Translations under genes and position numbers: made by a program | Assembly (NCBI GenBank): GCA_035651955.1 | Contig: DASRES010000015.1 | Span: 1-64,000 of the forward strand | Direction of reading: 5' to 3' | Source of the DNA: Acidimicrobiia bacterium | GTDB lineage: Bacteria > Actinomycetota > Acidimicrobiia > IMCC26256 > JAMXLJ01 | Length of the DNA: 64,000 bases | Part shown: piece after piece, positions 1 to 64,000 of the stretch | How the letters are laid out: each line of letters opens with the position of its first letter | How positions within the stretch are numbered: position 1 is the first letter of the stretch | The notes under the pieces: model-generated | The model's input: the letters and a program-made list of their open reading frames with translations, nothing else | Databases searched by the model: none | Told to the model about the DNA's origin: nothing

Positions 1-1178
1 GCGACAGTGCGCGCCGGCCCCGGTCGCGCGCCGTCGAGCAGGTCGTTCCAGAAGACCGACCATCCGCCGGCGATGGCGCGACCGATCCCCGGTGCGGTGA
101 GGAGACGTCCCGTCGCCGCGACGGCGCGCGGGTGCGGCAGCAGCGCGGCATGGAACGGCGCCGCGACGGACTGATACGGCAGGAACGTCGCGGCGAGGAA
201 CCGGCGATAGCGGGCTGCCGCGACCCCGGGCCCTTGGAGCACGAGCTCGGCGGCCGCGCGCCCACTCGCCATCGCCTGTGAGATCCCCTCGCCCTGAAGC
301 GGGTTGACGAGGCCCGCGGCATCGCCGACGAGCAGGACCCGACCACGCGCCGGCACGGTGCCGACCATCCCCAGCTTGAGCCAACCTCCGAGGCGGCGCG
401 CGACGCGCGCCCGTGCGTGGTCGACGATGCCCGTGCGATCGAGATGTGCGAGGAACGCGTCGAAGTCGCGCGTGACCGGGGCCGCGGCGGCGCGGTCGGC
501 GAGCACGCCGATCCCGAGCCCGACATTGGCGCGACCCTCGACGTCGCCCGGGAACGCCCACCCGTAGCCGGGGAGTGCGCGCCACGGCTCCGGTTCCCAC
601 AGGTGGATGCGCGGCGCGGTGATCTCGGCGTCGACGTAGGCGCGCAGCGCGAACCCCCAGAGCACACGCCGGTCGTCGACCAGTCCGGCAGCCGCCGCGA
701 CGCGACTCGTCGCGCCGTCCGCACCCAGCACGACGTCGCCCGTCACGACGTCGCCGCTCGACAGCTCGAACCCCGCCAGCCCGTCCGCACAGACGGGGCG
801 CTCCGCTCGCGCGACGTACGGACGGGCGCCGGCCGACACCGCGGCGTCGTGGAGCCGCGCGTCGAGCTCGGTGCGCGGCGACACGATCGCGTGGCCGGGA
901 TAGCTCGTGCCGGGGAAGCACGGCAGCCGCACCGAACGCCCGGTCGGCCCCGCGACGACCATGTCACCCGCCTGCCGTGCACCGGTCGTGTCGATCCCGA
1001 CCTCCCGCAGCAGCTGCACCCCCCGCGGCCCGACGAGGTCACCGCACGCCTTGTCGCGCGGGAACGGCGCCTTGTCGACGAGCGCGACGCGCGCGCCGCC
1101 GCGCGCGAGCACCAGCGCGGCGACGCTTCCCGCGGGACCCGAACCGACGACGAGGGCGTCGAACCGGTGCTCGGCCAC
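1..1178 (-). CDS. Geranylgeranyl reductase family FAD flavoprotein (partial, runs off the left edge)
   Basis: FAD-dependent reductase of the geranylgeranyl reductase family, which saturates isoprenoid double bonds; actinobacterial members reduce the menaquinone side chain. The reading frame starts at GTG 1178 behind a strong GAGGAGG ribosome site and stays open to the window edge (about 392 residues). Visible motifs are the N-terminal dinucleotide-binding VVGSGPAGS, the family CGD motif (DKACGDLVG, about residue 45) and the second FAD motif LVGDAAGLVNPLQGEG near residue 290. It is divergent from a UbiE/MenG methyltransferase with a 37-bp gap. This supports a role in menaquinone modification, although a phospholipid or carotenoid substrate is possible. 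The 3' end lies outside the window. Confidence 0.82.
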   Translation of the reverse strand, partial: MAEHRFDALVVGSGPAGSVAALVLARGGARVALVDKAPFPRDKACGDLVGPRGVQLLREVGIDTTGARQAGDMVVAGPTGRSVRLPCFPGTSYPGHAIVSPRTELDARLHDAAVSAGARPYVARAERPVCADGLAGFELSSGDVVTGDVVLGADGATSRVAAAAGLVDDRRVLWGFALRAYVDAEITAPRIHLWEPEPWRALPGYGWAFPGDVEGRANVGLGIGVLADRAAAAPVTRDFDAFLAHLDRTGIVDHARARVARRLGGWLKLGMVGTVPARGRVLLVGDAAGLVNPLQGEGISQAMASGRAAAELVLQGPGVAAARYRRFLAATFLPYQSVAAPFHAALLPHPRAVAATGRLLTAPGIGRAIAGGWSVFWNDLLDGARPGPARTV

Positions 1179-1215
1179 CCGGTCCTCCTCTCGGGAAGCG
1201 CCCTACTCTACGGGC

Positions 1216-1968
1216 GTGCCGTCGGTCCGGGATGCCCGGCGAGAACGGGAGCGCGGCCGCGAACCGCACGACTTCGCGCAGCGCCTCTTCACCGGCCTGC
1301 CGCGGCGCTACGACGTGCTCGAGGACGTCCTCTCGCTCGGTCAGAACCGCCGCTGGCGGCGCGAGATGCTCGACCACGTCGTCCCCGCCGATCCCGCGCA
1401 GATCCTCGACGTCGCGACCGGCACGGCCGGCGTCGCGCTCGAGCTCGTCGCGCAGACCGCCGGACGCGTCGTCGGTGTGGACGTGACCGACGCGATGCTG
1501 CGCCGCGGTCAGGTGAACGTCGCACGGGCGGACGCGCCCGATCGCGTCCAGCTCGTGCTCGGCACCGCGGAGCGGCTGCCGTTCCCGGACGCGACGTTCG
1601 ACGCCCTGACGTTCACCTACCTGCTGCGTTACGTCTCGGATCCGCGGGACACGCTCCGCGAGCTCGCACGCGTGCTGAAGCCCGGTGCGCCGATGGCGAG
1701 CCTGGAGTTCCACGTCCCGCCGAACCCGTTCTGGCGGTTCTGGTGGTGGGTGTACACGCGCGGCGTGCTGCCCGCCGCGGGTGCCCTCGCCGGACGCGCG
1801 TGGTTCGACGTCGGACGGTTCCTGGGCCCGAACATCTCTGCGCACTACCGCGCCCATCCGGTCGCGGCGACGCTCGCCGCCTGGCGCGACGCCGGCATGG
1901 AGGGCGTCGACGCGCGGTTGATGAGCCTGGGCGGCGGCGTCGTCATGTGGGGAACCAGGCGTGACTGA
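1216..1968 (+). CDS. menG: UbiE/MenG-type demethylmenaquinone methyltransferase
   Basis: SAM-dependent C-methyltransferase of the UbiE/COQ5 family, which would methylate demethylmenaquinone in the last step of menaquinone synthesis. I chose GTG 1216 because the family N-terminal signature YDxxxxxxSxGxxxxWR (residues 32-48) follows directly; an in-frame ATG at 907 would overlap the divergent reductase. SAM motif I is LDVATGTAGVALEL near residues 64-77, followed by a VVGVDVTDAML acidic loop and an AERLPFPDATFD motif. The product is 250 residues, normal for the family. Its stop overlaps the next gene by 8 bp, so the two are translationally coupled. A paralogue acting on another quinone cannot be excluded. 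Confidence 0.8.
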   Translation: MPSVRDARRERERGREPHDFAQRLFTGLPRRYDVLEDVLSLGQNRRWRREMLDHVVPADPAQILDVATGTAGVALELVAQTAGRVVGVDVTDAMLRRGQVNVARADAPDRVQLVLGTAERLPFPDATFDALTFTYLLRYVSDPRDTLRELARVLKPGAPMASLEFHVPPNPFWRFWWWVYTRGVLPAAGALAGRAWFDVGRFLGPNISAHYRAHPVAATLAAWRDAGMEGVDARLMSLGGGVVMWGTRRD

Positions 1969-2698
1969 CACCGACCGACCTCGCCCCGCGTTCTACGCAG
2001 CACGCGTGGGCGGTTGGCGCGACTGGTGGACGATCCTGCATCCGCCCTACACCGCGTGGCACCTGTCGTACGTCGTCATCGGTGCGACCCTCGCCCCGCA
2101 TCTCGACGGCGTCCGGCTGATCGCGACGCTGTTCGCGTTCTTCTGCGCGGTCGGCGTCGCCGCGCACGCGCTCGACGAGGTGCACGGCCATCCGTTGCAC
2201 ACGCGGCTCTCGGACCACACGCTCTGGTTCGCGGCCGGCGTCGGGACCGCCGCCGCGGTCGCGCTCGGCATCGCGGGGCTCGGCCGGGTCGGCCCGGCAC
2301 TCGGCGCGTTCATCGCGGTCGGCACCGTGCTGCTCTTCGGGTACAACCTCGAGCTCTTCGGCGGACGCCTGCACAACGATGTCGGCTTCGCGGCCGCGTG
2401 GGGCGCGTTCCCGGTGCTCACGAGCTACTTCGTGCAGAGCGCGCGAGTCGACGCGGTCGCCGTCGTCGCGGCCGGCGCCGCGTTCGGGCTGTCGCTCGCG
2501 CAGCGGAGCCTCAGCACACCGGCACGCTTCCTGCGCCGTCACGTCGAGCGCGTCTCCGGTGAGGTGCGGGCCGACGACGGCACCGTCCGTGCGCTCGACG
2601 CGCGAACCCTGCTCCGCCCGCTCGAACGCGCGCTCGGGACCTTGTCGTGGAGCGTCGTCGCGTTGGCGGTGGCGCTCGTGCTCGTCAAGACCCGGTAG
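1961..2698 (+). CDS. UbiA-like polytopic membrane protein
   Basis: Hydrophobic protein of 245 residues with roughly six to seven membrane segments. It starts at GTG 1961 inside the end of the methyltransferase gene. A segment reading HALDEVHGHPLHTRL (about residues 68-82) resembles a degenerate first Asp-rich motif of UbiA prenyltransferases, and YNLELFGGRLHND lies where the second motif would be. Neither matches the canonical NDxxDxxxD, so prenyltransferase activity is uncertain. Placement beside a MenG-type methyltransferase and a geranylgeranyl-reductase-like flavoprotein suggests a role in quinone or isoprenoid metabolism. The fold assignment is inference. Confidence 0.6.
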   Translation: MTDTDRPRPAFYAARVGGWRDWWTILHPPYTAWHLSYVVIGATLAPHLDGVRLIATLFAFFCAVGVAAHALDEVHGHPLHTRLSDHTLWFAAGVGTAAAVALGIAGLGRVGPALGAFIAVGTVLLFGYNLELFGGRLHNDVGFAAAWGAFPVLTSYFVQSARVDAVAVVAAGAAFGLSLAQRSLSTPARFLRRHVERVSGEVRADDGTVRALDARTLLRPLERALGTLSWSVVALAVALVLVKTR

Positions 2699-2746
2699 CG
2701 CATCGTGACGTCCGTGCCGTCGACGTCCGTGCCATCGACTCGGCGT

Positions 2747-2780
2747 ACGATATCGCGATACGTTATCGTGCTCCGATATC
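2747..2780. promoter_or_regulatory. Candidate PadR operator upstream of the VOC gene
   Basis: AT-rich patch in GC-rich surroundings. It holds a perfect 10-bp palindrome TATCGCGATA (2751-2760), a wider inverted repeat ACGATA/TATCGT (2747-2752 and 2764-2769), and a further CGATATC at 2774-2780. It lies 16 bp before the start of the VOC gene, whose operon partner is a PadR repressor, so autoregulation is the simplest reading. Binding is inference. Confidence 0.5.
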
Positions 2781-2795
2781 AGGTTGTGAGGGGTC

Positions 2796-3167
2796 ATGGT
2801 CGTCAACGTCCGCTACATCGTCGACGACGTCGACGTCGCCGTCGCGTTCTACACCGAGCACTTCGGCTTCGAGGTGCTGTCGCAGGCGGGCCCCGCGTTC
2901 GCGGATGTCGCTCGCGGTGACCTGCGACTGCTGCTGAGCGGGCCGAACAGCTCGGCGGGAAGGGCGATGGCCGACGGCACACGTCCGGCGCCGGGCGGGT
3001 GGAACCGGATCCACTTCGTCGTCGAGGACCTCGACGCCGAGATCGACCGGCTCACGCGAGCCGGGCTCCAGCCGCGCAACCCTGTCGTCACCGGCCCCGG
3101 TGGTTCACAGATCCTGTTCCCCGATCCCTCCGGGAACCTCGTCGAGCTGTTCCAGCCGGCCGGCTGA
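2796..3167 (+). CDS. VOC (glyoxalase/bleomycin resistance) family protein
   Basis: Single VOC-fold protein of 123 residues. The N-terminus VNVRYIVDDVDVAVAFYTEHFGF is the usual first beta-alpha unit, and the C-terminal half ends in LFPDPSGNLVELFQP, the classic strand carrying the conserved metal-ligand Glu. The substrate is unknown; family members include lyases, dioxygenases and drug-binding resistance proteins. The start ATG follows a GAGGGG site. A PadR-type regulator begins 8 bp after its stop, and a palindromic operator candidate lies just upstream. The gene is therefore probably induced by a small hydrophobic ligand sensed by PadR. Confidence 0.8.
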   Translation: MVVNVRYIVDDVDVAVAFYTEHFGFEVLSQAGPAFADVARGDLRLLLSGPNSSAGRAMADGTRPAPGGWNRIHFVVEDLDAEIDRLTRAGLQPRNPVVTGPGGSQILFPDPSGNLVELFQPAG

Positions 3168-3175
3168 GCGCGCGA

Positions 3176-3526
3176 ATGGATCTCGTGCGCGACTTCCGCA
3201 GGGGTGCGGTCGCGGTGCACGTGCTCCACCATGCGGCAGAGGACTACGTGCACGGAGCGTGGCTCAGCGAGGAGCTCGCGCGACACGGCCATCGCATCTC
3301 ACCCGGCACGCTGTACCCGCTGCTGCACCGGATGGTCGACGCGGGGCTCCTGACCGACCACGAAGAGGTCGTGAACGGTCGCGTGCTCCGGTGCTACCGC
3401 GCGACACGCGCGGGTCGGCGAGCGCTCACCGAGCTGCGCCGTTCGATCGGGGAGCTCGTCGAGGAGGTTGCCGTGGTTCCTCGCGCGGCCGCTCGGCGCA
3501 GCGTGCGGTCGTCCGGCAGCACCTAG
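3176..3526 (+). CDS. PadR family transcriptional regulator
   Basis: Winged-helix repressor of the PadR family, 116 residues. The sequence shows the typical PadR layout: helix-turn-helix with SEELARHGHRISPGTLYPLL (about residues 30-50), then HRMVDAGLL and a wing with RCYRATRAGRRAL. ATG 3176 fits the family N-terminus (MDLVRDFRRGAVAVHVL); a longer in-frame extension overlaps the VOC gene and is unlikely. It lies 8 bp downstream of the VOC gene in the same direction, so the two probably form a regulator-effector operon controlled at the palindrome at 2747-2780. The last 20 residues are low in complexity. Confidence 0.85.
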   Translation: MDLVRDFRRGAVAVHVLHHAAEDYVHGAWLSEELARHGHRISPGTLYPLLHRMVDAGLLTDHEEVVNGRVLRCYRATRAGRRALTELRRSIGELVEEVAVVPRAAARRSVRSSGST

Positions 3527-3590
3527 AGTCCGCGCGTGGCGCGCGGCGACGAGGTCCGTGCGTCGCGCCCGAGGCGGCGGGGGTGGTCGC

Positions 3591-4292
3591 GTGGTGAGCA
3601 CGACGCACAACGCGGGGACGTGGGACCGGTACGCCTGGGCGGCGGGCATCGTCTTCGTCGTCGCGCTCGTCGCCGAGTCCGTGATCGGCGGCAGCATTCC
3701 GATCAACCACAACGATTCGGCGGCGAAGATCGCGACCGCGCTCGATGCGCACCGCACGCAGCTGCTCGTGATCGCCGGGCTGTCAGCCGTCTACTCCGTC
3801 GCGTTCTCGATCTACGTCTGGAAGCTCTACGACTTCCTCTCAGGAAGCGAACGGACCAGGCGTGTCGCCGTGCTGGTGCTCGTCGGCGGTGTGCTGATGA
3901 TCGCGCTCCACGCGGTGAGTGACCTGGGGATCACCGGCCTCCTCGGAGGGAAGCTCGCGTCATACAGCGCGCACCACGATCACGGCATCTCCTACACGCT
4001 CTACCTCCTGACGTTCGCGATCGACAGCGTGGGCGACGTCTTCGGCAGCATCTTCCTCGCCGCGGCAGGTCTGTTGACACTCCGCGGCGCGCTGCTGCCA
4101 CGGTGGATCGCGTGGGTGGCGATCGTCGCCGCGGTGACGCTCTTCCTCCAGGCCTTCGGCCTCGGCGGCCTGATCGCGACGTTCGGTCTGGTGCTCGACC
4201 TCATCGGCTTCGCGCTGTTCCTGGTCTTCGTGCTCGCGAGCAGCGTGATCCTGATGCGCCGCGAGACGGCTCCGCGAACAACGGCGGCCTGA
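3591..4292 (+). CDS. Six-helix membrane protein of unknown function
   Basis: Integral membrane protein of about 233 residues with roughly six hydrophobic helices, no signal peptide and a short basic tail. The start is taken at GTG 3591 (GTG 3594 is equally possible) because the region upstream of it, although open in frame, has the composition of intergenic sequence and overlaps the PadR gene. The loop after helix 1 (GGSIPINHNDSAAKIATALD) looks extracytoplasmic. The layout is reminiscent of DUF4386-type proteins, but I cannot assign it firmly. No catalytic motif is visible. It converges on the cupin gene with a 16-bp gap. Confidence 0.6.
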   Translation: MVSTTHNAGTWDRYAWAAGIVFVVALVAESVIGGSIPINHNDSAAKIATALDAHRTQLLVIAGLSAVYSVAFSIYVWKLYDFLSGSERTRRVAVLVLVGGVLMIALHAVSDLGITGLLGGKLASYSAHHDHGISYTLYLLTFAIDSVGDVFGSIFLAAAGLLTLRGALLPRWIAWVAIVAAVTLFLQAFGLGGLIATFGLVLDLIGFALFLVFVLASSVILMRRETAPRTTAA

Positions 4293-4308
4293 CCGCGCGA
4301 CGCGCTGC

Positions 4309-4695
4309 TCAGTCGCTCGGCGCGCCGTACTCCGCGTCCGTGACGTGCTCGCCCCATTCCGCGTCGCCCTCCGAGACCGCGAGGTGCGTCATGAAGTGGT
4401 CGGGAGCGGCGCCGTGCCAGTGCCACTCGTGACCCGGCGTGAACACGACGTCCCCGGGACGGATCGTGACGACGGGTTCGCCGCGCGACTGCACGCGTCC
4501 CTCGCCTTCCGTGACGGAGAGCGTCTGACCGATCGCGTGGGAGTGCCATGCCGTGCGCGCGCCCGGCGTGAAGCGCACGAAGGCGACGCTCAGGGCTGTG
4601 TCGGCGCGGCCGGTCGCGATGGCGTCGATCCACACCGCGCCGGTGAACCACTCGTCGGGACCCTTGGCGGTCGGTCTGCTCGGCTGGACGTCCAT
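4309..4695 (-). CDS. Small cupin-domain protein
   Basis: Single-domain cupin of 128 residues. Cupin motif 1 is FTPGARTAWHSHAIGQTL (HxH plus a later Gln) and motif 2 is RPGDVVFTPGHEWHWHG, giving three to four His as metal ligands. This arrangement resembles the small cupins related to bacterial (R)-hydroxynitrile lyase and carboxymuconolactone-associated cupins; the actual reaction is unknown. ATG 4695 is preceded by GGAAGGAG at good spacing, which decides the start over an upstream in-frame extension. A split-barrel protein gene lies 65 bp upstream in the same direction, and the two may be co-transcribed. Confidence 0.8.
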   Translation of the reverse strand: MDVQPSRPTAKGPDEWFTGAVWIDAIATGRADTALSVAFVRFTPGARTAWHSHAIGQTLSVTEGEGRVQSRGEPVVTIRPGDVVFTPGHEWHWHGAAPDHFMTHLAVSEGDAEWGEHVTDAEYGAPSD

Positions 4696-4760
4696 GGCTG
4701 CTCCTTCCCGTGTCGCGAGGTCACGCGCCCGGCTCGTAGCCTCCCCGGCGCAGCACGTCG

Positions 4761-5132
4761 TCAGTCGATTCCGAAGCTGTTGACCCTCTCGGGGTACAGG
4801 CGGATGAACGCGTCGCCGAACCCGGGTCCGAAGCCGGCGCCGCCCGTGGGCACGGCTTCCGCGCGGCCACGGATCTCCAGCATCCGCGGCGTCCACGGGT
4901 CTGTGGACACGAGATCGTCGACGACGATCGCGGCCCAGCCGTTGGCCCGGACGTCGCGGTACTTCTTCGTCGTCGCGACGTGGAGCCCACCCATGTCGAT
5001 CGTCCCGAGCTCCCGGTTGTAGCGGAACGACGTGGGGACCACGTGCGGCCGGCCGTCGGCGCCGGCCGTCGCGATCCGTCCCAGTCGCTGGCTGTCGAGG
5101 TACTCGATCTGTGCCGCGGTCAACTCGGTCAT
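4761..5132 (-). CDS. Pyridoxamine 5'-phosphate oxidase-like F420/flavin split-barrel protein
   Basis: Split beta-barrel protein of 123 residues in the PPOX-class F420-dependent family. The N-terminus LTAAQIEYLDSQRLGRIATAGADGRPHVVP is the hallmark start of this family (helix, then strand with a LGRIATxxxDGxPHVxP pattern). Further on are the TTKKYRDVRAN and AAIVVDDL segments. Such proteins bind F420, FMN or haem in a dimer interface. It lies downstream of a divergent alcohol dehydrogenase gene and upstream of the small cupin. The start ATG 5132 is chosen from family alignment; no strong ribosome site precedes it. Confidence 0.8.
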   Translation of the reverse strand: MTELTAAQIEYLDSQRLGRIATAGADGRPHVVPTSFRYNRELGTIDMGGLHVATTKKYRDVRANGWAAIVVDDLVSTDPWTPRMLEIRGRAEAVPTGGAGFGPGFGDAFIRLYPERVNSFGID

Positions 5133-5232
5133 GCGGGGGTCAACACGCCGGACGTCCGCGGTACTCCCGCCCGCGGTCCCGCCGGTTCGCGCCAACATGT
5201 GGCGGTCCGCGACGCCGGTGGGAGGGGAACCG

Positions 5233-6261
5233 ATGAAGGCCATGCGCCTGGAGGACGGTGAGCTGCACCTCCGCGACCTCCCGACACCCGAGCCGCGCCA
5301 CGACGAGGCGCGGGTGCGGATCACGACGGCCGGTGTCTGTCACTCCGACCTGCACCTCGTGCGCGGCGACTGGGCCGGCATCCCGCGGTCGGGCGTGGTC
5401 GGGCACGAGGCGATCGGGATCGTGGAGGCGCTCGGCCCGGGTGCCGAGCGGTTCGTGAACACCGGTGACCGCGTGATCCTCGGGCTCGGCGGCACCGGCG
5501 GCGGCTACTGGTGCGGGGCGTGCGAGTTCTGCCTGAGCGGCCGCCCGCGCCACTGCGCGCAGAGCAAGGGGATCCTCGGCACGTTCGCGGAGCAGTTCAC
5601 GGTCTGGGCGCCGTCACTCGTCACGCTGCCCGACAGCGTCGGTGACGACGAGGCACCGCTCGCGTGCGGCGGCCTGACGGCGTACGGCGCGGTCAAGAAG
5701 CTGCAGCAGCACGGCGTGCTGCCCGGCCGGCCCGTCGCGATCGTCGGCGCGGCCGGCGGGCTCGGCCACTACGCCGTCCAACTCGCGCGCGAGTTCGGCT
5801 ACGACGTGATCGGCGTCGACGTCGGCGAGGAGCGTCTCGCGTTCGTGCGCTCGCTCGGGGCGAGCATCGCGGTCGACGCGGCCGACGCGCTCGACGCCGT
5901 GCGACGCGAGACGGGCGGCGTCGACGCGTCGCTCGTGTTCTCGGCACGCATGGCGGGGTTCGAGCTCGGCCTCCAACTGCTGCGCAAGACTGGCCTGTTC
6001 GTCGGGGTCGGGCTGCCGCCGACGAGCGAGGGCAACATCTCGATCAACCCCTTCGAGTTCTTCTTCAAGGACATCACCCTCGTGTACTCGGCGGTCGGCA
6101 CGGTCCAGGACATGCGCGAGCTCGTCGCGCTCGCCGCCGCCGGCAAGGTGAGGAGCCACGTGTCCCGTCGCGGCCGCCTGTCGGACCTCCCGGCGATCTT
6201 CGACGACCTCGAGGCGAGCCGCTACCTCGGCCGCGCCCTCGTCACCGACCTCGCGAGCTAG
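5233..6261 (+). CDS. Zinc-dependent NAD alcohol dehydrogenase
   Basis: Medium-chain dehydrogenase of 342 residues. Catalytic zinc ligands are visible in GVCHSDLH (Cys near residue 37) and VGHEAIG. The structural-zinc lobe is CGACEFCLSGRPRHC with the C-x2-C-x2-C-x7-C spacing. The Rossmann motif is GAAGGLGHYAVQLA, followed by GVDVGEERL, where the Asp favours NAD over NADP. ATG 5233 follows GGAGGGG. The next gene, a Baeyer-Villiger monooxygenase, starts 12 bp after the stop. The pair would oxidise a secondary alcohol to a ketone and then to an ester; this coupling is inference from adjacency. Confidence 0.9.
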   Translation: MKAMRLEDGELHLRDLPTPEPRHDEARVRITTAGVCHSDLHLVRGDWAGIPRSGVVGHEAIGIVEALGPGAERFVNTGDRVILGLGGTGGGYWCGACEFCLSGRPRHCAQSKGILGTFAEQFTVWAPSLVTLPDSVGDDEAPLACGGLTAYGAVKKLQQHGVLPGRPVAIVGAAGGLGHYAVQLAREFGYDVIGVDVGEERLAFVRSLGASIAVDAADALDAVRRETGGVDASLVFSARMAGFELGLQLLRKTGLFVGVGLPPTSEGNISINPFEFFFKDITLVYSAVGTVQDMRELVALAAAGKVRSHVSRRGRLSDLPAIFDDLEASRYLGRALVTDLAS

Positions 6262-6273
6262 GAACCGCCGCAG

Positions 6274-8226
6274 ATGACGCGCACCGAACCAGTCACGAAC
6301 CGGCACGCCGGCGAGCCGTTCACCGACGACGACGCGCACATCGCCCGCGCGCTCGAGGACGTGAGCATCCCCGTGCTCCTCTGCTCCCTCGTCCACATGA
6401 CCGGCGACCCGTCGTGGATCCGCGGGCGCCCCCTGCCCGCGCTCGGCTCGTCCGCCAACTTCCAGTGCGGACTGTCTCCGGACGATCGCGACGACGTGCG
6501 CCGCCGCGCCGTGCCCGCGATCGCGGCGTACCGCGATCACGGCTGCGTCGCCCACCCGCTCTCGCAGGAGCTCCTGCTCGAGATGATGTCGTTCCTCGCG
6601 TGCCGGCCGCTCGACGGGCGCCTGGTCGACATGCTCTTCGAGGACATGCAGTTCGACGGCGTCGACCGCCGCGCGATCACGTGGGGTGACGAGATCCCGG
6701 ACGACGTCAAGGCGGGCTCGCCGGTCGTCGTCGTCGGATGCGGTGAGTCCGGCATCCTCGCGGGAATCCGCCTCGCGCAGGCCGGACTGCCGTTCACGAT
6801 CGTCGACAAGAACGAGGGTCCGGGCGGGACGTGGTGGGAGAACCGTTACCCGGGTGCCCGCGTCGACGTCGGCAGTCACCAGTACTGCTACGCCTTCGAG
6901 CCCGGCGACCACTGGAGCGAGTACTACTGCCGCCAACCCGAGCTGCGCGACTACTTCGCGCGCGTCGTCGACAAGTACGAGCTCGCGCCGCGGTGCCGGT
7001 TCGGGACCACGGTCACCGCGCTCACATGGGACGACGCGAACGACGAGTGGCGCGTCGACATCGAGGGCGCGGACGGCGCGCGCGACGTGCTGCACGCGCG
7101 GTTCGTCATCAGCGCGGTCGGGTCGCTGAACATCCCGAAGCTGCCCGACATCCCCGGGATGGAGACGTTCACCGGCCCGGCGTTCCACTCCGCGCGCTGG
7201 CCGCAGGACCTCGGCATCAGCGGGTCGCGGTTCGCGCTCGTCGGCGCCGGCGCGAGCGGGTTCCAGATCGCGCCGTCCATCGCGGACGACGTCGCGCAGC
7301 TCACGATCTACCAGCGGACCGCGCAGTGGATGTTCCCGAATCCCGTCTACCGGACAGCCGTCCCGGCGGGGGAGCGATGGGCGCTGCGCCACCTCCCGTT
7401 CTACGCGCGGTGGCTCCGGTTCCTCATGGGCTACGCGGGCATCGCGACCGGCGTCGGGCCCTACCGCATCGATCCCGACTACCCCGACGGCGACGGGCTC
7501 GCGATCAACGAGGGCAACGCGCTGCGCCGCGAGCAGCTCGAAGGCTGGATCAGGTCACGCCTCGGCGACCGCGCCGACCTGATCGAGAAGTCGATCCCCG
7601 ACTACCCGGCGTCGGGGAAGCGGATCCTGCAGGACGACGGGTTCTGGCTCGACACCCTGTGCAAGCCGAACGTCGAGCTGGTGCGCACCGCGATCGAGCG
7701 CATCGTGCCGGACGGCGTCGTCACGGTCGACGGGACGCTCCGGCGTGCCGACGTCATCTGCTACGCGACGGGGTTCCGCCACAACGACTTCCTCGCGTCG
7801 ATGGACGTCACCGGCCGCGATGGCGTCTCGCTGCGCGACCAGTGGGGCGACGAGCCGACCGCCCATCTCGGCATCACGATCCCGAACTTCCCCAACCTGT
7901 TCTGCGTGTACGGCCCGGGGACCAACCTCGCGCACAGCGCGAGCCTGTTCTTCCACTCGGAGTACCAGACGAGCTACGCGCTCCAGGCGATCCGCGCCGT
8001 GCTGCGCAGCGGCGCGCGCACGATCGAGGTCCGGCCGGACGTCCACGACGCGTACGCCGAGTGGCACCAACGCGAGATCAGCCAGCTCGTGTGGGCGCAC
8101 CCGTCGATCGCGCACAGCCACTACAAGAACCCGGCCGGCAGGGTGTACACGCTGTCGCCGTGGTCGATCGACCACTACTGGGAGATGACGCGCACCCTCG
8201 CGCTCGACGACTACGTCATCCGCTGA
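6274..8226 (+). CDS. Baeyer-Villiger flavin monooxygenase (4-hydroxyacetophenone monooxygenase-like)
   Basis: FAD/NADPH monooxygenase of 650 residues. The BVMO fingerprint FxGxxxHxxxWP is present as FTGPAFHSARWP at about residues 299-310. It lies between an FAD motif (VVVGCGESGILAG, from about residue 151) and an NADPH motif (LVGAGASGFQIAPSI). GGTWWENRYPGARVD follows the first Rossmann unit as in type I BVMOs. An N-terminal extension of about 140 residues before the FAD domain is typical of the 4-hydroxyacetophenone monooxygenase branch. The first Rossmann Gly triad is GCGESG. It is likely co-transcribed with the alcohol dehydrogenase upstream and converts a ketone to an ester or lactone. Confidence 0.9.
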   Translation: MTRTEPVTNRHAGEPFTDDDAHIARALEDVSIPVLLCSLVHMTGDPSWIRGRPLPALGSSANFQCGLSPDDRDDVRRRAVPAIAAYRDHGCVAHPLSQELLLEMMSFLACRPLDGRLVDMLFEDMQFDGVDRRAITWGDEIPDDVKAGSPVVVVGCGESGILAGIRLAQAGLPFTIVDKNEGPGGTWWENRYPGARVDVGSHQYCYAFEPGDHWSEYYCRQPELRDYFARVVDKYELAPRCRFGTTVTALTWDDANDEWRVDIEGADGARDVLHARFVISAVGSLNIPKLPDIPGMETFTGPAFHSARWPQDLGISGSRFALVGAGASGFQIAPSIADDVAQLTIYQRTAQWMFPNPVYRTAVPAGERWALRHLPFYARWLRFLMGYAGIATGVGPYRIDPDYPDGDGLAINEGNALRREQLEGWIRSRLGDRADLIEKSIPDYPASGKRILQDDGFWLDTLCKPNVELVRTAIERIVPDGVVTVDGTLRRADVICYATGFRHNDFLASMDVTGRDGVSLRDQWGDEPTAHLGITIPNFPNLFCVYGPGTNLAHSASLFFHSEYQTSYALQAIRAVLRSGARTIEVRPDVHDAYAEWHQREISQLVWAHPSIAHSHYKNPAGRVYTLSPWSIDHYWEMTRTLALDDYVIR

Positions 8227-8239
8227 CGCAGCGGTCGCG

Positions 8240-8482
8240 CTACTCCGGGTTCGCCTCCCACCACTGGCACCACCACTGGTCGCCGACCAGGATGCGCACC
8301 TTCGGGTGCCAGCAGTACGAGATCTCGCGCGACGGCTCGAGGTAGTAGCGGCAGTTGTCGCACTGCTCGTCGCCCTGCGGCCGGGCCTTCAGCACCGCGT
8401 TGTCGGCGAGATGGCGCAACTGGATCGCGAGCTTCTCGTCCTCTTCCTTCGGTTCCGGCTCCGGGATCTCGTAGTCGCTCAA
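8240..8482 (-). CDS. Small four-cysteine protein, HiPIP-like
   Basis: Acidic 80-residue protein with exactly four cysteines in the C-terminal half: CDNC, then a Cys 12 residues on, then a Cys 14 residues further, near WWCQWW. This C-x2-C-x12-C-x14-C spacing and the aromatic-rich end match high-potential iron-sulfur proteins, which hold a [4Fe-4S] cluster; zinc binding is the alternative. There is no signal peptide, unlike exported HiPIPs. TTG 8482 is preceded by GGAGAGGG at good spacing; GTG 8536 in the same frame is a longer alternative. It converges on the monooxygenase gene (13-bp gap) and is divergent from the amidohydrolase. Confidence 0.65.
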   Translation of the reverse strand: MSDYEIPEPEPKEEDEKLAIQLRHLADNAVLKARPQGDEQCDNCRYYLEPSREISYCWHPKVRILVGDQWWCQWWEANPE

Positions 8483-8580
8483 GCCGTCCCTCTCCTCGGG
8501 TGTCGCGGGGTGGCGGATCCCGGACACACTAGGCACGCCGACCGTCTCGACCCGACACGTGCGAGTCGGGCGGAGATCCG

Positions 8581-10143
8581 ATGACGACGAAGAAGACGAC
8601 GACGGTGTTCACCGGCGGGCCGATCCTCACCATGGACGCGGCTCGTACGCGTGCCGACGTGCTCGTCGTCGAAGGCGACCGGATCACCGAGGTCGGCGAC
8701 GCCGCGCTCGCCGCCCGACACCCGGACGCGACGTACGTCGACCTCCACGGCCGCTCCCTGCTGCCCGGCTTCATCGACGCGCACACGCATCTGTGCATCG
8801 CGGCGCTCCACCCGCGGTGGGCCGATCTGACCGGTGTGACGGACGGTGACGCGCTGCGCGAGCGACTGCTCGCGCACGCGGCTGCGGAGCCGCACGCCGA
8901 GTGGGTGCGCGCCGTCGGCTGGTCGGATCTCGAGAACGGGTTCGCGCCCACACGCGCGGATCTCGACGCGCTCGGGCTCGACCGTCCCGTGGTGGTCGTG
9001 CACTACAGCTACCACCAGTGCGTCGTCTCGTCGGCGGGACTCGACGCGCTCGGGATCGGGCGCGGCACGCCGGACCCCGACGGCGGTGTCGTCGAGCGCG
9101 CACCGGACGGTGAGCCGACGGGGCTGCTCGTCGAACGGGCCTTCTCGGTCGCGCACGCGCGGTCGATGGAGCCCTACCGCGACCCCGACCGCTGGGCCGA
9201 TCACATCGCGGACGCCGCACGTGCGCTCCTCGCCGACGGCATCACGTGCGTCCACGATGCCGCGTGCCCACCTTCCGCGGAGCGCGAGTACGCGCGGCTC
9301 GCCCGCGAGCGCCGGCTACCCGTCAGCGTGGTCACGATGCCGCACGACGAGGCGTTGCTCAGCCCGCTCGACGACGCGCGACTCGACGGTCCCCCGACGG
9401 GTGAGGGTGACGAGTGGCTGCGCGTGGGCGCGGTCAAGCTCTTCGCCGACGGCGGCGTGCTCCCCGCGATCCGGGGGACGTTCGGTGGGCACCCGCTCTC
9501 GATGGGGATCGTGTTCGACGGGCTCGCGGCCCAGGCTCGGCGCGTCGTCGAGCGTGGCTTCCGCGTCGCGGTGCACGCGATCGGCAACGGTGGGCTCGAC
9601 ACCACGCTCGACGCGTTCGAGGACGCCGCGAGAGCCGCACCGGGTGGCGACCACCGCTTCCGCGTCGAGCACGCGACGCTTGCGACCCGGGCACAGGTCC
9701 GCCGCATGGCCGCGCTCGGGGCGGTCGCCGTCGTGCAACCCGGGTTCGTGCACCACATGGGCGGTGCGGTCGACGGCTTCGAGCTCGACGACACCACGTG
9801 GATGCCGTTCGGCGACCTGGCGCGCGCGGGTGTGCCGCTGGCCGGCTCGTCCGACAGTCCGTGCGCGTTCGCGCAGCCGCTCCTGACCTCGGCCCGTGGC
9901 GTCACGCGTCGCACGTCGCGCGACACCGTGCTCCGTCCCGACCAGTCGGTCCCCTACGAGGACTGGCTCCGCGCGTACACCGCGGGCGCGGCGTACGCCG
10001 GCGGCCAGGAGCACGAGCGCGGACGGCTCGCGCCCGGGCTCCGCGCGGATCTCGTCGTCCTGGACGGCCCCCTCGACGCGGAGCACCCGCCGCGCGTGTC
10101 GGAGACCTGGGTGGCGGGGCAGCGTGTGTTCCGCGCGACATAG
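8581..10143 (+). CDS. Amidohydrolase family 3 (YtcJ-like) metal-dependent hydrolase
   Basis: Protein of 520 residues of the amidohydrolase superfamily, YtcJ/amidohydrolase-3 branch, which hydrolyses amides, N-formyl or carbamate bonds using one or two metal ions. The N-terminal small beta-sandwich (GPILTMDAARTRADVLVVEG) leads to the metal site GFIDAHTHL at about residues 63-71. Later His ligands include RVAVHAIGNG and RVEHA, and the last strand Asp lies in AGSSDSPC. The C-terminal part closes the sandwich (GRLAPGLRADLVVLD). ATG 8581 follows GGAGAT. An SRPBCC gene follows after 9 bp in the same direction. Confidence 0.88.
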   Translation: MTTKKTTTVFTGGPILTMDAARTRADVLVVEGDRITEVGDAALAARHPDATYVDLHGRSLLPGFIDAHTHLCIAALHPRWADLTGVTDGDALRERLLAHAAAEPHAEWVRAVGWSDLENGFAPTRADLDALGLDRPVVVVHYSYHQCVVSSAGLDALGIGRGTPDPDGGVVERAPDGEPTGLLVERAFSVAHARSMEPYRDPDRWADHIADAARALLADGITCVHDAACPPSAEREYARLARERRLPVSVVTMPHDEALLSPLDDARLDGPPTGEGDEWLRVGAVKLFADGGVLPAIRGTFGGHPLSMGIVFDGLAAQARRVVERGFRVAVHAIGNGGLDTTLDAFEDAARAAPGGDHRFRVEHATLATRAQVRRMAALGAVAVVQPGFVHHMGGAVDGFELDDTTWMPFGDLARAGVPLAGSSDSPCAFAQPLLTSARGVTRRTSRDTVLRPDQSVPYEDWLRAYTAGAAYAGGQEHERGRLAPGLRADLVVLDGPLDAEHPPRVSETWVAGQRVFRAT

Positions 10144-10152
10144 CCTCCGCCC

Positions 10153-10641
10153 ATGGATGTCTCTCGGTACCGCCACTCCGACTCGATCACGATCGACCGC
10201 GCGCCCGAGGAGGTGTACGCGATCGTCAGTGACGTCACCCGCATGGGTGAGCTGAGCCCCGTCTGCACGAGCGGGACGTGGAACGATCCCGCGCAGGCCG
10301 GGAAGCAGGGCGCGTGGTTCACGGGTCACAACGCGATCGGCGAGTACACGTGGGACACGCACTGCCGGGTCGTCGTCGCGGAGCCCGGCCGCGAGTTCAC
10401 GTTCGTGAACCACGGCCCCGACGGTGAGGTCGAGCTCGTCCGTTGGGGTTACACGTTCGAACCGGTGAGCGGCGGCACCCGCGTGACGGAGTCGTGGCAG
10501 GTGCTGCCCGCGTATCCCGACTTCGTGACGAGCGGGAACCCGGACGCGGACGTCGCGGCGCGCATCGACGGGATGGCGCAGATGGCTCGCGACGGGATCC
10601 GCGACACCCTCGCCAACCTCAAGCGCGTCGCGGAGGGCTGA
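10153..10641 (+). CDS. SRPBCC (START-like) ligand-binding protein
   Basis: SRPBCC-fold protein of 162 residues. The N-terminal HSDSITIDRAPEEVYAIVSD is the standard first strand and helix of polyketide-cyclase/dehydrase-type members. The middle carries GTWNDPAQAGKQGAWFTGHN and GREFTFVNHG, and a long C-terminal helix (ARIDGMAQMARDGIRDTLAN) closes the cavity. Such proteins bind or modify hydrophobic ligands; no catalytic residue can be named. It lies 9 bp after the amidohydrolase and is probably in the same transcript. It converges with the methyltransferase gene at a 9-bp gap. Confidence 0.8.
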   Translation: MDVSRYRHSDSITIDRAPEEVYAIVSDVTRMGELSPVCTSGTWNDPAQAGKQGAWFTGHNAIGEYTWDTHCRVVVAEPGREFTFVNHGPDGEVELVRWGYTFEPVSGGTRVTESWQVLPAYPDFVTSGNPDADVAARIDGMAQMARDGIRDTLANLKRVAEG

Positions 10642-10650
10642 GGACGCGCG

Positions 10651-11412
10651 TCACGCAGGCTTGACCGCCTGCAACGACACCGCGGCGAACTCGACCGTGA
10701 GCGCGCCGTCCTGCCATGCCGGCGCGAGCCCGGTCGCGGCGCCGCCCTCGGTCTCGGCGCGCAGCATGGTGCAGGCGCGGTCGCGATCCGACTGCTCGGT
10801 GAGCACGACGTCGAGGGGCAGGCGGATCGTCGCCGGCACGCCCGGTGAGACCGCGAAGCCGGTCGGGAACAGCGTGGGCAGCTCGTCGGCGACGAACGCG
10901 CGCACGTGCGACGGATCGAGCAGGCGGTGCACCGCGTCGAACGTCTCGCGGACGTCGGGGACGGGCGCGACGAGGTCGGACACCGCGAGGCGGCCACCCG
11001 GCCGGCAGACGCGGGCCATCTCGTCGACGGCGCGGCGGGGATCGGCGAAGTGGTGCAGCGACGCGCGGCAGTAGACGAGGTCGAACGAGTCGTCGAGGAA
11101 CGGGAGCGCCTCGGCGTTCGCCTCCTGCAGGACGACGTTCGTGACGCCGGCCTGTTGCAATCGGCTGCCGCCGAGCGCGAGCAGCTCACGCGTCAGGTCG
11201 ACGCCGACAACGGCACGCACGTGCGGGGCGACCTCCTCGGCGACGTGTGCCGCGCCGCACGCGATCTCGAGCGCGAGCGAGTCCTCGTGCAACGGCTCGA
11301 GCCACGCGAGGTTCGGGTTGCCACGCGACGCGAACAACGACTCGTCGCCGCTGAACAGGCCGACCTGCCGGCGGAACGACGAGCGAACCGTGTCCTCGTG
11401 CGATCCGGTCAT
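10651..11412 (-). CDS. Class I SAM-dependent methyltransferase
   Basis: Methyltransferase of 253 residues. Motif I is LEIACGAAHVAEEVAP, followed by the acidic loop VVGVDLTRELL, then ALPFLDDSFDLVYCR and HFADPRRAVDEMARVCRPGG, the order of ubiquinone/sterol-type small-molecule methyltransferases. The C-terminal third (VTRELL-distal, from about residue 150) is variable and probably defines the substrate, which is unknown. Its start ATG overlaps the stop of the upstream gene as ATGA (11409-11412), so the two genes are translationally coupled. Confidence 0.85.
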   Translation of the reverse strand: MTGSHEDTVRSSFRRQVGLFSGDESLFASRGNPNLAWLEPLHEDSLALEIACGAAHVAEEVAPHVRAVVGVDLTRELLALGGSRLQQAGVTNVVLQEANAEALPFLDDSFDLVYCRASLHHFADPRRAVDEMARVCRPGGRLAVSDLVAPVPDVRETFDAVHRLLDPSHVRAFVADELPTLFPTGFAVSPGVPATIRLPLDVVLTEQSDRDRACTMLRAETEGGAATGLAPAWQDGALTVEFAAVSLQAVKPA

Positions 11413-11849
11413 CCGTCGATCCGTCGCAGCTCCGCGACGTCGCGTTCCTCGGCGTCGCCGCCGGGTCTCCCGTACCACCAGACATGACGCAGCCGGCCCG
11501 GCTCGGGGATCGACACCACGACCTTCATCGGGAACGGTGCCGGCTCGGAGCCGAGCTCGAACGTCCCGGGATCGGTCTCCCGCAGCACCGCCACGGAGTC
11601 GGCGTGGTCGTGTCCGATCACCATGATCGAGCCGCCGTCGTGGGTGCGGGCGAGGATCGTGTGCTCGATGTGCACGCGCACGCGGTCGAGCGACGCCGGG
11701 TTCAGCACCTCGTAGTCGAGCGTGACGCCGGACCCGCCCGGGAGCGGCGACACGACCATGCGGGCTGCTCCGCGATCGTCCACGCCGGGACTCGTGTCGA
11801 CGCCGACGTAGGTCCCGGCGTGCGCGAGCAGCTCGTCGACGATGCCCAT
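11409..11849 (-). CDS. Conserved protein of unknown function, coupled to a methyltransferase
   Basis: Protein of 146 residues without a motif I recognise. It has no signal peptide or membrane helix; the alternation of short beta-prone segments (GVTLDYEVLNP, RVRVHIEHTIL, MKVVVSIPEPG) suggests a small beta-barrel such as a lipocalin-like or DUF1579-like fold, but this is a guess. ATG 11849 gives the N-terminus MGIVDELLAHAGTYVG. The stop overlaps the methyltransferase start by 4 bp. Its promoter faces the divergent enoyl-CoA hydratase, whose start region carries a perfect palindrome. Confidence 0.6.
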   Translation of the reverse strand: MGIVDELLAHAGTYVGVDTSPGVDDRGAARMVVSPLPGGSGVTLDYEVLNPASLDRVRVHIEHTILARTHDGGSIMVIGHDHADSVAVLRETDPGTFELGSEPAPFPMKVVVSIPEPGRLRHVWWYGRPGGDAEERDVAELRRIDG

Positions 11850-11904
11850 GCCGCGACCGTAGACCGTCGCCGCGCCGCGCCCCTCGGCGCCGCTGAGGCC
11901 CGTC

Positions 11905-11919
11905 TGCATACTGTATGCA
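11905..11919. promoter_or_regulatory. Perfect 15-bp palindrome over the enoyl-CoA hydratase promoter
   Basis: TGCATAC-T-GTATGCA is a perfect inverted repeat with a one-base centre. Its left half contains CATACT, a plausible -10 element, placed so that transcription would begin at about the ATG at 11921 (a leaderless mRNA). The shape resembles operators bound by GntR/FadR-type repressors. No GntR gene is in this window, so the regulator would be encoded elsewhere. Confidence 0.5.
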
Positions 11920-11920
11920 G

Positions 11921-12721
11921 ATGCCTGACGACTCCGACCTCGGCACGCGGTTCCTGCACTGGGAGCGCCGCGGGCCTGTCGCACGCGTCACGATCGACCG
12001 TCCGGAGCGTCGCAACGCGCTCACGCCCAACATGTACTTCGGCATCCGCCGCGCGGTGGAGCGGGTCAACGGGGATCCGTCGCTGCACGCGCTCGTCATC
12101 ACCGGCACCGGTGACGTCTTCGCGCCCGGTGGCGAGATGGGCGGTCAGTTCGACGACGGCGGTACGAACTACGGCGCGCTGCTGGGCACGGGCGTGCTGC
12201 CGTTCGACGCGATCCGTGAGTCGCGCAAGCCCGTCGTCGCCGCGGTCAACGGCCTGTGCATGGGCGGCGGGCTGCTCATCGCGATGCTGTCGGATATCAC
12301 GATCGCGAGCGAGCGCGCGACGTTCGGCGCGCCGGAGCTGCTGCGCGGCGTCGCCGACACCTATCACGCCGCGATCCTCCCGGAGCAGGTCGGCGTCGCG
12401 ATCGCGCGTGACATGTTGTTCAGCGGGCGGCGGCTGGACGCGTGGGAGGCGGAGCGGCACGGGCTGGTCGCACGGGTCGTTCCCCACGACGAGCTCGAGG
12501 GCGCGACCGCGAGCGTCGTCCACGACGTCCTGCAAGCCGCACCACGCGCTCGTCTCGCGCTGAAGCGGATCATCAACGCGCGCTACGGCGTCGTCGACCG
12601 TCTCACCTTCGACGACTCGATCGTGAGCGACGAGGTGATCGAAGGGTTCCGCGCGTTCGTCGAGAAGCGTCTGCCGAGCTGGGTGCCGCCGGACGACGCG
12701 AGCGACCGCGTCGCGCCGTAG
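11921..12721 (+). CDS. Enoyl-CoA hydratase/isomerase family protein
   Basis: Crotonase-fold protein of 266 residues. It has RVTIDRPERRNALTPNMY at the N-terminus, the oxyanion-hole segments VITGTGDVFAPGGEMG and AAVNGLCMGGGLLIAMLSD, and RATFGAPELLRGV in the third. The position that is usually a catalytic Glu is APELLRGVA, so acyl-CoA binding is clear but hydratase versus isomerase cannot be settled. I prefer ATG 11921 (ATG 11915 is in frame) because a -10-like CATACT lies about 9 bp upstream and there is no ribosome site, as expected for a leaderless message. A palindromic operator candidate overlaps this promoter. Confidence 0.85.
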   Translation: MPDDSDLGTRFLHWERRGPVARVTIDRPERRNALTPNMYFGIRRAVERVNGDPSLHALVITGTGDVFAPGGEMGGQFDDGGTNYGALLGTGVLPFDAIRESRKPVVAAVNGLCMGGGLLIAMLSDITIASERATFGAPELLRGVADTYHAAILPEQVGVAIARDMLFSGRRLDAWEAERHGLVARVVPHDELEGATASVVHDVLQAAPRARLALKRIINARYGVVDRLTFDDSIVSDEVIEGFRAFVEKRLPSWVPPDDASDRVAP

Positions 12722-12818
12722 GCCCGCCGCGGCGACCGCTCTCACACGATCTTCACGATCCGCTCGCGTGCCGTTGGCCCGTGCGGCGCAGCATCGATCG
12801 CGGAGAGAGGGAGACAAG

Positions 12819-13052
12819 ATGAAGAAGATCGACGGTGTGATCGTCATCCGGTGCCTGATCGCGGCGCTCTTCGCCGCGCTGGCGGTCACGAGCTTCGCCG
12901 CCGGGCGGACCGTCGGTGGCGTGTTGTTCGCAGCGCTCGCGATCGCCAACGTCGCGCTGCTCGTCACCGTGCAGCGGCGCCGGGCGGCACTCCGCCGCCG
13001 GTTCCCCCGCTGGGGCGGCGACGGCCCGCGTCGCTGGCGCGACGTCGCCTGA
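12819..13052 (+). CDS. Small two-helix membrane protein
   Basis: Protein of 77 residues with two predicted membrane helices (VIVIRCLIAALFAALAVTSF and VGGVLFAALAIANVALLVTV) and a very basic C-terminal tail (QRRRAALRRRF). ATG 12819 follows GGGAG. No family is recognised. It stands alone between the enoyl-CoA hydratase and the convergent GAF gene. The positive tail suggests N-in/C-in topology by the positive-inside rule. Confidence 0.6.
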   Translation: MKKIDGVIVIRCLIAALFAALAVTSFAAGRTVGGVLFAALAIANVALLVTVQRRRAALRRRFPRWGGDGPRRWRDVA

Positions 13053-13065
13053 CCGGTCGCCCGCG

Positions 13066-14043
13066 TCAGCGGTCTTCGTCGGCCGCGGCGCCGATGCACT
13101 CCAGGCGGACGGGCGCGCCGACGAGGAGCCGCACACGACCCCGCCCCGCCTTCTCGATCCGTACCGGCGCGGCGCGCTCGTCGAGTCGCCGCTTGAGCAG
13201 GATCAGGCGGCTCTCGAGGTTGTCCCGGAGCTCGGGGAGCTCCAGCGACGGGTCGAGGCGCAGCTCCTTGTTCGTGAACTCGAGCCGGCCGTCGCGCTCG
13301 TGGTGCGAGAGCAGCGCGAACAGGATCCGCCCGGCCACCCCCTTGATGAGGTACTCGTCGTCGAGGAACGTGCTGCCGTCGACCGCGAAGAACCGGACAC
13401 GCGTCGCCGGCGCCGACGGCGCGGAGGCGGGCGACACGTCGTCGCGCGCGATCCGCGCGTCGACGACGCCTCCGTCGCTCTCCCGCTCGCCCGCGAGATC
13501 GATCTCGATCGCGCTCGCCACGAGCGCGGCGACGACGGCGAGGACGTCCTCGTCACGCGCGTCGAACGCGATCCGGTCGCGGCTCTCGACGGCCAGCACG
13601 CCGACGAGCTGACCGAGCACGACCGCGGGCACGGCGAGCTGACTCTCGGCGTCGGGGAGGCCAGGGAGCGCGATCTCGGTGCCGGGTGCCTCGCCGCCCT
13701 CGGCCTCGTACGCGCGGCGCACCGTCCGCGCGTACGCCAGCATCCGGCCCAGGTTGCCGACGCGCATCGCCTCGACGCGCGCGCCGGCCATCCCGATGAT
13801 CCCTTCGCCGAGCCGGACCTCGGAGCCGATGCCCTGGGTCCGGTACCCGTGACTCGCGATCGTGTAGAGCCGAGTGCCCGTCTCGTCGAGCAGCAGCAGC
13901 AACGAGTGCTCGTACCCGAAGAGGTCGGCGAGGCCGCTGAGCGCGGCCCCGACGAGCGTGTCGAGGTCGGGGCATCGCGTGAGGCGGCGCCCGAGCTCGG
14001 CGAGGTGGTGGACGTCCCCGTCGGCCGGCCCGCAGCGCGTCAC
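13066..14043 (-). CDS. GAF-domain protein with C-terminal winged-helix-like region
   Basis: Protein of 325 residues. Residues of about 12-180 form a GAF sensor domain (LVGAALSGLADLFGYEHSLL, YTIASHGYR, GEGIIGMAG, LVGVLAVESRD). The C-terminal part (about 220-310) contains FFAVDGSTFLDDEYLIKGVAG, then RLEFTNKELRLD and LILLKRRLDERAAPVRIEK, which reads like a winged-helix or regulatory output domain. The start is GTG 14043, overlapping the stop of the upstream gene as GTGA. It is the third gene of an operon with two pyridoxamine-oxidase-like proteins, which suggests a redox or small-ligand sensing module. The ligand is unknown. Confidence 0.78.
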   Translation of the reverse strand: MTRCGPADGDVHHLAELGRRLTRCPDLDTLVGAALSGLADLFGYEHSLLLLLDETGTRLYTIASHGYRTQGIGSEVRLGEGIIGMAGARVEAMRVGNLGRMLAYARTVRRAYEAEGGEAPGTEIALPGLPDAESQLAVPAVVLGQLVGVLAVESRDRIAFDARDEDVLAVVAALVASAIEIDLAGERESDGGVVDARIARDDVSPASAPSAPATRVRFFAVDGSTFLDDEYLIKGVAGRILFALLSHHERDGRLEFTNKELRLDPSLELPELRDNLESRLILLKRRLDERAAPVRIEKAGRGRVRLLVGAPVRLECIGAAADEDR

Positions 14044-14456
14044 GGCGTGATCCGCTCGAGCTCGACCACGCGGTAGACGTCCGCGCTGCGCAGCTTGAAC
14101 ACGTCGTGCATCCCGGTGAGCGCGGCGATGGCGTCGACGTCACGGCGGAGACGATCGAAGATCGGGCCCCGACGCTCCGTGCGTTCGTACCGCAGGACGA
14201 GCTTGTAGCTGTCGTACGTCCGCGGGTCGAACACGGTGACGCATGCCTGCGGGTTCTCGCTGAGGTTGCGTACGGTCTTCGAGAAGAACTGGTTCGACAG
14301 CGCCACGTGCTCGTCGTCCACGAAGTGGACGCGCGAGAGATGGGTGACGTTCGGCACGCCGTCGGCCGACGCCGTCGCGATCACCGCCGGGACGATGCCC
14401 TCGAAGCACGCGGTGATCTCCGACAGCGTGACGGTGGACGCGTCCTCCACGGTCAC
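14040..14456 (-). CDS. PPOX-like split-barrel protein
   Basis: Protein of 138 residues with the pyridoxamine 5'-phosphate oxidase-like barrel: ITACFEGIVPAVIATASADG, NVTHLSRVHFVDDEHVALS, FFSKTVRNLSENPQACVTVF and a C-terminal LRSADVYRVVELERI. Proteins of this type bind flavin, F420 or haem. The start is GTG 14456, overlapping the preceding stop as GTGA; its own stop overlaps the GAF gene start in the same way. The operon organisation strongly suggests it works with the GAF sensor, perhaps as its ligand-binding partner; that is inference. Confidence 0.8.
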   Translation of the reverse strand: MTVEDASTVTLSEITACFEGIVPAVIATASADGVPNVTHLSRVHFVDDEHVALSNQFFSKTVRNLSENPQACVTVFDPRTYDSYKLVLRYERTERRGPIFDRLRRDVDAIAALTGMHDVFKLRSADVYRVVELERITP

Positions 14457-14923
14457 GCCTCCACGCGAGCGAGTCGCGCGCCCGCGGACGGCCCCGGCGT
14501 CTGGTCGAACAGCTCCTCGATCCTGACGACGCACGCGACGACGTCGTCGGGGAGCGCGCGCCGCACGATCTCGGGCGGCACGCCGTCGATCGCGCTCACC
14601 GCGGCGACCATCCCGTCGCAGAACGCGTCGAAGCGTGCGCGGTCGTCGCGGGACGGGTCCTCGATCCCGTCGACACGCCCCTTGACCTGGACCGACTCGA
14701 GCGTCTGGAACTCGGTCGCCGTCACCGCGACGACCCCGGTCGCGCGCAGGTTCTCGATGCTCGTCGCCGCGCTCGCGGACAGCAGGAGGCGGAGCGTGCC
14801 CTCGCGCGCGTCGACGACCACGGCCCAGCCCCGGGTGGCGTCGGGGAGCAGGTCGGGCGCGACCGTGCCGACGACGAGCGAGCACGGTGACTCGAGCAGC
14901 GCGCGCCTGTCGTCGTCGATCAC
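14453..14923 (-). CDS. PPOX-like/flavin-reductase-like small protein
   Basis: Protein of 156 residues that starts the three-gene operon. DDRRALLESPCSLVVGTVAPD followed by GWAVVVDAREGTLRLLLSAS and NLRATGVVAVTATEF fits a pyridoxamine-oxidase-like split barrel. VQVKGRVDGIEDPS is the usual fourth strand. GTG 14923 is preceded by GGGGG; a longer start at GTG 14983 is possible, but that region contains an A/T-rich TAAGAATTC stretch that looks like promoter DNA. It overlaps the next gene by GTGA. Two consecutive split-barrel genes could form a heterodimer. Confidence 0.7.
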   Translation of the reverse strand: MIDDDRRALLESPCSLVVGTVAPDLLPDATRGWAVVVDAREGTLRLLLSASAATSIENLRATGVVAVTATEFQTLESVQVKGRVDGIEDPSRDDRARFDAFCDGMVAAVSAIDGVPPEIVRRALPDDVVACVVRIEELFDQTPGPSAGARLARVEA

Positions 14924-15092
14924 GAACGTGCCCCCAACGTGGTCCGGCCGGCGGAGTAGCGAATTCTTAGCGATCGGTAGCACCCGCTCACGCGGCTTTC
15001 AGGAGCGGGCGCGGCGGCGTTCGTTCACGATCGTCCTCGACCGATTCGACCCGCCGTCCACCCGGACGGTACCCGGCAGGGGAGGAGCCCTC

Positions 15093-15818
15093 ATGACCGC
15101 CACCGTCACCGACGTCCCGCAGCTCGCCGCCACGACCGCGCCGCTCGAGACCGTCGAGGTCGACCTCTACGGCAACATCCACAAGGCGATCCGGGGCGAG
15201 CTGTTCGCCGTCACGTACGCGGCGGGCAACGTCGACCCGTCCCACGACGCCGCCCTCGAGGCCGTGGTCGGGCGCTGGACCACGCTCGCCGGCCTACTGG
15301 TGTCGCACGCGGCCCACGAGGACACGTTTGTCGGACCGGTGCTCGAGCACGTCGACCGCGATCTCGTCACCGCGGTGACCGCGGCGCACGCGTCGATCGA
15401 CGCGATCATGGCCGAGGTGGGCGCGCTCGCCGACGACGCGCTCGGCGAGCGGCGCGAGGCGCGCCGGCTTCCCGTCCATCGCCTGCACCTGGCGCTCGCG
15501 TCGTTCACCGCGACGTACCTGCAGCACGAGGAGTTCGAGGAGCTCGTCGTGATGCCCGCGCTCGCCGCGCGGGTCACCGCCGACGAGCTGCGCTCGGTGC
15601 ACGAAGCGATCCTCGCGAGCATCCCACCGGACGAGATGGCGATGTCGCTGTCGATGATGCTGCCCGCGATCAACGTGGACGAGCGCGTCGAGGTGCTCGC
15701 CGGTGTCCGCGCGGGCGCGCCGGCAGAGGTCTTCACCGGCGTGCTCGGCCTGGCGCAGTCCGTCCTCACGCCGGACGCGTACGCGCAGGTCACGCGGAGG
15801 CTGAGCGCGCTCGGCTGA
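15093..15818 (+). CDS. Hemerythrin-domain protein
   Basis: Protein of 241 residues with a hemerythrin-like four-helix bundle. Candidate di-iron ligands are the His/Glu in IHKAIRGELF, HAAHEDTFVGPVLE, AHASIDAIM, HRLHLALASF and LQHEEFEELVVMPAL. These segments occur in the right order along the first 160 residues. The last 70 residues are helical without further ligands. ATG 15093 follows GGGGAGGAG. The probable function is oxygen or reactive nitrogen/oxygen sensing or storage. It stands alone; a long perfect hairpin 42 bp downstream may terminate its transcript. Confidence 0.8.
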   Translation: MTATVTDVPQLAATTAPLETVEVDLYGNIHKAIRGELFAVTYAAGNVDPSHDAALEAVVGRWTTLAGLLVSHAAHEDTFVGPVLEHVDRDLVTAVTAAHASIDAIMAEVGALADDALGERREARRLPVHRLHLALASFTATYLQHEEFEELVVMPALAARVTADELRSVHEAILASIPPDEMAMSLSMMLPAINVDERVEVLAGVRAGAPAEVFTGVLGLAQSVLTPDAYAQVTRRLSALG

Positions 15819-15860
15819 TGTCGCGGCAATCCGCGGATGCACCCGTGACGTAACCGTGGA

Positions 15861-15901
15861 TGCACGCACGGGAGCGACCCCCGTACGCTCCCGTGCGTGC
15901 A
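15861..15901. promoter_or_regulatory. 16-bp perfect hairpin overlapping the glycosidase start codon
   Basis: Left arm 15861-15876 (TGCACGCACGGGAGCG) pairs perfectly with 15886-15901 around a 9-nt loop. The right arm contains the GTG start codon (15897) of the secreted GH5 enzyme, so an RNA hairpin would bury the start. It also lies 42 bp after the hemerythrin stop and could act as a terminator, though no T-run follows. Confidence 0.55.
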
Positions 15902-17348
15902 CCCACCGCGTCATCCCTTCCCGGGTCGACGGCTCGTCGCCGTCGTGGTCGTCCTCCTCGCCGCCGTCGTCGGCGCCGCGTGCGTGCCCATCCGGCTCAG
16001 TGGAGGACCGCCGCCGGCTCGTGCGCGCGTCGGGCACGCCGGCCGCTGGCTCACGGACGCGCGCGGTCGCGTCCTGATGCTGCACGGCGTGAACCTCGTC
16101 GCGAAGACCGACGGCGTCACGCCCGCGGCGATGGGCTTCGGCTCCGACGACGCCGCCTGGCTCGCGCAGAACGGGTTCGACGTCGTCCGCCTCGGCCTCA
16201 CGGCAGCGTCCGTCATGCCGAGCCCGGGCGTGATCGACGAGGCGTACCTCGACTCGTTCTTCCGGACCGTCGACGAGCTGACCGCGCAGGGTGTCTACGT
16301 GCTCGTCGACCTGCACCAGGACGGCTGGGGTCCGACGCTGGGCAGCGACGGGTTCCCCGGCTGGATGACGATCACGAGCGGCGCGCCGAACACGGGCACG
16401 CCGTTCCCCCTGTACTACGTCACCAATCCCGCGATCCAGGCTGCGTTCGACAGCCTGTGGGCGAACGCGGCCGGTCCCGGCGGCGTGGGGTTGCAGGACC
16501 GTGTCGCGGCGATCTTCCGTGCGCTGGCCGCCCGCGTCCGGACGCGTCCGATGGTGCTCGGCTACGACCTGCTGAACGAGCCGTGGCCGGGCACCGTGTG
16601 GCAACCGTGCATCGCACCGCCGTCCGGTTGCCCCGCCCAGGACGCGAAGCTCGACGGGTACTACGCGCGCGTGACGGGCGCGATCCGTGCCGTCGACGCG
16701 TCGCACCTCGTGTTCGGCGAGCCGTACGTGCTGTTCAACTTCGGCGACGCGGGCACGAACATCGCGCGGCCGGGTGGCAGCCCCGCGAGCGGCCTCAGCT
16801 ACCACCTCTACGCGACAAACGTCGCGAACGAGCCCGCGGTCCAGTCGTTCGCGCTGCAGTGGTCGGCGCGCACCGGCGGTGCCGTCCTGAACACCGAGTT
16901 CGGCGCGACGACCGACACTGCCGCGATCGACCGTCAGGTCGCGGAGCTCGACGGCGCGCTCGTGCCCTGGATCTGGTGGGCGTACAACGAGGAGATCGTG
17001 CGCGATCTCTCGAAGCCGCCGACCGAGGCGAACCTGGTGACGAACGTCGTCGACGCACTGGTCCGTCCCCACCCGACCGCGGTCGCGGGGACCCCGGAAG
17101 CGCTCGCGTACGACCCTACGACGCGGACGATGCGCTTCACGTACTCGACCACGCGTGTCCCCGGCGTGGACGTACCGCCCGGCCTCCCCGGCATCACCGA
17201 CCTCGACGCGCCCGCCCGGACGTACCCGACGGGCTACCGCGTCACCGTGACCGGCGGGCTCGTGGTGTCCCGACCGGGCACGCCCGTCGTACGCGTCCTC
17301 AGCCTGCCCGGGGTCGCGGACGTCACCGTGACGATCCGACCCGCTTGA
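15897..17348 (+). CDS. Secreted GH5-family glycosidase (endoglycoceramidase/cellulase-like lipoprotein)
   Basis: Exported glycoside hydrolase of 483 residues. The N-terminus has a basic patch, a hydrophobic core and a lipobox ending at Cys29 (VVGAAC), so it is probably membrane-anchored. The (beta/alpha)8 domain shows GHAGRWLTDARGRVLMLHGVN, YVLVDLHQDGWGPT, the acid/base Glu228 in LLNEPWPG and the nucleophile Glu334 in LNTEFGA. These are GH5 clan-A features closest to endoglycoceramidase-type members. A C-terminal beta-sandwich of about 90 residues follows. GTG 15897 has no ribosome site and lies inside a perfect hairpin, so initiation may be regulated or leaderless. Confidence 0.82.
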   Translation: MHPPRHPFPGRRLVAVVVVLLAAVVGAACVPIRLSGGPPPARARVGHAGRWLTDARGRVLMLHGVNLVAKTDGVTPAAMGFGSDDAAWLAQNGFDVVRLGLTAASVMPSPGVIDEAYLDSFFRTVDELTAQGVYVLVDLHQDGWGPTLGSDGFPGWMTITSGAPNTGTPFPLYYVTNPAIQAAFDSLWANAAGPGGVGLQDRVAAIFRALAARVRTRPMVLGYDLLNEPWPGTVWQPCIAPPSGCPAQDAKLDGYYARVTGAIRAVDASHLVFGEPYVLFNFGDAGTNIARPGGSPASGLSYHLYATNVANEPAVQSFALQWSARTGGAVLNTEFGATTDTAAIDRQVAELDGALVPWIWWAYNEEIVRDLSKPPTEANLVTNVVDALVRPHPTAVAGTPEALAYDPTTRTMRFTYSTTRVPGVDVPPGLPGITDLDAPARTYPTGYRVTVTGGLVVSRPGTPVVRVLSLPGVADVTVTIRPA

Positions 17349-17403
17349 CCTCCGGGGCACGCGATGCTGGGACGGACGGCATCGCGAGACAGCGAGGTGA
17401 CGC

Positions 17404-18276
17404 ATGAAGCTCGGCGTGCACGTCTCGGACTTCACCTGGCCCGGAGGACCGCCGCAGATGCGCGTCGATCTGACGCGCATCGCGCGGGCCGCCGAGGACG
17501 CCGGCTTCGACCGGCTGAGCGTGATGGACCACGTCTGGCAGATCGGCGTCATCGGGCCGCCCGAGCACGAGATGCTCGAGGCGTACACGACGCTCGGGTT
17601 CGTCGCGGGCGTCACCGACCGCATCGACCTGATGACGCTCGTCACCGGCGTGGTGTACCGGCCGCCCGGCTTGCTCGCCAAGCTCGTCACGACGCTCGAC
17701 GTGCTCTCGGGCGGCCGCGCGTGGCTCGGCGTCGGCGCCGCGTGGAACGAGGAGGAGGCGCTCGGTCTCGGGCTTCCCTTCCCGCCCACCGCGGAGCGCT
17801 TCGAGCGTCTCGAGGAGGCGCTGCAGATCTGTCTCCAGATGTGGAGCGGCGAGGACGCGCCGTACCAGGGCCGGCACGCGACCCTGAAGCGGACGCTGAA
17901 CTCGCCGCCCGCGCTCCGACGGCCCCATCCGCCGATCCTCATCGGTGGGTCGGGCGAGCGGAAGACGTTGCGCCTCGTCGCGAAGTATGCGCAGGCTTGC
18001 AACCTGTTCCCCGGGCCCGACCTCGCGCGCAAGCTCGACGTGCTGCGCGCGCACTGCGATCGCGAGGGCCGCGACTACGACGACATCGAGAAGACGGTGT
18101 TGTTCAACTTCGACGTCGGCGAGCACGGGGAGCACGCCGGCGAGATCGTCGAGCGCCTCCGCGGGCTCGCCGAGCTCGGCTTCACGGTCGCGCACGGCTC
18201 GGTGAGGAACGTCTCGCGGATCGAGCCGCTCGACGTCATCGGCCGCGACGTGATTCCCGCGGTGGCGTCGTTCTGA
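17404..18276 (+). CDS. LLM-class F420-dependent oxidoreductase
   Basis: Luciferase-like TIM-barrel oxidoreductase of 290 residues. Characteristic segments are MKLGVHVSDFTWPGG at the first strand, FDRLSVMDHVWQI, LMTLVTGVVYRPPGLLAKLV, DVLSGGRAWLGVGAAWNEEE and PILIGGSGERKTLRLVAKYA, in the order seen in F420-dependent glucose-6-phosphate dehydrogenase/reductase relatives. The substrate is unknown. ATG 17404 follows GAGGTGACGC. The next gene starts one base after its stop, indicating one transcript. Confidence 0.88.
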   Translation: MKLGVHVSDFTWPGGPPQMRVDLTRIARAAEDAGFDRLSVMDHVWQIGVIGPPEHEMLEAYTTLGFVAGVTDRIDLMTLVTGVVYRPPGLLAKLVTTLDVLSGGRAWLGVGAAWNEEEALGLGLPFPPTAERFERLEEALQICLQMWSGEDAPYQGRHATLKRTLNSPPALRRPHPPILIGGSGERKTLRLVAKYAQACNLFPGPDLARKLDVLRAHCDREGRDYDDIEKTVLFNFDVGEHGEHAGEIVERLRGLAELGFTVAHGSVRNVSRIEPLDVIGRDVIPAVASF

Positions 18277-18277
18277 G

Positions 18278-19168
18278 ATGACCGGCACCGCGGGCTTCCT
18301 GTACCTCGAACGGCTCGGTCCGGACGACCTCCGCCTCCTCGCCGACGTGGCACGACGCGTCGGCGCGGACCCCACCGACACGACCGTCGAACGGATCGTC
18401 GCCGAGCCCGATCGCGCGGTCGCGCTGCTCGAGCACCCGCTGACACACGACGCCGTCTTCGGCACGCCGGACGCGCCCGTCGTGTTCGGCGCGTCGCCGG
18501 TGTCGCCGTTCCTCGCGTTCGCCGTCGCGGTGCACCACGCCGCGAAGGAGCTCGCATCGCTCAACTTCACGACTGAGTGGGTCGGCCCGCGACGACGGCT
18601 CCCGGTGTTCGACGTCGGCGTGCTGCGCGACTTCCTCGACGACCCGCTGCGGCGGCTGTTCCTGGTCGAGCTCCTCGCGTCGTACACGCACATCACGAGC
18701 GGTGCCACGTGGGAGCGCACCGCGCGCGGATGGCGACGACGGAAGTTCAGCGAGCTGGACCCCGCGCAGCTGGCCACGCTCCTCGACGTCGTGCCCGAGG
18801 CCGACCGACCCGGCGTGTACCGCCGCCTCGGTGACCTCGCGCTGTTCCTGACGGGCGTCTTCCCGGATCACACCGCGACGCGCTTCCTCGCGCCCGTGCA
18901 GCGGACGCGTCTCCTGCGCGTGACGGGTGCGCGCGAGGCGTCGGACGTCGTGCCCGACGACGAGAGCCTCGGCGCGGTCGCGCTGCTCGAGGAGCTCGGC
19001 GCGCGCTGGTACCGCCTCGCCGCGACGACCGCGCGTGCGCCGCTGACCGCGACGATGCAGGTGATCCAGTCCGTCGCCGATCGCTTCCGGCCCGCGCGGC
19101 GCGTCCTGAACTTCGTGACCGACCGCTACCTGTTCCCGCTGCGCGACCAGCTCTTCGGACCTGCCTGA
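18278..19168 (+). CDS. Conserved protein of unknown function in an LLM operon
   Basis: Soluble protein of 296 residues that I do not recognise. It is rich in Leu, Arg and acidic residues and largely helical, with no signal peptide or convincing membrane segment. Notable segments are AVHHAAKELASLNFTTEWVG and LGDLALFLTGVFPDH; no metal or cofactor motif is clear. It starts one base after the LLM oxidoreductase stop, so it is translationally coupled and probably acts with that enzyme. It converges with the dehydrogenase gene (15-bp gap). Confidence 0.6.
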   Translation: MTGTAGFLYLERLGPDDLRLLADVARRVGADPTDTTVERIVAEPDRAVALLEHPLTHDAVFGTPDAPVVFGASPVSPFLAFAVAVHHAAKELASLNFTTEWVGPRRRLPVFDVGVLRDFLDDPLRRLFLVELLASYTHITSGATWERTARGWRRRKFSELDPAQLATLLDVVPEADRPGVYRRLGDLALFLTGVFPDHTATRFLAPVQRTRLLRVTGAREASDVVPDDESLGAVALLEELGARWYRLAATTARAPLTATMQVIQSVADRFRPARRVLNFVTDRYLFPLRDQLFGPA

Positions 19169-19183
19169 CCGCGTCGACCGCGC

Positions 19184-20053
19184 CTATCGCGCCCGCTGCT
19201 CCTCGTGCAGCACCGCGAAGTCCTCGTCCCCGCGGCCGTCGTGGACCGCGGCACGCAGGAGCTCGGCGGCCGCCCCGGTCGCCCGCAGCGTGAGCCCGCG
19301 GTCGCGGGCCGCGTCGTGCATCAGGCCGGCGTCCTTCAGCGCGTGCCGTGCCGCGAAGCTCGTCGGATACTCGTGCGCGAGCATCGCCGTGCCCTTCAAC
19401 TGCGCGTACGGCGTGTCGAGCGGTCCGCCGCGGATCGCGTCGAGGAAGAGCGCGCCGTCGAGTCCGAGCGCCTCCGCGAACGCGAGTGCCTCACCGAGCG
19501 CGAGGAGGACCCCGAGCAGCCAGTCGTTGACGACGAGCTTCAGTCGGGTCGCGTCGCCGGGACGCTCGCTCACCCACACCGTCGACTTCCCGACCGCGTC
19601 GAACACCGGCGCGCAGCGAGCGCGGGCGTCGGCGGCGCCCGCGGCGAGCACGAGCAGCTCGCCCCGCTCCGCCGGTGCCTTGGTCCCCGAGACCGGTGCG
19701 TCGACGAACACGACGCCGGCGTCGCGCGCGAGGCCGGCCAGCTCGTCCGTCGCCGCGATCCCCACCGTGCCCATCTGCGCCCACACCGCGTCGGCGCGCA
19801 CGTCGCCCAGCGCATCCCACATCACGTCGCGCGTCGCGTCGCCGTCCGTCAGCATCGTCACGACGACGTCGCCCGCCCCGACGGCTTCGGCCGGCGAGGC
19901 CGCGACGCGCGCACCCTCCCCGGCCAGCGGCTCGGCCCGCTCGCGCGACCGGTTCCACACGGTCACGTCGTGACCGGCGCGCAGCAGCGCGTGCACCATG
20001 CCCGTCCCCATCGTTCCCGTCCCGAGCAGCGCGACCTCCACGGCCGGCTGCAT
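19184..20053 (-). CDS. NAD(P)-dependent beta-hydroxyacid dehydrogenase (3-hydroxyisobutyrate dehydrogenase family)
   Basis: Dehydrogenase of 289 residues. The N-terminal Rossmann motif VALLGTGTMGTGMVHALL is followed by VTVWNRSRERA, where the Asn-Arg suggests NADP. The substrate segment FVDAPVSGTKAPAERGEL and the catalytic Lys in LKLVVNDWLLG (about residue 170) are typical of the 3-hydroxyisobutyrate/tartronate-semialdehyde reductase family. ATG 20053 begins the protein directly at the family N-terminus. It is divergent from a DinB-like gene with 32 bp between starts, leaving almost no 5' leader. Confidence 0.87.
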   Translation of the reverse strand: MQPAVEVALLGTGTMGTGMVHALLRAGHDVTVWNRSRERAEPLAGEGARVAASPAEAVGAGDVVVTMLTDGDATRDVMWDALGDVRADAVWAQMGTVGIAATDELAGLARDAGVVFVDAPVSGTKAPAERGELLVLAAGAADARARCAPVFDAVGKSTVWVSERPGDATRLKLVVNDWLLGVLLALGEALAFAEALGLDGALFLDAIRGGPLDTPYAQLKGTAMLAHEYPTSFAARHALKDAGLMHDAARDRGLTLRATGAAAELLRAAVHDGRGDEDFAVLHEEQRAR

Positions 20054-20085
20054 ACCCGGTCCGCCGACGCGGTACAACCGCGCCC

Positions 20086-20598
20086 GTGACCAGCGCGGAG
20101 CTCCTCGCGGACGCCTTCGGTCGCGTGCGCGAGGTCGTCCACCACGTCGTCGACGGCCTCACGGACGACCAGCTCGCGCGCCGGGTCGACCGCGACGCGA
20201 ACACGATCGCGTGGCTCGTGTGGCATCTCACCCGGATCCAGGACGACCACGTCGCGACCGTGGCGGGCAACGAGCAGGCGTGGACGGCGAGGGGGTGGGC
20301 CCAGCGCTGCGGCCTCCCGTTCGACACGCACGCGACCGGCTACGGGCACTCGCGCGACGAGGTCGGCCGCGTCCGGCTTCCGGCGGAAATGCTCGTCGGC
20401 TACTACGACGACGTCCACGCAGCCACGCTGCGATTCGTGGCAGGGATCACCGACGCCGACCTCGACCGCGTCGTCGACCGCGCGTGGGACCCGCCGGTCA
20501 CGCTCGGCGTGCGGCTCGTCAGCGTCGTCTCGGACAACCTCCAGCACGCCGGTCAGGCCGCGTTCGTTCGCGGCATGATCGAGCGCGCGGCGCGCTGA
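20086..20598 (+). CDS. DinB/mycothiol-dependent-type protein
   Basis: Protein of 170 residues of the DinB four-helix fold, DUF664/mycothiol-transferase-like. His residues in VVHHVVDGLTDDQL, IAWLVWHLTRIQDDHVA and SDNLQHAGQAAFVRG are placed like the three metal-binding His of the family. GTG 20086 has no clear ribosome site and may be leaderless. Mycothiol is the main thiol of actinobacteria, so a thiol S-transferase role is plausible but not proven. A F420-type oxidoreductase gene follows 48 bp downstream. Confidence 0.8.
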   Translation: MTSAELLADAFGRVREVVHHVVDGLTDDQLARRVDRDANTIAWLVWHLTRIQDDHVATVAGNEQAWTARGWAQRCGLPFDTHATGYGHSRDEVGRVRLPAEMLVGYYDDVHAATLRFVAGITDADLDRVVDRAWDPPVTLGVRLVSVVSDNLQHAGQAAFVRGMIERAAR

Positions 20599-20646
20599 TG
20601 CGCGACGCGCACCGGCGACACACAGCACGACCACGAGGAGGGCCCC

Positions 20647-21051
20647 GTGCCGCTCGACGAAGACGCCGTCCGTCTCGCGAAGGGCAAGAACTTCGCGACC
20701 GTCGTCACGCTCATGCCCAACGGTCAGCCCCAGGCGCTCCTGACCTGGGTCGACACCGACGGCGAGCACCTGCTCGTGAACACCGAGCCCCAACGCCAGC
20801 GCGCCCGCAACGTCGCGCGCGACCCGCGTGTCACCGTGCTCATCCGTTCCGAGAGCGACCCCTGGGACTGGGCCGAGGTGCGCGGTCACGTCGTCGACAC
20901 CGTCGACGGAGACGAGGCGCGTGCCCACATCGACGAGCTGTCACGCAAGTATCTCGGGAAGGACTACGCGAACCCGATCGGTCCCCACGGCCGGGTCATC
21001 CTCCGCATCGCGGCCGACAAGGTCAACACGCCGAGGTCGCGACGCCACTGA
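20647..21051 (+). CDS. PPOX-class F420-dependent oxidoreductase
   Basis: Split-barrel protein of 134 residues. The N-terminal LDEDAVRLAKGKNFATVVTLMPNG and QALLTWVDTDGEHLLVNTE, then QRARNVARDPRVTVLI and AEVRGHVVDTVDGDEARAHIDEL, match the F420-dependent subgroup of this family, including a helix with the conserved SRKYLGKDY motif. GTG 20647 follows GAGGAGGG at ideal spacing. It converges on the helicase gene with an 8-bp gap. The family can use F420 for reduction of quinones, biliverdin or other electron acceptors; the substrate is unknown. Confidence 0.88.
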   Translation: MPLDEDAVRLAKGKNFATVVTLMPNGQPQALLTWVDTDGEHLLVNTEPQRQRARNVARDPRVTVLIRSESDPWDWAEVRGHVVDTVDGDEARAHIDELSRKYLGKDYANPIGPHGRVILRIAADKVNTPRSRRH

Positions 21052-21059
21052 CCGCGTGC

Positions 21060-23717
21060 TCAAAGCTCCGCGCTGGGTGCTGCTTCGTCGAGGACGGCGA
21101 GGATCTCGTCGCCGTAGCGGTCGAGCTTGGTGGGCCCGATCCCGGTCACGGTGCGCAGCGCCGTCAGCGTCTTCGGGCGCTTCGCCGCGAGCGCGACGAG
21201 CGTGGCGTCGTGGAACACGACGAACGCGGGCACGCCGTCGCGCTTCGCGCGCTGGGTCCGCCAGTGCCGCAGCGCGACCTCCGCGGCGGTGGCCTCGGGG
21301 GAGTGGTCACGAGGGGGTGGCGGCGTTGCCGGCGTGGCGGTCACGCTCGTGCCGTCGCGGCGTCGTGACTGCGCGGGCTCGTCCGCATCGTGCGGCGCCG
21401 CGCCCGTGAACTCGTCGAGGAAGCGCGACGGGCGCGACGCGTCCGCGAGCACCACCGCGGCGTCACGCGCCCGCGTGATCGCCACGTGGAGCACGCGCCG
21501 CTCCTCCTCGACGTCCTCCGCGAGGCGGTGGGGGACGATCCCCGCGGTCACGCCGAAGACCGCGACGCGGTCCCACTCGCGTCCCTTGACGCGATGCACG
21601 CTCGACAGCGTCACGCCGTCCTCCGACGTCTCGCGGTGGAACACCGACCGGAGCCACGGCTCGAACGTCGCCGCGTCGGGATGGAGCGCGGCCACCTGCG
21701 CGAGCGCCTCGAGGTCGTCGAGGTGGCTGGATCCCTCGGCCGCGTTCGAGTCGAGGAGACTCATCGCGTCGCCGAGGCCGATCGTGTCACGCACGACCGA
21801 GAGTGCCTCGGCCGTCGACGCGACACCGACCGCGTCGGCGACGAGCGCAAGGTCGTCCGCGAGCGACTCGACCTTGCCCACGACCTTCGTGTCGTCGATC
21901 CTCGAGGCGATCGCGCGCACGCCGTCGACGCCCATGCCGTTGCGGAACCACTTCTCGATCCAGCGGGGAAGCCCACGCGACGGGCGGCGGTACACCTCGA
22001 CGAGGTCTGCCTTCGTGCACGAGCCGGGACGCGCGCCGATCCGGAGGTACGCGAGCGCGGCGCGCACGCCGGTGCGCTCGAGCACCTCGGGACCGAGGTT
22101 CGACCGGATGGGCACGCCGGCTTCGATGAGCGCGACGTGCGGCGCGAGGAGGAGCGAGTTCACGCGCGCGAGGACGGCGACGTCACGCGGGGAGGCGCGC
22201 CCGTCGTCGAGCCAGCCGCGCACGACGTCGACGACGGCCGACGCGCCGGCGTCGTGCTCGTGCACGCGCACCGTGAGCGCGTCGTCGCGTGCGACCGCGC
22301 CGGGACCGGGGCGCAACACCTTCGGCACGCGACGCCGGTTGTACGACAGGAGATGGCGGGCCGCGTCGACGACGGCGACGGGGCAGCGGTAGTTGACCTC
22401 GAGCGGGTGGTCGCCGCCGCCGGGGAACAGATCCGAGAAGTTGACGAGGAACCGCGGGTCGGCGCCCGCGTGCCCGTAGATCACCTGGTCGTCGTCGCCG
22501 ACGCCGAAGACGTCGAGCCCCGGCGCCGCGAGCAGCCGGAGCATCAGCACGTGCGCGGGCGTCAGGTCCTGGAACTCGTCCACCAGCAGGTGCCGGCACG
22601 CGGCCTGCATCGCGCGGCGCAGCCGGCCGTCGTGGAGCAAGGCCTCGATCGCGCCGTACACCTGCTCGTCGAAGTCGACCGCGTCGCGGGCGCGCAAGGC
22701 AGCGCGGTACCCGTCGAACATCCCGGCGAGGCCCGGGACGTCGTCGCGCTCTGCCTCCACACGTGCCGGATCGCGCAGTGCGAGCCGGACCTCGGACAGG
22801 GCCTCCAGGTACGGCGCGATGCGATCGGTGTTGAGGCGCGGGACACCGGGCGGCGCGAGCCCGTCGACGATCGTGCGGACCTCGCGCTCGTCGAGGACAC
22901 GGGGCGTCGCGCCACGCGCGCGGGCGACGATCTCGTAGCCGAGCGAGTTCAGCGTGCGGGCGCGCGGCGAGAAGTCGCTGGTGCGCGACTCGAGCTCCCG
23001 CTGGGCCTGCTTGTTGTACGCGACCGCGAGGACCGTCTCGCGTTCGACGCCGCGGTCCACGACGAGATGGCGCAACCGTTCGGTGAGCACGCGCGTCTTG
23101 CCCGAGCCCGCGGGCGCGACGACGCGTGCCGGGCCCGCGCCGTGCTCGACTGCCGCGAGCTGGTCGGGTGCGAGCTCGGCGCTCGGCGCGCGCGGCGCGG
23201 GCACGGGCGTGAGCCGGCCGAGCTCGACCGTCTCGCGGTGGACGACCGCTTCGGCGATCCCGGGCTGCGGGCCGCGCGGCCCGCCGTCGATCCACGCGGG
23301 TTCGCCCGACGGGAGCAGGACGTCGCCGGGTTGCGTGCCGTCGGACTCCGTCGCCCCGAGACGGGCCGCCTTCCGGGACCACCACCAGATCGGCGCGCCG
23401 GCGCGAGCGTCGTAGTTGTTGGCCCAGACGAGGAAGTGGAGCCGGTCGAGCCACGGTTCGAACTCGGGCTGGAGCGTCCACGGCTCGATCGACCACGAGC
23501 GCGGCTCGCGGAACCGGGCCGGATCGACCGCGAGCGCGACGACGACCGGCCGGCGCGCCGCCCACGCGTCGTGCAGCGCGCGCACGGCATCGCCCGGCGC
23601 GTCGAGCACCGCGTCGTCGATCGTGACGACGGGCGCGTCCTGCCACGGCCGCGGCGGCGGGTCGCCGACCCCGACGACCACGCCCCGGCCGAGCGCGCGC
23701 GGTCCCGGAGACGGCAT
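21060..23717 (-). CDS. UvrD/Rep-like superfamily 1 helicase with HRDC domain
   Basis: DNA helicase of 885 residues. Walker A is APAGSGKTRV at about residues 201-210, Walker B is LLVDEFQDLTP, and motifs FGVGDDDQVIYG, HPLEVNYRCP and VHRVKGREWDRVAVFG complete SF1A. The C-terminus carries an HRDC-type domain (TLTALRTVTGIGPTKLDRYG). Unusually, about 180 residues precede the helicase core; this N-terminal part (VVTIDDAVLD, LDRLHFLVWANNYDAR, WWWSRKAARLG) is Trp-rich and not recognised. ATG 23717 is the family-distal start. A palindromic repeat lies 43 bp upstream. Probable role: DNA repair or restart of replication. Confidence 0.88.
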   Translation of the reverse strand: MPSPGPRALGRGVVVGVGDPPPRPWQDAPVVTIDDAVLDAPGDAVRALHDAWAARRPVVVALAVDPARFREPRSWSIEPWTLQPEFEPWLDRLHFLVWANNYDARAGAPIWWWSRKAARLGATESDGTQPGDVLLPSGEPAWIDGGPRGPQPGIAEAVVHRETVELGRLTPVPAPRAPSAELAPDQLAAVEHGAGPARVVAPAGSGKTRVLTERLRHLVVDRGVERETVLAVAYNKQAQRELESRTSDFSPRARTLNSLGYEIVARARGATPRVLDEREVRTIVDGLAPPGVPRLNTDRIAPYLEALSEVRLALRDPARVEAERDDVPGLAGMFDGYRAALRARDAVDFDEQVYGAIEALLHDGRLRRAMQAACRHLLVDEFQDLTPAHVLMLRLLAAPGLDVFGVGDDDQVIYGHAGADPRFLVNFSDLFPGGGDHPLEVNYRCPVAVVDAARHLLSYNRRRVPKVLRPGPGAVARDDALTVRVHEHDAGASAVVDVVRGWLDDGRASPRDVAVLARVNSLLLAPHVALIEAGVPIRSNLGPEVLERTGVRAALAYLRIGARPGSCTKADLVEVYRRPSRGLPRWIEKWFRNGMGVDGVRAIASRIDDTKVVGKVESLADDLALVADAVGVASTAEALSVVRDTIGLGDAMSLLDSNAAEGSSHLDDLEALAQVAALHPDAATFEPWLRSVFHRETSEDGVTLSSVHRVKGREWDRVAVFGVTAGIVPHRLAEDVEEERRVLHVAITRARDAAVVLADASRPSRFLDEFTGAAPHDADEPAQSRRRDGTSVTATPATPPPPRDHSPEATAAEVALRHWRTQRAKRDGVPAFVVFHDATLVALAAKRPKTLTALRTVTGIGPTKLDRYGDEILAVLDEAAPSAEL

Positions 23718-23760
23718 GCCGACATTGTCGCACCGGGTATGACAGGGAGCAGCTACCAAC

Positions 23761-23801
23761 ATGCGGCACTCACGTACGGAACCCGTACGTGAGTGCCGCA
23801 T
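23761..23801. repeat. Palindromic intergenic repeat, copy 1
   Basis: Perfect 19-bp inverted repeat (23761-23779 with 23783-23801) around a 3-nt loop. The outer core ATGCGGCACT is shared with four other copies in the window and is followed by TCTCGCG. It lies 47 bp after the 3' end of the AHSA1 gene and 43 bp before the helicase start, in the only sizeable gap of this stretch. The inner stem is CACGTACGG. Confidence 0.85.
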
Positions 23802-23848
23802 CTCGCGTGGCCGGCCGCGTGCGCGCGTGCGCATGGCTCTGGCCGACG

Positions 23849-24307
23849 TCAGCCAGTGAGCGGCTCGCCCGTCTCGAGCAGCGTCTTCAGGCCGGACAGG
23901 ACCATCATCCAGCCCTCGCCGCTCACCTTGGCCGCCGTGTTGGGCGCGCCCTCGAGCCGGTCGTGCACGACCGTGAGGAGGCACATGCCGCCGTCGCGCT
24001 CGTCGATCTCCCACGTGACCCGGCTCGGCTCCTCCGTGGCGGTGTCGGGGTCCCACAGCGCGGTCCACGTCGCGACGAGCTTGCGCGGCGGGTCGGCTTC
24101 GATGATGACGTCGTCGCCCCACAGCGAGTCGTCGGGGCCGTAGTAGCGCAGCGGCGACCCCGCCTTCGCGGTGGTGTCGACGCGCGCGCCGTGGAAGTAG
24201 CGCGTCGTGAACTCGGGCTTGGTGATCGCGTCCCAGATCTGCTGCGCGCTCGCCTTGATGAACACGCGGTAGACCTGCGTGGTCTCGACCGACGTCGTCA
24301 TGCTCAT
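23849..24307 (-). CDS. SRPBCC / AHSA1-like protein coupled to ArsR
   Basis: START-like AHSA1 protein of 152 residues. YRVFIKASAQQIWDAITKPE is the diagnostic first strand-helix, followed by TRYFHGARVDTTAKAGSPLR, KLVATWTALWDPD and SRVTWEIDERDGG. The final helix contains GEGWMMVLSGLKTLLETG, the standard family end. The start ATG 24307 overlaps the ArsR stop as ATGA. ArsR/AHSA1 pairs are common in actinobacteria and probably respond to a hydrophobic ligand, but the ligand is not known. Confidence 0.88.
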   Translation of the reverse strand: MSMTTSVETTQVYRVFIKASAQQIWDAITKPEFTTRYFHGARVDTTAKAGSPLRYYGPDDSLWGDDVIIEADPPRKLVATWTALWDPDTATEEPSRVTWEIDERDGGMCLLTVVHDRLEGAPNTAAKVSGEGWMMVLSGLKTLLETGEPLTG

Positions 24308-24627
24308 TCCCGCTCCAATCGCTGCTTCAGCTCCGCGAGCGCGGAGACCTGGTGCTCCGTGTACTTGTCGATCCACCGGTCGTGGATCAGCCGGATCGGG
24401 ACGGGGTTCAAGAAGTGCAACTTCTCCCGCCCCGACCGACGCGTGACGACGAGCCCCGCGTCCTCGAGTACCCGCAGGTGCTTGGCGACGCCGAAGCGCG
24501 TCATGTCCACCTCGGACTCGAGCTCGGTGAGCGTGCGGCCGTCGCGCTCGAAGAGCCGGTCGAGGAGGAGCCGGCGGGTCGGATCCGCGAGCGCCTTGAA
24601 CACGCGGTCGTCGTCGTCGGCCGTCAC
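24304..24627 (-). CDS. ArsR family winged-helix regulator
   Basis: Repressor of 107 residues. DRVFKALADPTRRLLLDRLF is the ArsR opening; the recognition helix lies in MTRFGVAKHLRVLEDAGLV and the wing in TRRSGREKLHFLNP. No metal-binding ELCVCDL motif is present, so it is not a classical metal sensor. I use GTG 24627; an ATG at 24663 would place the palindrome at 24641-24656 inside the gene. A TATTCT -10 element lies between the palindrome and this GTG, which is consistent with a leaderless, autoregulated message. It is coupled to the AHSA1 gene. Confidence 0.85.
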   Translation of the reverse strand: MTADDDDRVFKALADPTRRLLLDRLFERDGRTLTELESEVDMTRFGVAKHLRVLEDAGLVVTRRSGREKLHFLNPVPIRLIHDRWIDKYTEHQVSALAELKQRLERE

Positions 24628-24640
24628 GCGAGCAGAATAC

Positions 24641-24656
24641 GTGACCGATCGGTCAC
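24641..24656. promoter_or_regulatory. 16-bp perfect palindrome, candidate ArsR operator
   Basis: GTGACCGATCGGTCAC is a perfect palindrome between the divergent ArsR gene and the winged-helix gene. On the minus strand it abuts a TATTCT -10-like element that ends a few bases before the ArsR GTG. It probably represses the arsR-AHSA1 operon and may also affect the divergent gene. Confidence 0.6.
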
Positions 24657-24698
24657 ATGTCAACCCATCGCAGCCTCCGATCGCGCAGACTCCCCGCC

Positions 24699-25721
24699 GT
24701 GGACCACTCGTCGCCGCGCCTCGCCCGTCTCCGCTCCCAGCGCCTGACCGGGCCGCCGGCGCGCACGCCCGAGGAGGTCGTGACGAGGCTCCTCGCGGTC
24801 CAGGCCCAGGACCCGCGTGGCGCGCGCCTCGCGATCCGGGCCCGGTCGACGGGTCTGCGCGCGGCCGACGTCGACGACGCGCTCACCCGGCGGCGCTCAC
24901 TCGTCGTCACGTGGCTCAACCGCGGCACGCTGCATCTCGTCGCGTCCGAGGACTACTGGTGGCTCCATCCGCTGACCACGCCACAGCTCGCGACCGAGAG
25001 CCGTCGCCGGCTCGGCGTGGAGGGTGTGAGCCGCGCGCAGGCGGACCGCGGTGTCGGCGTCGTCATGGACGCTGTCGCATGCGACGGTCCGCAGACGCGT
25101 GCGCAGCTGCGCGCCCGGCTCGACGACGCGGGCGTGCCGACGGCGCGCCAAGCGCTCGTCCACGTCCTGCTCGCGGCGTCGCTGCGCGCCGATCTCGTGC
25201 GCGGCCCGTTGGTCGACGGCGAGCACGCGTTCGTCAGCGCGCGCGACTGGCTCGGACCGGCGCCCGGCCCAACGTCACGACACGCCGCGCTCGCGCGCCT
25301 CGGCCGTCGGTACCTCGTCGCTCACGCGCCCGCCGACGCGCGGGATCTCGCGAAGTGGGCCGGGATCACGTTGACCGACGCGCGTCTCGCGCTCCAGCAG
25401 GCCGCCGCCGCGCCGTCACGTGCGACGCGCGTCCCGCGTCCGCGTCTCCTCGGCCCGTACGACCCGTTGCTCCTCGGGTGGGCATCGCGTGCCGAGTTCG
25501 TCGGGGAGCACCGTCTCGTGACGGTCAACGGCCTGTTCCGCCCGTTCGCACTCGTCGACGGGCGAGCCGTCGCGACGTGGGGTCTCACGCGCGACGCGCT
25601 GACGGTCCACCTGCTCGAGCCCGTTGCCGCCGACGCGATCGACGCGTTGCGACGAGACGCGCGGGACGTCCTCCGCTACCTGGACCTCCCACGCGACACG
25701 CCGATCACCTTCGAGGGATGA
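24699..25721 (+). CDS. Winged-helix DNA-binding domain protein (AlkZ/DUF1006-like)
   Basis: Protein of 340 residues of the winged-helix family related to YcaQ/AlkZ DNA glycosylases. Typical elements are LRSQRLTGPPARTPEEVV, LLAVQAQDPRGARLAIRAR, SLVVTWLNRGTLHLVASEDY and LLGPYDPLLLGWASR. The Q-x-Q catalytic pattern of AlkZ is seen only as VQAQD, so glycosylase activity is possible but not certain. The start is GTG 24699, aligned with the family; ATG 24657 in frame would start in the palindromic operator. It is divergent from ArsR and converges with TetR at a 1-bp gap. Confidence 0.8.
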   Translation: MDHSSPRLARLRSQRLTGPPARTPEEVVTRLLAVQAQDPRGARLAIRARSTGLRAADVDDALTRRRSLVVTWLNRGTLHLVASEDYWWLHPLTTPQLATESRRRLGVEGVSRAQADRGVGVVMDAVACDGPQTRAQLRARLDDAGVPTARQALVHVLLAASLRADLVRGPLVDGEHAFVSARDWLGPAPGPTSRHAALARLGRRYLVAHAPADARDLAKWAGITLTDARLALQQAAAAPSRATRVPRPRLLGPYDPLLLGWASRAEFVGEHRLVTVNGLFRPFALVDGRAVATWGLTRDALTVHLLEPVAADAIDALRRDARDVLRYLDLPRDTPITFEG

Positions 25722-25722
25722 C

Positions 25723-26385
25723 TCAGCCCTCGAGCAGCTTCGCGACGAGCGTGGCGAGCGTGTCGTCGAACACGGCGTCGACGTCGACCGGCTTGCGGAG
25801 CTCCTCGACGAGGCCGCGGTCGAGCGCCGGGTCGTCGACCGACTGCCAGAGCTCCTCGGACCGCCGCTTGACCGGCAGGACGGGCGCCATCGACGGCTCG
25901 AGCACGATGAACCCGCCGACGACGTACAGGATCGAACGCGTCGCGCGCGCGGCGCGCTTCCCGCGCAGCCCGGCGGCGGTCACCTCGCGTGCGAGCGCGA
26001 TCTGCAACGGCAGCGCGAGGACGGGTGTGAGCCCGCGCTCGTAGGCGACCGCCGTGAGGTTCGGGTGGCCGCGCGCCATGTCGCGGATCTGGTGCGCGAC
26101 CGAGAGGATGCGCGCGGCGGGCGTCCGGCCGCGGATCGCGACGGTGACGAGCCGGCCGCTGTAGCGCTCGACGATCGCGTCGAGCAGCTGCTCGCGTCCG
26201 CCGACGTGCCAGTAGATGCTCGTCGGCTGCACACCGAGCTGCGCGGCGAGCTTGCGCATCGAGAGCTGGTCGACGCCGTCGCGCTCGACGATCGCCAGCG
26301 CTTCGTCGACGATGCGTTCCTTCGTGACGCCCGCCCGGCGGCGTGACGCGCGCACGTCGACGCCCGCGTCGGGGCGAGTGGTCAT
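25723..26385 (-). CDS. TetR family transcriptional regulator
   Basis: TetR repressor of 220 residues. TKERIVDEALAIVERDGVDQ and LSMRKLAAQLGVQPTSIYWH form the N-terminal helix-turn-helix. The C-terminal ligand domain (TRSILYVVGGFIVLEPSMAP) resembles TetR class C members. ATG 26385 is chosen because the upstream extension would overlap the acetoacetate decarboxylase-like promoter. It is divergent from that gene, and an inverted repeat in the gap (26396-26419) is a natural operator. The ligand is unknown. Confidence 0.88.
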   Translation of the reverse strand: MTTRPDAGVDVRASRRRAGVTKERIVDEALAIVERDGVDQLSMRKLAAQLGVQPTSIYWHVGGREQLLDAIVERYSGRLVTVAIRGRTPAARILSVAHQIRDMARGHPNLTAVAYERGLTPVLALPLQIALAREVTAAGLRGKRAARATRSILYVVGGFIVLEPSMAPVLPVKRRSEELWQSVDDPALDRGLVEELRKPVDVDAVFDDTLATLVAKLLEG

Positions 26386-26395
26386 CGGCTCATCT

Positions 26396-26419
26396 TTACA
26401 CGACGCACCCGGTATGTAA
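26396..26419. promoter_or_regulatory. Candidate TetR operator
   Basis: Inverted half-sites TTACA (26396-26400) and TGTAA (26415-26419) are separated by 14 bp in the 67-bp gap between tetR and the divergent acetoacetate decarboxylase-like gene. The AT-rich half-sites stand out in the GC-rich background. Binding by the adjacent TetR is inference. Confidence 0.4.
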
Positions 26420-26452
26420 CGCTGTTCCACAGACCCGACCGGGAGGACCTCC

Positions 26453-27235
26453 ATGGCGCAGATCCGTTACGGCGCTCGCACCGCGGACGAACGTCGCAGC
26501 AGGGAGCACGAGGCGACGTCCGCGCAGATCTGGTCGGAGGCGATCACCGCGGTCTACGAGACCGACCCGGACCTGATCGCCGCGATCCTCCCGAAGCCGC
26601 TCGCACCGGGGCCCGAGCCGCTCGTGCGGATCACGATCACGACGGTGCAGATGCCGGTCGGACCCGCGTTCGGCGCCGGCTGGATCGGCGTGCAGGCCCG
26701 ACACGCCGAAGTGCTCGGCGAGTACCCCGTGTTCATGCCGATGACGACGGAGCAGTCGGTCGTCGGCGGGCGCGACACGTACGGCGAACCGAAGAAGATC
26801 GGCGACGTGCGCGCGACGCGCGACGGCGACCGGGTCGAGGGCTCGATCGCGCGCATGGGCTTCACGATCTGCGAGGTCCGCGGCCGCATCAGCGAGACGC
26901 GTGAGCCGTACGAGAAGCGCAAGACCGACTTCTGGTTCAAGGTGTCGCCGTCGGCCGAGCGCCCGGGCGAGCTCGACCAGGACCCGTTGCTCGTGTACGG
27001 CGAGAAGACCGAGACGGCGCGCGTCCACCAGGGGATCGACGGCGACCTCATCCTGAAGGACTCGCCGCTCGACCCCGTCGCCGACCTCGTCGTGCGGCGC
27101 GTCGTGGACCTCAACTGGACGGAGCGGGCGAGCACGCAGGTCGGCCGGATCATCGGTCCGGTCCCGCGCTCCGATCTCGAGCCGTTCCTGCACCAGCGCT
27201 ACGACGACCTGTCCGTGCTCGGCTCACGCGACTGA
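26453..27235 (+). CDS. Acetoacetate decarboxylase family protein
   Basis: Protein of 260 residues with the ADC fold. The Schiff-base lysine region is visible as GGRDTYGEPKKIGDV (about residues 103-117), where the first or second Lys of PKK is the catalytic position, and EYPVFMPMTTEQSVVGG precedes it as in the family. An acidic Glu sits two positions before PKK (YGEPKK) where family members often have Gly-Phe. ATG 26453 follows GGGAGGACC. It is next to a divergent TetR and 21 bp upstream of a metal-dependent hydrolase with which it is probably co-transcribed. A decarboxylase or aldolase-type reaction on a beta-keto acid is likely. Confidence 0.83.
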   Translation: MAQIRYGARTADERRSREHEATSAQIWSEAITAVYETDPDLIAAILPKPLAPGPEPLVRITITTVQMPVGPAFGAGWIGVQARHAEVLGEYPVFMPMTTEQSVVGGRDTYGEPKKIGDVRATRDGDRVEGSIARMGFTICEVRGRISETREPYEKRKTDFWFKVSPSAERPGELDQDPLLVYGEKTETARVHQGIDGDLILKDSPLDPVADLVVRRVVDLNWTERASTQVGRIIGPVPRSDLEPFLHQRYDDLSVLGSRD

Positions 27236-27256
27236 GCGACCGAAGGACTGCGAGCC

Positions 27257-28510
27257 ATGAGCGATCGCTACACGATCATCTCGTCCGACTGCCACGCCGG
27301 CCTGTCGTGCGAGAACTACCGGCCCTACCTTGAGTCGAGGTACCACGCCGCCTTCGACGAGTTCCTCGCCGAGCGCAACGCGCGTCGCGAAGAGGCGATG
27401 CGCATGAACTACGACTACATCATGGGCTGGGAGACCGAGCACGAGGAGGGTCTCCGCGGCGCGTTCGACGCGCAGCAGCGCGACAAGGAGCTCGACGCCG
27501 ACGGCGTGTCCGCCGAGGTGATCTTCGCGGACGCCGACGCGATCACCGGGATGGCGTCGCCGCCGTTCGGCGCCGGGTTGTCGGCCGGGACGATCGAGGA
27601 CCCCGAGCTCGCCTTCGCGGGTGCGCGCGCACACAACCGGTTCCTCGAGGAGCTGTGCAGCCACTCGCCGGAACGTCGCGGCGGTGTCGCGCTCGTTCCC
27701 GTCACCCACGACATCGAGCGCGGCGTTCAGGAGGTCCAGCGGCTCGCGGGGACACCGGGCATCCGCGGCGTGATGATCCCGACGATGTGGCACGACCGGC
27801 TGCCGTACAACCACGCCGCGTACGACCCGTTCTGGGCCGCGTGCCAGGAGGCCGGCTTCGTCGTCCACACGCACTCGGGCGAGGCGCCGCAGGAGGAGTA
27901 CAACGACCACATCGGCATCTATCTGGCCGAGGTCGTCTGGTGGGCCATCCGCCCGCTGTGGCACCTGCTCTTCTCGGGCGTGTTCGAGCGCTACCCCGAT
28001 CTCAGGTTCACGGTCACCGAGGCGGCCGCGTACTGGGCGCCCGACTACATGTGGAAGTGGGACTTCTACTTCGGCGGTGGCCACACGACGAAGAAGATGC
28101 TCGCCATGATGAAGGGCATCGTGTCGAAGCTCCCGTCGGACTACTTCGGCACCAACATCTTCATCGGCGCGTCGACGATGTCGAAGGAGGAGATCCGCCG
28201 GCGGCACGTCATCGGCACCGACGTCGCGATGTGGGGCACGGACTACCCGCACCCCGAGGGCACCTGGCCGAACACCGTCGCGCGGCTGCGCAGCGACTTC
28301 GGCGACGTCCCCGTCGACGACGCGCGCGCCATGCTCGGCCTGACCGCCGCGCGCTGCTACGGCTTCGACCTCGACGCGCTCGCGCCGATCGCGCAGCGCA
28401 TCGGCCCGACGCCCGAGGACTTCGGCCAGGACCCGACAGTGCGCACGGACCCCGAGGAGGTCCGCAAGGCGCGCTGGTGGAAGGCGGAGTACGGCCTCAC
28501 GTCGCCGTAA
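27257..28510 (+). CDS. Amidohydrolase 2 (ACMSD-like) metal-dependent hydrolase, paralogue A
   Basis: TIM-barrel amidohydrolase of 417 residues. The metal-binding start is ISSDCHAG (Asp11, His13), followed by VVHTHSGEA, the SGVFERYPDLRFTVTEAA strand and the final MWGTDYPHPEG with the catalytic Asp. This DxH variant of the usual HxH is common in actinobacterial members of the family related to aminocarboxymuconate-semialdehyde decarboxylase. Substrates could be ring-cleavage products or amides. ATG 27257 lies 21 bp after the ADC-like gene. Two further close relatives lie at 28573-29790 and 41936-43135. Confidence 0.88.
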   Translation: MSDRYTIISSDCHAGLSCENYRPYLESRYHAAFDEFLAERNARREEAMRMNYDYIMGWETEHEEGLRGAFDAQQRDKELDADGVSAEVIFADADAITGMASPPFGAGLSAGTIEDPELAFAGARAHNRFLEELCSHSPERRGGVALVPVTHDIERGVQEVQRLAGTPGIRGVMIPTMWHDRLPYNHAAYDPFWAACQEAGFVVHTHSGEAPQEEYNDHIGIYLAEVVWWAIRPLWHLLFSGVFERYPDLRFTVTEAAAYWAPDYMWKWDFYFGGGHTTKKMLAMMKGIVSKLPSDYFGTNIFIGASTMSKEEIRRRHVIGTDVAMWGTDYPHPEGTWPNTVARLRSDFGDVPVDDARAMLGLTAARCYGFDLDALAPIAQRIGPTPEDFGQDPTVRTDPEEVRKARWWKAEYGLTSP

Positions 28511-28520
28511 CTGACGCGAG

Positions 28521-28561
28521 ATGCGGCACTCACGTACGCAATGCGTCTGTCAGTGCCGCGT
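28521..28561. repeat. Palindromic intergenic repeat, copy 2 (imperfect)
   Basis: Arms 28521-28539 and 28543-28561 around a 3-nt loop. The outer core ATGCGGCACT is intact on the left; the right arm carries several mismatches (CTGTCAGTGCCGCGT), so this copy appears partly decayed. It fills the gap between two convergent hydrolase genes, 10 bp and 11 bp from their stops, in the position of a bidirectional terminator. Confidence 0.75.
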
Positions 28562-28572
28562 CTTCGCGAGGG

Positions 28573-29790
28573 TCACCAGGAGCGGACGATCGGGTTGTCG
28601 TCGAAGGCACCGCACGTCGAGTCCGCGGGCCACTGCTGCAACGGCTTGTGCACGTCGTCCACCCGCGGCCCGTACTGCTCCGCGAGCGGTGTCAGCAGCG
28701 ACAGGTCGAAGTGGTACACGTCGGCCGCGTTGAGGCCGAACATCTGACGGCACTCCTCGACCGGCACGTTCGCGAACGACACCTGCAACGCCTCGAGCGT
28801 GTGCGGCACCGACCCCTCGTTGTGCGGGTAGTCCGCGCCCCACATGATGCGGTCGATGCCGATGAGATGGCGCACGTCGCACTCCGCGGGACGCAGGAAG
28901 CTGGCCCCGATCCAGCAGTTGCGCGCGAAGTACTCGCTCGGCGTCATCGACATCTTCGCGACGGCCTCGCCGCCGAAGAGGTGCTCGGGATGGTCCTCCT
29001 TCGCCATGCGCCCGTAGAACCAGTCGAGGCTCGCGAGCCCCCCCGGCACCCACCCCGTCCCCTGCTCGGTGAGCACGAAGCGCAGGCGCGGGTGCCGCTC
29101 GAACACTCCGGCGAAGATCAGCGCCCAGAGCGCGCGGTGCCCGTAGATCGGCAGCTCGATCAGGAGGATGGCGCGTGACGCGGCGTCCATCCCGAACGGC
29201 GGGATGCCGCCGCCGGCGTGGTGGTTCATGGTGACGTCGAGCTCTTCGCACGTCTGCCACAGCGGCTCGTAGACGTCGGACCAGAGCGGCTCGATGTCGG
29301 GATGACCCGGCGGCACGCCCGGCAGCATGATCCCGCCCGTGAGGCCGTGCTCCGCGGCCCAGCGCGTCTCGGCGACCGCGTCGTCCACCTCGTGGATCAG
29401 GATCTGCGCGATGCCCGCGCGGCGTCCGGGTGCTTCCGCGCAGAAGTCGGCGAGCCAGCGGTTGTGCGCCTGGATGCCGGCCCACCGCCGCTCGTACTCC
29501 GCGCGCGTCGGCAGCGGCGCGAGGAGGTTCCCGGACGGGAAGAACGGCGGGATCGTGTTCGGGAACAGGACCTCGGCGACGACGCCGTCACCGTCGAGCT
29601 CGCGCAGGCGCCGCTCGGTGTCCCAGTTCCGGTTCGCGTCCGGGTCGACGAGATCGCCCCAGGGGTTGACGTACGACGCCGCCCACGCGTCGAACTCGTC
29701 GTGCCAGCGCGACGCCAGGTACGGCTTGTAGTCGAGCAGGTCTGCGCCGGCGTGCCCGTCGGCGGAGATCACGAGATACCGGTCGGACAT
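28573..29790 (-). CDS. Amidohydrolase 2 (ACMSD-like) metal-dependent hydrolase, paralogue B
   Basis: Second TIM-barrel hydrolase of this type, 405 residues, beginning MSDRYLVISADGHAG like paralogue A. Metal-site segments are SADGHAG, TMNHHAGGGIPPFG, SGVFERHPRLRFVLTEQG (shifted here to FAGVFERHP) and MWGADYPHNEG. ATG 29790 matches the start of the paralogue; an upstream ATG at 29796 is possible. It is more similar to paralogue C (41936-43135), sharing the FPNTIPPFFPSG and RPSEYFARNCW-type segments. A 13-bp palindrome lies 17 bp upstream. It converges on paralogue A across the repeat at 28521-28561. Confidence 0.87.
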   Translation of the reverse strand: MSDRYLVISADGHAGADLLDYKPYLASRWHDEFDAWAASYVNPWGDLVDPDANRNWDTERRLRELDGDGVVAEVLFPNTIPPFFPSGNLLAPLPTRAEYERRWAGIQAHNRWLADFCAEAPGRRAGIAQILIHEVDDAVAETRWAAEHGLTGGIMLPGVPPGHPDIEPLWSDVYEPLWQTCEELDVTMNHHAGGGIPPFGMDAASRAILLIELPIYGHRALWALIFAGVFERHPRLRFVLTEQGTGWVPGGLASLDWFYGRMAKEDHPEHLFGGEAVAKMSMTPSEYFARNCWIGASFLRPAECDVRHLIGIDRIMWGADYPHNEGSVPHTLEALQVSFANVPVEECRQMFGLNAADVYHFDLSLLTPLAEQYGPRVDDVHKPLQQWPADSTCGAFDDNPIVRSW

Positions 29791-29806
29791 GCCCATGCGC
29801 GGACTC

Positions 29807-29819
29807 TAACACGGTGTTA
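29807..29819. promoter_or_regulatory. 13-bp palindrome upstream of hydrolase paralogue B
   Basis: TAACAC-G-GTGTTA is a perfect inverted repeat 17 bp before the start codon. It is of the kind bound by TetR-family repressors of lipid and xenobiotic metabolism. The TetR at 25723-26385 is the nearest candidate but has its own distinct half-sites. Confidence 0.45.
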
Positions 29820-29876
29820 CAGAGAGTGCGGACGAAGATCGTGGGCCGCTCGGGGCACGCGCGCGACCGGGGCGGG

Positions 29877-30701
29877 TCAGCGCACCCGGGCGACGAGATA
29901 GCCGATGAGCAACGACTCGACGCACAGGATCGCGAGCAGCGCGGCGATTCCCGGGAGCAGGACGGCCGCGGCCGCGATGATCGCACTGCGCGCGCAGATG
30001 CTCGCGACGAGCATGCGGTTCTCGAGGACGGTCCGTCCTCGCGGCGCGGCGGACTGGTCGTGCGCCTCGCTGTCGGTGTGGCCACCCGCTCCGGACACCT
30101 CGATCTCGACGTCGCCGTCGCCGGTGCGGGGCGCGTCGCCGTCAGCGTGCTCGGTGCCCGGATCGGCACCGGCGCGGTCGTCGTCCGTGTCGCCGATCAG
30201 ACCGGAGACGTCTTCGGGCGGGAAGTCGTCGAGCAGCTCGCTGCGCCGCCGGTAGACGCGGATGCCCGCCTCCTCGCAGGCCAACGCGAGTCGCCGGTTG
30301 CGCGTCACGATCGCGACGATCTCGGCATGCTGCGCGCGGAAGCCGCGGTCGCCCATCAGCACGACGCCCGACGCCTGGATCACGCCGAACACGCGCGCGG
30401 TGAGGATGCCGGTGTCGTCGGGCTCGTACCACGCGTAGATGCCGCACGTGCACCCGGCCGACGGCGCGGGGTGGTCGAAGCCGATCGGGGGCTCCGGCAC
30501 TCCCGCGGGCAGCGTGCAGCGCGCGCTCAACGTCGTGCCCCAGACCACGTGACGTTGGGTGACGGCGGCGAGCGGGAGCGCGCCGTCGGGGATGTGCGCC
30601 CACCGCGTCAGTGGCCGCCACGTGCGATAGCCCCGGAGCGTTCCGGCGACGAGCGGACGCCCGGCGTCACCGCCACCGCAGTGATCCGAGATCCGGCTCA
30701 T
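29877..30701 (-). CDS. Membrane-anchored protein with a CxCGIYA domain, unknown function
   Basis: Protein of 274 residues. The N-terminal 150 residues form a globular part with GYRTWRPL, several His and Cys, and a CTCGIYAW motif preceded by HPAPSAGC, reminiscent of a conserved actinobacterial and phage domain of unknown function. A long acidic, low-complexity linker follows (about 165-215). The C-terminus has two hydrophobic helices (SIICAR-distal, AAAAVLLPGIAALLAILC), so it is probably anchored by its tail. ATG 30701 lies 6 bp after the stop of a small Pro-rich gene, giving a likely two-gene operon. Confidence 0.6.
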   Translation of the reverse strand: MSRISDHCGGGDAGRPLVAGTLRGYRTWRPLTRWAHIPDGALPLAAVTQRHVVWGTTLSARCTLPAGVPEPPIGFDHPAPSAGCTCGIYAWYEPDDTGILTARVFGVIQASGVVLMGDRGFRAQHAEIVAIVTRNRRLALACEEAGIRVYRRRSELLDDFPPEDVSGLIGDTDDDRAGADPGTEHADGDAPRTGDGDVEIEVSGAGGHTDSEAHDQSAAPRGRTVLENRMLVASICARSAIIAAAAVLLPGIAALLAILCVESLLIGYLVARVR

Positions 30702-30707
30702 GATCGT

Positions 30708-30896
30708 CTACGTCCCTGCGGGCACGGGGACCGGGATCGGCTTCTCCGGCTCGGGTGCGGGCTCACGGACGGGCTCGGGCCGCTGACCGGGCTGGGGCAG
30801 GGGTTCGAACTCGATCTCCCGGCGGATCGGACCGATCTGGCCGGCACGTGCCGGCTCCGGCCCTTGCCCGGCAGACCGCGAGAGGCAATTCGACAT
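30708..30896 (-). CDS. Small Pro/Glu-rich protein (62 residues)
   Basis: Short protein with a strong GAGAGGAGG ribosome site before ATG 30896. The N-terminus (MSNCLSRSAGQGPEPARAG) is followed by EIEFEPLPQPGQRPEPVREP and a tail of Pro-Glu/Val-Pro pairs. There is one Cys (residue 4), no signal peptide and no membrane helix, so it is probably disordered. It is directly upstream of the membrane-anchored CxCGIYA-domain gene and probably co-translated with it. The clear initiation site makes it a real gene. Function unknown; a linker, adaptor or peptide precursor are possibilities. Confidence 0.6.
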   Translation of the reverse strand: MSNCLSRSAGQGPEPARAGQIGPIRREIEFEPLPQPGQRPEPVREPAPEPEKPIPVPVPAGT

Positions 30897-31091
30897 CGGC
30901 GCCTCCTCTCGTTGCGTCGAGACCAGCGTGCCGCCCGCCGCCGATGACGACAACCCCTGTCTCGCTCGCGGTCTTGTTGTACCGCCCGCTGTGGCCGACG
31001 AACCCTGTACGGGCCCTGGTTCACACGGGATTGCGCGCGCCGTTCGCCCGTCGTGTTGACTGCTGCCCGCCGCGCCGCCCGAGGAGGTCCC

Positions 31092-32069
31092 ATGGCTGCG
31101 TCGATCGAGCTGTCGTGCGCGTTCCCGGCGGCAGTGCGCCACGTCGAGCACGCCGCGCTGGCGGAGTCGCTCGGGTACGAGCGGGTCTGGTTCTACGACT
31201 CGCCGGCGCTCTACGAGGACGTGTGGATGGTCCTCGCGCTCGCGGCGCGGCGCACGTCACGGGTGGGGCTCGGTCCCGCAGTGCTCGTCCCGGACCTGCG
31301 GCACGTGCTCGTGACCGCGTCCGCGATCGCGACGCTCGAGGAGCTCGCACCCGGTCGCGTCGAGGTCGCGATCGGGACCGGCTTCACCGGACGCATGGTG
31401 CTCGGTCAGAAGCCGCTGCCGTGGCGGTTCGTCGAGCGGTACGTCCGCGACCTGCGGTCGTTGCTGCACGGCGAGCAGGTCGAGGTGGACGGGAAGCTCG
31501 TGCAGATGATCCATCCCGACGGGTACGCGCCACCGCGCCCGATCCGGACGCCGCTGATCGTCGCGGCGTCGGGGCCGAAGGGCACCGCGATCGCGCGCGA
31601 CATCGGTGACGGGATCATGTGCGTCGGCGCGCCGCAACCGGGCTTCGAGCGCTGCGGGTTGCTGACGTTCGGCACGGTCCTGGACGAGGGCGAGGCGCTC
31701 GACGACGAGCGCGTCCTCGCGGCGGCCGGTCCCGCGGCGGCGGTCGTGTTCCACGGCATCTACGAGTCGGCGCCCGAGGCTGTCGACGGGATCCCGGGCG
31801 GCTCGACGTGGCGCGCGTCGGTGGAGAAGGTCCCCGCGGCCGCGCGTCACCTCGCGGTCCACGATCAGCATCTCGTCGCGCTCACCGCGCGCGACCGCGA
31901 GGCGCTCGACCCGTCGCTGATCCCGTCCTTCACGTGGACGGGCACCGCCGAGGAGATCCGCGCGCGCGCCGAGGCAGCCGCGGCGGGAGGCGCGACCGAG
32001 CTGCTGTACGCGCCGATGGGTCCCGACGTCGAGCGCGAGCTGCGCGCCTTCCGGGACGCGATCGCATGA
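31092..32069 (+). CDS. LLM-class flavin/F420-dependent oxidoreductase
   Basis: Luciferase-like oxidoreductase of 325 residues. Segments in order: LAESLGYERVWFYDSPALYE, VGLGPAVLVPDLRHVLVTAS, LEELAPGRVEVAIGTGFTG, PLIVAASGPKGTAIARDIGD and TWTGTAEEIRARAEAA. These match the F420-dependent methylene-tetrahydromethanopterin-reductase-like group. ATG 31092 follows GAGGAGG. Its stop overlaps the start of an enoyl-CoA hydratase as ATGA, so the two are coupled and probably act on the same CoA-linked or acidic substrate. Confidence 0.87.
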   Translation: MAASIELSCAFPAAVRHVEHAALAESLGYERVWFYDSPALYEDVWMVLALAARRTSRVGLGPAVLVPDLRHVLVTASAIATLEELAPGRVEVAIGTGFTGRMVLGQKPLPWRFVERYVRDLRSLLHGEQVEVDGKLVQMIHPDGYAPPRPIRTPLIVAASGPKGTAIARDIGDGIMCVGAPQPGFERCGLLTFGTVLDEGEALDDERVLAAAGPAAAVVFHGIYESAPEAVDGIPGGSTWRASVEKVPAAARHLAVHDQHLVALTARDREALDPSLIPSFTWTGTAEEIRARAEAAAAGGATELLYAPMGPDVERELRAFRDAIA

Positions 32070-32824
32070 CTGTGCAGGTCGCGGACGACGGGCGGGTCCG
32101 CACGATCACGTTCGACCGGCCGCGCGTGCTCAACGCGTTCGACACCGCGCTGTACCGCGCGACCGCGGACGCGCTCGACGCGGCGCGCGACGACGACCGC
32201 GTGCACGTCGTCGTGCTCACCGGTGCGGGACGCGCGTTCTCGGCCGGCCAGGACCTCGACGAGATGGCCAAGCTGGCGGCGGGGGAGGGCGGCACGTCGG
32301 GCTTTCCCGCGCTGCTCGACGCGCTCGGCCGCTTCGACAAGCCGCTGCTCGCCGCGGTGAACGGCGTCGCGGTCGGCGTGGGGTTCACGATGCTCGCGCA
32401 CTGCGACCTCGTGCTCGTCGCCGACGAGGCCCGGTTCCGGGCCCCGTTCGCACCGCTCGGCGTCGCGCCCGAGGCCGCGAGCAGCTACCTGTTCCCGCTC
32501 CGGATGGGCTGGCAGCGCGCCGCCGAGGTGCTGCTCACCGGCGACTGGATCGACGCGCACGCAGCGGTCGAGTCCGGCATCGCGCTCCGGGTCGTCCCGG
32601 CCGCGGACCTGCTCCCCGCGGCGCACACGCTCGCGGCTCGGATCGCGAGCGCGCCGCTCGGATCGCTCCGCGCGATCAAGCAGACGATGATCGCCGCGCA
32701 CGTTGACGCGATCGCCGCGGCTCGTCGCCGCGAGGACGTTGCCTTCGCGGAGCTGCTCTCGAGCACGGCGAGTCGCGCCGCGCTCGACGAGTTCAACGCG
32801 CGCGGCGCGGGGTCAAGCGGCTGA
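32066..32824 (+). CDS. Enoyl-CoA hydratase/isomerase family protein
   Basis: Crotonase-fold protein of 252 residues. RTITFDRPRVLNAFDTALY, VVLTGAGRAFSAGQDLDEMA and LLAAVNGVAVGVGFTMLAHCD carry the CoA-binding and oxyanion-hole residues. FRAPFAPLGVAPEAASSYLF corresponds to the third conserved block, with Glu in APEA at one catalytic position. The Asp in AGQDLDE is typical of isomerase-like members (PaaG/PaaB or enoyl-CoA isomerases). It is translationally coupled to the LLM enzyme upstream. Its end overlaps the convergent membrane-protein gene by 12 bp. Confidence 0.88.
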   Translation: MTVQVADDGRVRTITFDRPRVLNAFDTALYRATADALDAARDDDRVHVVVLTGAGRAFSAGQDLDEMAKLAAGEGGTSGFPALLDALGRFDKPLLAAVNGVAVGVGFTMLAHCDLVLVADEARFRAPFAPLGVAPEAASSYLFPLRMGWQRAAEVLLTGDWIDAHAAVESGIALRVVPAADLLPAAHTLAARIASAPLGSLRAIKQTMIAAHVDAIAAARRREDVAFAELLSSTASRAALDEFNARGAGSSG

Positions 32825-33298
32825 GAGGTCGTCGACGTCGGCGAAGAGCAGGAGCCACGCGACGTTCGCGCCGAGGAACACGAGCACGGTCTGCAGGATG
32901 GCCTCGATGCGCAGTGCGCGCATCGAGATGCCGAGGCCGCTCACGATCGACGGCGCGATCGCGATCAGCGCGATCAACGCGTAGAGCAGCGCGGCGGCGG
33001 CGTATGCGACCGTCCCCAGCGGGCCGGGTGCCGGACCGCGTACGGCACCGAGCACGAGCACGCCGCCGATCGCGACGACCGCGAACGAGGCGCGCCACAG
33101 CCCGGTGCTCGCAGGGTCGACGAGCGCGAGGAGGCTCATCAGACCGGGGAGCGCGAAGTGGAGCGAGACGCCGTACGCGCGCCGCCGGTGCATCGAGGAG
33201 TGGCGCCACTCGGCGTGCCGGGTCTGGACGACGATGATCCAGAGGCCGAGCAACGTGAAGCACACCGTGCCGAACGCGATGTAGAAGTCCTTCAGCAC
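32813..33298 (-). CDS. Four- to five-helix membrane protein, unknown
   Basis: Protein of 161 residues with four to five hydrophobic segments (YIAFGTVCFTLLGLWIIVVQ, LHFALPGLMSLLALV, ASFAVVAIGGVLVLGAV, AYAAAALLYALIALIAIAP and a last one near AILQTVLVFLGANVAWLLLF). A conserved-looking basic loop, RHAEWRHSSMHRRRA, follows helix 1. No family is recognised. It overlaps the convergent enoyl-CoA hydratase gene by 12 bp and lies 34 bp from the stop of the IclR gene upstream in the same direction. Confidence 0.6.
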   Translation of the reverse strand: MLKDFYIAFGTVCFTLLGLWIIVVQTRHAEWRHSSMHRRRAYGVSLHFALPGLMSLLALVDPASTGLWRASFAVVAIGGVLVLGAVRGPAPGPLGTVAYAAAALLYALIALIAIAPSIVSGLGISMRALRIEAILQTVLVFLGANVAWLLLFADVDDLSAA

Positions 33299-33332
33299 GG
33301 TCCCAGATGATGGTGCGTGGCGGGCGATCGCG

Positions 33333-34220
33333 CTACGGGCGCCCCTTGACGGCGGCGGTGAGTGCGTCGGTCGCCGCCTTCAGCGTCCGGCCCGTCTCGA
33401 GCAGCTCGCGGCCGTCGAGCTCGCGGGCGAAGCCGGTCAGCGACAGGAGGAGCGTCACCGTGCCGTCACGGTCGAACACGGGTGCGTTCACGGCGCTGAC
33501 CGCGTACCGGGCGGACGGGTCGACGTCGACCGGCAACACGTCGTCGCGCGTCGCGAGCTCACGCGACAGCACGTCGAGCAGGTCCGCGAGCGCGACGTGC
33601 TCGACCATCGCGCGCAGGCGCGCCTCCGGGACGGTCAACAGCTCGATCGCGTACCCGCGGGCACGCGTCGCGTCGAGCGCAGCGCGCGCGGTCGCACGGC
33701 CATCGCCCGATACTTGCGCGAGCCAGGCGTCGACGGTCTCGTCGCCTGCCCACGCGACGACCGCGGAGCCGAACGGCGGTCGCAACGGGAGCTGCGCGCC
33801 GACCCGCAGCGCACCGCCCGACGCGCGCATGTCGCGCACGCTGTCGACCACCGTGACCGCGTCACCCGCGACCGCGAGCGCCGCGCAGTGCGCGTGGGTC
33901 GCGACGCTCACGTCGACCATCGCCGCGTGCGCGATGTCGAGCGCGGGCAGCGACGACGCTGCGGCGCGGCCGACGGGCACGAGCGCGGGACCGAGGCGGT
34001 ACGTCTTGCGGAACGGGTCGCGCAGCAGCCAGCCCGCGCCGGCCAGCGCGGTGAGCATCGAGTGGCACGTCGACTTGTTGACCCCGAGACGGCGTGTGAC
34101 GTCGGCCAGCGTGAACGTCTCGGAGGGGTGCGAGGACAGCAGCTCCACGAGCGCGACGACACGGTCGGTCTGCGGAGACGGGCGGGCCACGCCCGCGAGG
34201 ATCGCGGATGCCGGTCGCAC
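33333..34220 (-). CDS. IclR family transcriptional regulator
   Basis: Regulator of 295 residues. The N-terminal winged helix includes RVVALVELLSSHPSETFTLA and RLGVNKSTCHSMLTALAGAG. The C-terminal GAF-like IclR effector domain runs from about residue 85 (ALDIAHAAMVDVSVATHAHC, LPLRPPFGSAVVAW). GTG 34220 is followed upstream by repeated ATTGC elements (ATTGCAACCATTGC, 34221-34234), a candidate binding site overlapping the start. It is divergent from the amidohydrolase-SnoaL-Rieske operon, which it probably controls. The gap between them holds palindromic repeat copy 3. Confidence 0.85.
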   Translation of the reverse strand: MRPASAILAGVARPSPQTDRVVALVELLSSHPSETFTLADVTRRLGVNKSTCHSMLTALAGAGWLLRDPFRKTYRLGPALVPVGRAAASSLPALDIAHAAMVDVSVATHAHCAALAVAGDAVTVVDSVRDMRASGGALRVGAQLPLRPPFGSAVVAWAGDETVDAWLAQVSGDGRATARAALDATRARGYAIELLTVPEARLRAMVEHVALADLLDVLSRELATRDDVLPVDVDPSARYAVSAVNAPVFDRDGTVTLLLSLTGFARELDGRELLETGRTLKAATDALTAAVKGRP

Positions 34221-34272
34221 ATTGCAACCATTGCGGCGCGCATCGCGTCCATGCGAGACTGCGGCGACAGAG

Positions 34273-34313
34273 ATGCGGCACTGACCGTCGCTTTCCGACG
34301 GTCAGTGCCGCAT
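34273..34313. repeat. Palindromic intergenic repeat, copy 3 (inner stem changed, still paired)
   Basis: Perfect 18-bp arms (34273-34290 and 34296-34313) around a 5-nt loop CTTTC. The outer part ATGCGGCACTGAC matches the family, but the inner stem reads CGTCG/CGACG instead of GTACGG, with both arms changed together. Unlike other copies it lies between divergent genes, 25 bp before the ATG of the amidohydrolase operon and so within its probable leader. Confidence 0.85.
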
Positions 34314-34338
34314 GTCGCCCATCCCGGAGGTCGATCCC

Positions 34339-36060
34339 ATGCACGACCTGGTCATCCGTGCCGGCACGCTCGTCGACGGGAGTGGCGAACCGCCGCGCAC
34401 CGCGGACGTGGCCGTCGACGACGGCGTCGTCACCGAGGTCGGCACGCTGGAGGACTCGTCGGCGCGCCGGACGATCGACGCCGACGGTCTCCTCGTGACG
34501 CCGGGCTTCGTCGACATCCACACGCACTACGACGGCCAGGTCACCTGGGACCCGCTGCTGTCGCCGTCGTGCTGGCACGGCGTCACGAGCGTCGTCATGG
34601 GCAACTGCGGGGTCGGCTTCGCGCCCGTGAGGCCCGGCACCGAGGACTGGCTGATCCAGTTGATGGAGGGCGTCGAGGACATCCCCGGCACCGCGCTCGC
34701 CGAGGGCATCACGTGGGGCTGGGAGAGCTTCCCCGAGTACCTCGACGCGCTCGACCGCATGCCGCGCGCGGTCGACGTCGGCACGCAGGTCCCGCACGGC
34801 GCGGTGCGCGCGTACGTGATGGGCGAGCGCGGCGCGCGCAACGAGCCCGCGACGCCCGAGGACATCGCGCAGATGGCCGCGATCGTGAAGGAGGGCATCG
34901 CGGCCGGCGCGCTCGGCTTCTCGACGTCGCGCACGATCATGCACCGTGCCGTCGACGGCGAGCCCGTCCCCGGCACGTTCGCCGCGGAGGACGAGCTGTT
35001 CGGCATCGGGCGGGCGCTCGGTGAGCTGGGTCGCGGCGTGTTCGAGCTCGCGCCCGCGGGTGTCATGGGCGAGGACCTGCTCGCACCCGAGCGCGAGGTC
35101 GAGTGGATGCGCCGGCTGTCGACCGCGATCCGCCGTCCCGTCAGCTTCATCCTCGAGCAGCACAACCTCGCGCCCGATCAGTGGCGCGAGCTGTTGAAGC
35201 GCGCCGAGGACGCCAACGCGGAGGGCGCCGATCTCCGGCCGCAGGTCGCCGGCCGCCCGCTCAACATGCTCGTCGGGTTCCAGACCTTCCACCCGCTGCG
35301 GTCGCGCCCGACGTACAAGAAGCTCGAGCGTCTGCCGTTCCGCGAGCGCATCGCGGAGCTCCGCAAGCCCGAGGTGCGCGCCGCGATCCTGTCCGAGCAG
35401 CCCGAAGGCGAGGACCCGCTCCTGCAGTACGTGAACGCGAGCCTCGACCGCATCTTCCCGATGGGTGAGCCGCCGAACTACGAGCCCGACCCCGCGACGA
35501 GCATCGCCGCGATCGCGCGGCGCGAGGGCCGTTCGGAGGACGAGGTCCTCTACGACGTGATGCTCCGTCACGACGGGCGCGAGCTGCTGATGTTCGCGTT
35601 GCTCGGCTACAGCTACGGCAACCTCGACGACCTGCGCGAGATGCTCGTGCACCCGATGGCCGCGCTCGGCCTCTCGGACGGCGGCGCGCACTGCGGGGTG
35701 ATCTGCGACGCGAGCATGCCGACGTTCATGCTGAGTCACTGGGCCCGGGACCGCGACCGCGGCGAGAAGATCCCGCTCGAGAGCGTGGTGCGCAAGATCA
35801 CGCGCGACACCGCGCGCCTCTACGGCATGGCCGACCGGGGGCTCGTGTCGCCCGGCTACAAGGGTGACCTCAACGTGATCGACTTCGAGAACCTCAACCT
35901 GCAGCTCCCCGAGATGGTGTTCGACCTCCCGGGTGGCGCGCGTCGGCTGGTGCAGCGCGCCGACGGCTACGTCGCGACGGTCGTGTCGGGCGAGGTGACG
36001 ATCGAGCGCGGCGAGGACACCGGCGCGCGTCCCGGCCGTCTGGTGCGCGGGGCAGCGTGA
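34339..36060 (+). CDS. D-aminoacylase / N-acyl-D-amino-acid deacylase-like amidohydrolase
   Basis: Amidohydrolase of 573 residues. DLVIRAGTLVDGSGEPPRTA is the N-terminal sandwich; the metal site is GFVDIHTHYDGQ at about residue 56 onward. GNCGVGFAP carries the Cys typical of the D-aminoacylase bridging-ligand position. Later segments are EQHNL and LSDGGAHCGVICD with the catalytic Asp (about residue 447). ATG 34339 follows CGGAGG. The stop overlaps the SnoaL gene start as GTGA. It opens a four-gene operon with a Rieske oxygenase and a nitrobindin-like protein. The exact amide or ester substrate is unknown. Confidence 0.88.
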   Translation: MHDLVIRAGTLVDGSGEPPRTADVAVDDGVVTEVGTLEDSSARRTIDADGLLVTPGFVDIHTHYDGQVTWDPLLSPSCWHGVTSVVMGNCGVGFAPVRPGTEDWLIQLMEGVEDIPGTALAEGITWGWESFPEYLDALDRMPRAVDVGTQVPHGAVRAYVMGERGARNEPATPEDIAQMAAIVKEGIAAGALGFSTSRTIMHRAVDGEPVPGTFAAEDELFGIGRALGELGRGVFELAPAGVMGEDLLAPEREVEWMRRLSTAIRRPVSFILEQHNLAPDQWRELLKRAEDANAEGADLRPQVAGRPLNMLVGFQTFHPLRSRPTYKKLERLPFRERIAELRKPEVRAAILSEQPEGEDPLLQYVNASLDRIFPMGEPPNYEPDPATSIAAIARREGRSEDEVLYDVMLRHDGRELLMFALLGYSYGNLDDLREMLVHPMAALGLSDGGAHCGVICDASMPTFMLSHWARDRDRGEKIPLESVVRKITRDTARLYGMADRGLVSPGYKGDLNVIDFENLNLQLPEMVFDLPGGARRLVQRADGYVATVVSGEVTIERGEDTGARPGRLVRGAA

Positions 36061-36572
36061 GCGCAGGCGTCACCGTCGAGGAGCTCCTCGCGCGCGAGGA
36101 GATCACCGACGTCGTCAAGCGTCTCGCTCGTGGGACGGACCGGCTCGACGAGGAGCTGATCGCGACCTGCTACCACGACGACGGCGTCGACGACCACAAC
36201 GTGTTCCGGGGCGACGGACGCGCGTTCGCGCGGTGGGTCGTCGAGACACTCCCGCACTTCGCGGCGACGATGCACTTCGTCGGGCCGCCGTTCGTCCGTC
36301 TCGACGGCGACGTCGCCCACGTGGACACGTATTGCGTCGCGCACCACGTCTCGCACCCCGACGACGCCGGTGACCAGACCGACATGGTGCTCGGGCTGCG
36401 CTACGTCGACCGCTTCGAACGTCGCGACGGCCGGTGGCTGATCGCGCGGCGGGTCTGCGCGTTCGACTGGTCGACGACGGTGACGACGCCGGCGGCGCAG
36501 CGGTTCGCGTTCGCGGAAGGATGGACCATCGGCGCGCGGGACCGCAGCGACATCGCGTACTCCGGCGTGTGA
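36057..36572 (+). CDS. SnoaL-like / NTF2-fold protein
   Basis: NTF2-like protein of 171 residues. TVEELLAREEITDVVKRLARGTDRLDEEL and CYHDDGVDDHN form the helix-hairpin-strand opening of SnoaL_4 members; FDRDGRWLI-type segment (RFERRDGRWLIARRVC) is the usual strand near the end. His and Asp near residues 41-46 line the cavity and could be catalytic. The start GTG 36057 overlaps the amidohydrolase stop. The gene is 14 bp upstream of the Rieske oxygenase gene. A small-subunit-like or isomerase role is possible, since many ring-hydroxylating oxygenases pair with an NTF2-fold beta subunit. Confidence 0.82.
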   Translation: MSAGVTVEELLAREEITDVVKRLARGTDRLDEELIATCYHDDGVDDHNVFRGDGRAFARWVVETLPHFAATMHFVGPPFVRLDGDVAHVDTYCVAHHVSHPDDAGDQTDMVLGLRYVDRFERRDGRWLIARRVCAFDWSTTVTTPAAQRFAFAEGWTIGARDRSDIAYSGV

Positions 36573-36586
36573 CGGGGAGGCGGACG

Positions 36587-37924
36587 ATGGCGACGACCGG
36601 ATCGCAGGTCGGCTACATGAGCGAGGACGCGCCCGTGGGTGCTGCGATCACCACCGTCGCGGGGGACCGCCCACGGCCGACGCTCGTCCCCGCCGCGCGC
36701 TACACGTCGCCGGCGTTCGCCGCGCTCGAGCTCGAGCGCATGTGGCCGCGCGTCTGGCACGTCGCGTGCACACCCGATCACGTCGCCCACCCGGGTGACT
36801 TCTTCGAGCACCGCCTCGGCCCGTACTCCGTGCTCGTCGTGCGGGGCGACGACGGCGAGCTGCGCGCCTTCCAGAACGTCTGCCGCCACCGAGGGAACGT
36901 CCTGTGCACCGGGTCCGGCTCCGGGCTGGGCGAGCTGCGCTGCGGCTACCACCGCTGGGCGTGGGACCTGCAGGGGCGGCTGCGCGAGGTCCCGTCGCGC
37001 AAGGGGTTCGGCGTGCTGCGCAACGACGACTACCCGCTGTTCCCCGTGCGGGTCGACACGTGGGGCCCCCTCGTGTTCGTCAACCTCGATCCGGACGCGA
37101 TCCCGCTGCGCGAGTACCTCGAAGCCGTCCCGGACGACGCCGCGTGGGCCGGGCTCGACGAGTTCCGTTGCGCGGCCGTCGTCACGATCCCGCTCGCCGC
37201 GAACTGGAAGGTCGTCGTCGACGGGTTCAGCGAGACGTACCACATCCAGGGTCTGCACCGCGAGATGCTCGGGTCGATCGACGACATCGACGCGCCGCAG
37301 CAGGTGTGGGGTCACACGAGCAAGTCCGAGCAGATCTACGGCGTGCCCAGCCCACGCTTTCGCGGCGGGCTCCCGGACCAGGAGGTGTGGGACTCGTTCG
37401 TCGCGACGCAGGGCGCGCGCATGGGTGTCACCGAGCCGTGCCCGGTGCCGCCGCTCGCGCCGGGCCAGACGGTCCAGGACCTCATCGCGCAGCGCATCCG
37501 TGAGACGCAGGCGGCCAACGGCGTCGACCTGTCGCACCTCGACACCGACCGGATGCTGCGGATGCACCAGTACAACCTGTTCCCGAACACGACGGTGCTC
37601 GTCACGCCCGACCTGCTGTCGGTGCTGTCCGCGCGTCCGGGCGCGACGCCCGATGAAGCGCAGTTCGTCGCGTACCACTACACGCGGGCGGCGTCCGCGG
37701 ACGCGCCGCGCACGAAGCCCGTCGACGTGACGTTGCCGGCGGAACAGGCGGACCTGGGGCTGGTGTTGAACGCGGACACGTCCGTCGCGGAAGGTGTGCA
37801 GCGCGGCCTCCACCAACCGGGCATGACGCACCTCACGCTGTCGGGCGAGGAGTGCCGCGTCCTCAACACGCACCGCAACCTCGAGCGCTACCTCGGCATC
37901 GGCCCGTCCGACCCTCAGGAGTGA
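36587..37924 (+). CDS. Rieske non-haem iron ring-hydroxylating oxygenase, large subunit
   Basis: Oxygenase of 445 residues. The Rieske centre is CRH (Cys99, His101) and CGYH (Cys119, His122), with Trp-Ala-Trp after it. The mononuclear-iron site is ETYHIQGLH with His219 and His224 preceded by the bridging Asp in VVVDGFSE. The C-terminal domain is long enough for a complete alpha subunit. ATG 36587 follows GGGGAGG. No ferredoxin or reductase gene is in the window, so electrons must come from elsewhere. Upstream lies a SnoaL-fold gene, and a nitrobindin-like gene follows after 3 bp. Confidence 0.9.
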   Translation: MATTGSQVGYMSEDAPVGAAITTVAGDRPRPTLVPAARYTSPAFAALELERMWPRVWHVACTPDHVAHPGDFFEHRLGPYSVLVVRGDDGELRAFQNVCRHRGNVLCTGSGSGLGELRCGYHRWAWDLQGRLREVPSRKGFGVLRNDDYPLFPVRVDTWGPLVFVNLDPDAIPLREYLEAVPDDAAWAGLDEFRCAAVVTIPLAANWKVVVDGFSETYHIQGLHREMLGSIDDIDAPQQVWGHTSKSEQIYGVPSPRFRGGLPDQEVWDSFVATQGARMGVTEPCPVPPLAPGQTVQDLIAQRIRETQAANGVDLSHLDTDRMLRMHQYNLFPNTTVLVTPDLLSVLSARPGATPDEAQFVAYHYTRAASADAPRTKPVDVTLPAEQADLGLVLNADTSVAEGVQRGLHQPGMTHLTLSGEECRVLNTHRNLERYLGIGPSDPQE

Positions 37925-37927
37925 GAG

Positions 37928-38497
37928 ATGCCCGCACCCGAACCTACCGACCTCGGACCGCTCGCCGCGCTCGCGGGCACGTGGGAGGGCGACGAGGGCG
38001 TCGATGTCGCCTTCGCCAACACGACGGGTGAGGTCGCCGAGACGCGCTACCGCGAGCGCGCCGTGTTCAACCCGTTCGGGCCCGTGCTCAACGGCAAGCA
38101 GTCGCTGTTCGGGCTCGACTACCGGACCGCGGCATGGCGTCTCGGCGAGGACGACCCGTTCCACACCGAGGTCGGGTACTGGCTGTGGGACGGCGACGCC
38201 CGGCAGGTGATGCGTTGCTTCATGGTCCCGCGCGGCTGCACCGTGCTCGCGGGCGGTCCGGCCCACGTGGACTCGACGACGTGGACAATGCAGGCCGAGG
38301 TCGGCTCGGAGACGTACGGCATCCTGTCGAACCAGTACCTCGCGACGGCGGCGCGCACGACCCTGTACCAGGTGACGATCGAGGTACGCGACGCGGACAC
38401 GTTCGCGTACGAGGAGCGGACGGTCGTCGAGATCTCGCGTCTCCCGGCGCCGCTCGACCACACCGATCGCAACGTCATGCACCGCGTCGACGGCTGA
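37928..38497 (+). CDS. Nitrobindin/FABP-like haem-binding beta-barrel protein
   Basis: Protein of 189 residues with a ten-stranded FABP/nitrobindin-type opening: LGPLAALAGTWEGDEGVD and RERAVFNPFGPVLNGKQSLF. VGYWLWDGDARQVMRCFMVPRG fits the middle strands, and DRNVMHRVDG carries the near C-terminal His. Family members bind haem or hydrophobic molecules in the barrel. It lies 3 bp after the Rieske oxygenase and closes that operon. Its role there (substrate or product carrier, redox partner) is unknown. Confidence 0.75.
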   Translation: MPAPEPTDLGPLAALAGTWEGDEGVDVAFANTTGEVAETRYRERAVFNPFGPVLNGKQSLFGLDYRTAAWRLGEDDPFHTEVGYWLWDGDARQVMRCFMVPRGCTVLAGGPAHVDSTTWTMQAEVGSETYGILSNQYLATAARTTLYQVTIEVRDADTFAYEERTVVEISRLPAPLDHTDRNVMHRVDG

Positions 38498-38515
38498 CGC
38501 TCGGACGCCACGCAG

Positions 38516-39259
38516 CTACGTGGGCTTGCGCGCGACGAACACGTGCCAGCCGCCCGGCGGGGTCGTGGGCGCGGGGTCGTCGACGTAGCGGTCGCGCACG
38601 GCGACGTCGAAGCCGGCGTCGCGCAGGAGCGCGGCCAGCGGGTCGGGTTCGTAGAGCCGCAGCACGTGGTGCTCGTCGGTCCGGCGATACGTGCCGCCGT
38701 CGGCCCTCGTAAAGATGGTGATGCGCCGGTCGAGCGTCGTCCCGTCCTCGCTCTCCTCCGCGTGCATCCCGAGGCACCAGGTGTCGTGCCGGTGGAACAC
38801 GGCCCGCCGCCGGTCGGGACCATGGCGACCGGGTGTCGCGACGTCGAACAGGAACACGCCGCCCGGCTCGAGCGCGTCGTAGACGCGTGCTGCGAGCGAG
38901 CGGACCGCCTCGCGCCCGGCCCGCTCGTCGGTCGCGTAGTTGAGCGCCTCGCCGATCGCCGTGACCGCGACGCAGCGGGGGAGCGGCGCGTCGAGCAGCG
39001 ATCCGACCCGGAACGTCGCGCGCGGCGCCGTCGCGCGCGCGAGCTCGACCATCGCGGGAGAGATGTCGACGCCGGTGACGTCGTACCCCGCGTCGCACAT
39101 CGCGGCCGCGAGGATCCCGGAGCCGCACCCCAGGTCCACGACGGTCCCGCGGGTCAGGCCGGCCGCGTGGAGCAGCCCGACGAGCGCGCCGGCCGCCTCG
39201 CGCGCGAGCGACCCGAACGCGTCGTGGTGAATCCGCGCCTGGTCCGGCCCGTAGAACAT
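38516..39259 (-). CDS. Class I SAM-dependent methyltransferase
   Basis: Methyltransferase of 247 residues. Motif I is VVDLGCGSGILAAAMCDAG, followed by VTGVDISPAMVELAR and LPRCVAVTAIGEALNY, then ALEPGGVFLFDVATPGR. The C-terminus (DAGFDVAVRDRY, GWHVFVARK) is typical of small-molecule methyltransferases. ATG 39259 follows GAAGGAGGGGG. It is divergent from MarR, with an inverted repeat in the 72-bp gap (39275-39313), and is probably controlled by it. Confidence 0.85.
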   Translation of the reverse strand: MFYGPDQARIHHDAFGSLAREAAGALVGLLHAAGLTRGTVVDLGCGSGILAAAMCDAGYDVTGVDISPAMVELARATAPRATFRVGSLLDAPLPRCVAVTAIGEALNYATDERAGREAVRSLAARVYDALEPGGVFLFDVATPGRHGPDRRRAVFHRHDTWCLGMHAEESEDGTTLDRRITIFTRADGGTYRRTDEHHVLRLYEPDPLAALLRDAGFDVAVRDRYVDDPAPTTPPGGWHVFVARKPT

Positions 39260-39274
39260 CCGCCCCCTCCTTCT

Positions 39275-39313
39275 GTGAAGCGCGGCGGCCACATCGTTGC
39301 CGTTTCGCTTCAC
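39275..39313. promoter_or_regulatory. Inverted repeat between methyltransferase and MarR
   Basis: Perfect 8-bp half-sites GTGAAGCG (39275-39282) and CGCTTCAC (39306-39313) lie 23 bp apart in the gap between divergent genes. They are a candidate MarR operator or paired sites controlling both promoters. Inference from position only. Confidence 0.4.
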
Positions 39314-39331
39314 GGAACGAAGGTGGGAAAC

Positions 39332-39841
39332 TTGACTGAGTCCTACAAGTACTCGTACGCTCCGACGGTGATGGACGACCTCGACACCGTGCAGCGCGCG
39401 CTCGAGACCCTGTTCCGGCTGAACGCGAGCCGCAAGGTCCACGCCCGCCAGGCCGCCGCCGCCGGGGTCGTGGTGTCGCAACCGGGTGTCACGCTCCTGC
39501 GGCGGATCGACGACGCCGGCCCGTCGTCGCTCGGCGAGCTCGCCCGGCTCACCCACATGGACCCGGCCGCGGCCGGCCGGCAGGTCCGCCAGCTGGAGGA
39601 GGAGGGGCTCGTCCGCCGGTCCCCGAGCGCGGCGGACGGGCGCGTCACCGTCGTCGAGCTCACGCCGCGGGGGCGCGCCGTCTCGCGGCGCATCACCCGC
39701 GTGCGCGACCAGCACATGGCCGACGTGCTCACCCAGTGGTCGTCGCGCGACCGTGCAGAGCTGGCGCGTCTGCTGGCGCGCTTCGTCGACGACCTGCGCG
39801 CCGAGCGCTACCGCGACGTCGTCGACGAACGAGCGGGATGA
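39332..39841 (+). CDS. MarR family transcriptional regulator
   Basis: Winged-helix MarR regulator of 169 residues. VSQPGVTLLRRIDDAGPSSL, ELARLTHMDPAAAGRQVRQL and EEEGLVRRSPSAADGRVTVV give the complete HTH and wing. TTG 39332 lies behind AAGGTGGG; ATG 39371 (MDDLDTVQRAL) is the alternative. It opens the largest catabolic stretch of the window, 17 bp upstream of a degenerate amidohydrolase gene. Its binding partner may be an aromatic acid or CoA ester, as for many MarR proteins. Confidence 0.83.
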   Translation: MTESYKYSYAPTVMDDLDTVQRALETLFRLNASRKVHARQAAAAGVVVSQPGVTLLRRIDDAGPSSLGELARLTHMDPAAAGRQVRQLEEEGLVRRSPSAADGRVTVVELTPRGRAVSRRITRVRDQHMADVLTQWSSRDRAELARLLARFVDDLRAERYRDVVDERAG

Positions 39842-39858
39842 CCCGAGGGAGAGCACCC

Positions 39859-40731
39859 ATGCCCATGCCCACCGACGTCGGCGTCGTCGACCTCATGATC
39901 GGCTTCCCGAGCGCGAACGCGCGCGCCCACTACGACTTCATGCAGTCGCAGCTGAAGGACGCCGGGAGCAAGGACATGGAGTTCCCCGCGGAGTACATGT
40001 TCAAGGACGTGCCGAACCGCCTCGACGAGGGCAAGGACCCGGTGGACGTCACGCTCGAGCAGATGGACCGCTTCGGGATCGCGATCGGGCTCGTGGGCCT
40101 CGGGAGCAAGCAGGCCGCGCGCGCGCTCAAGGACCACCCGGACCGCTTCAAGGCGAGCGTCGAGATCGACCCGAACGACATCACCGGCGCCGTCCGCAGG
40201 ATCCGCGCCGCGTACGACGAGCACGGCATCAAGGCGGTGACGACGTTTCCCGCGGGCTGCAGCCCGCAGGTGCCCGTCAGCGACCGTCGCTACTACCCGA
40301 TCTACCAGACGTGCATCGACCTCGACGTGCCGATCGTGGCCAACGCCGGGATCGCCGGACCGCGCCTGCCGTCGGCGTGCCAGGACGTCATGCACTTCGA
40401 CCGGGTCTGCTACGACTTCCCCGAGCTGCGCATCGTGATGCGCCACGGCGCCGAGCCGTGGGAGGCGCTCGCGGTGAAGCTCATGCTCAAGTGGCCCGGG
40501 CTGTCGTACATGACGAGCGCGTTCGCGCCCAAGTACTACCCGAAGGCGATCGTCGACTACGCGAACACCCGCGGCGCCGACAAGATCATGTACGCGGGCT
40601 ACTACCCGATGGGTCTCAGCCTCGAGCGCATCTTCGCCGAGCTCCCCGACGTGCCGTTCCGCGACCACGTGTGGCCGAAGTTCCTGCGCGAGAACGCCAT
40701 GCGCGTCTTCAAGCTGGAGAGCTCGGAGTGA
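39859..40731 (+). CDS. Amidohydrolase-fold protein lacking the usual metal ligands
   Basis: TIM-barrel protein of 290 residues that reads like the amidohydrolase-2 family but has lost key ligands. Where paralogues have DxH (or HxH) it has VVDLMIGFP; where they have HTHSG it has VANAGIAGP; and where they have GTDYPH it has YAGYYPMG. The RIVMRHGAEPW strand keeps one His. ATG 39859 follows GAGGGAGAG. It may be a non-metal enzyme or a pseudoenzyme partner. Its stop overlaps the DegT-like gene start by one base (TGATG). Confidence 0.75.
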   Translation: MPMPTDVGVVDLMIGFPSANARAHYDFMQSQLKDAGSKDMEFPAEYMFKDVPNRLDEGKDPVDVTLEQMDRFGIAIGLVGLGSKQAARALKDHPDRFKASVEIDPNDITGAVRRIRAAYDEHGIKAVTTFPAGCSPQVPVSDRRYYPIYQTCIDLDVPIVANAGIAGPRLPSACQDVMHFDRVCYDFPELRIVMRHGAEPWEALAVKLMLKWPGLSYMTSAFAPKYYPKAIVDYANTRGADKIMYAGYYPMGLSLERIFAELPDVPFRDHVWPKFLRENAMRVFKLESSE

Positions 40732-41939
40732 TGGCGGCGCGCAAGATCGACTACGCGGGCAGCGTCCACGACGAGCGCGAGATCGACGCCGTCGTCGACG
40801 TGCTGCGCTCGGGTGCGACCGGCCTGCGGATCGGCAAGCGGACACGCGAGTTCGAGCGCCGCGTCGCGGAGCTGTTCGGCAAGGCACGCGGCGTGATGTG
40901 CAACTCCGGGTCGTCCGCGCTGTACCTCGCGGTGGAGCTGCTCGGGTTGCAGCCGGGCGACGAGGTGATCACGTCGGCGGTGACGTTCTCGACCGACGTC
41001 GCCCCGATCGTCCGGGCCGGGCTCGTGCCGGTGTTCGTCGACGTCGAGCCCGACACGTACAACGTCGAGGTCGCCGCGATCGAGGCGATGATCTCGCCCG
41101 CGACGAAGGCGATCCTCGTGCCGAACCTCATCGGGAACGTGCCCGACTGGGACGAGATCCGCGCGATCGCGGACCGTCATCATCTGAAGGTCGTCGAGGA
41201 CTCGTGCGACGCGCTCGGGGCGCGCCTGCGCGGCACTCCGACCGGGACGCGCTCGGACATCTCGGTCACGAGCTTCGCCTTGAGCCACATCATCACCGCG
41301 GCAGGGATGGGCGGGATGGTGTGCCTCGACGATCCCGATCTCGTCGACCGGTGCCTGCTGCTCCGGCGGTGGGGACGCCGATCCGAGGTGCAGCTGTTCG
41401 GGTCGCGCAAGGGTGTCGAGCAGCGTTTCTTCAGCCGCATCGACGACGGTCTCGAGTACGACAACCTCTTCATCTTCGACGAGCTCGGTTGGAATTTCGA
41501 GCCCAGCGAGCTGAGCGCCGCGTTCGGTCTCGTCCAGCTCGACAAGCTCCCCGCCAACCTCGCCGCGCGGCAGCGGAACTTCGCGCGGTTGTCCGAGCAC
41601 TTCGCGACGCGTCCGGACGTGTTCGTGCTGCCGCGGACGACCGCGGAGGTCGACACCGCCTGGCACATGTTCCCGCTGCTGATCCGTCCCGAGTCCGGTG
41701 TCAGCCGGGCCGCGTTCCAGCAGCACATGGAGTCGCACGGCGTCGACACCCGCATGGTGTGGACCGGCAACGCGCTGCGTCAGCCCGCGTTCAAGGGCGT
41801 CGCGCACCGCGCGCCCGCGGGCGGATTGCCGAACGCGGATCGGGTGATGGAGCAGGGCGTGATCCTGCCCTCGAACCACGCGCTCACCGACGACGACGTC
41901 GACTACATCTGGCACACCGCGGAGGCGTTTCTCCCGTGA
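40731..41939 (+). CDS. DegT/DnrJ-fold PLP enzyme with His in place of the Schiff-base lysine
   Basis: Sugar-aminotransferase-fold protein of 402 residues. CNSGSSALYLAVELLGLQPG and VITSAVTFSTDVAPIVRAGL are the standard DegT segments, and VVEDSCDALGA contains the PLP N1 Asp. The loop that normally has SFxxxKxxTTGEGG reads SFALSHIITAAGMGGMV, with His186 at the lysine position, as in 3-dehydrase-type members (ColD, RfbH) that remove a hydroxyl instead of transferring an amine. ATG 40731 overlaps the previous stop by one base. A 3-dehydration or related elimination is inferred. Downstream comes paralogue C, overlapping as GTGA. Confidence 0.83.
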   Translation: MAARKIDYAGSVHDEREIDAVVDVLRSGATGLRIGKRTREFERRVAELFGKARGVMCNSGSSALYLAVELLGLQPGDEVITSAVTFSTDVAPIVRAGLVPVFVDVEPDTYNVEVAAIEAMISPATKAILVPNLIGNVPDWDEIRAIADRHHLKVVEDSCDALGARLRGTPTGTRSDISVTSFALSHIITAAGMGGMVCLDDPDLVDRCLLLRRWGRRSEVQLFGSRKGVEQRFFSRIDDGLEYDNLFIFDELGWNFEPSELSAAFGLVQLDKLPANLAARQRNFARLSEHFATRPDVFVLPRTTAEVDTAWHMFPLLIRPESGVSRAAFQQHMESHGVDTRMVWTGNALRQPAFKGVAHRAPAGGLPNADRVMEQGVILPSNHALTDDDVDYIWHTAEAFLP

Positions 41940-43135
41940 GCGAGCGTCTGACCCTGATCTCCGCCGACTGCCACGCCGGCGGCAACCACGAGATGTACCG
42001 CTCGTACCTCGAGGAGCGGTACCTCGACGACTTCGACCGCTGGCGCGGCGCTTACAGCAACCCGTTCAAGGACCTGCAGGCGGGCCGGCGCACGCAGAAC
42101 TGGGACGACGAACGGCGGATCGCGGAGCAGGAGGCCGACGGCGTCGTCGCGGAGGTGACGTTCCCCAACACGATCCCGCCGTTCTTCCCGACGGGCGCGG
42201 TCATCGCGCGCCCGCCGATGCCCGAGGAGTACGAGCTGCGCCTTGCCGGCATCCGCGCGCACAACCGCTGGCTCGCCGACTGGTGCGCGCGCTTCCCGCA
42301 GCGGCGCGCCGGGATCGGGCAGATCTTCCTCAACGACGTCGATGACGCGATCGCCGACGTGCGCTGGTGCCACGCGCACGGTCTGCGGGGCGGGGTCCTG
42401 CTGCAGCCCGTCCCCGACGACATGAAGCACATCAAGCCGCTGTACGCGCCCGACTACGACCCGCTGTGGCGCGTGTGCGAGGAGCTCGGCGTGGTCGTCA
42501 ACACGCACTCGGGCGGCGCGGGGATGCCCGACTACGGGCCGTACCCTGCAGCGGGACTGCTGTGGATCGCGGAGACGACGTTCTTCTCGCGCCGGCCGCT
42601 CACGCAGATGCTCCTGAGCGGCGTGTTCGAGCGGTTCCCGGGCTTGAAGTTCGTGCTGACCGAGCAGGGCGCGTCGTGGATCCCGCCGGTGCTCGCGCAG
42701 CTCGACGGCTTCCATGCGCAGATGCGCAGGACGGGCCGGATCGGCGAGCTCAAGTACGACCCCGACGACGTCCCACCGATGAGGCCGAGCGAGTACTTCG
42801 CGCGCAACTGCTGGGTCGGCGTGAGCTTCCCGAGCCCGGTCGAGGCGGACGTGCGGCACGCGATCGGCGTCGACCGGTTCCTGTGGGGCAGCGACTACCC
42901 GCACGACGAGAGCACGTACCCGAACACGCGCGAGGGCCTGCGGCGCGCGTTCGCGGGCACGCCCGCCGACGAGCTGCGCCGCGTCCTCGGCGCGAACGCG
43001 GCGGACGTCTACGGGTTCGACCTCGACGCGCTCGCGCCCGTCGCGCAGCGCGTCGGCCCGACCGTCGAGGAGCTCATGGAACCGTACGAGGGGATCCCCG
43101 AAGGCAACCGCTCCCCGGCCTTCACGCGCGCGTGA
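41936..43135 (+). CDS. Amidohydrolase 2 (ACMSD-like) metal-dependent hydrolase, paralogue C
   Basis: Third TIM-barrel hydrolase of this type, 399 residues. Metal-site segments are SADCHAG (Asp11, His13), VVNTHSGGA, SGVFERFPGLKFVLTEQG and LWGSDYPHDES. It is closest to paralogue B in the shared FPNTIPPFFPTG and RPSEYFARNCW segments. The start GTG 41936 overlaps the DegT-like stop, so translation is coupled. It ends the MarR-linked operon; a long hairpin follows 21 bp after its stop. Confidence 0.87.
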   Translation: MSERLTLISADCHAGGNHEMYRSYLEERYLDDFDRWRGAYSNPFKDLQAGRRTQNWDDERRIAEQEADGVVAEVTFPNTIPPFFPTGAVIARPPMPEEYELRLAGIRAHNRWLADWCARFPQRRAGIGQIFLNDVDDAIADVRWCHAHGLRGGVLLQPVPDDMKHIKPLYAPDYDPLWRVCEELGVVVNTHSGGAGMPDYGPYPAAGLLWIAETTFFSRRPLTQMLLSGVFERFPGLKFVLTEQGASWIPPVLAQLDGFHAQMRRTGRIGELKYDPDDVPPMRPSEYFARNCWVGVSFPSPVEADVRHAIGVDRFLWGSDYPHDESTYPNTREGLRRAFAGTPADELRRVLGANAADVYGFDLDALAPVAQRVGPTVEELMEPYEGIPEGNRSPAFTRA

Positions 43136-43155
43136 GCACTCCCACCTCACGCCGC

Positions 43156-43199
43156 GTTGGTACACAAGTCGCGCCTATGACCGCGACTTGTGTACCAAC
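43156..43199. repeat. 18-bp perfect hairpin before the SDR ribosome site
   Basis: Arms 43156-43173 and 43182-43199 pair perfectly around an 8-nt loop CCTATGAC. The core TTGGTACACAAGTCGCG is unlike the ATGCGGCACT repeat family. It lies 21 bp after the hydrolase stop and 15 bp before the SDR GTG, directly next to the GAGGGAGG ribosome site. It may terminate the first operon or control SDR translation. Confidence 0.75.
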
Positions 43200-43214
43200 C
43201 GAGGGAGGGGGGCG

Positions 43215-44066
43215 GTGAGCCGGCGGCGGTTCGCGGGGCGGCGGGCGCTCGTCACGGGCGCGAGCCGGGGGATCGGGGCGGCCATCGCGCGCCGGCTCGC
43301 GGCCGAGGGGGCGAATGTGGCGATCACCGCGCGCACGCTCGATGCGCACCCGACGCTGCCCGGCTCGCTGCAGGAGACGGCGAAGCACCTCGAGCGCCAC
43401 GGCGGGAAGGTCGCCGTGATCGTCGCCGACATGGCCGACGCGCAGGAACGCGCCCGCATCGTCCCCGAAGCCGTCGACGCGCTCGGTGGGCCGATCGACG
43501 TGCTCGTCAACAATGCCGCAGCCGCGATCTACCAGCCGCTGCGTGACTACCCGCTGCGCCGGCGGCTGCTGACGTTCGAGGTGAACGTGCACGGGCCGCT
43601 CGACCTCGCGCAGGCCGTCATCCCGTCGATGGTGGAGCGGGGCGAGGGCTGGATCGTGAACCTGTCGAGCGGCTCCGCCCGGCTGTTCCGGATGCCGCCC
43701 GAGGACGACGGCGTGCTGTCCACGACGATCACGATCTACGGCGCGTCGAAGGCCGCGCTCAACCGTCTGACGAACGGGCTCGCCGCCGAGTTGTACGGGA
43801 CGGGCGTGCGCGTGAACACGATCGAGCCGCGCGCAGCGGTCCTCAGCGAGGGTGCGGACAAGCTGGTCGGCGACAAGCTGCGACCCGACCAGATCGAGTC
43901 CATGGAAGAGATGGTCGAGGCGACGGTCGCCCTCTGCGACTGCCCGCCCGACCACACCGGACGCATCGACGTGAGCCTCGCCCTCATCGACGAGCTCGGC
44001 CTGACCGTGATGGACCTGGACGGCGAAGCGCCCGCCGCGCTCGGCGGAGGAGGCGCGCGAGAGTGA
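43215..44066 (+). CDS. Short-chain dehydrogenase/reductase
   Basis: SDR of 283 residues. Cofactor motif LVTGASRGIGAAIARRL, then NNAA (VLVNNAAAAIYQP), the catalytic Ser in NLSSGSARLF and YGASKAALNRL with the Tyr-x3-Lys. A basic residue after the first strand (ITARTL) suggests NADP. GTG 43215 follows an exceptionally strong GAGGGAGGGG. The final 50 residues include a CDCPPDHTGR segment not seen in minimal SDRs. A cytochrome P450 gene starts 7 bp after its stop. Confidence 0.88.
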   Translation: MSRRRFAGRRALVTGASRGIGAAIARRLAAEGANVAITARTLDAHPTLPGSLQETAKHLERHGGKVAVIVADMADAQERARIVPEAVDALGGPIDVLVNNAAAAIYQPLRDYPLRRRLLTFEVNVHGPLDLAQAVIPSMVERGEGWIVNLSSGSARLFRMPPEDDGVLSTTITIYGASKAALNRLTNGLAAELYGTGVRVNTIEPRAAVLSEGADKLVGDKLRPDQIESMEEMVEATVALCDCPPDHTGRIDVSLALIDELGLTVMDLDGEAPAALGGGGARE

Positions 44067-44073
44067 TCCTCGT

Positions 44074-45288
44074 ATGACGACGCACACGACCGCGATCGAC
44101 ATCTACGACCCCGACGCCTACGTCGACGGCCCGCCCCACGAGCTGTTCACCGAGCTGCGCCGCACGCAGCCGGTGTTCTGGCAGGACATGCCGGGCGAGC
44201 CGGGCTACTGGGCGGTGCTGAAGCACGCCGACATCGTGCACGTCGCGCGCGAGGCGAACCTGTTCAGCGCGAGCGAGGGTGGCGTCGTGCTGGAGAACCT
44301 CGACGCGGAACGTCTCGCGATGATGCGCGACATGCTGCTGGCCATGGACCCGCCGCGGCACACGACGTACCGACGCCCGGTCGCGCCGAGCTTCAAGCGC
44401 AAGGTGATCGCCGGCCTCGAGGCGCGCATCCGCGAGATCTGCCGCGAGATCATGCGCGACGCGCGCGAGAAGCGCGACGTCGAGTTCGTGCACGAGGTGA
44501 CCGCGTTCCTGCCATCGCGCGTCATCGGGGAGCTGATGGGCATCCCGAAGGAGGACTGGGGTCTGATCAACACGCTCGCGGAGCGCAACACGAGCGCGCA
44601 GGACCCCGACCTCGCCGGCGAGAACGGCGACACCGGCAACGGCTCGATCGAGATGGCGATGTACGCGATCGCGTTCGCCGGTCGCCGCCGCACGGAGCCG
44701 CCGCACGAGGACCTCACGACGCTGATCCTCGACGCCGACTTCGGTGGCCGGCAGATGACGGACATCGACTTCGGCAGCTTCTTCGTGCAGCTCGTCACCG
44801 CGGGCAACGACACGACCAAGACGATGCTGTCGTCCGGGCTCCTCGCGCTCCTCCAGCACCCGGACCAGCTCGCGGAGTTGCGCGCCGATGCATCGCTGAT
44901 CCCCGGGGCGGTCGAGGAGATCCTCCGGTGGGCGAACCCGCTGCACTACTTCCGCCGCACGGCGACGGCCGACGCGCAACTGCGCGACGTCACGATCAAA
45001 GCCGGTGACAAGGTCGCGATGTACTACACGTCCGCGAACCGCGACGAGGACGTGTTCGGCGACGACGCGCAGCGCTTCGACATCCATCGCAACCCGAACC
45101 CGCACCTGTCGTTCGGCATCGCCGAGCACTTCTGCCTCGGCGTCCACCTCGCGCGCCTCGAGGGCAAGGTGTTCTTCGAGGAGCTGCTCGCGACGTTCCC
45201 GTCGATCGAGCTCACCGGCACACCGCGACGCACGCGGTCGAACCTCAACAACGCGCTCAAGTCGCTGCCCGTCCGCCTCGTGGCGTGA
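44074..45288 (+). CDS. Cytochrome P450 (heme-loop variant)
   Basis: P450 of 404 residues. The I-helix is VTAGNDTTKTM, the ExxR is EEILRWANPLHYFRR, and the heme loop is SFGIAEHFCLGVHLAR, where an Ala replaces the usual second Gly (FGxGxHxC). The N-terminal part with PPHELFTELRRTQPVFW and AMDPPRHTTYRR is typical of class I bacterial P450s, for example of the CYP125/CYP124-type actinobacterial group. Redox partners are not in the window. It follows the SDR by 7 bp and precedes an LLM enzyme by 30 bp, so it probably hydroxylates the substrate of this stretch. Confidence 0.9.
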   Translation: MTTHTTAIDIYDPDAYVDGPPHELFTELRRTQPVFWQDMPGEPGYWAVLKHADIVHVAREANLFSASEGGVVLENLDAERLAMMRDMLLAMDPPRHTTYRRPVAPSFKRKVIAGLEARIREICREIMRDAREKRDVEFVHEVTAFLPSRVIGELMGIPKEDWGLINTLAERNTSAQDPDLAGENGDTGNGSIEMAMYAIAFAGRRRTEPPHEDLTTLILDADFGGRQMTDIDFGSFFVQLVTAGNDTTKTMLSSGLLALLQHPDQLAELRADASLIPGAVEEILRWANPLHYFRRTATADAQLRDVTIKAGDKVAMYYTSANRDEDVFGDDAQRFDIHRNPNPHLSFGIAEHFCLGVHLARLEGKVFFEELLATFPSIELTGTPRRTRSNLNNALKSLPVRLVA

Positions 45289-45318
45289 CGGCCTGACCGC
45301 GCAACCGGACGGCGCGCC

Positions 45319-46197
45319 GTGCAGCTCTCGATGACGTTGCCGACGATGCTCCCGCACGGGCGCACCGAGGTGCTCGCGTGGTGCCGCGCCGTGGACGGCG
45401 GGCCGTGGGCGAGCCTCGCGGTCCCCGAGCGGATCACGTTCACGAGCCACGACGTCACCGTGCAGCTCGCCGCCGCGGCCGCGCTCACGGAGCGCGTGCG
45501 GCTGTGGACGACGATCGTGATCCTGCCCGCGCACGACGCCGTCACCGTCGCGAAGCAGATGGCGTCGGCGGACGTGCTGAGCGACGGCCGGCTGACGGTC
45601 GGGGTCGGCGTCGGCGGACGCGAGCACGACTACCGCGCGATCTCGGCGTCGATGGAGCGGCGCTGGGCGCGCATGGACCAGCAGATCGCGACGATGCGGC
45701 GGATCTGGGCGCAGGAGCCGCCGTTCGACGGTGCCGACCCGGTGGGACCGCCACCCGTCCAGCCGGGCGGTCCGCCGTTGATCGCCGGTGTGATGGGCCC
45801 GAAGGCGATCGCGCGCGCGGCGCGGTGGGCGAGCGGCGTCGACGGCGCGTTCACGCTCGACGGCGACCGCGACGTGATCGCGGCGGCGTTCGACGGCGTG
45901 CGCGCCGCGTGGCGCGACGCGCAGCGCGACCAGCCTCCTCACCTGTCGACGAGCATCTGGTACGCGCTCGGTCCCGGCGCGCAGGAGCGGCTCCGCGGCT
46001 ACGCGTACGGGTACATGAAGGTGTTCGGTGAGCCGGTGGGGAGGTGGGCGGCCGACAACGTGACGTGTCACACGCCCGAGGCGCTCCGCCGCGTGGTCGA
46101 GAGCGTCACCGACGCCGGTGCCGACGAACTGTTCCTCGTGCCGACGACCGCCGATCCCGACGAGCTCGCGCGCACGCGCGACGCGCTCGGCATCTGA
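45319..46197 (+). CDS. LLM-class flavin/F420-dependent oxidoreductase
   Basis: Luciferase-like oxidoreductase of 292 residues. MQLSMTLPTMLPHGRTEVLAW, VRLWTTIVILPAHDAVTVAK, ADVLSDGRLTVGVGVGGREHDY and PPLIAGVMGPKAIARAARWA are the usual F420-enzyme segments. GTG 45319 lies 30 bp after the P450 stop. Downstream a CoA-transferase gene starts after 13 bp. The enzyme probably reduces or oxygenates a compound made by the P450/SDR pair. Confidence 0.85.
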   Translation: MQLSMTLPTMLPHGRTEVLAWCRAVDGGPWASLAVPERITFTSHDVTVQLAAAAALTERVRLWTTIVILPAHDAVTVAKQMASADVLSDGRLTVGVGVGGREHDYRAISASMERRWARMDQQIATMRRIWAQEPPFDGADPVGPPPVQPGGPPLIAGVMGPKAIARAARWASGVDGAFTLDGDRDVIAAAFDGVRAAWRDAQRDQPPHLSTSIWYALGPGAQERLRGYAYGYMKVFGEPVGRWAADNVTCHTPEALRRVVESVTDAGADELFLVPTTADPDELARTRDALGI

Positions 46198-46210
46198 CCG
46201 GGTCGACGCC

Positions 46211-47395
46211 GTGACGCAGCCGGGCGCGCTCGACGGCCTGCGCGTGCTCGACCTGTCGAACCTGCTCGCCGCGCCGGTCGTCTCCGCGATCCTGGCCGAC
46301 TTCGGTGCCGACGTCGTGAAGGTCGAGCCGCCGGGCGGCGATCCGCTTCGCCGCATGGGTGCGCAGCGGGACGGACGCGCGCTGACGTGGGCGTTCGCCA
46401 ACCGCAACAAGCGCGGCGTCACGCTCGACCTCGGCTGCGAGGACGGGCAGCGTGTCCTCCGCCGGCTCGTCCCGCACTTCGACGTCGTCGTCGAGAACCT
46501 CACGGCCGACCTCCGCGCGCGGTGGCACTGCACCGACGACGAGCTGCGCGCGCTCCATCCGTCGCTCGTCGTCGTGAGCGTCACCTGCTACGGCACCGAC
46601 GGCCCGTACGCGTCGCGCCCGGGTGCGGGCACCCTGGCCGAGGCCTTCGCCGGGCTCACCGACCTGACGGGTGAGGCCGACGGCCCGCCGATGCTCTCGT
46701 CGGTGCCGATCGGCGACATGCTCACCGGGATCGTCGGCGCGCTCGGCACCGTCGTCGCGGCGTTCCACCAGCGCGCGACGGGCGAGGGCCAGCACGTCGA
46801 CGTCTCGATGTACGAGCCGGTGCTGGCGCTGCTCGGCAGCACCGTCGCGGGATGGGTTCCCGAGGAGCAGCCGCCTCGCCGCACGGGCAGCCGCGTCCCG
46901 AACGGCGTGCCGCGCAACGTGTACCGCACCGCCGACGGCGCGTGGATCGCGGTGTCGGGAACGACCGACGCGCAGGTCGCGCGCCTGCTGCCGCTGCTCG
47001 GGCTCGACGACGACGCGTCACGCGCCCGCTTCGGCACGGCCGCCGCGCGCCTCGCGGTCGCGGACGAGCTCGACGCGCTCGTGGCGGCGTGGGTGGGGTC
47101 GCGGGCGCGCCACGACGCCCTCGCCGAGCTCGGCGACGCTCGTGTCGGCGCCGCGCCCGTCAACGACCTGCGCGCGGTGCGCGACGACCCGCACGTGCGT
47201 GCGCGCGGCGACCTCGTCACGCTCCAGGGGGGCGCGCCGACGCTCGTCGCGCCGGTGCCCCGCCTGTCGCGCACGCCCGGCGACATCCGCGACGCGGGGC
47301 CCGCCCGCGGCGAGCACAACGAGGACGTGTACGGCACCCTGCTCGGGCTCGACGCACGCGACCTCGCGCGGCTCCGCGACGCCGGCGTCGTGTGA
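46211..47395 (+). CDS. CaiB/BaiF family (type III) CoA-transferase
   Basis: Type III CoA-transferase of 394 residues. The opening LDGLRVLDLSNLLAAPVVSA, ILADFGADVVKVEPPGGDPL and FANRNKRGVTLDLG are the family signature, and PVNDLRAVRDDPHVRARGDL is near the end. The usual catalytic Asp region after NVYRTADG contains the shorter, interlocked-subunit pattern. GTG 46211 avoids overlap with the LLM gene. It would move CoA between carboxylic acids, so the pathway passes through acyl-CoA intermediates. Confidence 0.88.
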   Translation: MTQPGALDGLRVLDLSNLLAAPVVSAILADFGADVVKVEPPGGDPLRRMGAQRDGRALTWAFANRNKRGVTLDLGCEDGQRVLRRLVPHFDVVVENLTADLRARWHCTDDELRALHPSLVVVSVTCYGTDGPYASRPGAGTLAEAFAGLTDLTGEADGPPMLSSVPIGDMLTGIVGALGTVVAAFHQRATGEGQHVDVSMYEPVLALLGSTVAGWVPEEQPPRRTGSRVPNGVPRNVYRTADGAWIAVSGTTDAQVARLLPLLGLDDDASRARFGTAAARLAVADELDALVAAWVGSRARHDALAELGDARVGAAPVNDLRAVRDDPHVRARGDLVTLQGGAPTLVAPVPRLSRTPGDIRDAGPARGEHNEDVYGTLLGLDARDLARLRDAGVV

Positions 47396-47408
47396 CAGCA
47401 TCGGCCAC

Positions 47409-48542
47409 GTGGGACGGTACGGGGAGCACGTCATCGACGCCGACGGGCACGGCGGCGAGCCGCTCGACTGGCGCCGGCGGATCCCCGACCGCTTCCGCGA
47501 CCGGATGGTGCGCTACGTGCGCGCCTGCAAGGAGCAGTACACGTCGGGCGGGAGGTCCGTGCCGGGCGGCGGGATGCAGGTCAACGAGGCCAACCCGCGC
47601 GACACGCGTTGGTCCGACGACGACTGGGAGCTGACGCCCGCGGCCGCGATGCGGGCCGGGATGTACGACCCCGTCGCGCGACTCGACGACATGGATCTCG
47701 AGGGCATCGACGTCGCGGTGCTGTACCCGCCGGGCGCAGGAGAGGAGTTCGCGCTCCACGACCCCGAGTTCTCCGTCGCGCTGTGCCGGACGCTGAACGA
47801 CGCGCGCGCCGAGTACGCCGCGCACGCGCCCGACCGTCTCAAGCTCGTCGCCAAGCTCCCGATGATCGACCCGGACGCCGCCGCCGCGGAGCTCGAACGC
47901 TGCGTCCGCGAGCACGGCATGGTCGGGATGGTGACGGCGCAGCACGTCCTCGACCGCAACCTCGACCACCCCGCGTTCGACGTCGTCTGGCGGACCGCGC
48001 AGGATCTCGGTGTCGCGGTGTGCGTGCACGGGGGCGGGCAGGCGCCCGGCCAGGTGCCGTGGGTGATCGAACGACTGGACACCACGCTCACCGTGCATGC
48101 GTTCACGCATCCGTTCGGCGCGATGCTCGCGGTCTCGTGCTTCACCGTGGGCGGCGTGCTCGCGCGCTTCCCGCGGCTGCGAGTGGGCTTCATGGAAGCC
48201 GGCGTCGGATGGGTGCCGTTCTGGCTCGAACGGCTCGACGAGCACTGGGAGCACGTACCCGACCAGGCGCCGCTGATCGACCGTCCGCCGTCCGAGTACT
48301 TCCGCGCCGGCAACTGCTTCGTGACCGCGGAGCCCGACGAGCGGATGATCACGTACGTACGCGAGACCGTCGGTGACGTCGTCTGCTACGCGTCGGACTA
48401 TTGCCACTGGGACTGCGCGTTCCCCCACACCGTTTGCATCGTGCACGGGCGCGCCGACCTCGACGCCGCCACGCGCGCGTCGGTGCTCGGCGCGTGCGCG
48501 GCCCGTCTCTACGCGCTCCCGTATCCCGCGCCCGTTGCGTGA
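47409..48542 (+). CDS. Amidohydrolase 2 family metal-dependent hydrolase, more distant
   Basis: TIM-barrel hydrolase of 377 residues. The metal site is IDADGHGGEP (Asp/His), followed by VCVHGGGQAPG, RLRVGFMEAGVGWVPFWLER and CYASDYCHWDCAFP, where the usual GSDYPH has become ASDYCHWD. The Cys in that site and in YCHWDC is unusual. GTG 47409 has no clear ribosome site. The stop lies 17 bp before the cupin start, and a GTGA overlap with an in-frame GTG at 48539 suggests coupling. Confidence 0.82.
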   Translation: MGRYGEHVIDADGHGGEPLDWRRRIPDRFRDRMVRYVRACKEQYTSGGRSVPGGGMQVNEANPRDTRWSDDDWELTPAAAMRAGMYDPVARLDDMDLEGIDVAVLYPPGAGEEFALHDPEFSVALCRTLNDARAEYAAHAPDRLKLVAKLPMIDPDAAAAELERCVREHGMVGMVTAQHVLDRNLDHPAFDVVWRTAQDLGVAVCVHGGGQAPGQVPWVIERLDTTLTVHAFTHPFGAMLAVSCFTVGGVLARFPRLRVGFMEAGVGWVPFWLERLDEHWEHVPDQAPLIDRPPSEYFRAGNCFVTAEPDERMITYVRETVGDVVCYASDYCHWDCAFPHTVCIVHGRADLDAATRASVLGACAARLYALPYPAPVA

Positions 48543-48559
48543 AGGAGGGTCGCCGCGAC

Positions 48560-49027
48560 ATGCCCGAGCTGAAGATCACCACCATCGACGACGTGCCGTG
48601 GCAGGAGGTGAAGGCGCAGCAGCACGGTGACCGGCGCGTGTCGATCCACGAGAAGTACCTGGAGTGGACGCCCGACCTGATGGTCCTCTACGCGCGCTAC
48701 GACCCGGGCATGCTCGTCGAACGGCACGGCCATCGCAGCGACCACATCGTGTACGTGATCGAGGGCGAGATCACGGTCGGTGACGTCGTGTGCGGTCCGG
48801 GGACGAACATCGTGTTGGATCAGGGTGCGGTGTTCGGCCCGATCGAGGCCGGTCCGCAAGGCGCATTGCTGCTCGAGGTGATGATGGGTGACCCGCGCGC
48901 GGTGCCCGCGGATCCCGAAGGCTTCGAGCGACTGCTCGCCGAGCGTGGCGTCGTCGCGTTGCCGAACCCGCCCTTCGAGGCACCCGCGTGGTTCGGTGCG
49001 CGCACGGACTCCGACGTCGGCGCGTGA
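48560..49027 (+). CDS. Cupin-domain protein
   Basis: Cupin of 155 residues. The first motif contains RYDPGMLVERHGHRSDHIVY, with HxH and an Asp-His, and the second is CGPGTNIVLDQGAVFGPIEAG. A Met-Met-rich strand (LLLEVMMGDPRAVP) follows. ATG 48560 has GGAGGG at 10-11 bp; GTG 48539, overlapping the hydrolase stop, is an alternative. It could be a dioxygenase or isomerase at the end of the degradation path; no substrate can be stated. It is the last gene before the solute-binding lipoprotein. Confidence 0.8.
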   Translation: MPELKITTIDDVPWQEVKAQQHGDRRVSIHEKYLEWTPDLMVLYARYDPGMLVERHGHRSDHIVYVIEGEITVGDVVCGPGTNIVLDQGAVFGPIEAGPQGALLLEVMMGDPRAVPADPEGFERLLAERGVVALPNPPFEAPAWFGARTDSDVGA

Positions 49028-49058
49028 ACGACACGCGACGCGTCGCCGAGGGGCGTGC

Positions 49059-49087
49059 TTGCCTTCGCGCGCGCTCTTCACCAGAAT
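49059..49087 (+). promoter_or_regulatory. Candidate sigma-70-type promoter of the solute-binding protein
   Basis: TTGCCT (49059-49064), a 17-bp spacer and CAGAAT (49082-49087) match four of six bases in each box of the TTGACA/TATAAT consensus. A start near 49094 would give about 45 nt of leader before GTG 49139, with its GGGGGAG ribosome site. Confidence 0.35.
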
Positions 49088-49138
49088 GACGCATCCTCGT
49101 CACCTCGTAGCCGCGCACGACATCCGGGGGGAGCGGTC

Positions 49139-50500
49139 GTGAAGAAGGCCCTGTGGTGCGTTCCGCTCGTCACGCTCGCGCTCGTTGCCACGGGCTGCAG
49201 CCGGTCGAGCAGCAAGTCGAGCAAGAGCAACGGCTCGAACACGTCCGCGACGTCGGGGTCGAGCGGCGGCGCGGCGGCCGGTGACTTCGGCGACGTGAAG
49301 GGCGTGTGCGGGTCGGGCAACGCCAAGGGCGCGACCGAGCAGGGCGTGACGGACACGTCCATCCGTGTCGGCACGATGGCCGATCCGGGCGCGCAGGTGC
49401 AGCCCGGTCTCGACCAGGAGCTGTTCGACACCGCGGACGCGTTCGTCGGGTGGTGCAACGCGGCAGGTGGGATCCACGGGCGCAAGCTGCAGCTCGACAA
49501 GTGGGACTCGAAGCTGACGGAGGTCGCGGCGCGCATGATCCAGGCGTGCCAGAGCGACTTCATGCTCGTCGGCAACGGCGAGGCGTTCGACTCCTCGGGC
49601 GTCGACCAGCGCGTGAAGTGCAAGCTCGCCGAGATCCCCGCGTACGCCGTGTCGAAGCAGGCGGGCACCGCGCCGATGTCGCTGCAGCCGATCCCCACGT
49701 CGATCTACCAGAGCACGCTCGGCGGCGCGATGAAGGCGATCAAGCAGGCCGACCCCGAGGCGACCAAGCACTGGGGTCTGCTGAGCAGCCAGCTGCAGTC
49801 GGTCAAGGACGCCGGCGACCGCGACCGGGCCGCGGCCAAGGTCGTCGGCTTCAACGAGGTGTACTACGACGAGGCACCGATCCTCGTCGACAACTACCGG
49901 CCGTACGCGCAGAACCTGCAGAGCAAGGGCGTGCAGATCTTCGAGTACGTCAACGCGCCCGACAACCTCGCCGCGCTGTACCGGTCGCTGAAGGACCTCG
50001 GCTACACGCCGAAGTACGGCTTGTTCGCCGGCAACATGTACGACCAGAAGCTCATCCAGAACGGCGGTGCCGCTCTGACGGGCAACGTGCTCGTCACGAC
50101 CGGGATCGTGCCGTTCGAGCTCGCCAGCTCGCATCCCGCGACGAAGCAGTACGTCGACATCCTCGCCCAGTACGCCAACGGCGCGAAGCCCAAGGCACTC
50201 GGGATCAACTCGTGGTCGGCGTGGCTGCTGTGGGCGAAGAGCGTCAAGGCATGCGGCAACGACGTCACGCGTGACTGTGTGATGAAGAAGGCAGCTGCCG
50301 TCACCGACTGGACCGCAGGCGGCCTGCACGCGCCGTCGACGCCCGGGAACGGGACGAGCCCCGCGAACCAGTGCTTCGTGCTCATCCGGGCCACCCCGTC
50401 GGGCTTCCAGGTCGACGAGCAGCTGACGAAGCCCAACAACGGCATCTTCAACTGCAGCCCCGGGAACGCCTTCGACCTCCCCGGCTTCGCGAAGAGCTGA
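49139..50500 (+). CDS. ABC transporter type 1 solute-binding lipoprotein (branched-chain amino acid type)
   Basis: Exported lipoprotein of 453 residues. The signal VKKALWCVPLVTLALVATGC ends in a lipobox with Cys20, followed by a Ser-rich linker of about 35 residues. The fold segments TDTSIRVGTMADPGAQVQPG, GWCNAAGGIHGRKLQL and QSKGVQIFEYVNAPDNLAAL belong to the LivJ-like family. GTG 49139 follows GGGGGAG. No permease or ATPase genes are present in the window, so it is an orphan binding protein. It could import a substrate of the neighbouring catabolic genes. A repeat hairpin begins 7 bp after its stop. Confidence 0.88.
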   Translation: MKKALWCVPLVTLALVATGCSRSSSKSSKSNGSNTSATSGSSGGAAAGDFGDVKGVCGSGNAKGATEQGVTDTSIRVGTMADPGAQVQPGLDQELFDTADAFVGWCNAAGGIHGRKLQLDKWDSKLTEVAARMIQACQSDFMLVGNGEAFDSSGVDQRVKCKLAEIPAYAVSKQAGTAPMSLQPIPTSIYQSTLGGAMKAIKQADPEATKHWGLLSSQLQSVKDAGDRDRAAAKVVGFNEVYYDEAPILVDNYRPYAQNLQSKGVQIFEYVNAPDNLAALYRSLKDLGYTPKYGLFAGNMYDQKLIQNGGAALTGNVLVTTGIVPFELASSHPATKQYVDILAQYANGAKPKALGINSWSAWLLWAKSVKACGNDVTRDCVMKKAAAVTDWTAGGLHAPSTPGNGTSPANQCFVLIRATPSGFQVDEQLTKPNNGIFNCSPGNAFDLPGFAKS

Positions 50501-50507
50501 CCGCGGC

Positions 50508-50556
50508 CGAGATGCGGCACTGACGTACGGATTCCGTACGTCAGTGCCGCATCTCG
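50508..50556. repeat. Palindromic intergenic repeat, copy 4 (longest)
   Basis: Perfect 23-bp arms (50508-50530 and 50534-50556) around an ATT loop, the longest and best-preserved copy. The ATGCGGCACT core, GACGTACGG inner stem and TCTCGCG end are present. It begins 7 bp after the stop of the solute-binding protein and 42 bp before the next gene, in the position of a terminator. Confidence 0.85.
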
Positions 50557-50598
50557 CGTCATCTGACGAGCGCGTCGTGCATCGACCATGATGCGTGG

Positions 50599-51474
50599 AT
50601 GCGGTTCGCGTACGCCGAGTCGATGACCGACCCGTCCTTCTACGTCCCGCTCGCGCAGGCCGCCGAGGACGCGGGGTACGACACGTTCGTCGTCCCCGAC
50701 AGCATCTGCTACCCGGCCGAGGCGGACTCGCGGTACCCGTACAACGCGGACGGCACGCGCGAGTTCCTCGACGACAAGCCGTTCCTCGAGCCGTTCGCGA
50801 TGATCCCCGCGCTCGGTGCGGTGACGACGACGCTGCGCTTCGCGACGTTCGTCGTCAAGCTGCCCATCCGGCATCCGGTGCTCGTCGCGAAGCAGGCGAC
50901 GACCGTGGCCGTGATGACCGGCAACCGGTTCGACTTCGGCGTCGGCACGAGCCCGTGGGCGGAGGACTACGCGGTGTGCGACGTGCCGTGGGAGGGCCGC
51001 GGCAAGCGCATGGACGAGTCGATGGAGATCATCCGCGGGCTCGCCGCGGGCGGGTTCTTCGAGTACCACGGCGACGTGTACGACATCCCCCGCATCAAGC
51101 TCTGTCCGACGCCGACCGAACCCCTCCCGCTGCTCGTCGGCGGTCACGGCGACGCGGCGCTGAAGCGCGCGGCTCGTCTCGGCGACGGGTGGATGTTCGC
51201 CGGCGGCGCGACCGACGACCTCGCGCGCATGCTCGAACGCCTCGACGCGCTCCGCGACGAGTACGGCCGAGCCGACGTCCCGTTCTCGGTGTACGCGGGG
51301 TCGATCGACGGGTTCTCGGTCGACGGCATCCGACGGCTCGAGGAGCTCGGTGTCACCGACGTCATCGTCGGCTTCCGCGACCCGTACGTCGCGGGGCCCG
51401 ACACGCAGACGCTCCAGGAGAAGCTCGACGCGCTGCGCTGGTACGCGGACGAGATCATCACGAAGACTCAGTAG
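50599..51474 (+). CDS. LLM-class F420-dependent oxidoreductase
   Basis: Luciferase-like oxidoreductase of 291 residues. MRFAYAESMTDPSFYVPLAQ, GYDTFVVPDSICYPAEADS, LRFATFVVKLPIRHPVLVAK, GNRFDFGVGTSPWAEDY and PLLVGGHGDAALKRAARLGD are standard family segments. ATG 50599 lies 42 bp after repeat copy 4. The next gene, a lipocalin-like protein, starts 12 bp after the stop with a strong AGGAGG site, so the two are probably one operon. Confidence 0.88.
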   Translation: MRFAYAESMTDPSFYVPLAQAAEDAGYDTFVVPDSICYPAEADSRYPYNADGTREFLDDKPFLEPFAMIPALGAVTTTLRFATFVVKLPIRHPVLVAKQATTVAVMTGNRFDFGVGTSPWAEDYAVCDVPWEGRGKRMDESMEIIRGLAAGGFFEYHGDVYDIPRIKLCPTPTEPLPLLVGGHGDAALKRAARLGDGWMFAGGATDDLARMLERLDALRDEYGRADVPFSVYAGSIDGFSVDGIRRLEELGVTDVIVGFRDPYVAGPDTQTLQEKLDALRWYADEIITKTQ

Positions 51475-51486
51475 GAGGCAGACCCG

Positions 51487-52596
51487 GTGGCCCATCCCCT
51501 CGACGAGTACCCGATCCACCAGGCACCCGTCTCGATGCGGTACTTCGACACGAGCGACCGCAACGTCTACGACCGCTGCATCATGCACTGCTTCCGCCGC
51601 GACGGCGAGGTGGAGCTCATCACCGGTCTCGGCGTGTACCCGCACCTCGGGGTGATGGACGCGTACGCGACGGTGCGCCGCGGTCGCCGGCAGTGGGCGG
51701 TGCGCACGTCGGACGCGCTCCGCGACGACCGGATGGAGCAGCGCGTCGGTCCGATCCGGTTCGAGGTCGTCGAACCGCTCCAGCGCATCCGGACGGTCTG
51801 CGACGGCGACGCGCACGGTCTCGCGTTCGACCTCACGTGGGACGCCGCGTTCCCCGCGATCGACGAGCCGCGTCACGTCCAACGCTCCGGCAACAAGATC
51901 ATCCTCGACGGGTGCCGGTTCGCGCAGCTCGGCGCCTGGAGCGGCGTCGTGCTCGTCGACGGCGAGGAGCTCACCGTCGACGACCGCGAGTGGACGGGCA
52001 CACGCGACCGCTCGTGGGGCATCCGTCCCGTCGGCGAGGCGGAGCCGCCCGGCCGACCGGTCGACGAGGGCGGCGGGTTCTGGTGGATCTGGGCGCCGCT
52101 GCGCTTCGACGACTTCGCGGTGATGGTCCTCGCGCAGGAGCGCGCCGACGGGTACCGCACGATGAGCGACGCGGTGCGCATCTGGCCCGCCGACAGCGGC
52201 CGCCCGCCCGAGCAGCTCGGCTGGCCCGAGCTCGAGATCGGCTACCGCTCCGGCACCCGCTACCCGGAACGGGCGACGATCCATCTCACGCAACGGGGTG
52301 GCAAGCCGCTGACGCTCGACGTCGAGACGCGGGGCTCGATCGCGCTCAACATCGGTGCCGGGTACGGCGGTGACCCCGACTGGTCGCACGGCCGGTGGAT
52401 GGGCGAGGGCTGGGTCGACGCGCAGGTGTACGACCTCGACGCGCCCGACGTCGCGGCACGCGCGCCGTTCGGTGTCGTCGACCATGTCGCGCGAGCGACG
52501 TTCGACGGTGCGGAGGGCTACGGGATCTTCGAGCACGCGTCGATCGGACGCCACGACCCGTCGGGCTTCGCCGACCTGTCGTCGGTGGCGCCGTGA
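51487..52596 (+). CDS. Protein of unknown function, possible lipocalin/CrtC-like hydratase fold
   Basis: Soluble protein of 369 residues rich in Trp, Tyr and Asp. It is mostly beta-prone; WWIWAPLRFDDFAVMVLAQE and RDRSWGIRPVG resemble AttH/hydroxyneurosporene-dehydrogenase-like beta-barrel domains, but the match is weak. A second half begins near DSGRPPEQLGWPELEIGYRS. GTG 51487 follows AGGAGG. It is 12 bp after the LLM gene, suggesting cooperation with it. No catalytic residue can be named. Confidence 0.6.
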   Translation: MAHPLDEYPIHQAPVSMRYFDTSDRNVYDRCIMHCFRRDGEVELITGLGVYPHLGVMDAYATVRRGRRQWAVRTSDALRDDRMEQRVGPIRFEVVEPLQRIRTVCDGDAHGLAFDLTWDAAFPAIDEPRHVQRSGNKIILDGCRFAQLGAWSGVVLVDGEELTVDDREWTGTRDRSWGIRPVGEAEPPGRPVDEGGGFWWIWAPLRFDDFAVMVLAQERADGYRTMSDAVRIWPADSGRPPEQLGWPELEIGYRSGTRYPERATIHLTQRGGKPLTLDVETRGSIALNIGAGYGGDPDWSHGRWMGEGWVDAQVYDLDAPDVAARAPFGVVDHVARATFDGAEGYGIFEHASIGRHDPSGFADLSSVAP

Positions 52597-52721
52597 CTGC
52601 GTAGACAGGACAGCGCGCCACGTCGCGCACCCCGGCGAACGCGTTCATTGCGGCGGCCGAGGTTTCGTCCGTCACCCCGGTGAACAGACGTAGGCATCGC
52701 AACGTGCCGGGGAGGATCGGG

Positions 52722-53417
52722 ATGGAACGCAACGACACGAATCCGTCGTCGTCGCCTACGGGCACCGCGACGCAGCGCACGCAGGACGTCGCGCAGCACG
52801 CCGGTGACCGGGCAACGGACGTCGCGCAGAGCGCCAAGGAGCGCGCGGGAGACGTCGCCGACGAGGTCCGCACGCAGACCGCGAACGTCGCACAGCAGGC
52901 CAAGGACCAGCTCCACCAGCAGGCCCGGTCGCAGACCGGCGAGGCTGCCTCGGCGCTGCGTCGCATCAGCGACCAGGCGCGCGCCCTCTCGGAGGGCCGC
53001 GTCGACGACGCGGGCCAGGTGCGCGACTACGCGCGCCAGGCCGCCGGCAAGGTGTCCGACTTCGCCGACCGGTTGCAGTCGCGCGGCTTCGACGGGATCG
53101 TGAACGACGTCGAGTCGTTCGCACGCCGCCGTCCGGGCGCGTTCCTCGTGTGCGCCGCGGGCGCTGGGTTCCTCGTCGGGCGGTTGCTGCGTGGCGCCAC
53201 GAGCGGCGACGGCTCGACGCAGTCGCAGCAGCTGCAGCAGGCGTCGCGAACCGGCGCGTCGTACGGCGGGTACGGCCACGAGTACCCGACGCCGTACCCC
53301 GAGCCGTCGGTCGGGACCTCAACCGGTGCGACCGGTTACCTCGCGTCGCCTGACGACATCGACGTGCGTGAGCGCGACGTGACCCTTCCGGGTCGCGGCA
53401 CCCGCGGCACGTACTGA
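52722..53417 (+). CDS. LEA-like repeat protein with a C-terminal membrane helix (DUF883-like)
   Basis: Protein of 231 residues. Residues of about 21-75 form 11-residue repeats of the LEA group 3 type (QDVAQHAGDRA, TDVAQSAKERA, GDVADEVRTQT, ANVAQQAKDQL). Such amphipathic helices are known to protect membranes or proteins from drying. A hydrophobic helix at about 139-156 (AFLVCAAGAGFLVGRLL) after three Arg anchors it, as in DUF883 proteins. The tail is Gly/Ser/Tyr-rich. ATG 52722 follows GGGGAGGAT. A GGTTT/GGTGAA pair at 52661-52684 is a weak stress-sigma-like promoter. It heads a four-gene cassette with Holin-X and DUF3618. Confidence 0.75.
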   Translation: MERNDTNPSSSPTGTATQRTQDVAQHAGDRATDVAQSAKERAGDVADEVRTQTANVAQQAKDQLHQQARSQTGEAASALRRISDQARALSEGRVDDAGQVRDYARQAAGKVSDFADRLQSRGFDGIVNDVESFARRRPGAFLVCAAGAGFLVGRLLRGATSGDGSTQSQQLQQASRTGASYGGYGHEYPTPYPEPSVGTSTGATGYLASPDDIDVRERDVTLPGRGTRGTY

Positions 53418-53443
53418 CGGGCACGGACACGGGAGGGGACGAG

Positions 53444-53833
53444 ATGGCGGCGAACCCGGACGAGGCGTCGCTCGGAGAGCTGTTCTCCGAGATGACGTCG
53501 GACCTCGGTCTCCTGGTGCGCAAGGAGATCGAGCTCGCGAAGACGGAGACCAAGGAGGAGCTCACGCGCGCCGGCCGGGGCGCGGCCATGTTCGGCGCGG
53601 CCGCGGTCGCCGGGATGCTCGCGCTGCTGCTCGTGTCGTTCGCGGCGGCATGGGGGCTGGCGGTCGTCATCCCGACCGGTTGGGCGTTCCTCGTGATCGG
53701 GGTGATCTACGGCGTGGTCGCGGCGGTCGTCGCGTTGCGCGGTCGGGACCAGATGAAGCGGGTCGGTGCGCCGGAGCAGACGATCCAGACGTTGAAGGAG
53801 GACGTCCAGTGGGCGAGAGCACGGACGAGCTGA
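53444..53833 (+). CDS. Actinobacterial Holin-X (superfamily III) membrane protein
   Basis: Protein of 129 residues with a helical N-terminus (LGELFSEMTSDLGLLVRKEI ELAKTE) followed by two membrane helices (AAMFGAAAVAGMLALLLVSF and AFLVIGVIYGVVAAVVAL) and a charged tail. This is the pattern of the putative actinobacterial Holin-X family, which is not phage-derived here: there are no other phage genes. ATG 53444 follows GGGAGGGGA. The next gene overlaps its end by 25 bp. It is the second gene of the LEA-like/DUF3618 cassette. Confidence 0.82.
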   Translation: MAANPDEASLGELFSEMTSDLGLLVRKEIELAKTETKEELTRAGRGAAMFGAAAVAGMLALLLVSFAAAWGLAVVIPTGWAFLVIGVIYGVVAAVVALRGRDQMKRVGAPEQTIQTLKEDVQWARARTS

Positions 53834-54501
53834 GGCGCGACATCGAGAACGTGCGCGGCGACCTGACGGTCACGGTCGACGCCATCGGTGACCGGCTCAG
53901 CCCGAAGCAGATGGTGCGCAGGCGCACGTCGCGCCTGCGGCACGGGATGGTCAGGATCAGGGAGACGGTCATGGGCAGCGCGTCCGACGGTGCGACCGGC
54001 ACGAGTGCACGGATGCAGAGCGGCATGTCGAGCGCGGGCGATCGTGTCTCCGACATGGCGTGGAGCGCGAGCGATCGTGTGTCCGACATGGCGTCGAGCG
54101 CGGGCGACCGGATGTCGAGCGCGGCATCGACGCTCGCCGAGCAGACGCGTGAGGCGCCGCAGGAGGTGCGGCGCGCGACGCAGGGCAATCCGATCGCGGC
54201 CGGGATCATCGCGTTCGGCACCGGTCTCCTGATCGCGTCACTGTTCCCGGCGACCGAGCCCGAGCGTCAGGCGGCGAGCGCGGTGCAGGACCGGCTCGAG
54301 CCGCTCGAGGAGCGCGCGACGGAGACGGGCCGCGAGCTCGCCGGCAACCTCAAGGAGTCGGCACAGGGCGCCGTGCAGGAGGTCAAGGGCACGGCCACGG
54401 ACGCGGCGCGCGACGTCGCGGCGCAGACGAAGGACGCGGCGAGCGACGTGCGCGACGACGCGAAGGGCGCGGCCCAGGACGTCAAGGGAACGGTGCGATG
54501 A
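53809..54501 (+). CDS. DUF3618 protein with 11-residue LEA-like repeats
   Basis: Protein of 230 residues. The N-terminus STDELRRDIENVRGDLTVTV is the DUF3618 signature. Residues of about 75-105 contain near-identical 11-residue repeats (SAGDRVSDMAW, SASDRVSDMAS, SAGDRMSSAAS), also visible in the DNA as a 33-bp tandem repeat. A hydrophobic helix (IAAGIIAFGTGLLIASLF) follows, then a C-terminal run of 11-mers (ESAQGAVQEVK, GTATDAARDVA, AQTKDAASDVR, DDAKGAAQDVK). GTG 53809 starts within the Holin-X gene. Its stop overlaps the next ATG as ATGA. Confidence 0.82.
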   Translation: MGESTDELRRDIENVRGDLTVTVDAIGDRLSPKQMVRRRTSRLRHGMVRIRETVMGSASDGATGTSARMQSGMSSAGDRVSDMAWSASDRVSDMASSAGDRMSSAASTLAEQTREAPQEVRRATQGNPIAAGIIAFGTGLLIASLFPATEPERQAASAVQDRLEPLEERATETGRELAGNLKESAQGAVQEVKGTATDAARDVAAQTKDAASDVRDDAKGAAQDVKGTVR

Positions 54502-54677
54502 ACATCGACAAGGACACGATCGTCAACTTCCTCAAGGAACAGGGACAGCACGACAAGGCGCAGCAGGCGCAGCAGCAGCTGCCGGACCAGGTCGACCACG
54601 AGCAGCAGTCGAACCTGCTGCAGCAGTACGGGATCGACCCCCAGAAGCTGCTCGGGAAGGTGAAGGGCCTGCTGTAA
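54498..54677 (+). CDS. Small Gln-rich protein (59 residues) of the DUF3618 cassette
   Basis: Short protein starting at ATG 54498, overlapping the DUF3618 stop as ATGA. It is Gln-rich and helical (NFLKEQGQHDKAQQAQQQL) and ends in GIDPQKLLGKVKGLL. There is no Cys or membrane helix. Tight coupling shows it belongs to the cassette. The same reading frame is too short to be picked up by length-based searches. A GC-rich inverted repeat (54689-54704) in the convergent gap behind it might end transcription. Confidence 0.7.
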   Translation: MNIDKDTIVNFLKEQGQHDKAQQAQQQLPDQVDHEQQSNLLQQYGIDPQKLLGKVKGLL

Positions 54678-54728
54678 CGGGGCGAGTTCGCGGCCGGGGC
54701 CGCGGCGACGGCTGTCACAACGGTGTGG

Positions 54729-56567
54729 TCACCAGCCGCCGCCGCCGCCCCCGCCGCCACCGCCACCCGCGGAGCCCCCGAACCCGCTGCCACCCGAGCT
54801 CCCGGGTGTGGACGTCAGGGTTCCCGACGAGGCGACGCTGAAGCCGTCGACCGCGTGCGCGAACCCGGCGACCTCGAACGGGTGGTCGGAGACGTACCAC
54901 GACGGTGCGGGCACCTGACCGTCGAGGCCCGCGAACGCGCGGGCCCACCTCTCGGTCACGCCGAACATCACCGCGTACGGCAGGTACTCCGAGAAGAGGT
55001 TGGCGCGCTCGGCGAACCGGGCGCGCTCCTTCTCGGACTCGACCATGAACCGGCGGAACCCCATCGCGCGCACGAGGATGCCGGTGCCCTTCGCGGTGCG
55101 ACTCGGCATCCAGCGCGCGCAGAGGAGGAGCACGAGCGCGGCCACGACGAGCGGCACGCCGAGCAACCCGAGGTGCGTGTACTTGGCGAGCAGGAACGTG
55201 ACGCCGCCCGTCACGACGAGCGCGACGACACCGACCGCGCGCCAGAACCCGCGCACACGGTCGGGGCGACGCACGAACCATCCCTCTGCCACGACGTCGT
55301 CGTACAGCGCGTCCTGGACCTCGTGCATCCTCGACGCGAACTTGTTGCGCAGCTCGGACAGCTGGACCGACGTCTTCTCGCGGAACAACCCGCCCAGCAC
55401 CGTCGTCTCGTACGGGAGGAGCCCGTCCGCGTCGTGACCGGTGCGCCTGAGCGTCCAGTCCTGCTTGCCGAACAGCCCGTGCTTCGGGATCTCGGTGATG
55501 GTCAGGTAGCCGCGAGCCGCGAGGTCGACGATCGTCGCGGTCACGTCGAGCGGGTTCGCCTCCTCGTCGACGAGTGTGCCGAGCTGCCCGGGGCGGAGGC
55601 GGTCGGGTGGCTCGTACTGCACGGGGGTCTCGGTGTGCTCGAAGACGGGCCGCGCCTCGTCGGGCGCGCCCGCGTCCGGGAACGCCATGTCGATCGCGGA
55701 TCCGACCGCACGCCGGTCGCGACCGCGGCGCCAGACGAGCGCGACGACACCGGCCACGCCCGCGAGGAACAGCAGCACTGCGACGGGCACGGTGACGAGC
55801 GTCGCCGCGAACGCGCGGGTGAACGACCACCGCTCCTGCAGGATCGGCTTGGGCGCGGGCGCGCCGACGGACGTGAGCGGCTGCATCCCGACCACGATTG
55901 TCAGCCCCGATCCGGGTGCGAGGCGCGCGTTCGTGAACGTCGCGCTCGACGCGCCGGCGACGCCGGTCGCGCCGTCGCACGCGAGCGTCGACCCGCGCGG
56001 GCCCACGTAGCACGCGACGCGCGTCAGCGGCGTGGGCGTGTTGACGCGTAGCGACGTCGCCTCGATCGGGACGAGCCATTGGTCACCGGTGACGTTCCAG
56101 TAGAGCTCGTTGTGGTCGGGGAAGCCGTTCAGCACGCCGCGCAGCCGGTACCGGATGACGTAGCGGTGGCGGCCGGTGATCTCGCGGTTCGGATCGCCGA
56201 TGCGGATCCGCTTCACGCCGCCGGGCTCGTCGAGCACCTTGGAGCCCGCCGGCGTGCCCGGCGAGGCGGACACCGCGAGCACGTCCAGCGGGTAGACGCG
56301 GTCGTTGCGGCTGTCCTTGCGCTGCTTGACCACGAGGTCGCGCTCGATGCCGTGGTGCGCGGTGGACGCGAAGTCGTAGTCGATGGTCTCCGTGACCGTG
56401 ACGGACGAGTCGCGTGCGACGTCGTACACGGCGTCGAACCGCACGACACGCTCCATCCCGGTGTCGATGTCCGCACCGGGTCGCGGCGCCCTTGCCGCGC
56501 CGGCGGGGGCGGCGAGGGCCACGAGTGCGAGGGCGGCGACCGCGACGAACGGGCCGGCGCGGCGCAT
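54729..56567 (-). CDS. DUF2207 membrane protein
   Basis: Membrane protein of 612 residues. A signal peptide (VAVAALALVALAAPAGAA) precedes an extracytoplasmic domain of about 220 residues with the DUF2207 pattern (VTETIDYDFASTAHHGIERD, ITGRHRYVIRYRLRGVLNGF, HNELYWNVTGDQW). A membrane helix near 250, a cytoplasmic domain with a winged-helix-like part (DLAARGYLTITEIPKHGLFG) and two more helices follow. The C-terminus is a Gly-rich run ending in Trp, characteristic of the family. ATG 56567 overlaps the P450 stop by one base (TGATG). Confidence 0.85.
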   Translation of the reverse strand: MRRAGPFVAVAALALVALAAPAGAARAPRPGADIDTGMERVVRFDAVYDVARDSSVTVTETIDYDFASTAHHGIERDLVVKQRKDSRNDRVYPLDVLAVSASPGTPAGSKVLDEPGGVKRIRIGDPNREITGRHRYVIRYRLRGVLNGFPDHNELYWNVTGDQWLVPIEATSLRVNTPTPLTRVACYVGPRGSTLACDGATGVAGASSATFTNARLAPGSGLTIVVGMQPLTSVGAPAPKPILQERWSFTRAFAATLVTVPVAVLLFLAGVAGVVALVWRRGRDRRAVGSAIDMAFPDAGAPDEARPVFEHTETPVQYEPPDRLRPGQLGTLVDEEANPLDVTATIVDLAARGYLTITEIPKHGLFGKQDWTLRRTGHDADGLLPYETTVLGGLFREKTSVQLSELRNKFASRMHEVQDALYDDVVAEGWFVRRPDRVRGFWRAVGVVALVVTGGVTFLLAKYTHLGLLGVPLVVAALVLLLCARWMPSRTAKGTGILVRAMGFRRFMVESEKERARFAERANLFSEYLPYAVMFGVTERWARAFAGLDGQVPAPSWYVSDHPFEVAGFAHAVDGFSVASSGTLTSTPGSSGGSGFGGSAGGGGGGGGGGGW

Positions 56568-57778
56568 CAACCCGTCACGACGACCGGCAGACGGCGCGGG
56601 CCTTCCTCGAAGAACGTCGGCACGTTCTCGAACTCGTAGCCGTCGGCGAGGCGTACCGTGCCGGGCCGGAAGTGGTCGAGGAACGCGCGGATGCCGACGC
56701 GCGCGACGGTGCGGGCGAGTGACGCGCCCGGGCAGACGTGCGGCCCGTATCCGAACGTCAGGTGCTGGTCCGCGTTGGGCCGGTCGACGCGGAACTCGTC
56801 GGGTGCCTCGAACATCCGCTCGTCGCGGTTCGCGCACGCGGTCCCGGCGATGATGCGCTCGCCCTCGTGCACCTCCACGCCCGCGACGGTCGTGTCGTGC
56901 GTGCAGCCGCGCGGGACGAACAGGACCGGAGGCGCGATGCGGAGGCTCTCCTCGACCGCGCGCGCGAGCGCGTCGTCGTCGGCGCGCACGGCCGCCTCGA
57001 GGCCGGGGACGGTGAAGATCTCGTAGAGCAGGTTCCCGAGCAGCTGGCTCGTCGTCGTGAGCCCGCCGGTGATGAGGTTGCGGACGAGCGCACGGACCTG
57101 TCGACGCGGGAGACGCGAGCCCTCGACCTCGAGCGTGACGAGGCGCGCCAGCACGTCGTCACGCTCCTCGCCGCGCGCGAGCTGGGCCTCGGCTTCGTCG
57201 ATCTTGCCGTCGATATAGCCGGCGAACTCGGGGAACGCGGCGGCGAAGCCGACGCCGCGCTCGGTCGCGTTCGTCCGCGGGAACGGGCTCTCCATGAGCT
57301 CCTTCGCCCACGCCGCGAGCGCGTCGGCGTCCGCGGATGGGAGACCGAGCAGGTGCACCGTCACGCGGTTCGGCAGCAGCACCGTGAACCCCGCGACGAG
57401 GTCGGCGTCGCCCGTGCCGAGCGCGTCGAGGAGCGCGTGCGCGGTGTCGCGGATGAACGGCTCCGCGGCGTGGACGAGCCGCGGCGACATCGCGGTGACC
57501 ATCACCCGCCGCACGGGCGTGTGCAACGGCGGGTCGAGCTCCCCGAGCAGACGGTCCGGGAGCGGGATCTCGACACCCGGCGCCTTGAAGCCCGACGCGT
57601 TCGAGAACGCGTCGGTCGCGCGCAGCATCGCCCGGCACTCCTCGTGACGGGTCACGTAGTGCATCCCGCCCGCGATCTCGACGACCGGTGCCTCGGCGCG
57701 CAGCTCCGCGAGCAGCGCCCACGCGTCGTGGGCCTGGCCCGGGTCGAAGGGGTCGAAGGTCGTCGCCGGTTCCGTCAT
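56567..57778 (-). CDS. Cytochrome P450
   Basis: P450 of 403 residues. The heme loop LTFGYGPHVCPGASLAR is canonical, ExxR is EESLRIAPP and PERF-type is VDRPNADQHL. The I-helix reads LITGGLTTTSQLLG, with a Gly-Gly-Leu and no acid in the usual (A/G)Gx(D/E)T position, which may alter oxygen activation. ATG 57778 is 66 bp from the divergent cupin isomerase start. It is coupled to DUF2207 by a one-base overlap, an unusual pairing. Redox partners are absent from the window. Confidence 0.9.
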   Translation of the reverse strand: MTEPATTFDPFDPGQAHDAWALLAELRAEAPVVEIAGGMHYVTRHEECRAMLRATDAFSNASGFKAPGVEIPLPDRLLGELDPPLHTPVRRVMVTAMSPRLVHAAEPFIRDTAHALLDALGTGDADLVAGFTVLLPNRVTVHLLGLPSADADALAAWAKELMESPFPRTNATERGVGFAAAFPEFAGYIDGKIDEAEAQLARGEERDDVLARLVTLEVEGSRLPRRQVRALVRNLITGGLTTTSQLLGNLLYEIFTVPGLEAAVRADDDALARAVEESLRIAPPVLFVPRGCTHDTTVAGVEVHEGERIIAGTACANRDERMFEAPDEFRVDRPNADQHLTFGYGPHVCPGASLARTVARVGIRAFLDHFRPGTVRLADGYEFENVPTFFEEGPRRLPVVVTG

Positions 57779-57844
57779 GTGCCGCGGATCGTAGGTGCTC
57801 ACCGGCTCTCGATCGCGGGCCACACCGTGCGCGAGATTCTCCGG

Positions 57845-58216
57845 ATGCCCGAGACGGAACGTGACCAGGACGAGCGCGAGCAGGACGAGCGTCCCTGGGG
57901 TGGCTACCTCGTGCTGGAGGACGAGCCGACCCACAAGGTGAAGCGGATCACCGTGCGGCCCGGGAAGCGCCTGAGCTACCAGCGCCACGCCCGCCGCGCC
58001 GAGCACTGGTTCGTCGTGGGCGGCAGGGCGACGGTCACGCTCGACGGCGACGAGCGTCGGCTCGGTCCCGGCGACGCGATCGACATCCCGCGCGGCGCCG
58101 CGCACCGCATCGCCAACCGCGGCCACGAGCCCCTCGTCTTCGTCGAGGTCCAGGTGGGCGACTACTTCGGCGAGGACGACATCGAGCGCCTCGACGACGA
58201 CTACGGGAGGACCTGA
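57845..58216 (+). CDS. Cupin-type mannose-6-phosphate isomerase-like protein
   Basis: Type II phosphomannose isomerase-like cupin of 123 residues, the same unit as the C-terminal domain of bifunctional GDP-mannose synthases. WGGYLVLEDEPTHKVKRITV, RPGKRLSYQRHARRAEHW and DIPRGAAHRIANRG are the family motifs, and VFVEVQVGDYFGEDDIERLD is the standard end. The likely reaction is interconversion of mannose-6-phosphate and fructose-6-phosphate, or a related sugar nucleotide step. ATG 57845 is preceded by no clear ribosome site. Confidence 0.88.
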   Translation: MPETERDQDEREQDERPWGGYLVLEDEPTHKVKRITVRPGKRLSYQRHARRAEHWFVVGGRATVTLDGDERRLGPGDAIDIPRGAAHRIANRGHEPLVFVEVQVGDYFGEDDIERLDDDYGRT

Positions 58217-58243
58217 CCGACGCGGTGGTTGCCTCGGGGGCCG

Positions 58244-58266
58244 TCGGAGTGTAAAAACAACTCCGA
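58244..58266. promoter_or_regulatory. Inverted repeat upstream of the DUF2231 gene
   Basis: TCGGAGT (58244-58250) and ACTCCGA (58260-58266) form a perfect 7-bp inverted repeat around the A-rich spacer GTAAAAACA. It lies 27 bp before the DUF2231 start in an unusually AT-rich region and is a candidate operator or promoter element. Confidence 0.35.
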
Positions 58267-58293
58267 TACATCTTAGAACTGAGGGAGGCGGCG

Positions 58294-58908
58294 ATGCGAC
58301 GGTTCTCGTTCCGTCCGGCACTCACGCTGACGGGCCGGAAGTTCAAGGGGCTGCGGGGCTTCGCGGGCAAGCCGTTCCACCCGCCGCTCACCGACGTTCC
58401 CGTCGGCGCCTACGTCCTCGCGGCGGCGTTCGACGTCATCTCGCTCGCGGGCCGTCATCAGCACTGGGCCCGTGACTTCTACCGGGCGGCGAGCTTCACG
58501 ATCATCGCCGGCGCCGGCGTGTCGCTGCTCGCCGCGCTCACCGGGTTCTGGGACTGGCTGCGCTCCACCGAGCCCGGGACGCAGGCGCGTCGGACCGCGA
58601 ACGCGCACATGCTGACGATGGTGACCGTGACGGTGATCGTCCTCGTCGACGTCGTCGTGCGGATCGCCGTGTACTGGGACCGGCCGCACACGCCGCCGCT
58701 CATCGTGGCGTTGAGCGTCGCCGCGGCGTTGCTGACGTTCGTCGGCGGGACGCTCGGCGGGTCCCTGGCCTACGACTACGGGTTCAACGTGGAGACGGCG
58801 GGCGACAGCCCGGTGTGGCACCGCTCGGAGGTCGACGTCCTGCCCGGACAGAAGCCGACCGCGCCCACCGACGACGGGCCGGGTGCGCCGACCGTCGGGC
58901 ATATTTGA
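58294..58908 (+). CDS. DUF2231 membrane protein
   Basis: Protein of 204 residues with four predicted helices. GKPFHPPLTDVPVGAYVLAA is the DUF2231 signature, with a conserved His-Pro and Asp; NAHMLTMVTVTVIVLVDVVV and LIVALSVAAALLTFVGGTLG follow, and a His near the first loop (GRHQHWARD) may bind metal or haem. ATG 58294 follows GAGGGAGGC. The C-terminal 35 residues are cytoplasmic or periplasmic and Pro-rich. Function unknown; the family often occurs near redox proteins. Confidence 0.85.
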   Translation: MRRFSFRPALTLTGRKFKGLRGFAGKPFHPPLTDVPVGAYVLAAAFDVISLAGRHQHWARDFYRAASFTIIAGAGVSLLAALTGFWDWLRSTEPGTQARRTANAHMLTMVTVTVIVLVDVVVRIAVYWDRPHTPPLIVALSVAAALLTFVGGTLGGSLAYDYGFNVETAGDSPVWHRSEVDVLPGQKPTAPTDDGPGAPTVGHI

Positions 58909-58932
58909 ACGTGCAACCACGTTGACGACGGC

Positions 58933-59886
58933 ATGCCTGCAGTCACCGTCGACGACATCCTGACCGTCCCCGCGATCGCGCCGCCCGGGCCGGGCTCGCA
59001 CGCCCGCCCCGTGCTCGCGGTGACGACCGCACCGACCGGCACGGAGGGTCTGGGCTTCCCCGTGCGGCGCGCGTTCGCCGGCGTCGACGCCCGGTACCTC
59101 GACCCGTTCGTCCACATGGACCAGATGGGAGAGGTCGAGTACGCGCCGGGCGAGCCCAAGGGCACGCCGTGGCATCCGCACCGGGGGTTCGAGACCGTCA
59201 CCTACATGATCGACGGGACGTTCGAGCACCACGACTCGACCGGTGGCGGGGGTCTCATCACCGACGGTGCCACGCAGTGGATGACCGCGGGGTCGGGGAT
59301 CCTGCACATCGAGACGCCACCCGAGGAGCTCGTCGCGACGGGTGGCGTGTTCCACGGCGTCCAGCTGTGGGTCAACCTGCCGAAGGCGGAGAAGCTCGTG
59401 CCGCCCGCGTACCAGGGCATCGAGCCCGATCACGTCACGCTGCTGCGCTCGCCCGACGGCGGCGCGCTCATCCGCGTCATCGCGGGCGACGTCGACGGTC
59501 ACCGCGGTCCCGGCTCGACGCACACGCCGATCGCGCTCGCGCACGTCACGCTCGCGCCGGGCGCGCGCGTCACGATCCCGTGGCCGCGCGACTTCAACGG
59601 GCTGGCGTACGTGCTGTCGGGGCGCGGGTCGGTCGGCGACGAGCACGCGCCCGTCGAGACGGGCCGCCTCGCCGTGTTCGGTGACGGCGACACGCTGGAG
59701 CTCGCGGCGGACGAGGCGCAGGACGCGCACGCGCCGAACCTCGACGTGCTCGTGCTCGGTGGTCGGCCGATCCGCGAGCCGGTCGTCTGGTACGGACCGT
59801 TCGTGATGAACACGAAGGCCGAGATCGTCCAGGCGCTCGAGGACTTCGAGTCCGGCCGGATGGGTCAGATCCCCGCGGGCGCGTGA
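58933..59886 (+). CDS. Pirin family bicupin protein
   Basis: Bicupin of 317 residues. FAGVDARYLDPFVHMDQMGEV, then the metal site WHPHRGFETVTYMIDG, and TDGATQWMTAGSGILHIETP are pirin hallmarks, with GVQLWVNLPK in the inter-domain strand. ATG 58933 has a weak ribosome site. Known members are quercetinases or redox-sensing transcription cofactors; the function here is unknown. A palindromic repeat lies 17 bp after its stop in a convergent gap. Confidence 0.9.
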   Translation: MPAVTVDDILTVPAIAPPGPGSHARPVLAVTTAPTGTEGLGFPVRRAFAGVDARYLDPFVHMDQMGEVEYAPGEPKGTPWHPHRGFETVTYMIDGTFEHHDSTGGGGLITDGATQWMTAGSGILHIETPPEELVATGGVFHGVQLWVNLPKAEKLVPPAYQGIEPDHVTLLRSPDGGALIRVIAGDVDGHRGPGSTHTPIALAHVTLAPGARVTIPWPRDFNGLAYVLSGRGSVGDEHAPVETGRLAVFGDGDTLELAADEAQDAHAPNLDVLVLGGRPIREPVVWYGPFVMNTKAEIVQALEDFESGRMGQIPAGA

Positions 59887-59903
59887 CGCTGACGCCGGCG
59901 TGA

Positions 59904-59948
59904 AGATGCGGCACTGACGTACGGAAGGCGTACGTCAGTGCCGCATCT
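59904..59948. repeat. Palindromic intergenic repeat, copy 5
   Basis: Perfect 20-bp arms (59904-59923 and 59929-59948) around a 5-nt loop GAAGG. The ATGCGGCACT core and TCTCGCG end are present. It lies between convergent pirin and penicillin-acylase genes, 17 and 9 bp from their stops, as a bidirectional terminator would. Confidence 0.85.
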
Positions 59949-59957
59949 CGCGCGGTC

Positions 59958-62336
59958 TTAGAACTGGACGACTTGCTGGAAGGTCGGGCGGTTGACGGAC
60001 TGGATCGTGTCGGGGAGCAGGCCCGGCACGAACGTGATGCGCCGTGCCCGGGCGCGCCACGCGCTCGCGTCCGGGCCCTGCTGCGCGGCGAGCGTCGCCG
60101 CGGCCTGTGACACCGCGTTCCAGAGATCGGTCCGGCACGTCGTCAGGTCACCCTTGCCGCAGTAGACGCGGCTGTAGCGGCCGGTGACCGGCTCACCGAG
60201 GATCGTGCGCAGGTCCTTCTGCACGTAGCCGGGGATGCCGGTCGTCGGGATCTCGTCGAGGATCGAGCCGAGCACCGGGCGCAGCACCGCGTTCGTCAGG
60301 AGCGGCCACGCCGCGTCGAGCACCGCGGCGCCGGGCGCGTCGACCTTGCCGTCGGCGTTGCGGTCGAGACGGCTCGCGCCCTGCTGCACCCAGGTGTTCA
60401 CCAGGTCGACGGCCTGTTGCGCGAGCGCGTTCGGCGCGTGACCCGTCGCCAGCACGCGCGCGATCACGGGCCAGACGAGCACCGCGCGGTCGTCCTGGGT
60501 CGCGGCCTTGTTCATGATCGCGACGAGGTCGGACGGCGTGTTGCGGTCCTTGAACCCGGTGAACAGCTGGACGTGCTGCACCGGGCCGTAGCCCCAGTTG
60601 TCGTCGGCCGCGCCCCACCCGGGCGCCTGCTTGTTGTTCCAGTTGACGAACACGCCGTTGTCGGGATCGCTCGCGTGCGGGTGATCGTCCGGGGACAGGA
60701 ACCCGCGCCACTCCCACTGCCCGGTCCCGTAGGTCGGGAGACTCGGGTCGGTACCGGCCGCGCGCACCGGCAGCCGCCCCGACGAGAAGTACGAGACGTG
60801 GTCGCCGTCGACGTAGAACCAGTTGAACGTGTACTCGATCTTGCTGGCGCTGCGCTGGAAGCTCGTCGGCCCGTGCGGGACGTTCTCGTTCAGCTCGAGG
60901 AAGCCGAGCGCGCTCATCGCCTCGCGCCCGCGCGTCGAACGCTGCGTGGTGATCGCGTACGGCTTGCCGCCGATCGTCACCGTTCCGCTGACCGGCCCGT
61001 GCACGGTCTGGTGGAACACGACCTCCTGGTCGGGCGTCGTGCCGCTGCCGCGCAGCACGCCGGCGTCGAACGTCGTCATCGCGACGCACTTGCCGTCGAA
61101 GACGTAGTGGTCGCTCGCGCGCGTCGGCGCGGAGCCGTCCGGGTTGCAGAGCTGCTCGACGAACTGGTCGATGTTGTCGGACTCCGCCGACGTCGCGCTC
61201 CACGCGTACCTCTTGCCGCGGCCGAGCTCGACGTAGACCGACGTGCCCGGGAACGACGCGCCGCGCGCGTTGATCCCGCCGCCGTTGAGGTCCATCTCCA
61301 TGAGGATCTCGGGGTAGTAGTAGCCGACCTGGGGACCCATGACCGCGGCGGGGTCGCCGCCGACGGTGCGGCGCGCCTTCGTGAGCAGCGCGTTCGACAT
61401 GTGCTGCTTCGGCGTGAGCGCCGAGACGGCCTGGATCGAGCCCGGGTCGATCACCGCGGAGCCCGGCGTCGGCCCGGTGGGGACGGGCTCGTAGTCGAAG
61501 CGGCGCGTGATCGTCGTCGGTGCCTCGGGGTCCTGCGCCTCGCGCAGGTCGCGGAAGATCGCGGTGCCGGCGGTGTCGCCGAACTGCGCGCGCAGCCGGG
61601 CGAGGACGTCCGAGTTGGCGACCTCGTTGCCGCCGCCGCGTCCGAACACCGCGCCGATGAGCGACGTCGCCGCGATCACGTCGTTGCGTGTCCAGGGCGC
61701 GGCGGGGTTGTGCGTCTTCGCGTAGTAGGCGTTGATGCCCGCGACGTACGCGTCGACGTCGGCCTCGACCTGCCGGCCCTCGGGTCCGGCCTGCGCGAGC
61801 GCCTGTTGCTCCTGCGCCGCGAGGAACGCCTCGGTCGCGGGGGACGGGTCGAACTTGCGGAGGCTCTGCGCGAGCGCGAACGCGTCGAGGCCCGGCACGT
61901 CGAGCGCGGCGATGCGCGCGGGCCCGCGCAGCGTCTCGAGCAGCAGGCCGCGGTCCTCCGCGGTGACCCAGCCCGCGCCGAACTCGGTGTCGTAGCGGGT
62001 CTGGCCGAAGATGTGGGGGACGTCGTACGAGTCGCGCAGGATCTTCAGGCCGGCGAGGGGCGACGCCTCCGGTGTCCCGGACGTGTCGCCGAGCTTCTCG
62101 TCCTTGAAGTAGCGCTGGACGTCGTCCGGCGAGACCTGGTCGAACTTCGACGTCAGCCCGTCGTACAGCGGGATCTGGTCGGTGGAGTGCGCGTCGGGTG
62201 GCACCGCGCCGGACTCGCCGGGCACGAGGACGTTGCGCACGAGCGGCGGCCGGTCGTCCGCCGCGGCGGGGATCGCAGCCACCATCGTGACCACGAGGAC
62301 GACGCCGAGCAGCGTCGCGAACCACCGTCGTGCCAT
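59958..62336 (-). CDS. Penicillin acylase family (Ntn-hydrolase) protein
   Basis: Secreted acylase precursor of 792 residues. A signal peptide (LLGVVLVVTMVAAIPAAA) is followed by the alpha chain with ILRDSYDVPHIFGQTRYDTE and the Gly-Trp segment GAGWVTAEDRG. The autoprocessing site is HMSNALL with nucleophile Ser314 starting the beta chain. RYAWSATSAESDNIDQF and LNENVPHGPTSFQRS are beta-chain segments. ATG 62336 follows GGGGGGAT. Likely role: amidase of N-acyl homoserine lactones, aculeacin-type lipopeptides or penicillins; the substrate cannot be chosen from the sequence. Confidence 0.9.
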   Translation of the reverse strand: MARRWFATLLGVVLVVTMVAAIPAAADDRPPLVRNVLVPGESGAVPPDAHSTDQIPLYDGLTSKFDQVSPDDVQRYFKDEKLGDTSGTPEASPLAGLKILRDSYDVPHIFGQTRYDTEFGAGWVTAEDRGLLLETLRGPARIAALDVPGLDAFALAQSLRKFDPSPATEAFLAAQEQQALAQAGPEGRQVEADVDAYVAGINAYYAKTHNPAAPWTRNDVIAATSLIGAVFGRGGGNEVANSDVLARLRAQFGDTAGTAIFRDLREAQDPEAPTTITRRFDYEPVPTGPTPGSAVIDPGSIQAVSALTPKQHMSNALLTKARRTVGGDPAAVMGPQVGYYYPEILMEMDLNGGGINARGASFPGTSVYVELGRGKRYAWSATSAESDNIDQFVEQLCNPDGSAPTRASDHYVFDGKCVAMTTFDAGVLRGSGTTPDQEVVFHQTVHGPVSGTVTIGGKPYAITTQRSTRGREAMSALGFLELNENVPHGPTSFQRSASKIEYTFNWFYVDGDHVSYFSSGRLPVRAAGTDPSLPTYGTGQWEWRGFLSPDDHPHASDPDNGVFVNWNNKQAPGWGAADDNWGYGPVQHVQLFTGFKDRNTPSDLVAIMNKAATQDDRAVLVWPVIARVLATGHAPNALAQQAVDLVNTWVQQGASRLDRNADGKVDAPGAAVLDAAWPLLTNAVLRPVLGSILDEIPTTGIPGYVQKDLRTILGEPVTGRYSRVYCGKGDLTTCRTDLWNAVSQAAATLAAQQGPDASAWRARARRITFVPGLLPDTIQSVNRPTFQQVVQF

Positions 62337-62379
62337 GCCGATCCCCCCTGCGTGCGCGTCCCGGGCGCCGCGCATTCTG

Positions 62380-62880
62380 TCAGGACGCCGGCGGCGGGCG
62401 CCCGTCCGGCGCGACCGCGCGCGTCGCCCACGCGGTCGCGCACGCCAGCGCGAGCAGGAGCGCGTCGCCAATGACGGCCTCGACGTTCGCCCGTGTGCCG
62501 TCGCGCACCGCCGAATCGACGCACGTGCACGCGACCGGTACGCCGTGCGTCCACGTCACGACGGTCGTGAACAAAGCGACGCACGCAACGGCGGCACCGG
62601 CAACCGCGCCGACGAACGCGCTCCGTCGCGACGCGAGGAGGACGGCGGCGAGGAGGGCGACGACCGGTAGCGCGGTCGCGAGGACAGTCCCGAGCGTGCC
62701 GAGGTCCGCCGCGCGCCATGTGCGTGACCACCTGCCGTGGTGCGCGAGGCCGGTGGCGCCCGCCCAGACGAGCACCGCGCCGAGCAGCGCGCGCAGTGCC
62801 GTCGCGCCCGCCGGACGGGGGAGTGCAGACGTGGGCAGCTCGTCGGCGCGGCGCACCCGTCCAGTCTCCCGCGCTCGCAC
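62380..62880 (-). CDS. MauE/DoxX-like four-helix membrane protein
   Basis: Protein of 166 residues with four hydrophobic segments (ALRALLGAVLVWAGATGLAH, VLATALPVVALLAAVLLA, SAFVGAVAGAAVACVALFTT and DALLLALACATAWATRAV). A CTCVDS motif in the loop before the last helix recalls the cysteine pair of MauE, which helps disulfide formation. The start is GTG 62880, divergent from the glycosyltransferase with 21 bp between. It lies 43 bp downstream in transcription order of no other gene, so it may be alone. Confidence 0.65.
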   Translation of the reverse strand: MRARETGRVRRADELPTSALPRPAGATALRALLGAVLVWAGATGLAHHGRWSRTWRAADLGTLGTVLATALPVVALLAAVLLASRRSAFVGAVAGAAVACVALFTTVVTWTHGVPVACTCVDSAVRDGTRANVEAVIGDALLLALACATAWATRAVAPDGRPPPAS

Positions 62881-62901
62881 GCCGCACTAGCGTCGCCGGG
62901 C

Positions 62902-63861
62902 GTGACGGACGGGACGGACGGGCGGGTGCCGCACCGGCCGGACGGGACGCGGAGCCGGTTGCCGGCGAGTGTCGTCGTGCCGACGGTGGGTCGCGCCGAC
63001 CTCGTACGCGCGTGCGTCGCGTCGGTCGCCGCGTGCGACCCCGCTGCGGACGAGATCGTCGTCGTCGACCAGAGCGGCGAGCCCGCGGTCCGCGACGCCG
63101 TGCGCGAGGCGGGCGGCAACGCCGCGCGTGTCGTGCACTGTGACGGGCGGGGCGTCGCGCGCGCGACGAACCTCGGTGTCCGTGAGGCGCGCAACGGGGC
63201 GGTCCTCGTCACGCACGACGACTGCACGGTCGCGCCGGACTGGGTCGGGGCCGGGTTCCGCCACCTGCAGCAGCAGCCCGACGTGCTCTTCACGGGCCGG
63301 GTCAAGCCCCCGCCGGGCACGGTGTACGTGCCGTCGACGAAGGACGACCCCGAGCCGCACGACTTCACGGGCGAGCGCGCCATGGGGGTCCTGTACCCCG
63401 CGTGCATGGCGTTCGGGCGCGACGTGATGCTGGCGTTCGGTGGGTTCGACGAACGTGACGAGATGCGCTCGGCCGAGGACAACGACCTGTGCTACCGGTG
63501 GCTGGACGACGGCCGCGGCCTTCGCTACGAGCCCGACATGGTCGTGTGGCACCACGACTGGCGCACGCCCGAGCAGATCGTGCAGACACACCTCGCGTAC
63601 GCGCGCAGCGAGGGCGCGCTCTACGCGAAGCACCTGTACGCGCGTGACTGGCGCGTGCTGCCGTTCCTGTGGTGGGAGCTGCGCACCGCGGTGCGGGCAC
63701 GCGTCGGCGCGCTCGTGAAGCATCGCCCGCGCTGGCAGGACGAGCGCCGAGAGATGCTCTTCCCGCTCCTCGGCGCGCTCGCGCGCGGCCTCGTCGCCGA
63801 GCGGCGCCGCGCGGCCCGTCAGCGCGCGGTGCCGACGTCGCCCAGCACACGAGCCAGGTAG
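62902..63861 (+). CDS. Family 2 glycosyltransferase
   Basis: GT-A glycosyltransferase of 319 residues. PASVVVPTVGRADLVRACVA is the first strand, VVVDQSGEPAV the second, and VTHDDCTVAPDWVG the DxD-type metal site. MAFGRDVMLAFGGFDERDEM and EDNDLCYRWLDDGRGLRYEP are the acceptor and catalytic-base region. GTG 62902 has no strong ribosome site. It would add sugars to polysaccharide or lipid in the envelope. Its 3' end overlaps by 43 bp a convergent reading frame that runs off the right edge. Confidence 0.87.
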   Translation: MTDGTDGRVPHRPDGTRSRLPASVVVPTVGRADLVRACVASVAACDPAADEIVVVDQSGEPAVRDAVREAGGNAARVVHCDGRGVARATNLGVREARNGAVLVTHDDCTVAPDWVGAGFRHLQQQPDVLFTGRVKPPPGTVYVPSTKDDPEPHDFTGERAMGVLYPACMAFGRDVMLAFGGFDERDEMRSAEDNDLCYRWLDDGRGLRYEPDMVVWHHDWRTPEQIVQTHLAYARSEGALYAKHLYARDWRVLPFLWWELRTAVRARVGALVKHRPRWQDERREMLFPLLGALARGLVAERRRAARQRAVPTSPSTRAR

Positions 63862-64000
63862 CGACCGTCGCAGTCGGCGTCCGCGACGCCGGACGCGAAC
63901 GACGCCGCGAGCGCGATGTGCTGCAGCTGCCGCGTCGGGCGCGTACCGAGCACCGGACGCCCGTGTCGCGCGACGGACTCCGCGACCGTCGCGATCGCGG
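63819..64000 (-). CDS. Partial reading frame at the right edge, C-terminal end only
   Basis: An open frame of 60 codons enters from the right edge and ends at 63819. The visible end reads ARHGRPVLGTRPTRQLQHIA and ALAASFASGVADADCDGRYL, ending GDVGTAR. It has the amino-acid composition of coding sequence but no recognisable motif. The 43-bp overlap with the convergent glycosyltransferase is larger than others in the window, so either stop may be misplaced. The N-terminus lies outside the window and function is unknown. Confidence 0.4.
   Translation of the reverse strand, partial: AIATVAESVARHGRPVLGTRPTRQLQHIALAASFASGVADADCDGRYLARVLGDVGTAR

Follow-up and report, generated by a model that had tools for sequence, protein, structure and literature searches.

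A family of 37-nt palindromes near gene ends in an Acidimicrobiia genome, viewed from one copy that lies between divergent genes

A hairpin in front of an amidohydrolase gene

When a perfect hairpin stands a short distance before a start codon, is it there to serve that gene, or is it one member of a repeat that happens to lie there? The question arises at positions 34273-34313 of the window, the stretch of 64,000 nucleotides from an Acidimicrobiia bacterium analysed here. This interval is occupied exactly by the palindrome ATGCGGCACTGACCGTCG-ctttc-CGACGGTCAGTGCCGCAT, whose 18-bp arms pair perfectly around a loop of 5 nt. Its core, GCGGCACTGACCGTCG-CTTTC-CGACGGTCAGTGCCGC, was located from the sequence and by a genome pattern search at 34275-34311; like the other palindromes below, it is assigned to neither strand.

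An earlier sequence-only reading had called this the third copy of a repeat, and had observed that both inner arms changed together while pairing was kept. This is correct; the inner triplet CGT replaces the common GTA/TAC type in both arms, and pairing is intact. Also correct was its placement of copy 3 between divergent genes. To the left, the minus strand encodes an IclR-family regulator (33333-34190). To the right, on the plus strand, lies an amidohydrolase gene (Amidohydro_3, 34339-36060) whose start is consistent with homologues aligning from residue 1. The best protein hits include Acidimicrobiia MAGs, which suggests that class as the source. The spacer from the end of the hairpin at 34313 to the ATG at 34339 is 25 nt.

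Folded as RNA, copy 3 gives z = -6.64, and none of 200 shuffles was equally stable. The predicted plus-strand hairpin extends to 34263-34319 through an outer pairing of GGCGACA (34263-34269) with TGTCGCC (34313-34319). The probable ribosome-binding site recognised in the sequence, GGAGG at 34326-34330 on the plus strand, 8 nt before the ATG, lies outside this hairpin and is left free in the predicted fold. Further upstream, alignment with the congener G001 identifies a common block, CATTGCAACCATTGCG...CCATGCGA (34220-34256), that is a candidate operator or promoter region. If the promoter lies inside this block, the hairpin would be in the 5' leader of the amidohydrolase transcript. A search for a sigma-70 consensus found none, and terminator prediction made no call at copy 3.

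A repeat family with one geometry

A genome-wide pattern search that permitted cores of 28-48 nt returned matches with 37-nt cores in every case. Exact-core copies number 41 in the 4.1-Mb genome, against 0 for a control pattern. The family core is thus 37 nt long, GCGGCACT-N21-AGTGCCGC, with about 45 copies genome-wide; the set used for comparison holds 45, degenerate copies included. By alignment, the full repeat unit is about 49 nt, with the consensus GAAGATGCGGCACTSACGTACGS-ATT-SCGTACGTSAGTGCCGCATCTTC. The hairpin arms range from 17 to 24 bp across the family, and the stems are very stable (median -39.6 kcal/mol).

The 13-mer half-site matches 69 times in the genome, always at palindromes and never alone. 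The outer 8-11 bp are strongly conserved, with half-sites nearly invariant, while the inner bases vary. This combination is unlike the neutral decay of a mobile element and implies that the ends are recognised by something. The wider family looks to be undescribed; Rfam gave no match anywhere in the 64-kb window, and no description of such a palindrome family in Acidimicrobiia was found in the literature.

Several other features of these and further palindromes may be recorded here. One outer G/C pair (GAT...ATC versus CAT or ATG, alignment columns 6 and 48) differs from the inner pairs in that its mismatches, seen in 14 of 44 copies, are never compensated. Two tandem copies of the family, 56 nt apart with the common left flank CCCCGAAGAT, have poorly paired inner stems (L137:3001-3093). 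The genome also holds another subfamily, GCGTCGCT-N21-AGCGACGC, whose inner arms likewise pair poorly (C1 43380, 79343 and 84501; L118:360).

A second palindrome family of fixed length, 44 nt, has the form GTTGGTACACAAGTCGCG-N8-CGCGACTTGTGTACCAAC; its 27 genomic copies include one at window positions 43156-43199, and it too is found near gene ends. G001 holds six copies of a variant form, GTTGGGAC..., whose inner arms differ in sequence yet still pair for the most part; 10 further genomes of the order hold none. Finally, a strong palindrome, GTGGATGCACGCACGGGAGCG-N9-CGCTCCCGTGCGTGCACCCAC, lies at window positions 15856-15906, 37 nt past the stop of the gene at 15093-15818.

Where the copies lie

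Placement was counted against genes called by a home-made codon-usage caller, and the counts rest on those calls. The 44 placed copies comprise 16 between convergent genes, 23 between tandem genes, 4 between divergent genes and 1 within a gene, so that 43 of 44 are intergenic. Among these 43, as many as 36 lie no more than 20 nt from a stop codon, where 8.0 would be expected, and 4 lie between divergent genes, where 19.2 would be expected. These expectations come from 20,000 random placements, all of which are exceeded by both deviations. Stop codon and 49-nt unit are a median of 5 nt apart, and in five copies the palindrome's own TGA serves as the stop of the upstream gene. At convergent pairs, one symmetric hairpin is common to both genes.

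Counting copy 3, five copies lie in the window. The first, at 23761-23801, stands between two minus-strand genes, 49 nt past the stop of one and 81 nt before the start of the other (gene 21060-23681). The second, with its core at 28523-28559, is between convergent genes, 12 and 13 nt from their two stops, and has a mismatched inner stem. The fourth (50508-50556, arms of 23 bp) is between tandem genes; its core follows a stop by 13 nt and precedes the start of the gene at 50599 by 48 nt. The fifth (59904-59948) is again convergent, and the two stops stand 21 and 13 nt from its core. Elsewhere, one copy lies in frame within the gene for a DUF512/radical-SAM-like protein (L118:2995-3043), upstream of a Der-like GTPase, and adds to that protein about MRHSRTESVRECRM, approximately 14 residues.

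The earlier reading had taken copy 3 to be alone in lying upstream of a ribosome site. It has company: the copies with cores at 50514 and 23763 precede starts by the distances just given, and three others (L138, L143 and L145) lie between divergent genes. The companion argument, that the hairpin must be more than a 3' terminator, is fair for copy 3, but the family is found overwhelmingly at the 3' ends of genes.

Pairing between the arms

Do the arms change together more often than chance would have them do? Cells in which both sides are changed number 66, versus 35.0 in controls built from shuffles and slid alignments, and the covariation score is 0.172 versus 0.088. The inner triplets match between arms in 25 of 45 copies, against 12.8 expected from whole-triplet shuffling, and are mismatched in the other 20. 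Where neither arm carries GTA, 7 of 16 copies are matched (1.5 expected), the matched types being CGT, TGT, TCC and CAC. The compensated state is real, and the family keeps its self-complementarity, if loosely.

How loosely is best seen in the subgroup with TTT/AAA centres, to which copy 3 belongs. Here, 1 of 9 copies is matched (0.4 expected), and that one is copy 3; the other eight are mismatched. Inner pairing is therefore not required in this subgroup, and an inference drawn from copy 3 by itself fails. Nor do the mismatches favour G-U over A-C (8 versus 7 in tandem copies), and the covariation therefore does not single out self-pairing of RNA over that of DNA.

The arms of copy 3 have counterparts elsewhere. 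L130 carries its left arm and L129 its right arm, letter for letter, but joined in each case to another partner, a pattern that suggests an exchange of half-elements between copies. This recurrence also lends something to the idea that copy 3 owes its matched arms to copying from a CGT/ACG source, or to arm-to-arm correction of DNA, without selection for pairing. A genome search found no second copy with CGT in both arms to serve as such a source, and several matched types occur, with covariation across the order in quite different sequences. We regard this origin as unlikely, although arm-to-arm correction may have played a part.

Orthologous sites and the wider order

The amidohydrolase is 85% identical in protein sequence to its counterpart in G001, where the divergent arrangement with IclR is kept. 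There the block corresponding to 34220-34256 is conserved, and the stretch corresponding to the hairpin has diverged and folds no better than shuffles (z = -0.4). An apparent hairpin in that leader, ACCGCC-atatggc-GGCGGT, was weighed as the diverged counterpart of copy 3 and rejected, its z falling inside the spread of 119 divergent leaders. A hairpin of the copy 3 type was also absent from 31 more distant orthologous leaders. A conserved cis-regulatory leader was accordingly rejected, and the sequence-only reading's proposal that covariation be sought at orthologous sites met with leaders in which the hairpin is missing.

The same absence is found at other sites. No long palindrome was present at the ten G001 sites compared, at some of which synteny is one-sided, and the strict family pattern has 0 copies in G001, the single congener. 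At L116/L217, the convergent stops are 6 bp apart in G001, and in the genome studied here the palindrome stands between them as a cleanly delimited extra segment. Such empty sites, together with the in-frame DUF512 copy, favour gain by insertion rather than loss, a direction read from one congener, which might also have lost its copies.

In other relatives, the strict pattern gives isolated matches at control level, with other lengths and inner sequences. A covariance model of the family, however, finds matches in other genomes of the order, and a looser pattern, GCGKCNCT-N21-AGNGMCGC, returns 8-17 copies in each of G018, G014, G001, G046 and G057, versus 0-3 for the reversed pattern. Because this pattern leaves the inner bases free, pairing there is not imposed by the search. 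Yet 6.5 of 9 inner bases are paired in matches from the order, versus 2.3 of 9 in matches from the other orders of the class, and the free sixth position is paired in 42 of 50 versus 11 of 25. The matches from the order differ strongly in sequence (GCGTCCCTGAAGCTCGC, GCGTCACTTACCCACG, GCGTCTCTCAACTACC and others). Pairing that persists across an order despite such differences is the best evidence that self-complementarity is either selected or remade by a copying mechanism.

In G018 and G041, most copies are no further than about 25 nt from a stop, and palindromes of the 37-nt geometry but different sequence are found near gene ends in both of these genomes and in G001. Related 37-nt palindromes with covarying arms thus occur across the order, and not clearly outside it. 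A broader proposal, for now tentative and rather doubtful, would see in GCGKCNCT-N21-AGNGMCGC an order-wide superfamily of rigid 37-nt palindromes, the ends of which are recognised by a non-RAYT enzyme or an RNA-binding factor. Each lineage would then amplify its own covarying version as a transferable, symmetric 3' hairpin for gene ends.

What, then, became of selection on the hairpin, which had been deduced from the joint change in the arms of copy 3? It gains from covariation in the family and from pairing throughout the order. It is unsupported at this site, given the mismatches in the rest of the subgroup.

What the copies might do

The reading that we consider probable is that these palindromes form a REP-like family, that copies at gene ends function as hairpins there or are tolerated as such, and that copy 3 is a displaced member. 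Here, short and fully symmetric palindromes would have multiplied in the genome as insertions with recognised ends, and would have been retained mainly beside stop codons. We infer that gene-end copies are transcribed; if so, each would fold into a hairpin of 17-24 bp, most likely capping (and so stabilising) or ending the 3' end of the mRNA. Between convergent genes, the hairpin would serve 3' ends on both strands. Loose self-complementarity would let the inner stem change its sequence, usually while still pairing.

Could these simply be terminators? The stems are followed by no U-tract (at most 4 T per 8 nt in the 20 nt downstream, and a T fraction of 0.21 in the next 12 nt), and a GC-rich hairpin so placed is not a canonical intrinsic terminator. 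A variant of the idea asks for less: these would be primarily intrinsic terminators of the I-shaped, TRIT-like kind, which lack a U-tract, and selection for termination, rather than mobility, would hold them at the ends of genes. The closeness of stop codon to unit, the single symmetric hairpin per convergent pair, the great stability of the stems, and the presence in relatives of hairpins with this geometry at gene ends would all suit it. However, the orthologous G001 gene ends that were compared have no hairpin, one copy is intragenic, a T-rich tail is missing, and termination needs neither invariant sequence nor a length of exactly 37 nt. This makes the variant improbable.

Distinctly less probable is a duplex dyad site for a dimeric nucleoid or regulatory protein, in which the half-sites are what counts. 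Near-invariant outer half-sites at exact spacing, their confinement to palindromes, and mismatches without G-U bias are what such a site would show. Yet inner positions that a protein does not contact would not need to covary between arms, as they do, and promoter regions are strongly avoided.

It is very improbable indeed that copy 3 is a dedicated regulatory hairpin of the amidohydrolase leader, selected at this site; its distance from the ATG, the free ribosome site and its perfect pairing in an otherwise mismatched subgroup would fit, but the hairpin is missing from the G001 leader and the 31 others, and the same element stands at dozens of unrelated gene ends.

Three other candidates were rejected. 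RAYT mobilisation fails for want of the enzyme: the Y1_Tnp domain (PF01797) had 0 matches in this genome (96% complete; controls positive) and none in 10 of the 11 relatives scanned, so that RAYT is present in G057 alone, 1 of 12 genomes. A DNA uptake sequence is contradicted by a half-site that never stands alone. An integron attC site, considered for the position after stops, was set aside, the copies being dispersed singletons.

As a member of the REP-like family, copy 3 is likeliest a displaced, tolerated copy, perhaps within a 5' leader, and would be one of about four that landed between divergent genes. Were it in the leader, it might at most stabilise the 5' end, attenuate transcription, or insulate the two promoters. 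No special role at its site is supported, and a leader function is unsupported. Its leader placement is a lineage-specific outlier, and the finding as first noted matters little.

Comparison with known systems

Neisseria and Haemophilus use inverted uptake signal sequences as terminators. The likeness to these lies in conserved half-sites arranged as inverted pairs at gene ends; the difference lies in the half-site, which in the present family never occurs singly. MITE or RPE-type insertions are similar in being non-autonomous, in leaving a clean empty site, and in supplying an in-frame intragenic copy. They differ in that no consistent target-site duplication was established for the present family and its parent transposon was not found.

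TRIT, from Gardner's RNIE paper of 2011, is reportedly a Rho-independent terminator motif of Mycobacterium tuberculosis. Its hairpin, conserved in sequence, recurs at numerous gene ends within a single actinobacterial lineage of high GC content. The present family resembles TRIT, by description rather than by sequence, in being a conserved gene-end hairpin; it differs in having many lineage variants with one fixed geometry. TRIT is named as a model in PMC3526491.

The closest comparison is with the REPs of the GTAG and CGTC superfamilies (Di Nocera et al. 2013; PMC3733652). These are found mostly in spacers between unidirectional or convergent genes, no more than 20 bp from stops, form lineage-specific subfamilies with complementary stem changes, and sometimes provide the stop codon; some are intragenic. 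The text of that paper does not mention Actinobacteria. Like REPs, the present elements are short dispersed palindromes, mainly intergenic, near the 3' ends of genes, able to supply stops, and in one case intragenic. Unlike REPs, they are fully symmetric, with long arms (17-24 bp) and an exact 37-nt core, and are mostly singletons. Their alignment has no unpaired GTAG/CGTC tag or tail, and the genome has no RAYT. The family would offer a testable case of how palindromes spread without the known transposase and of how transcripts end without U-tracts. If the preferred reading is true, a high-GC lineage has a REP-like gene-end hairpin of fixed geometry, and has it without RAYT.
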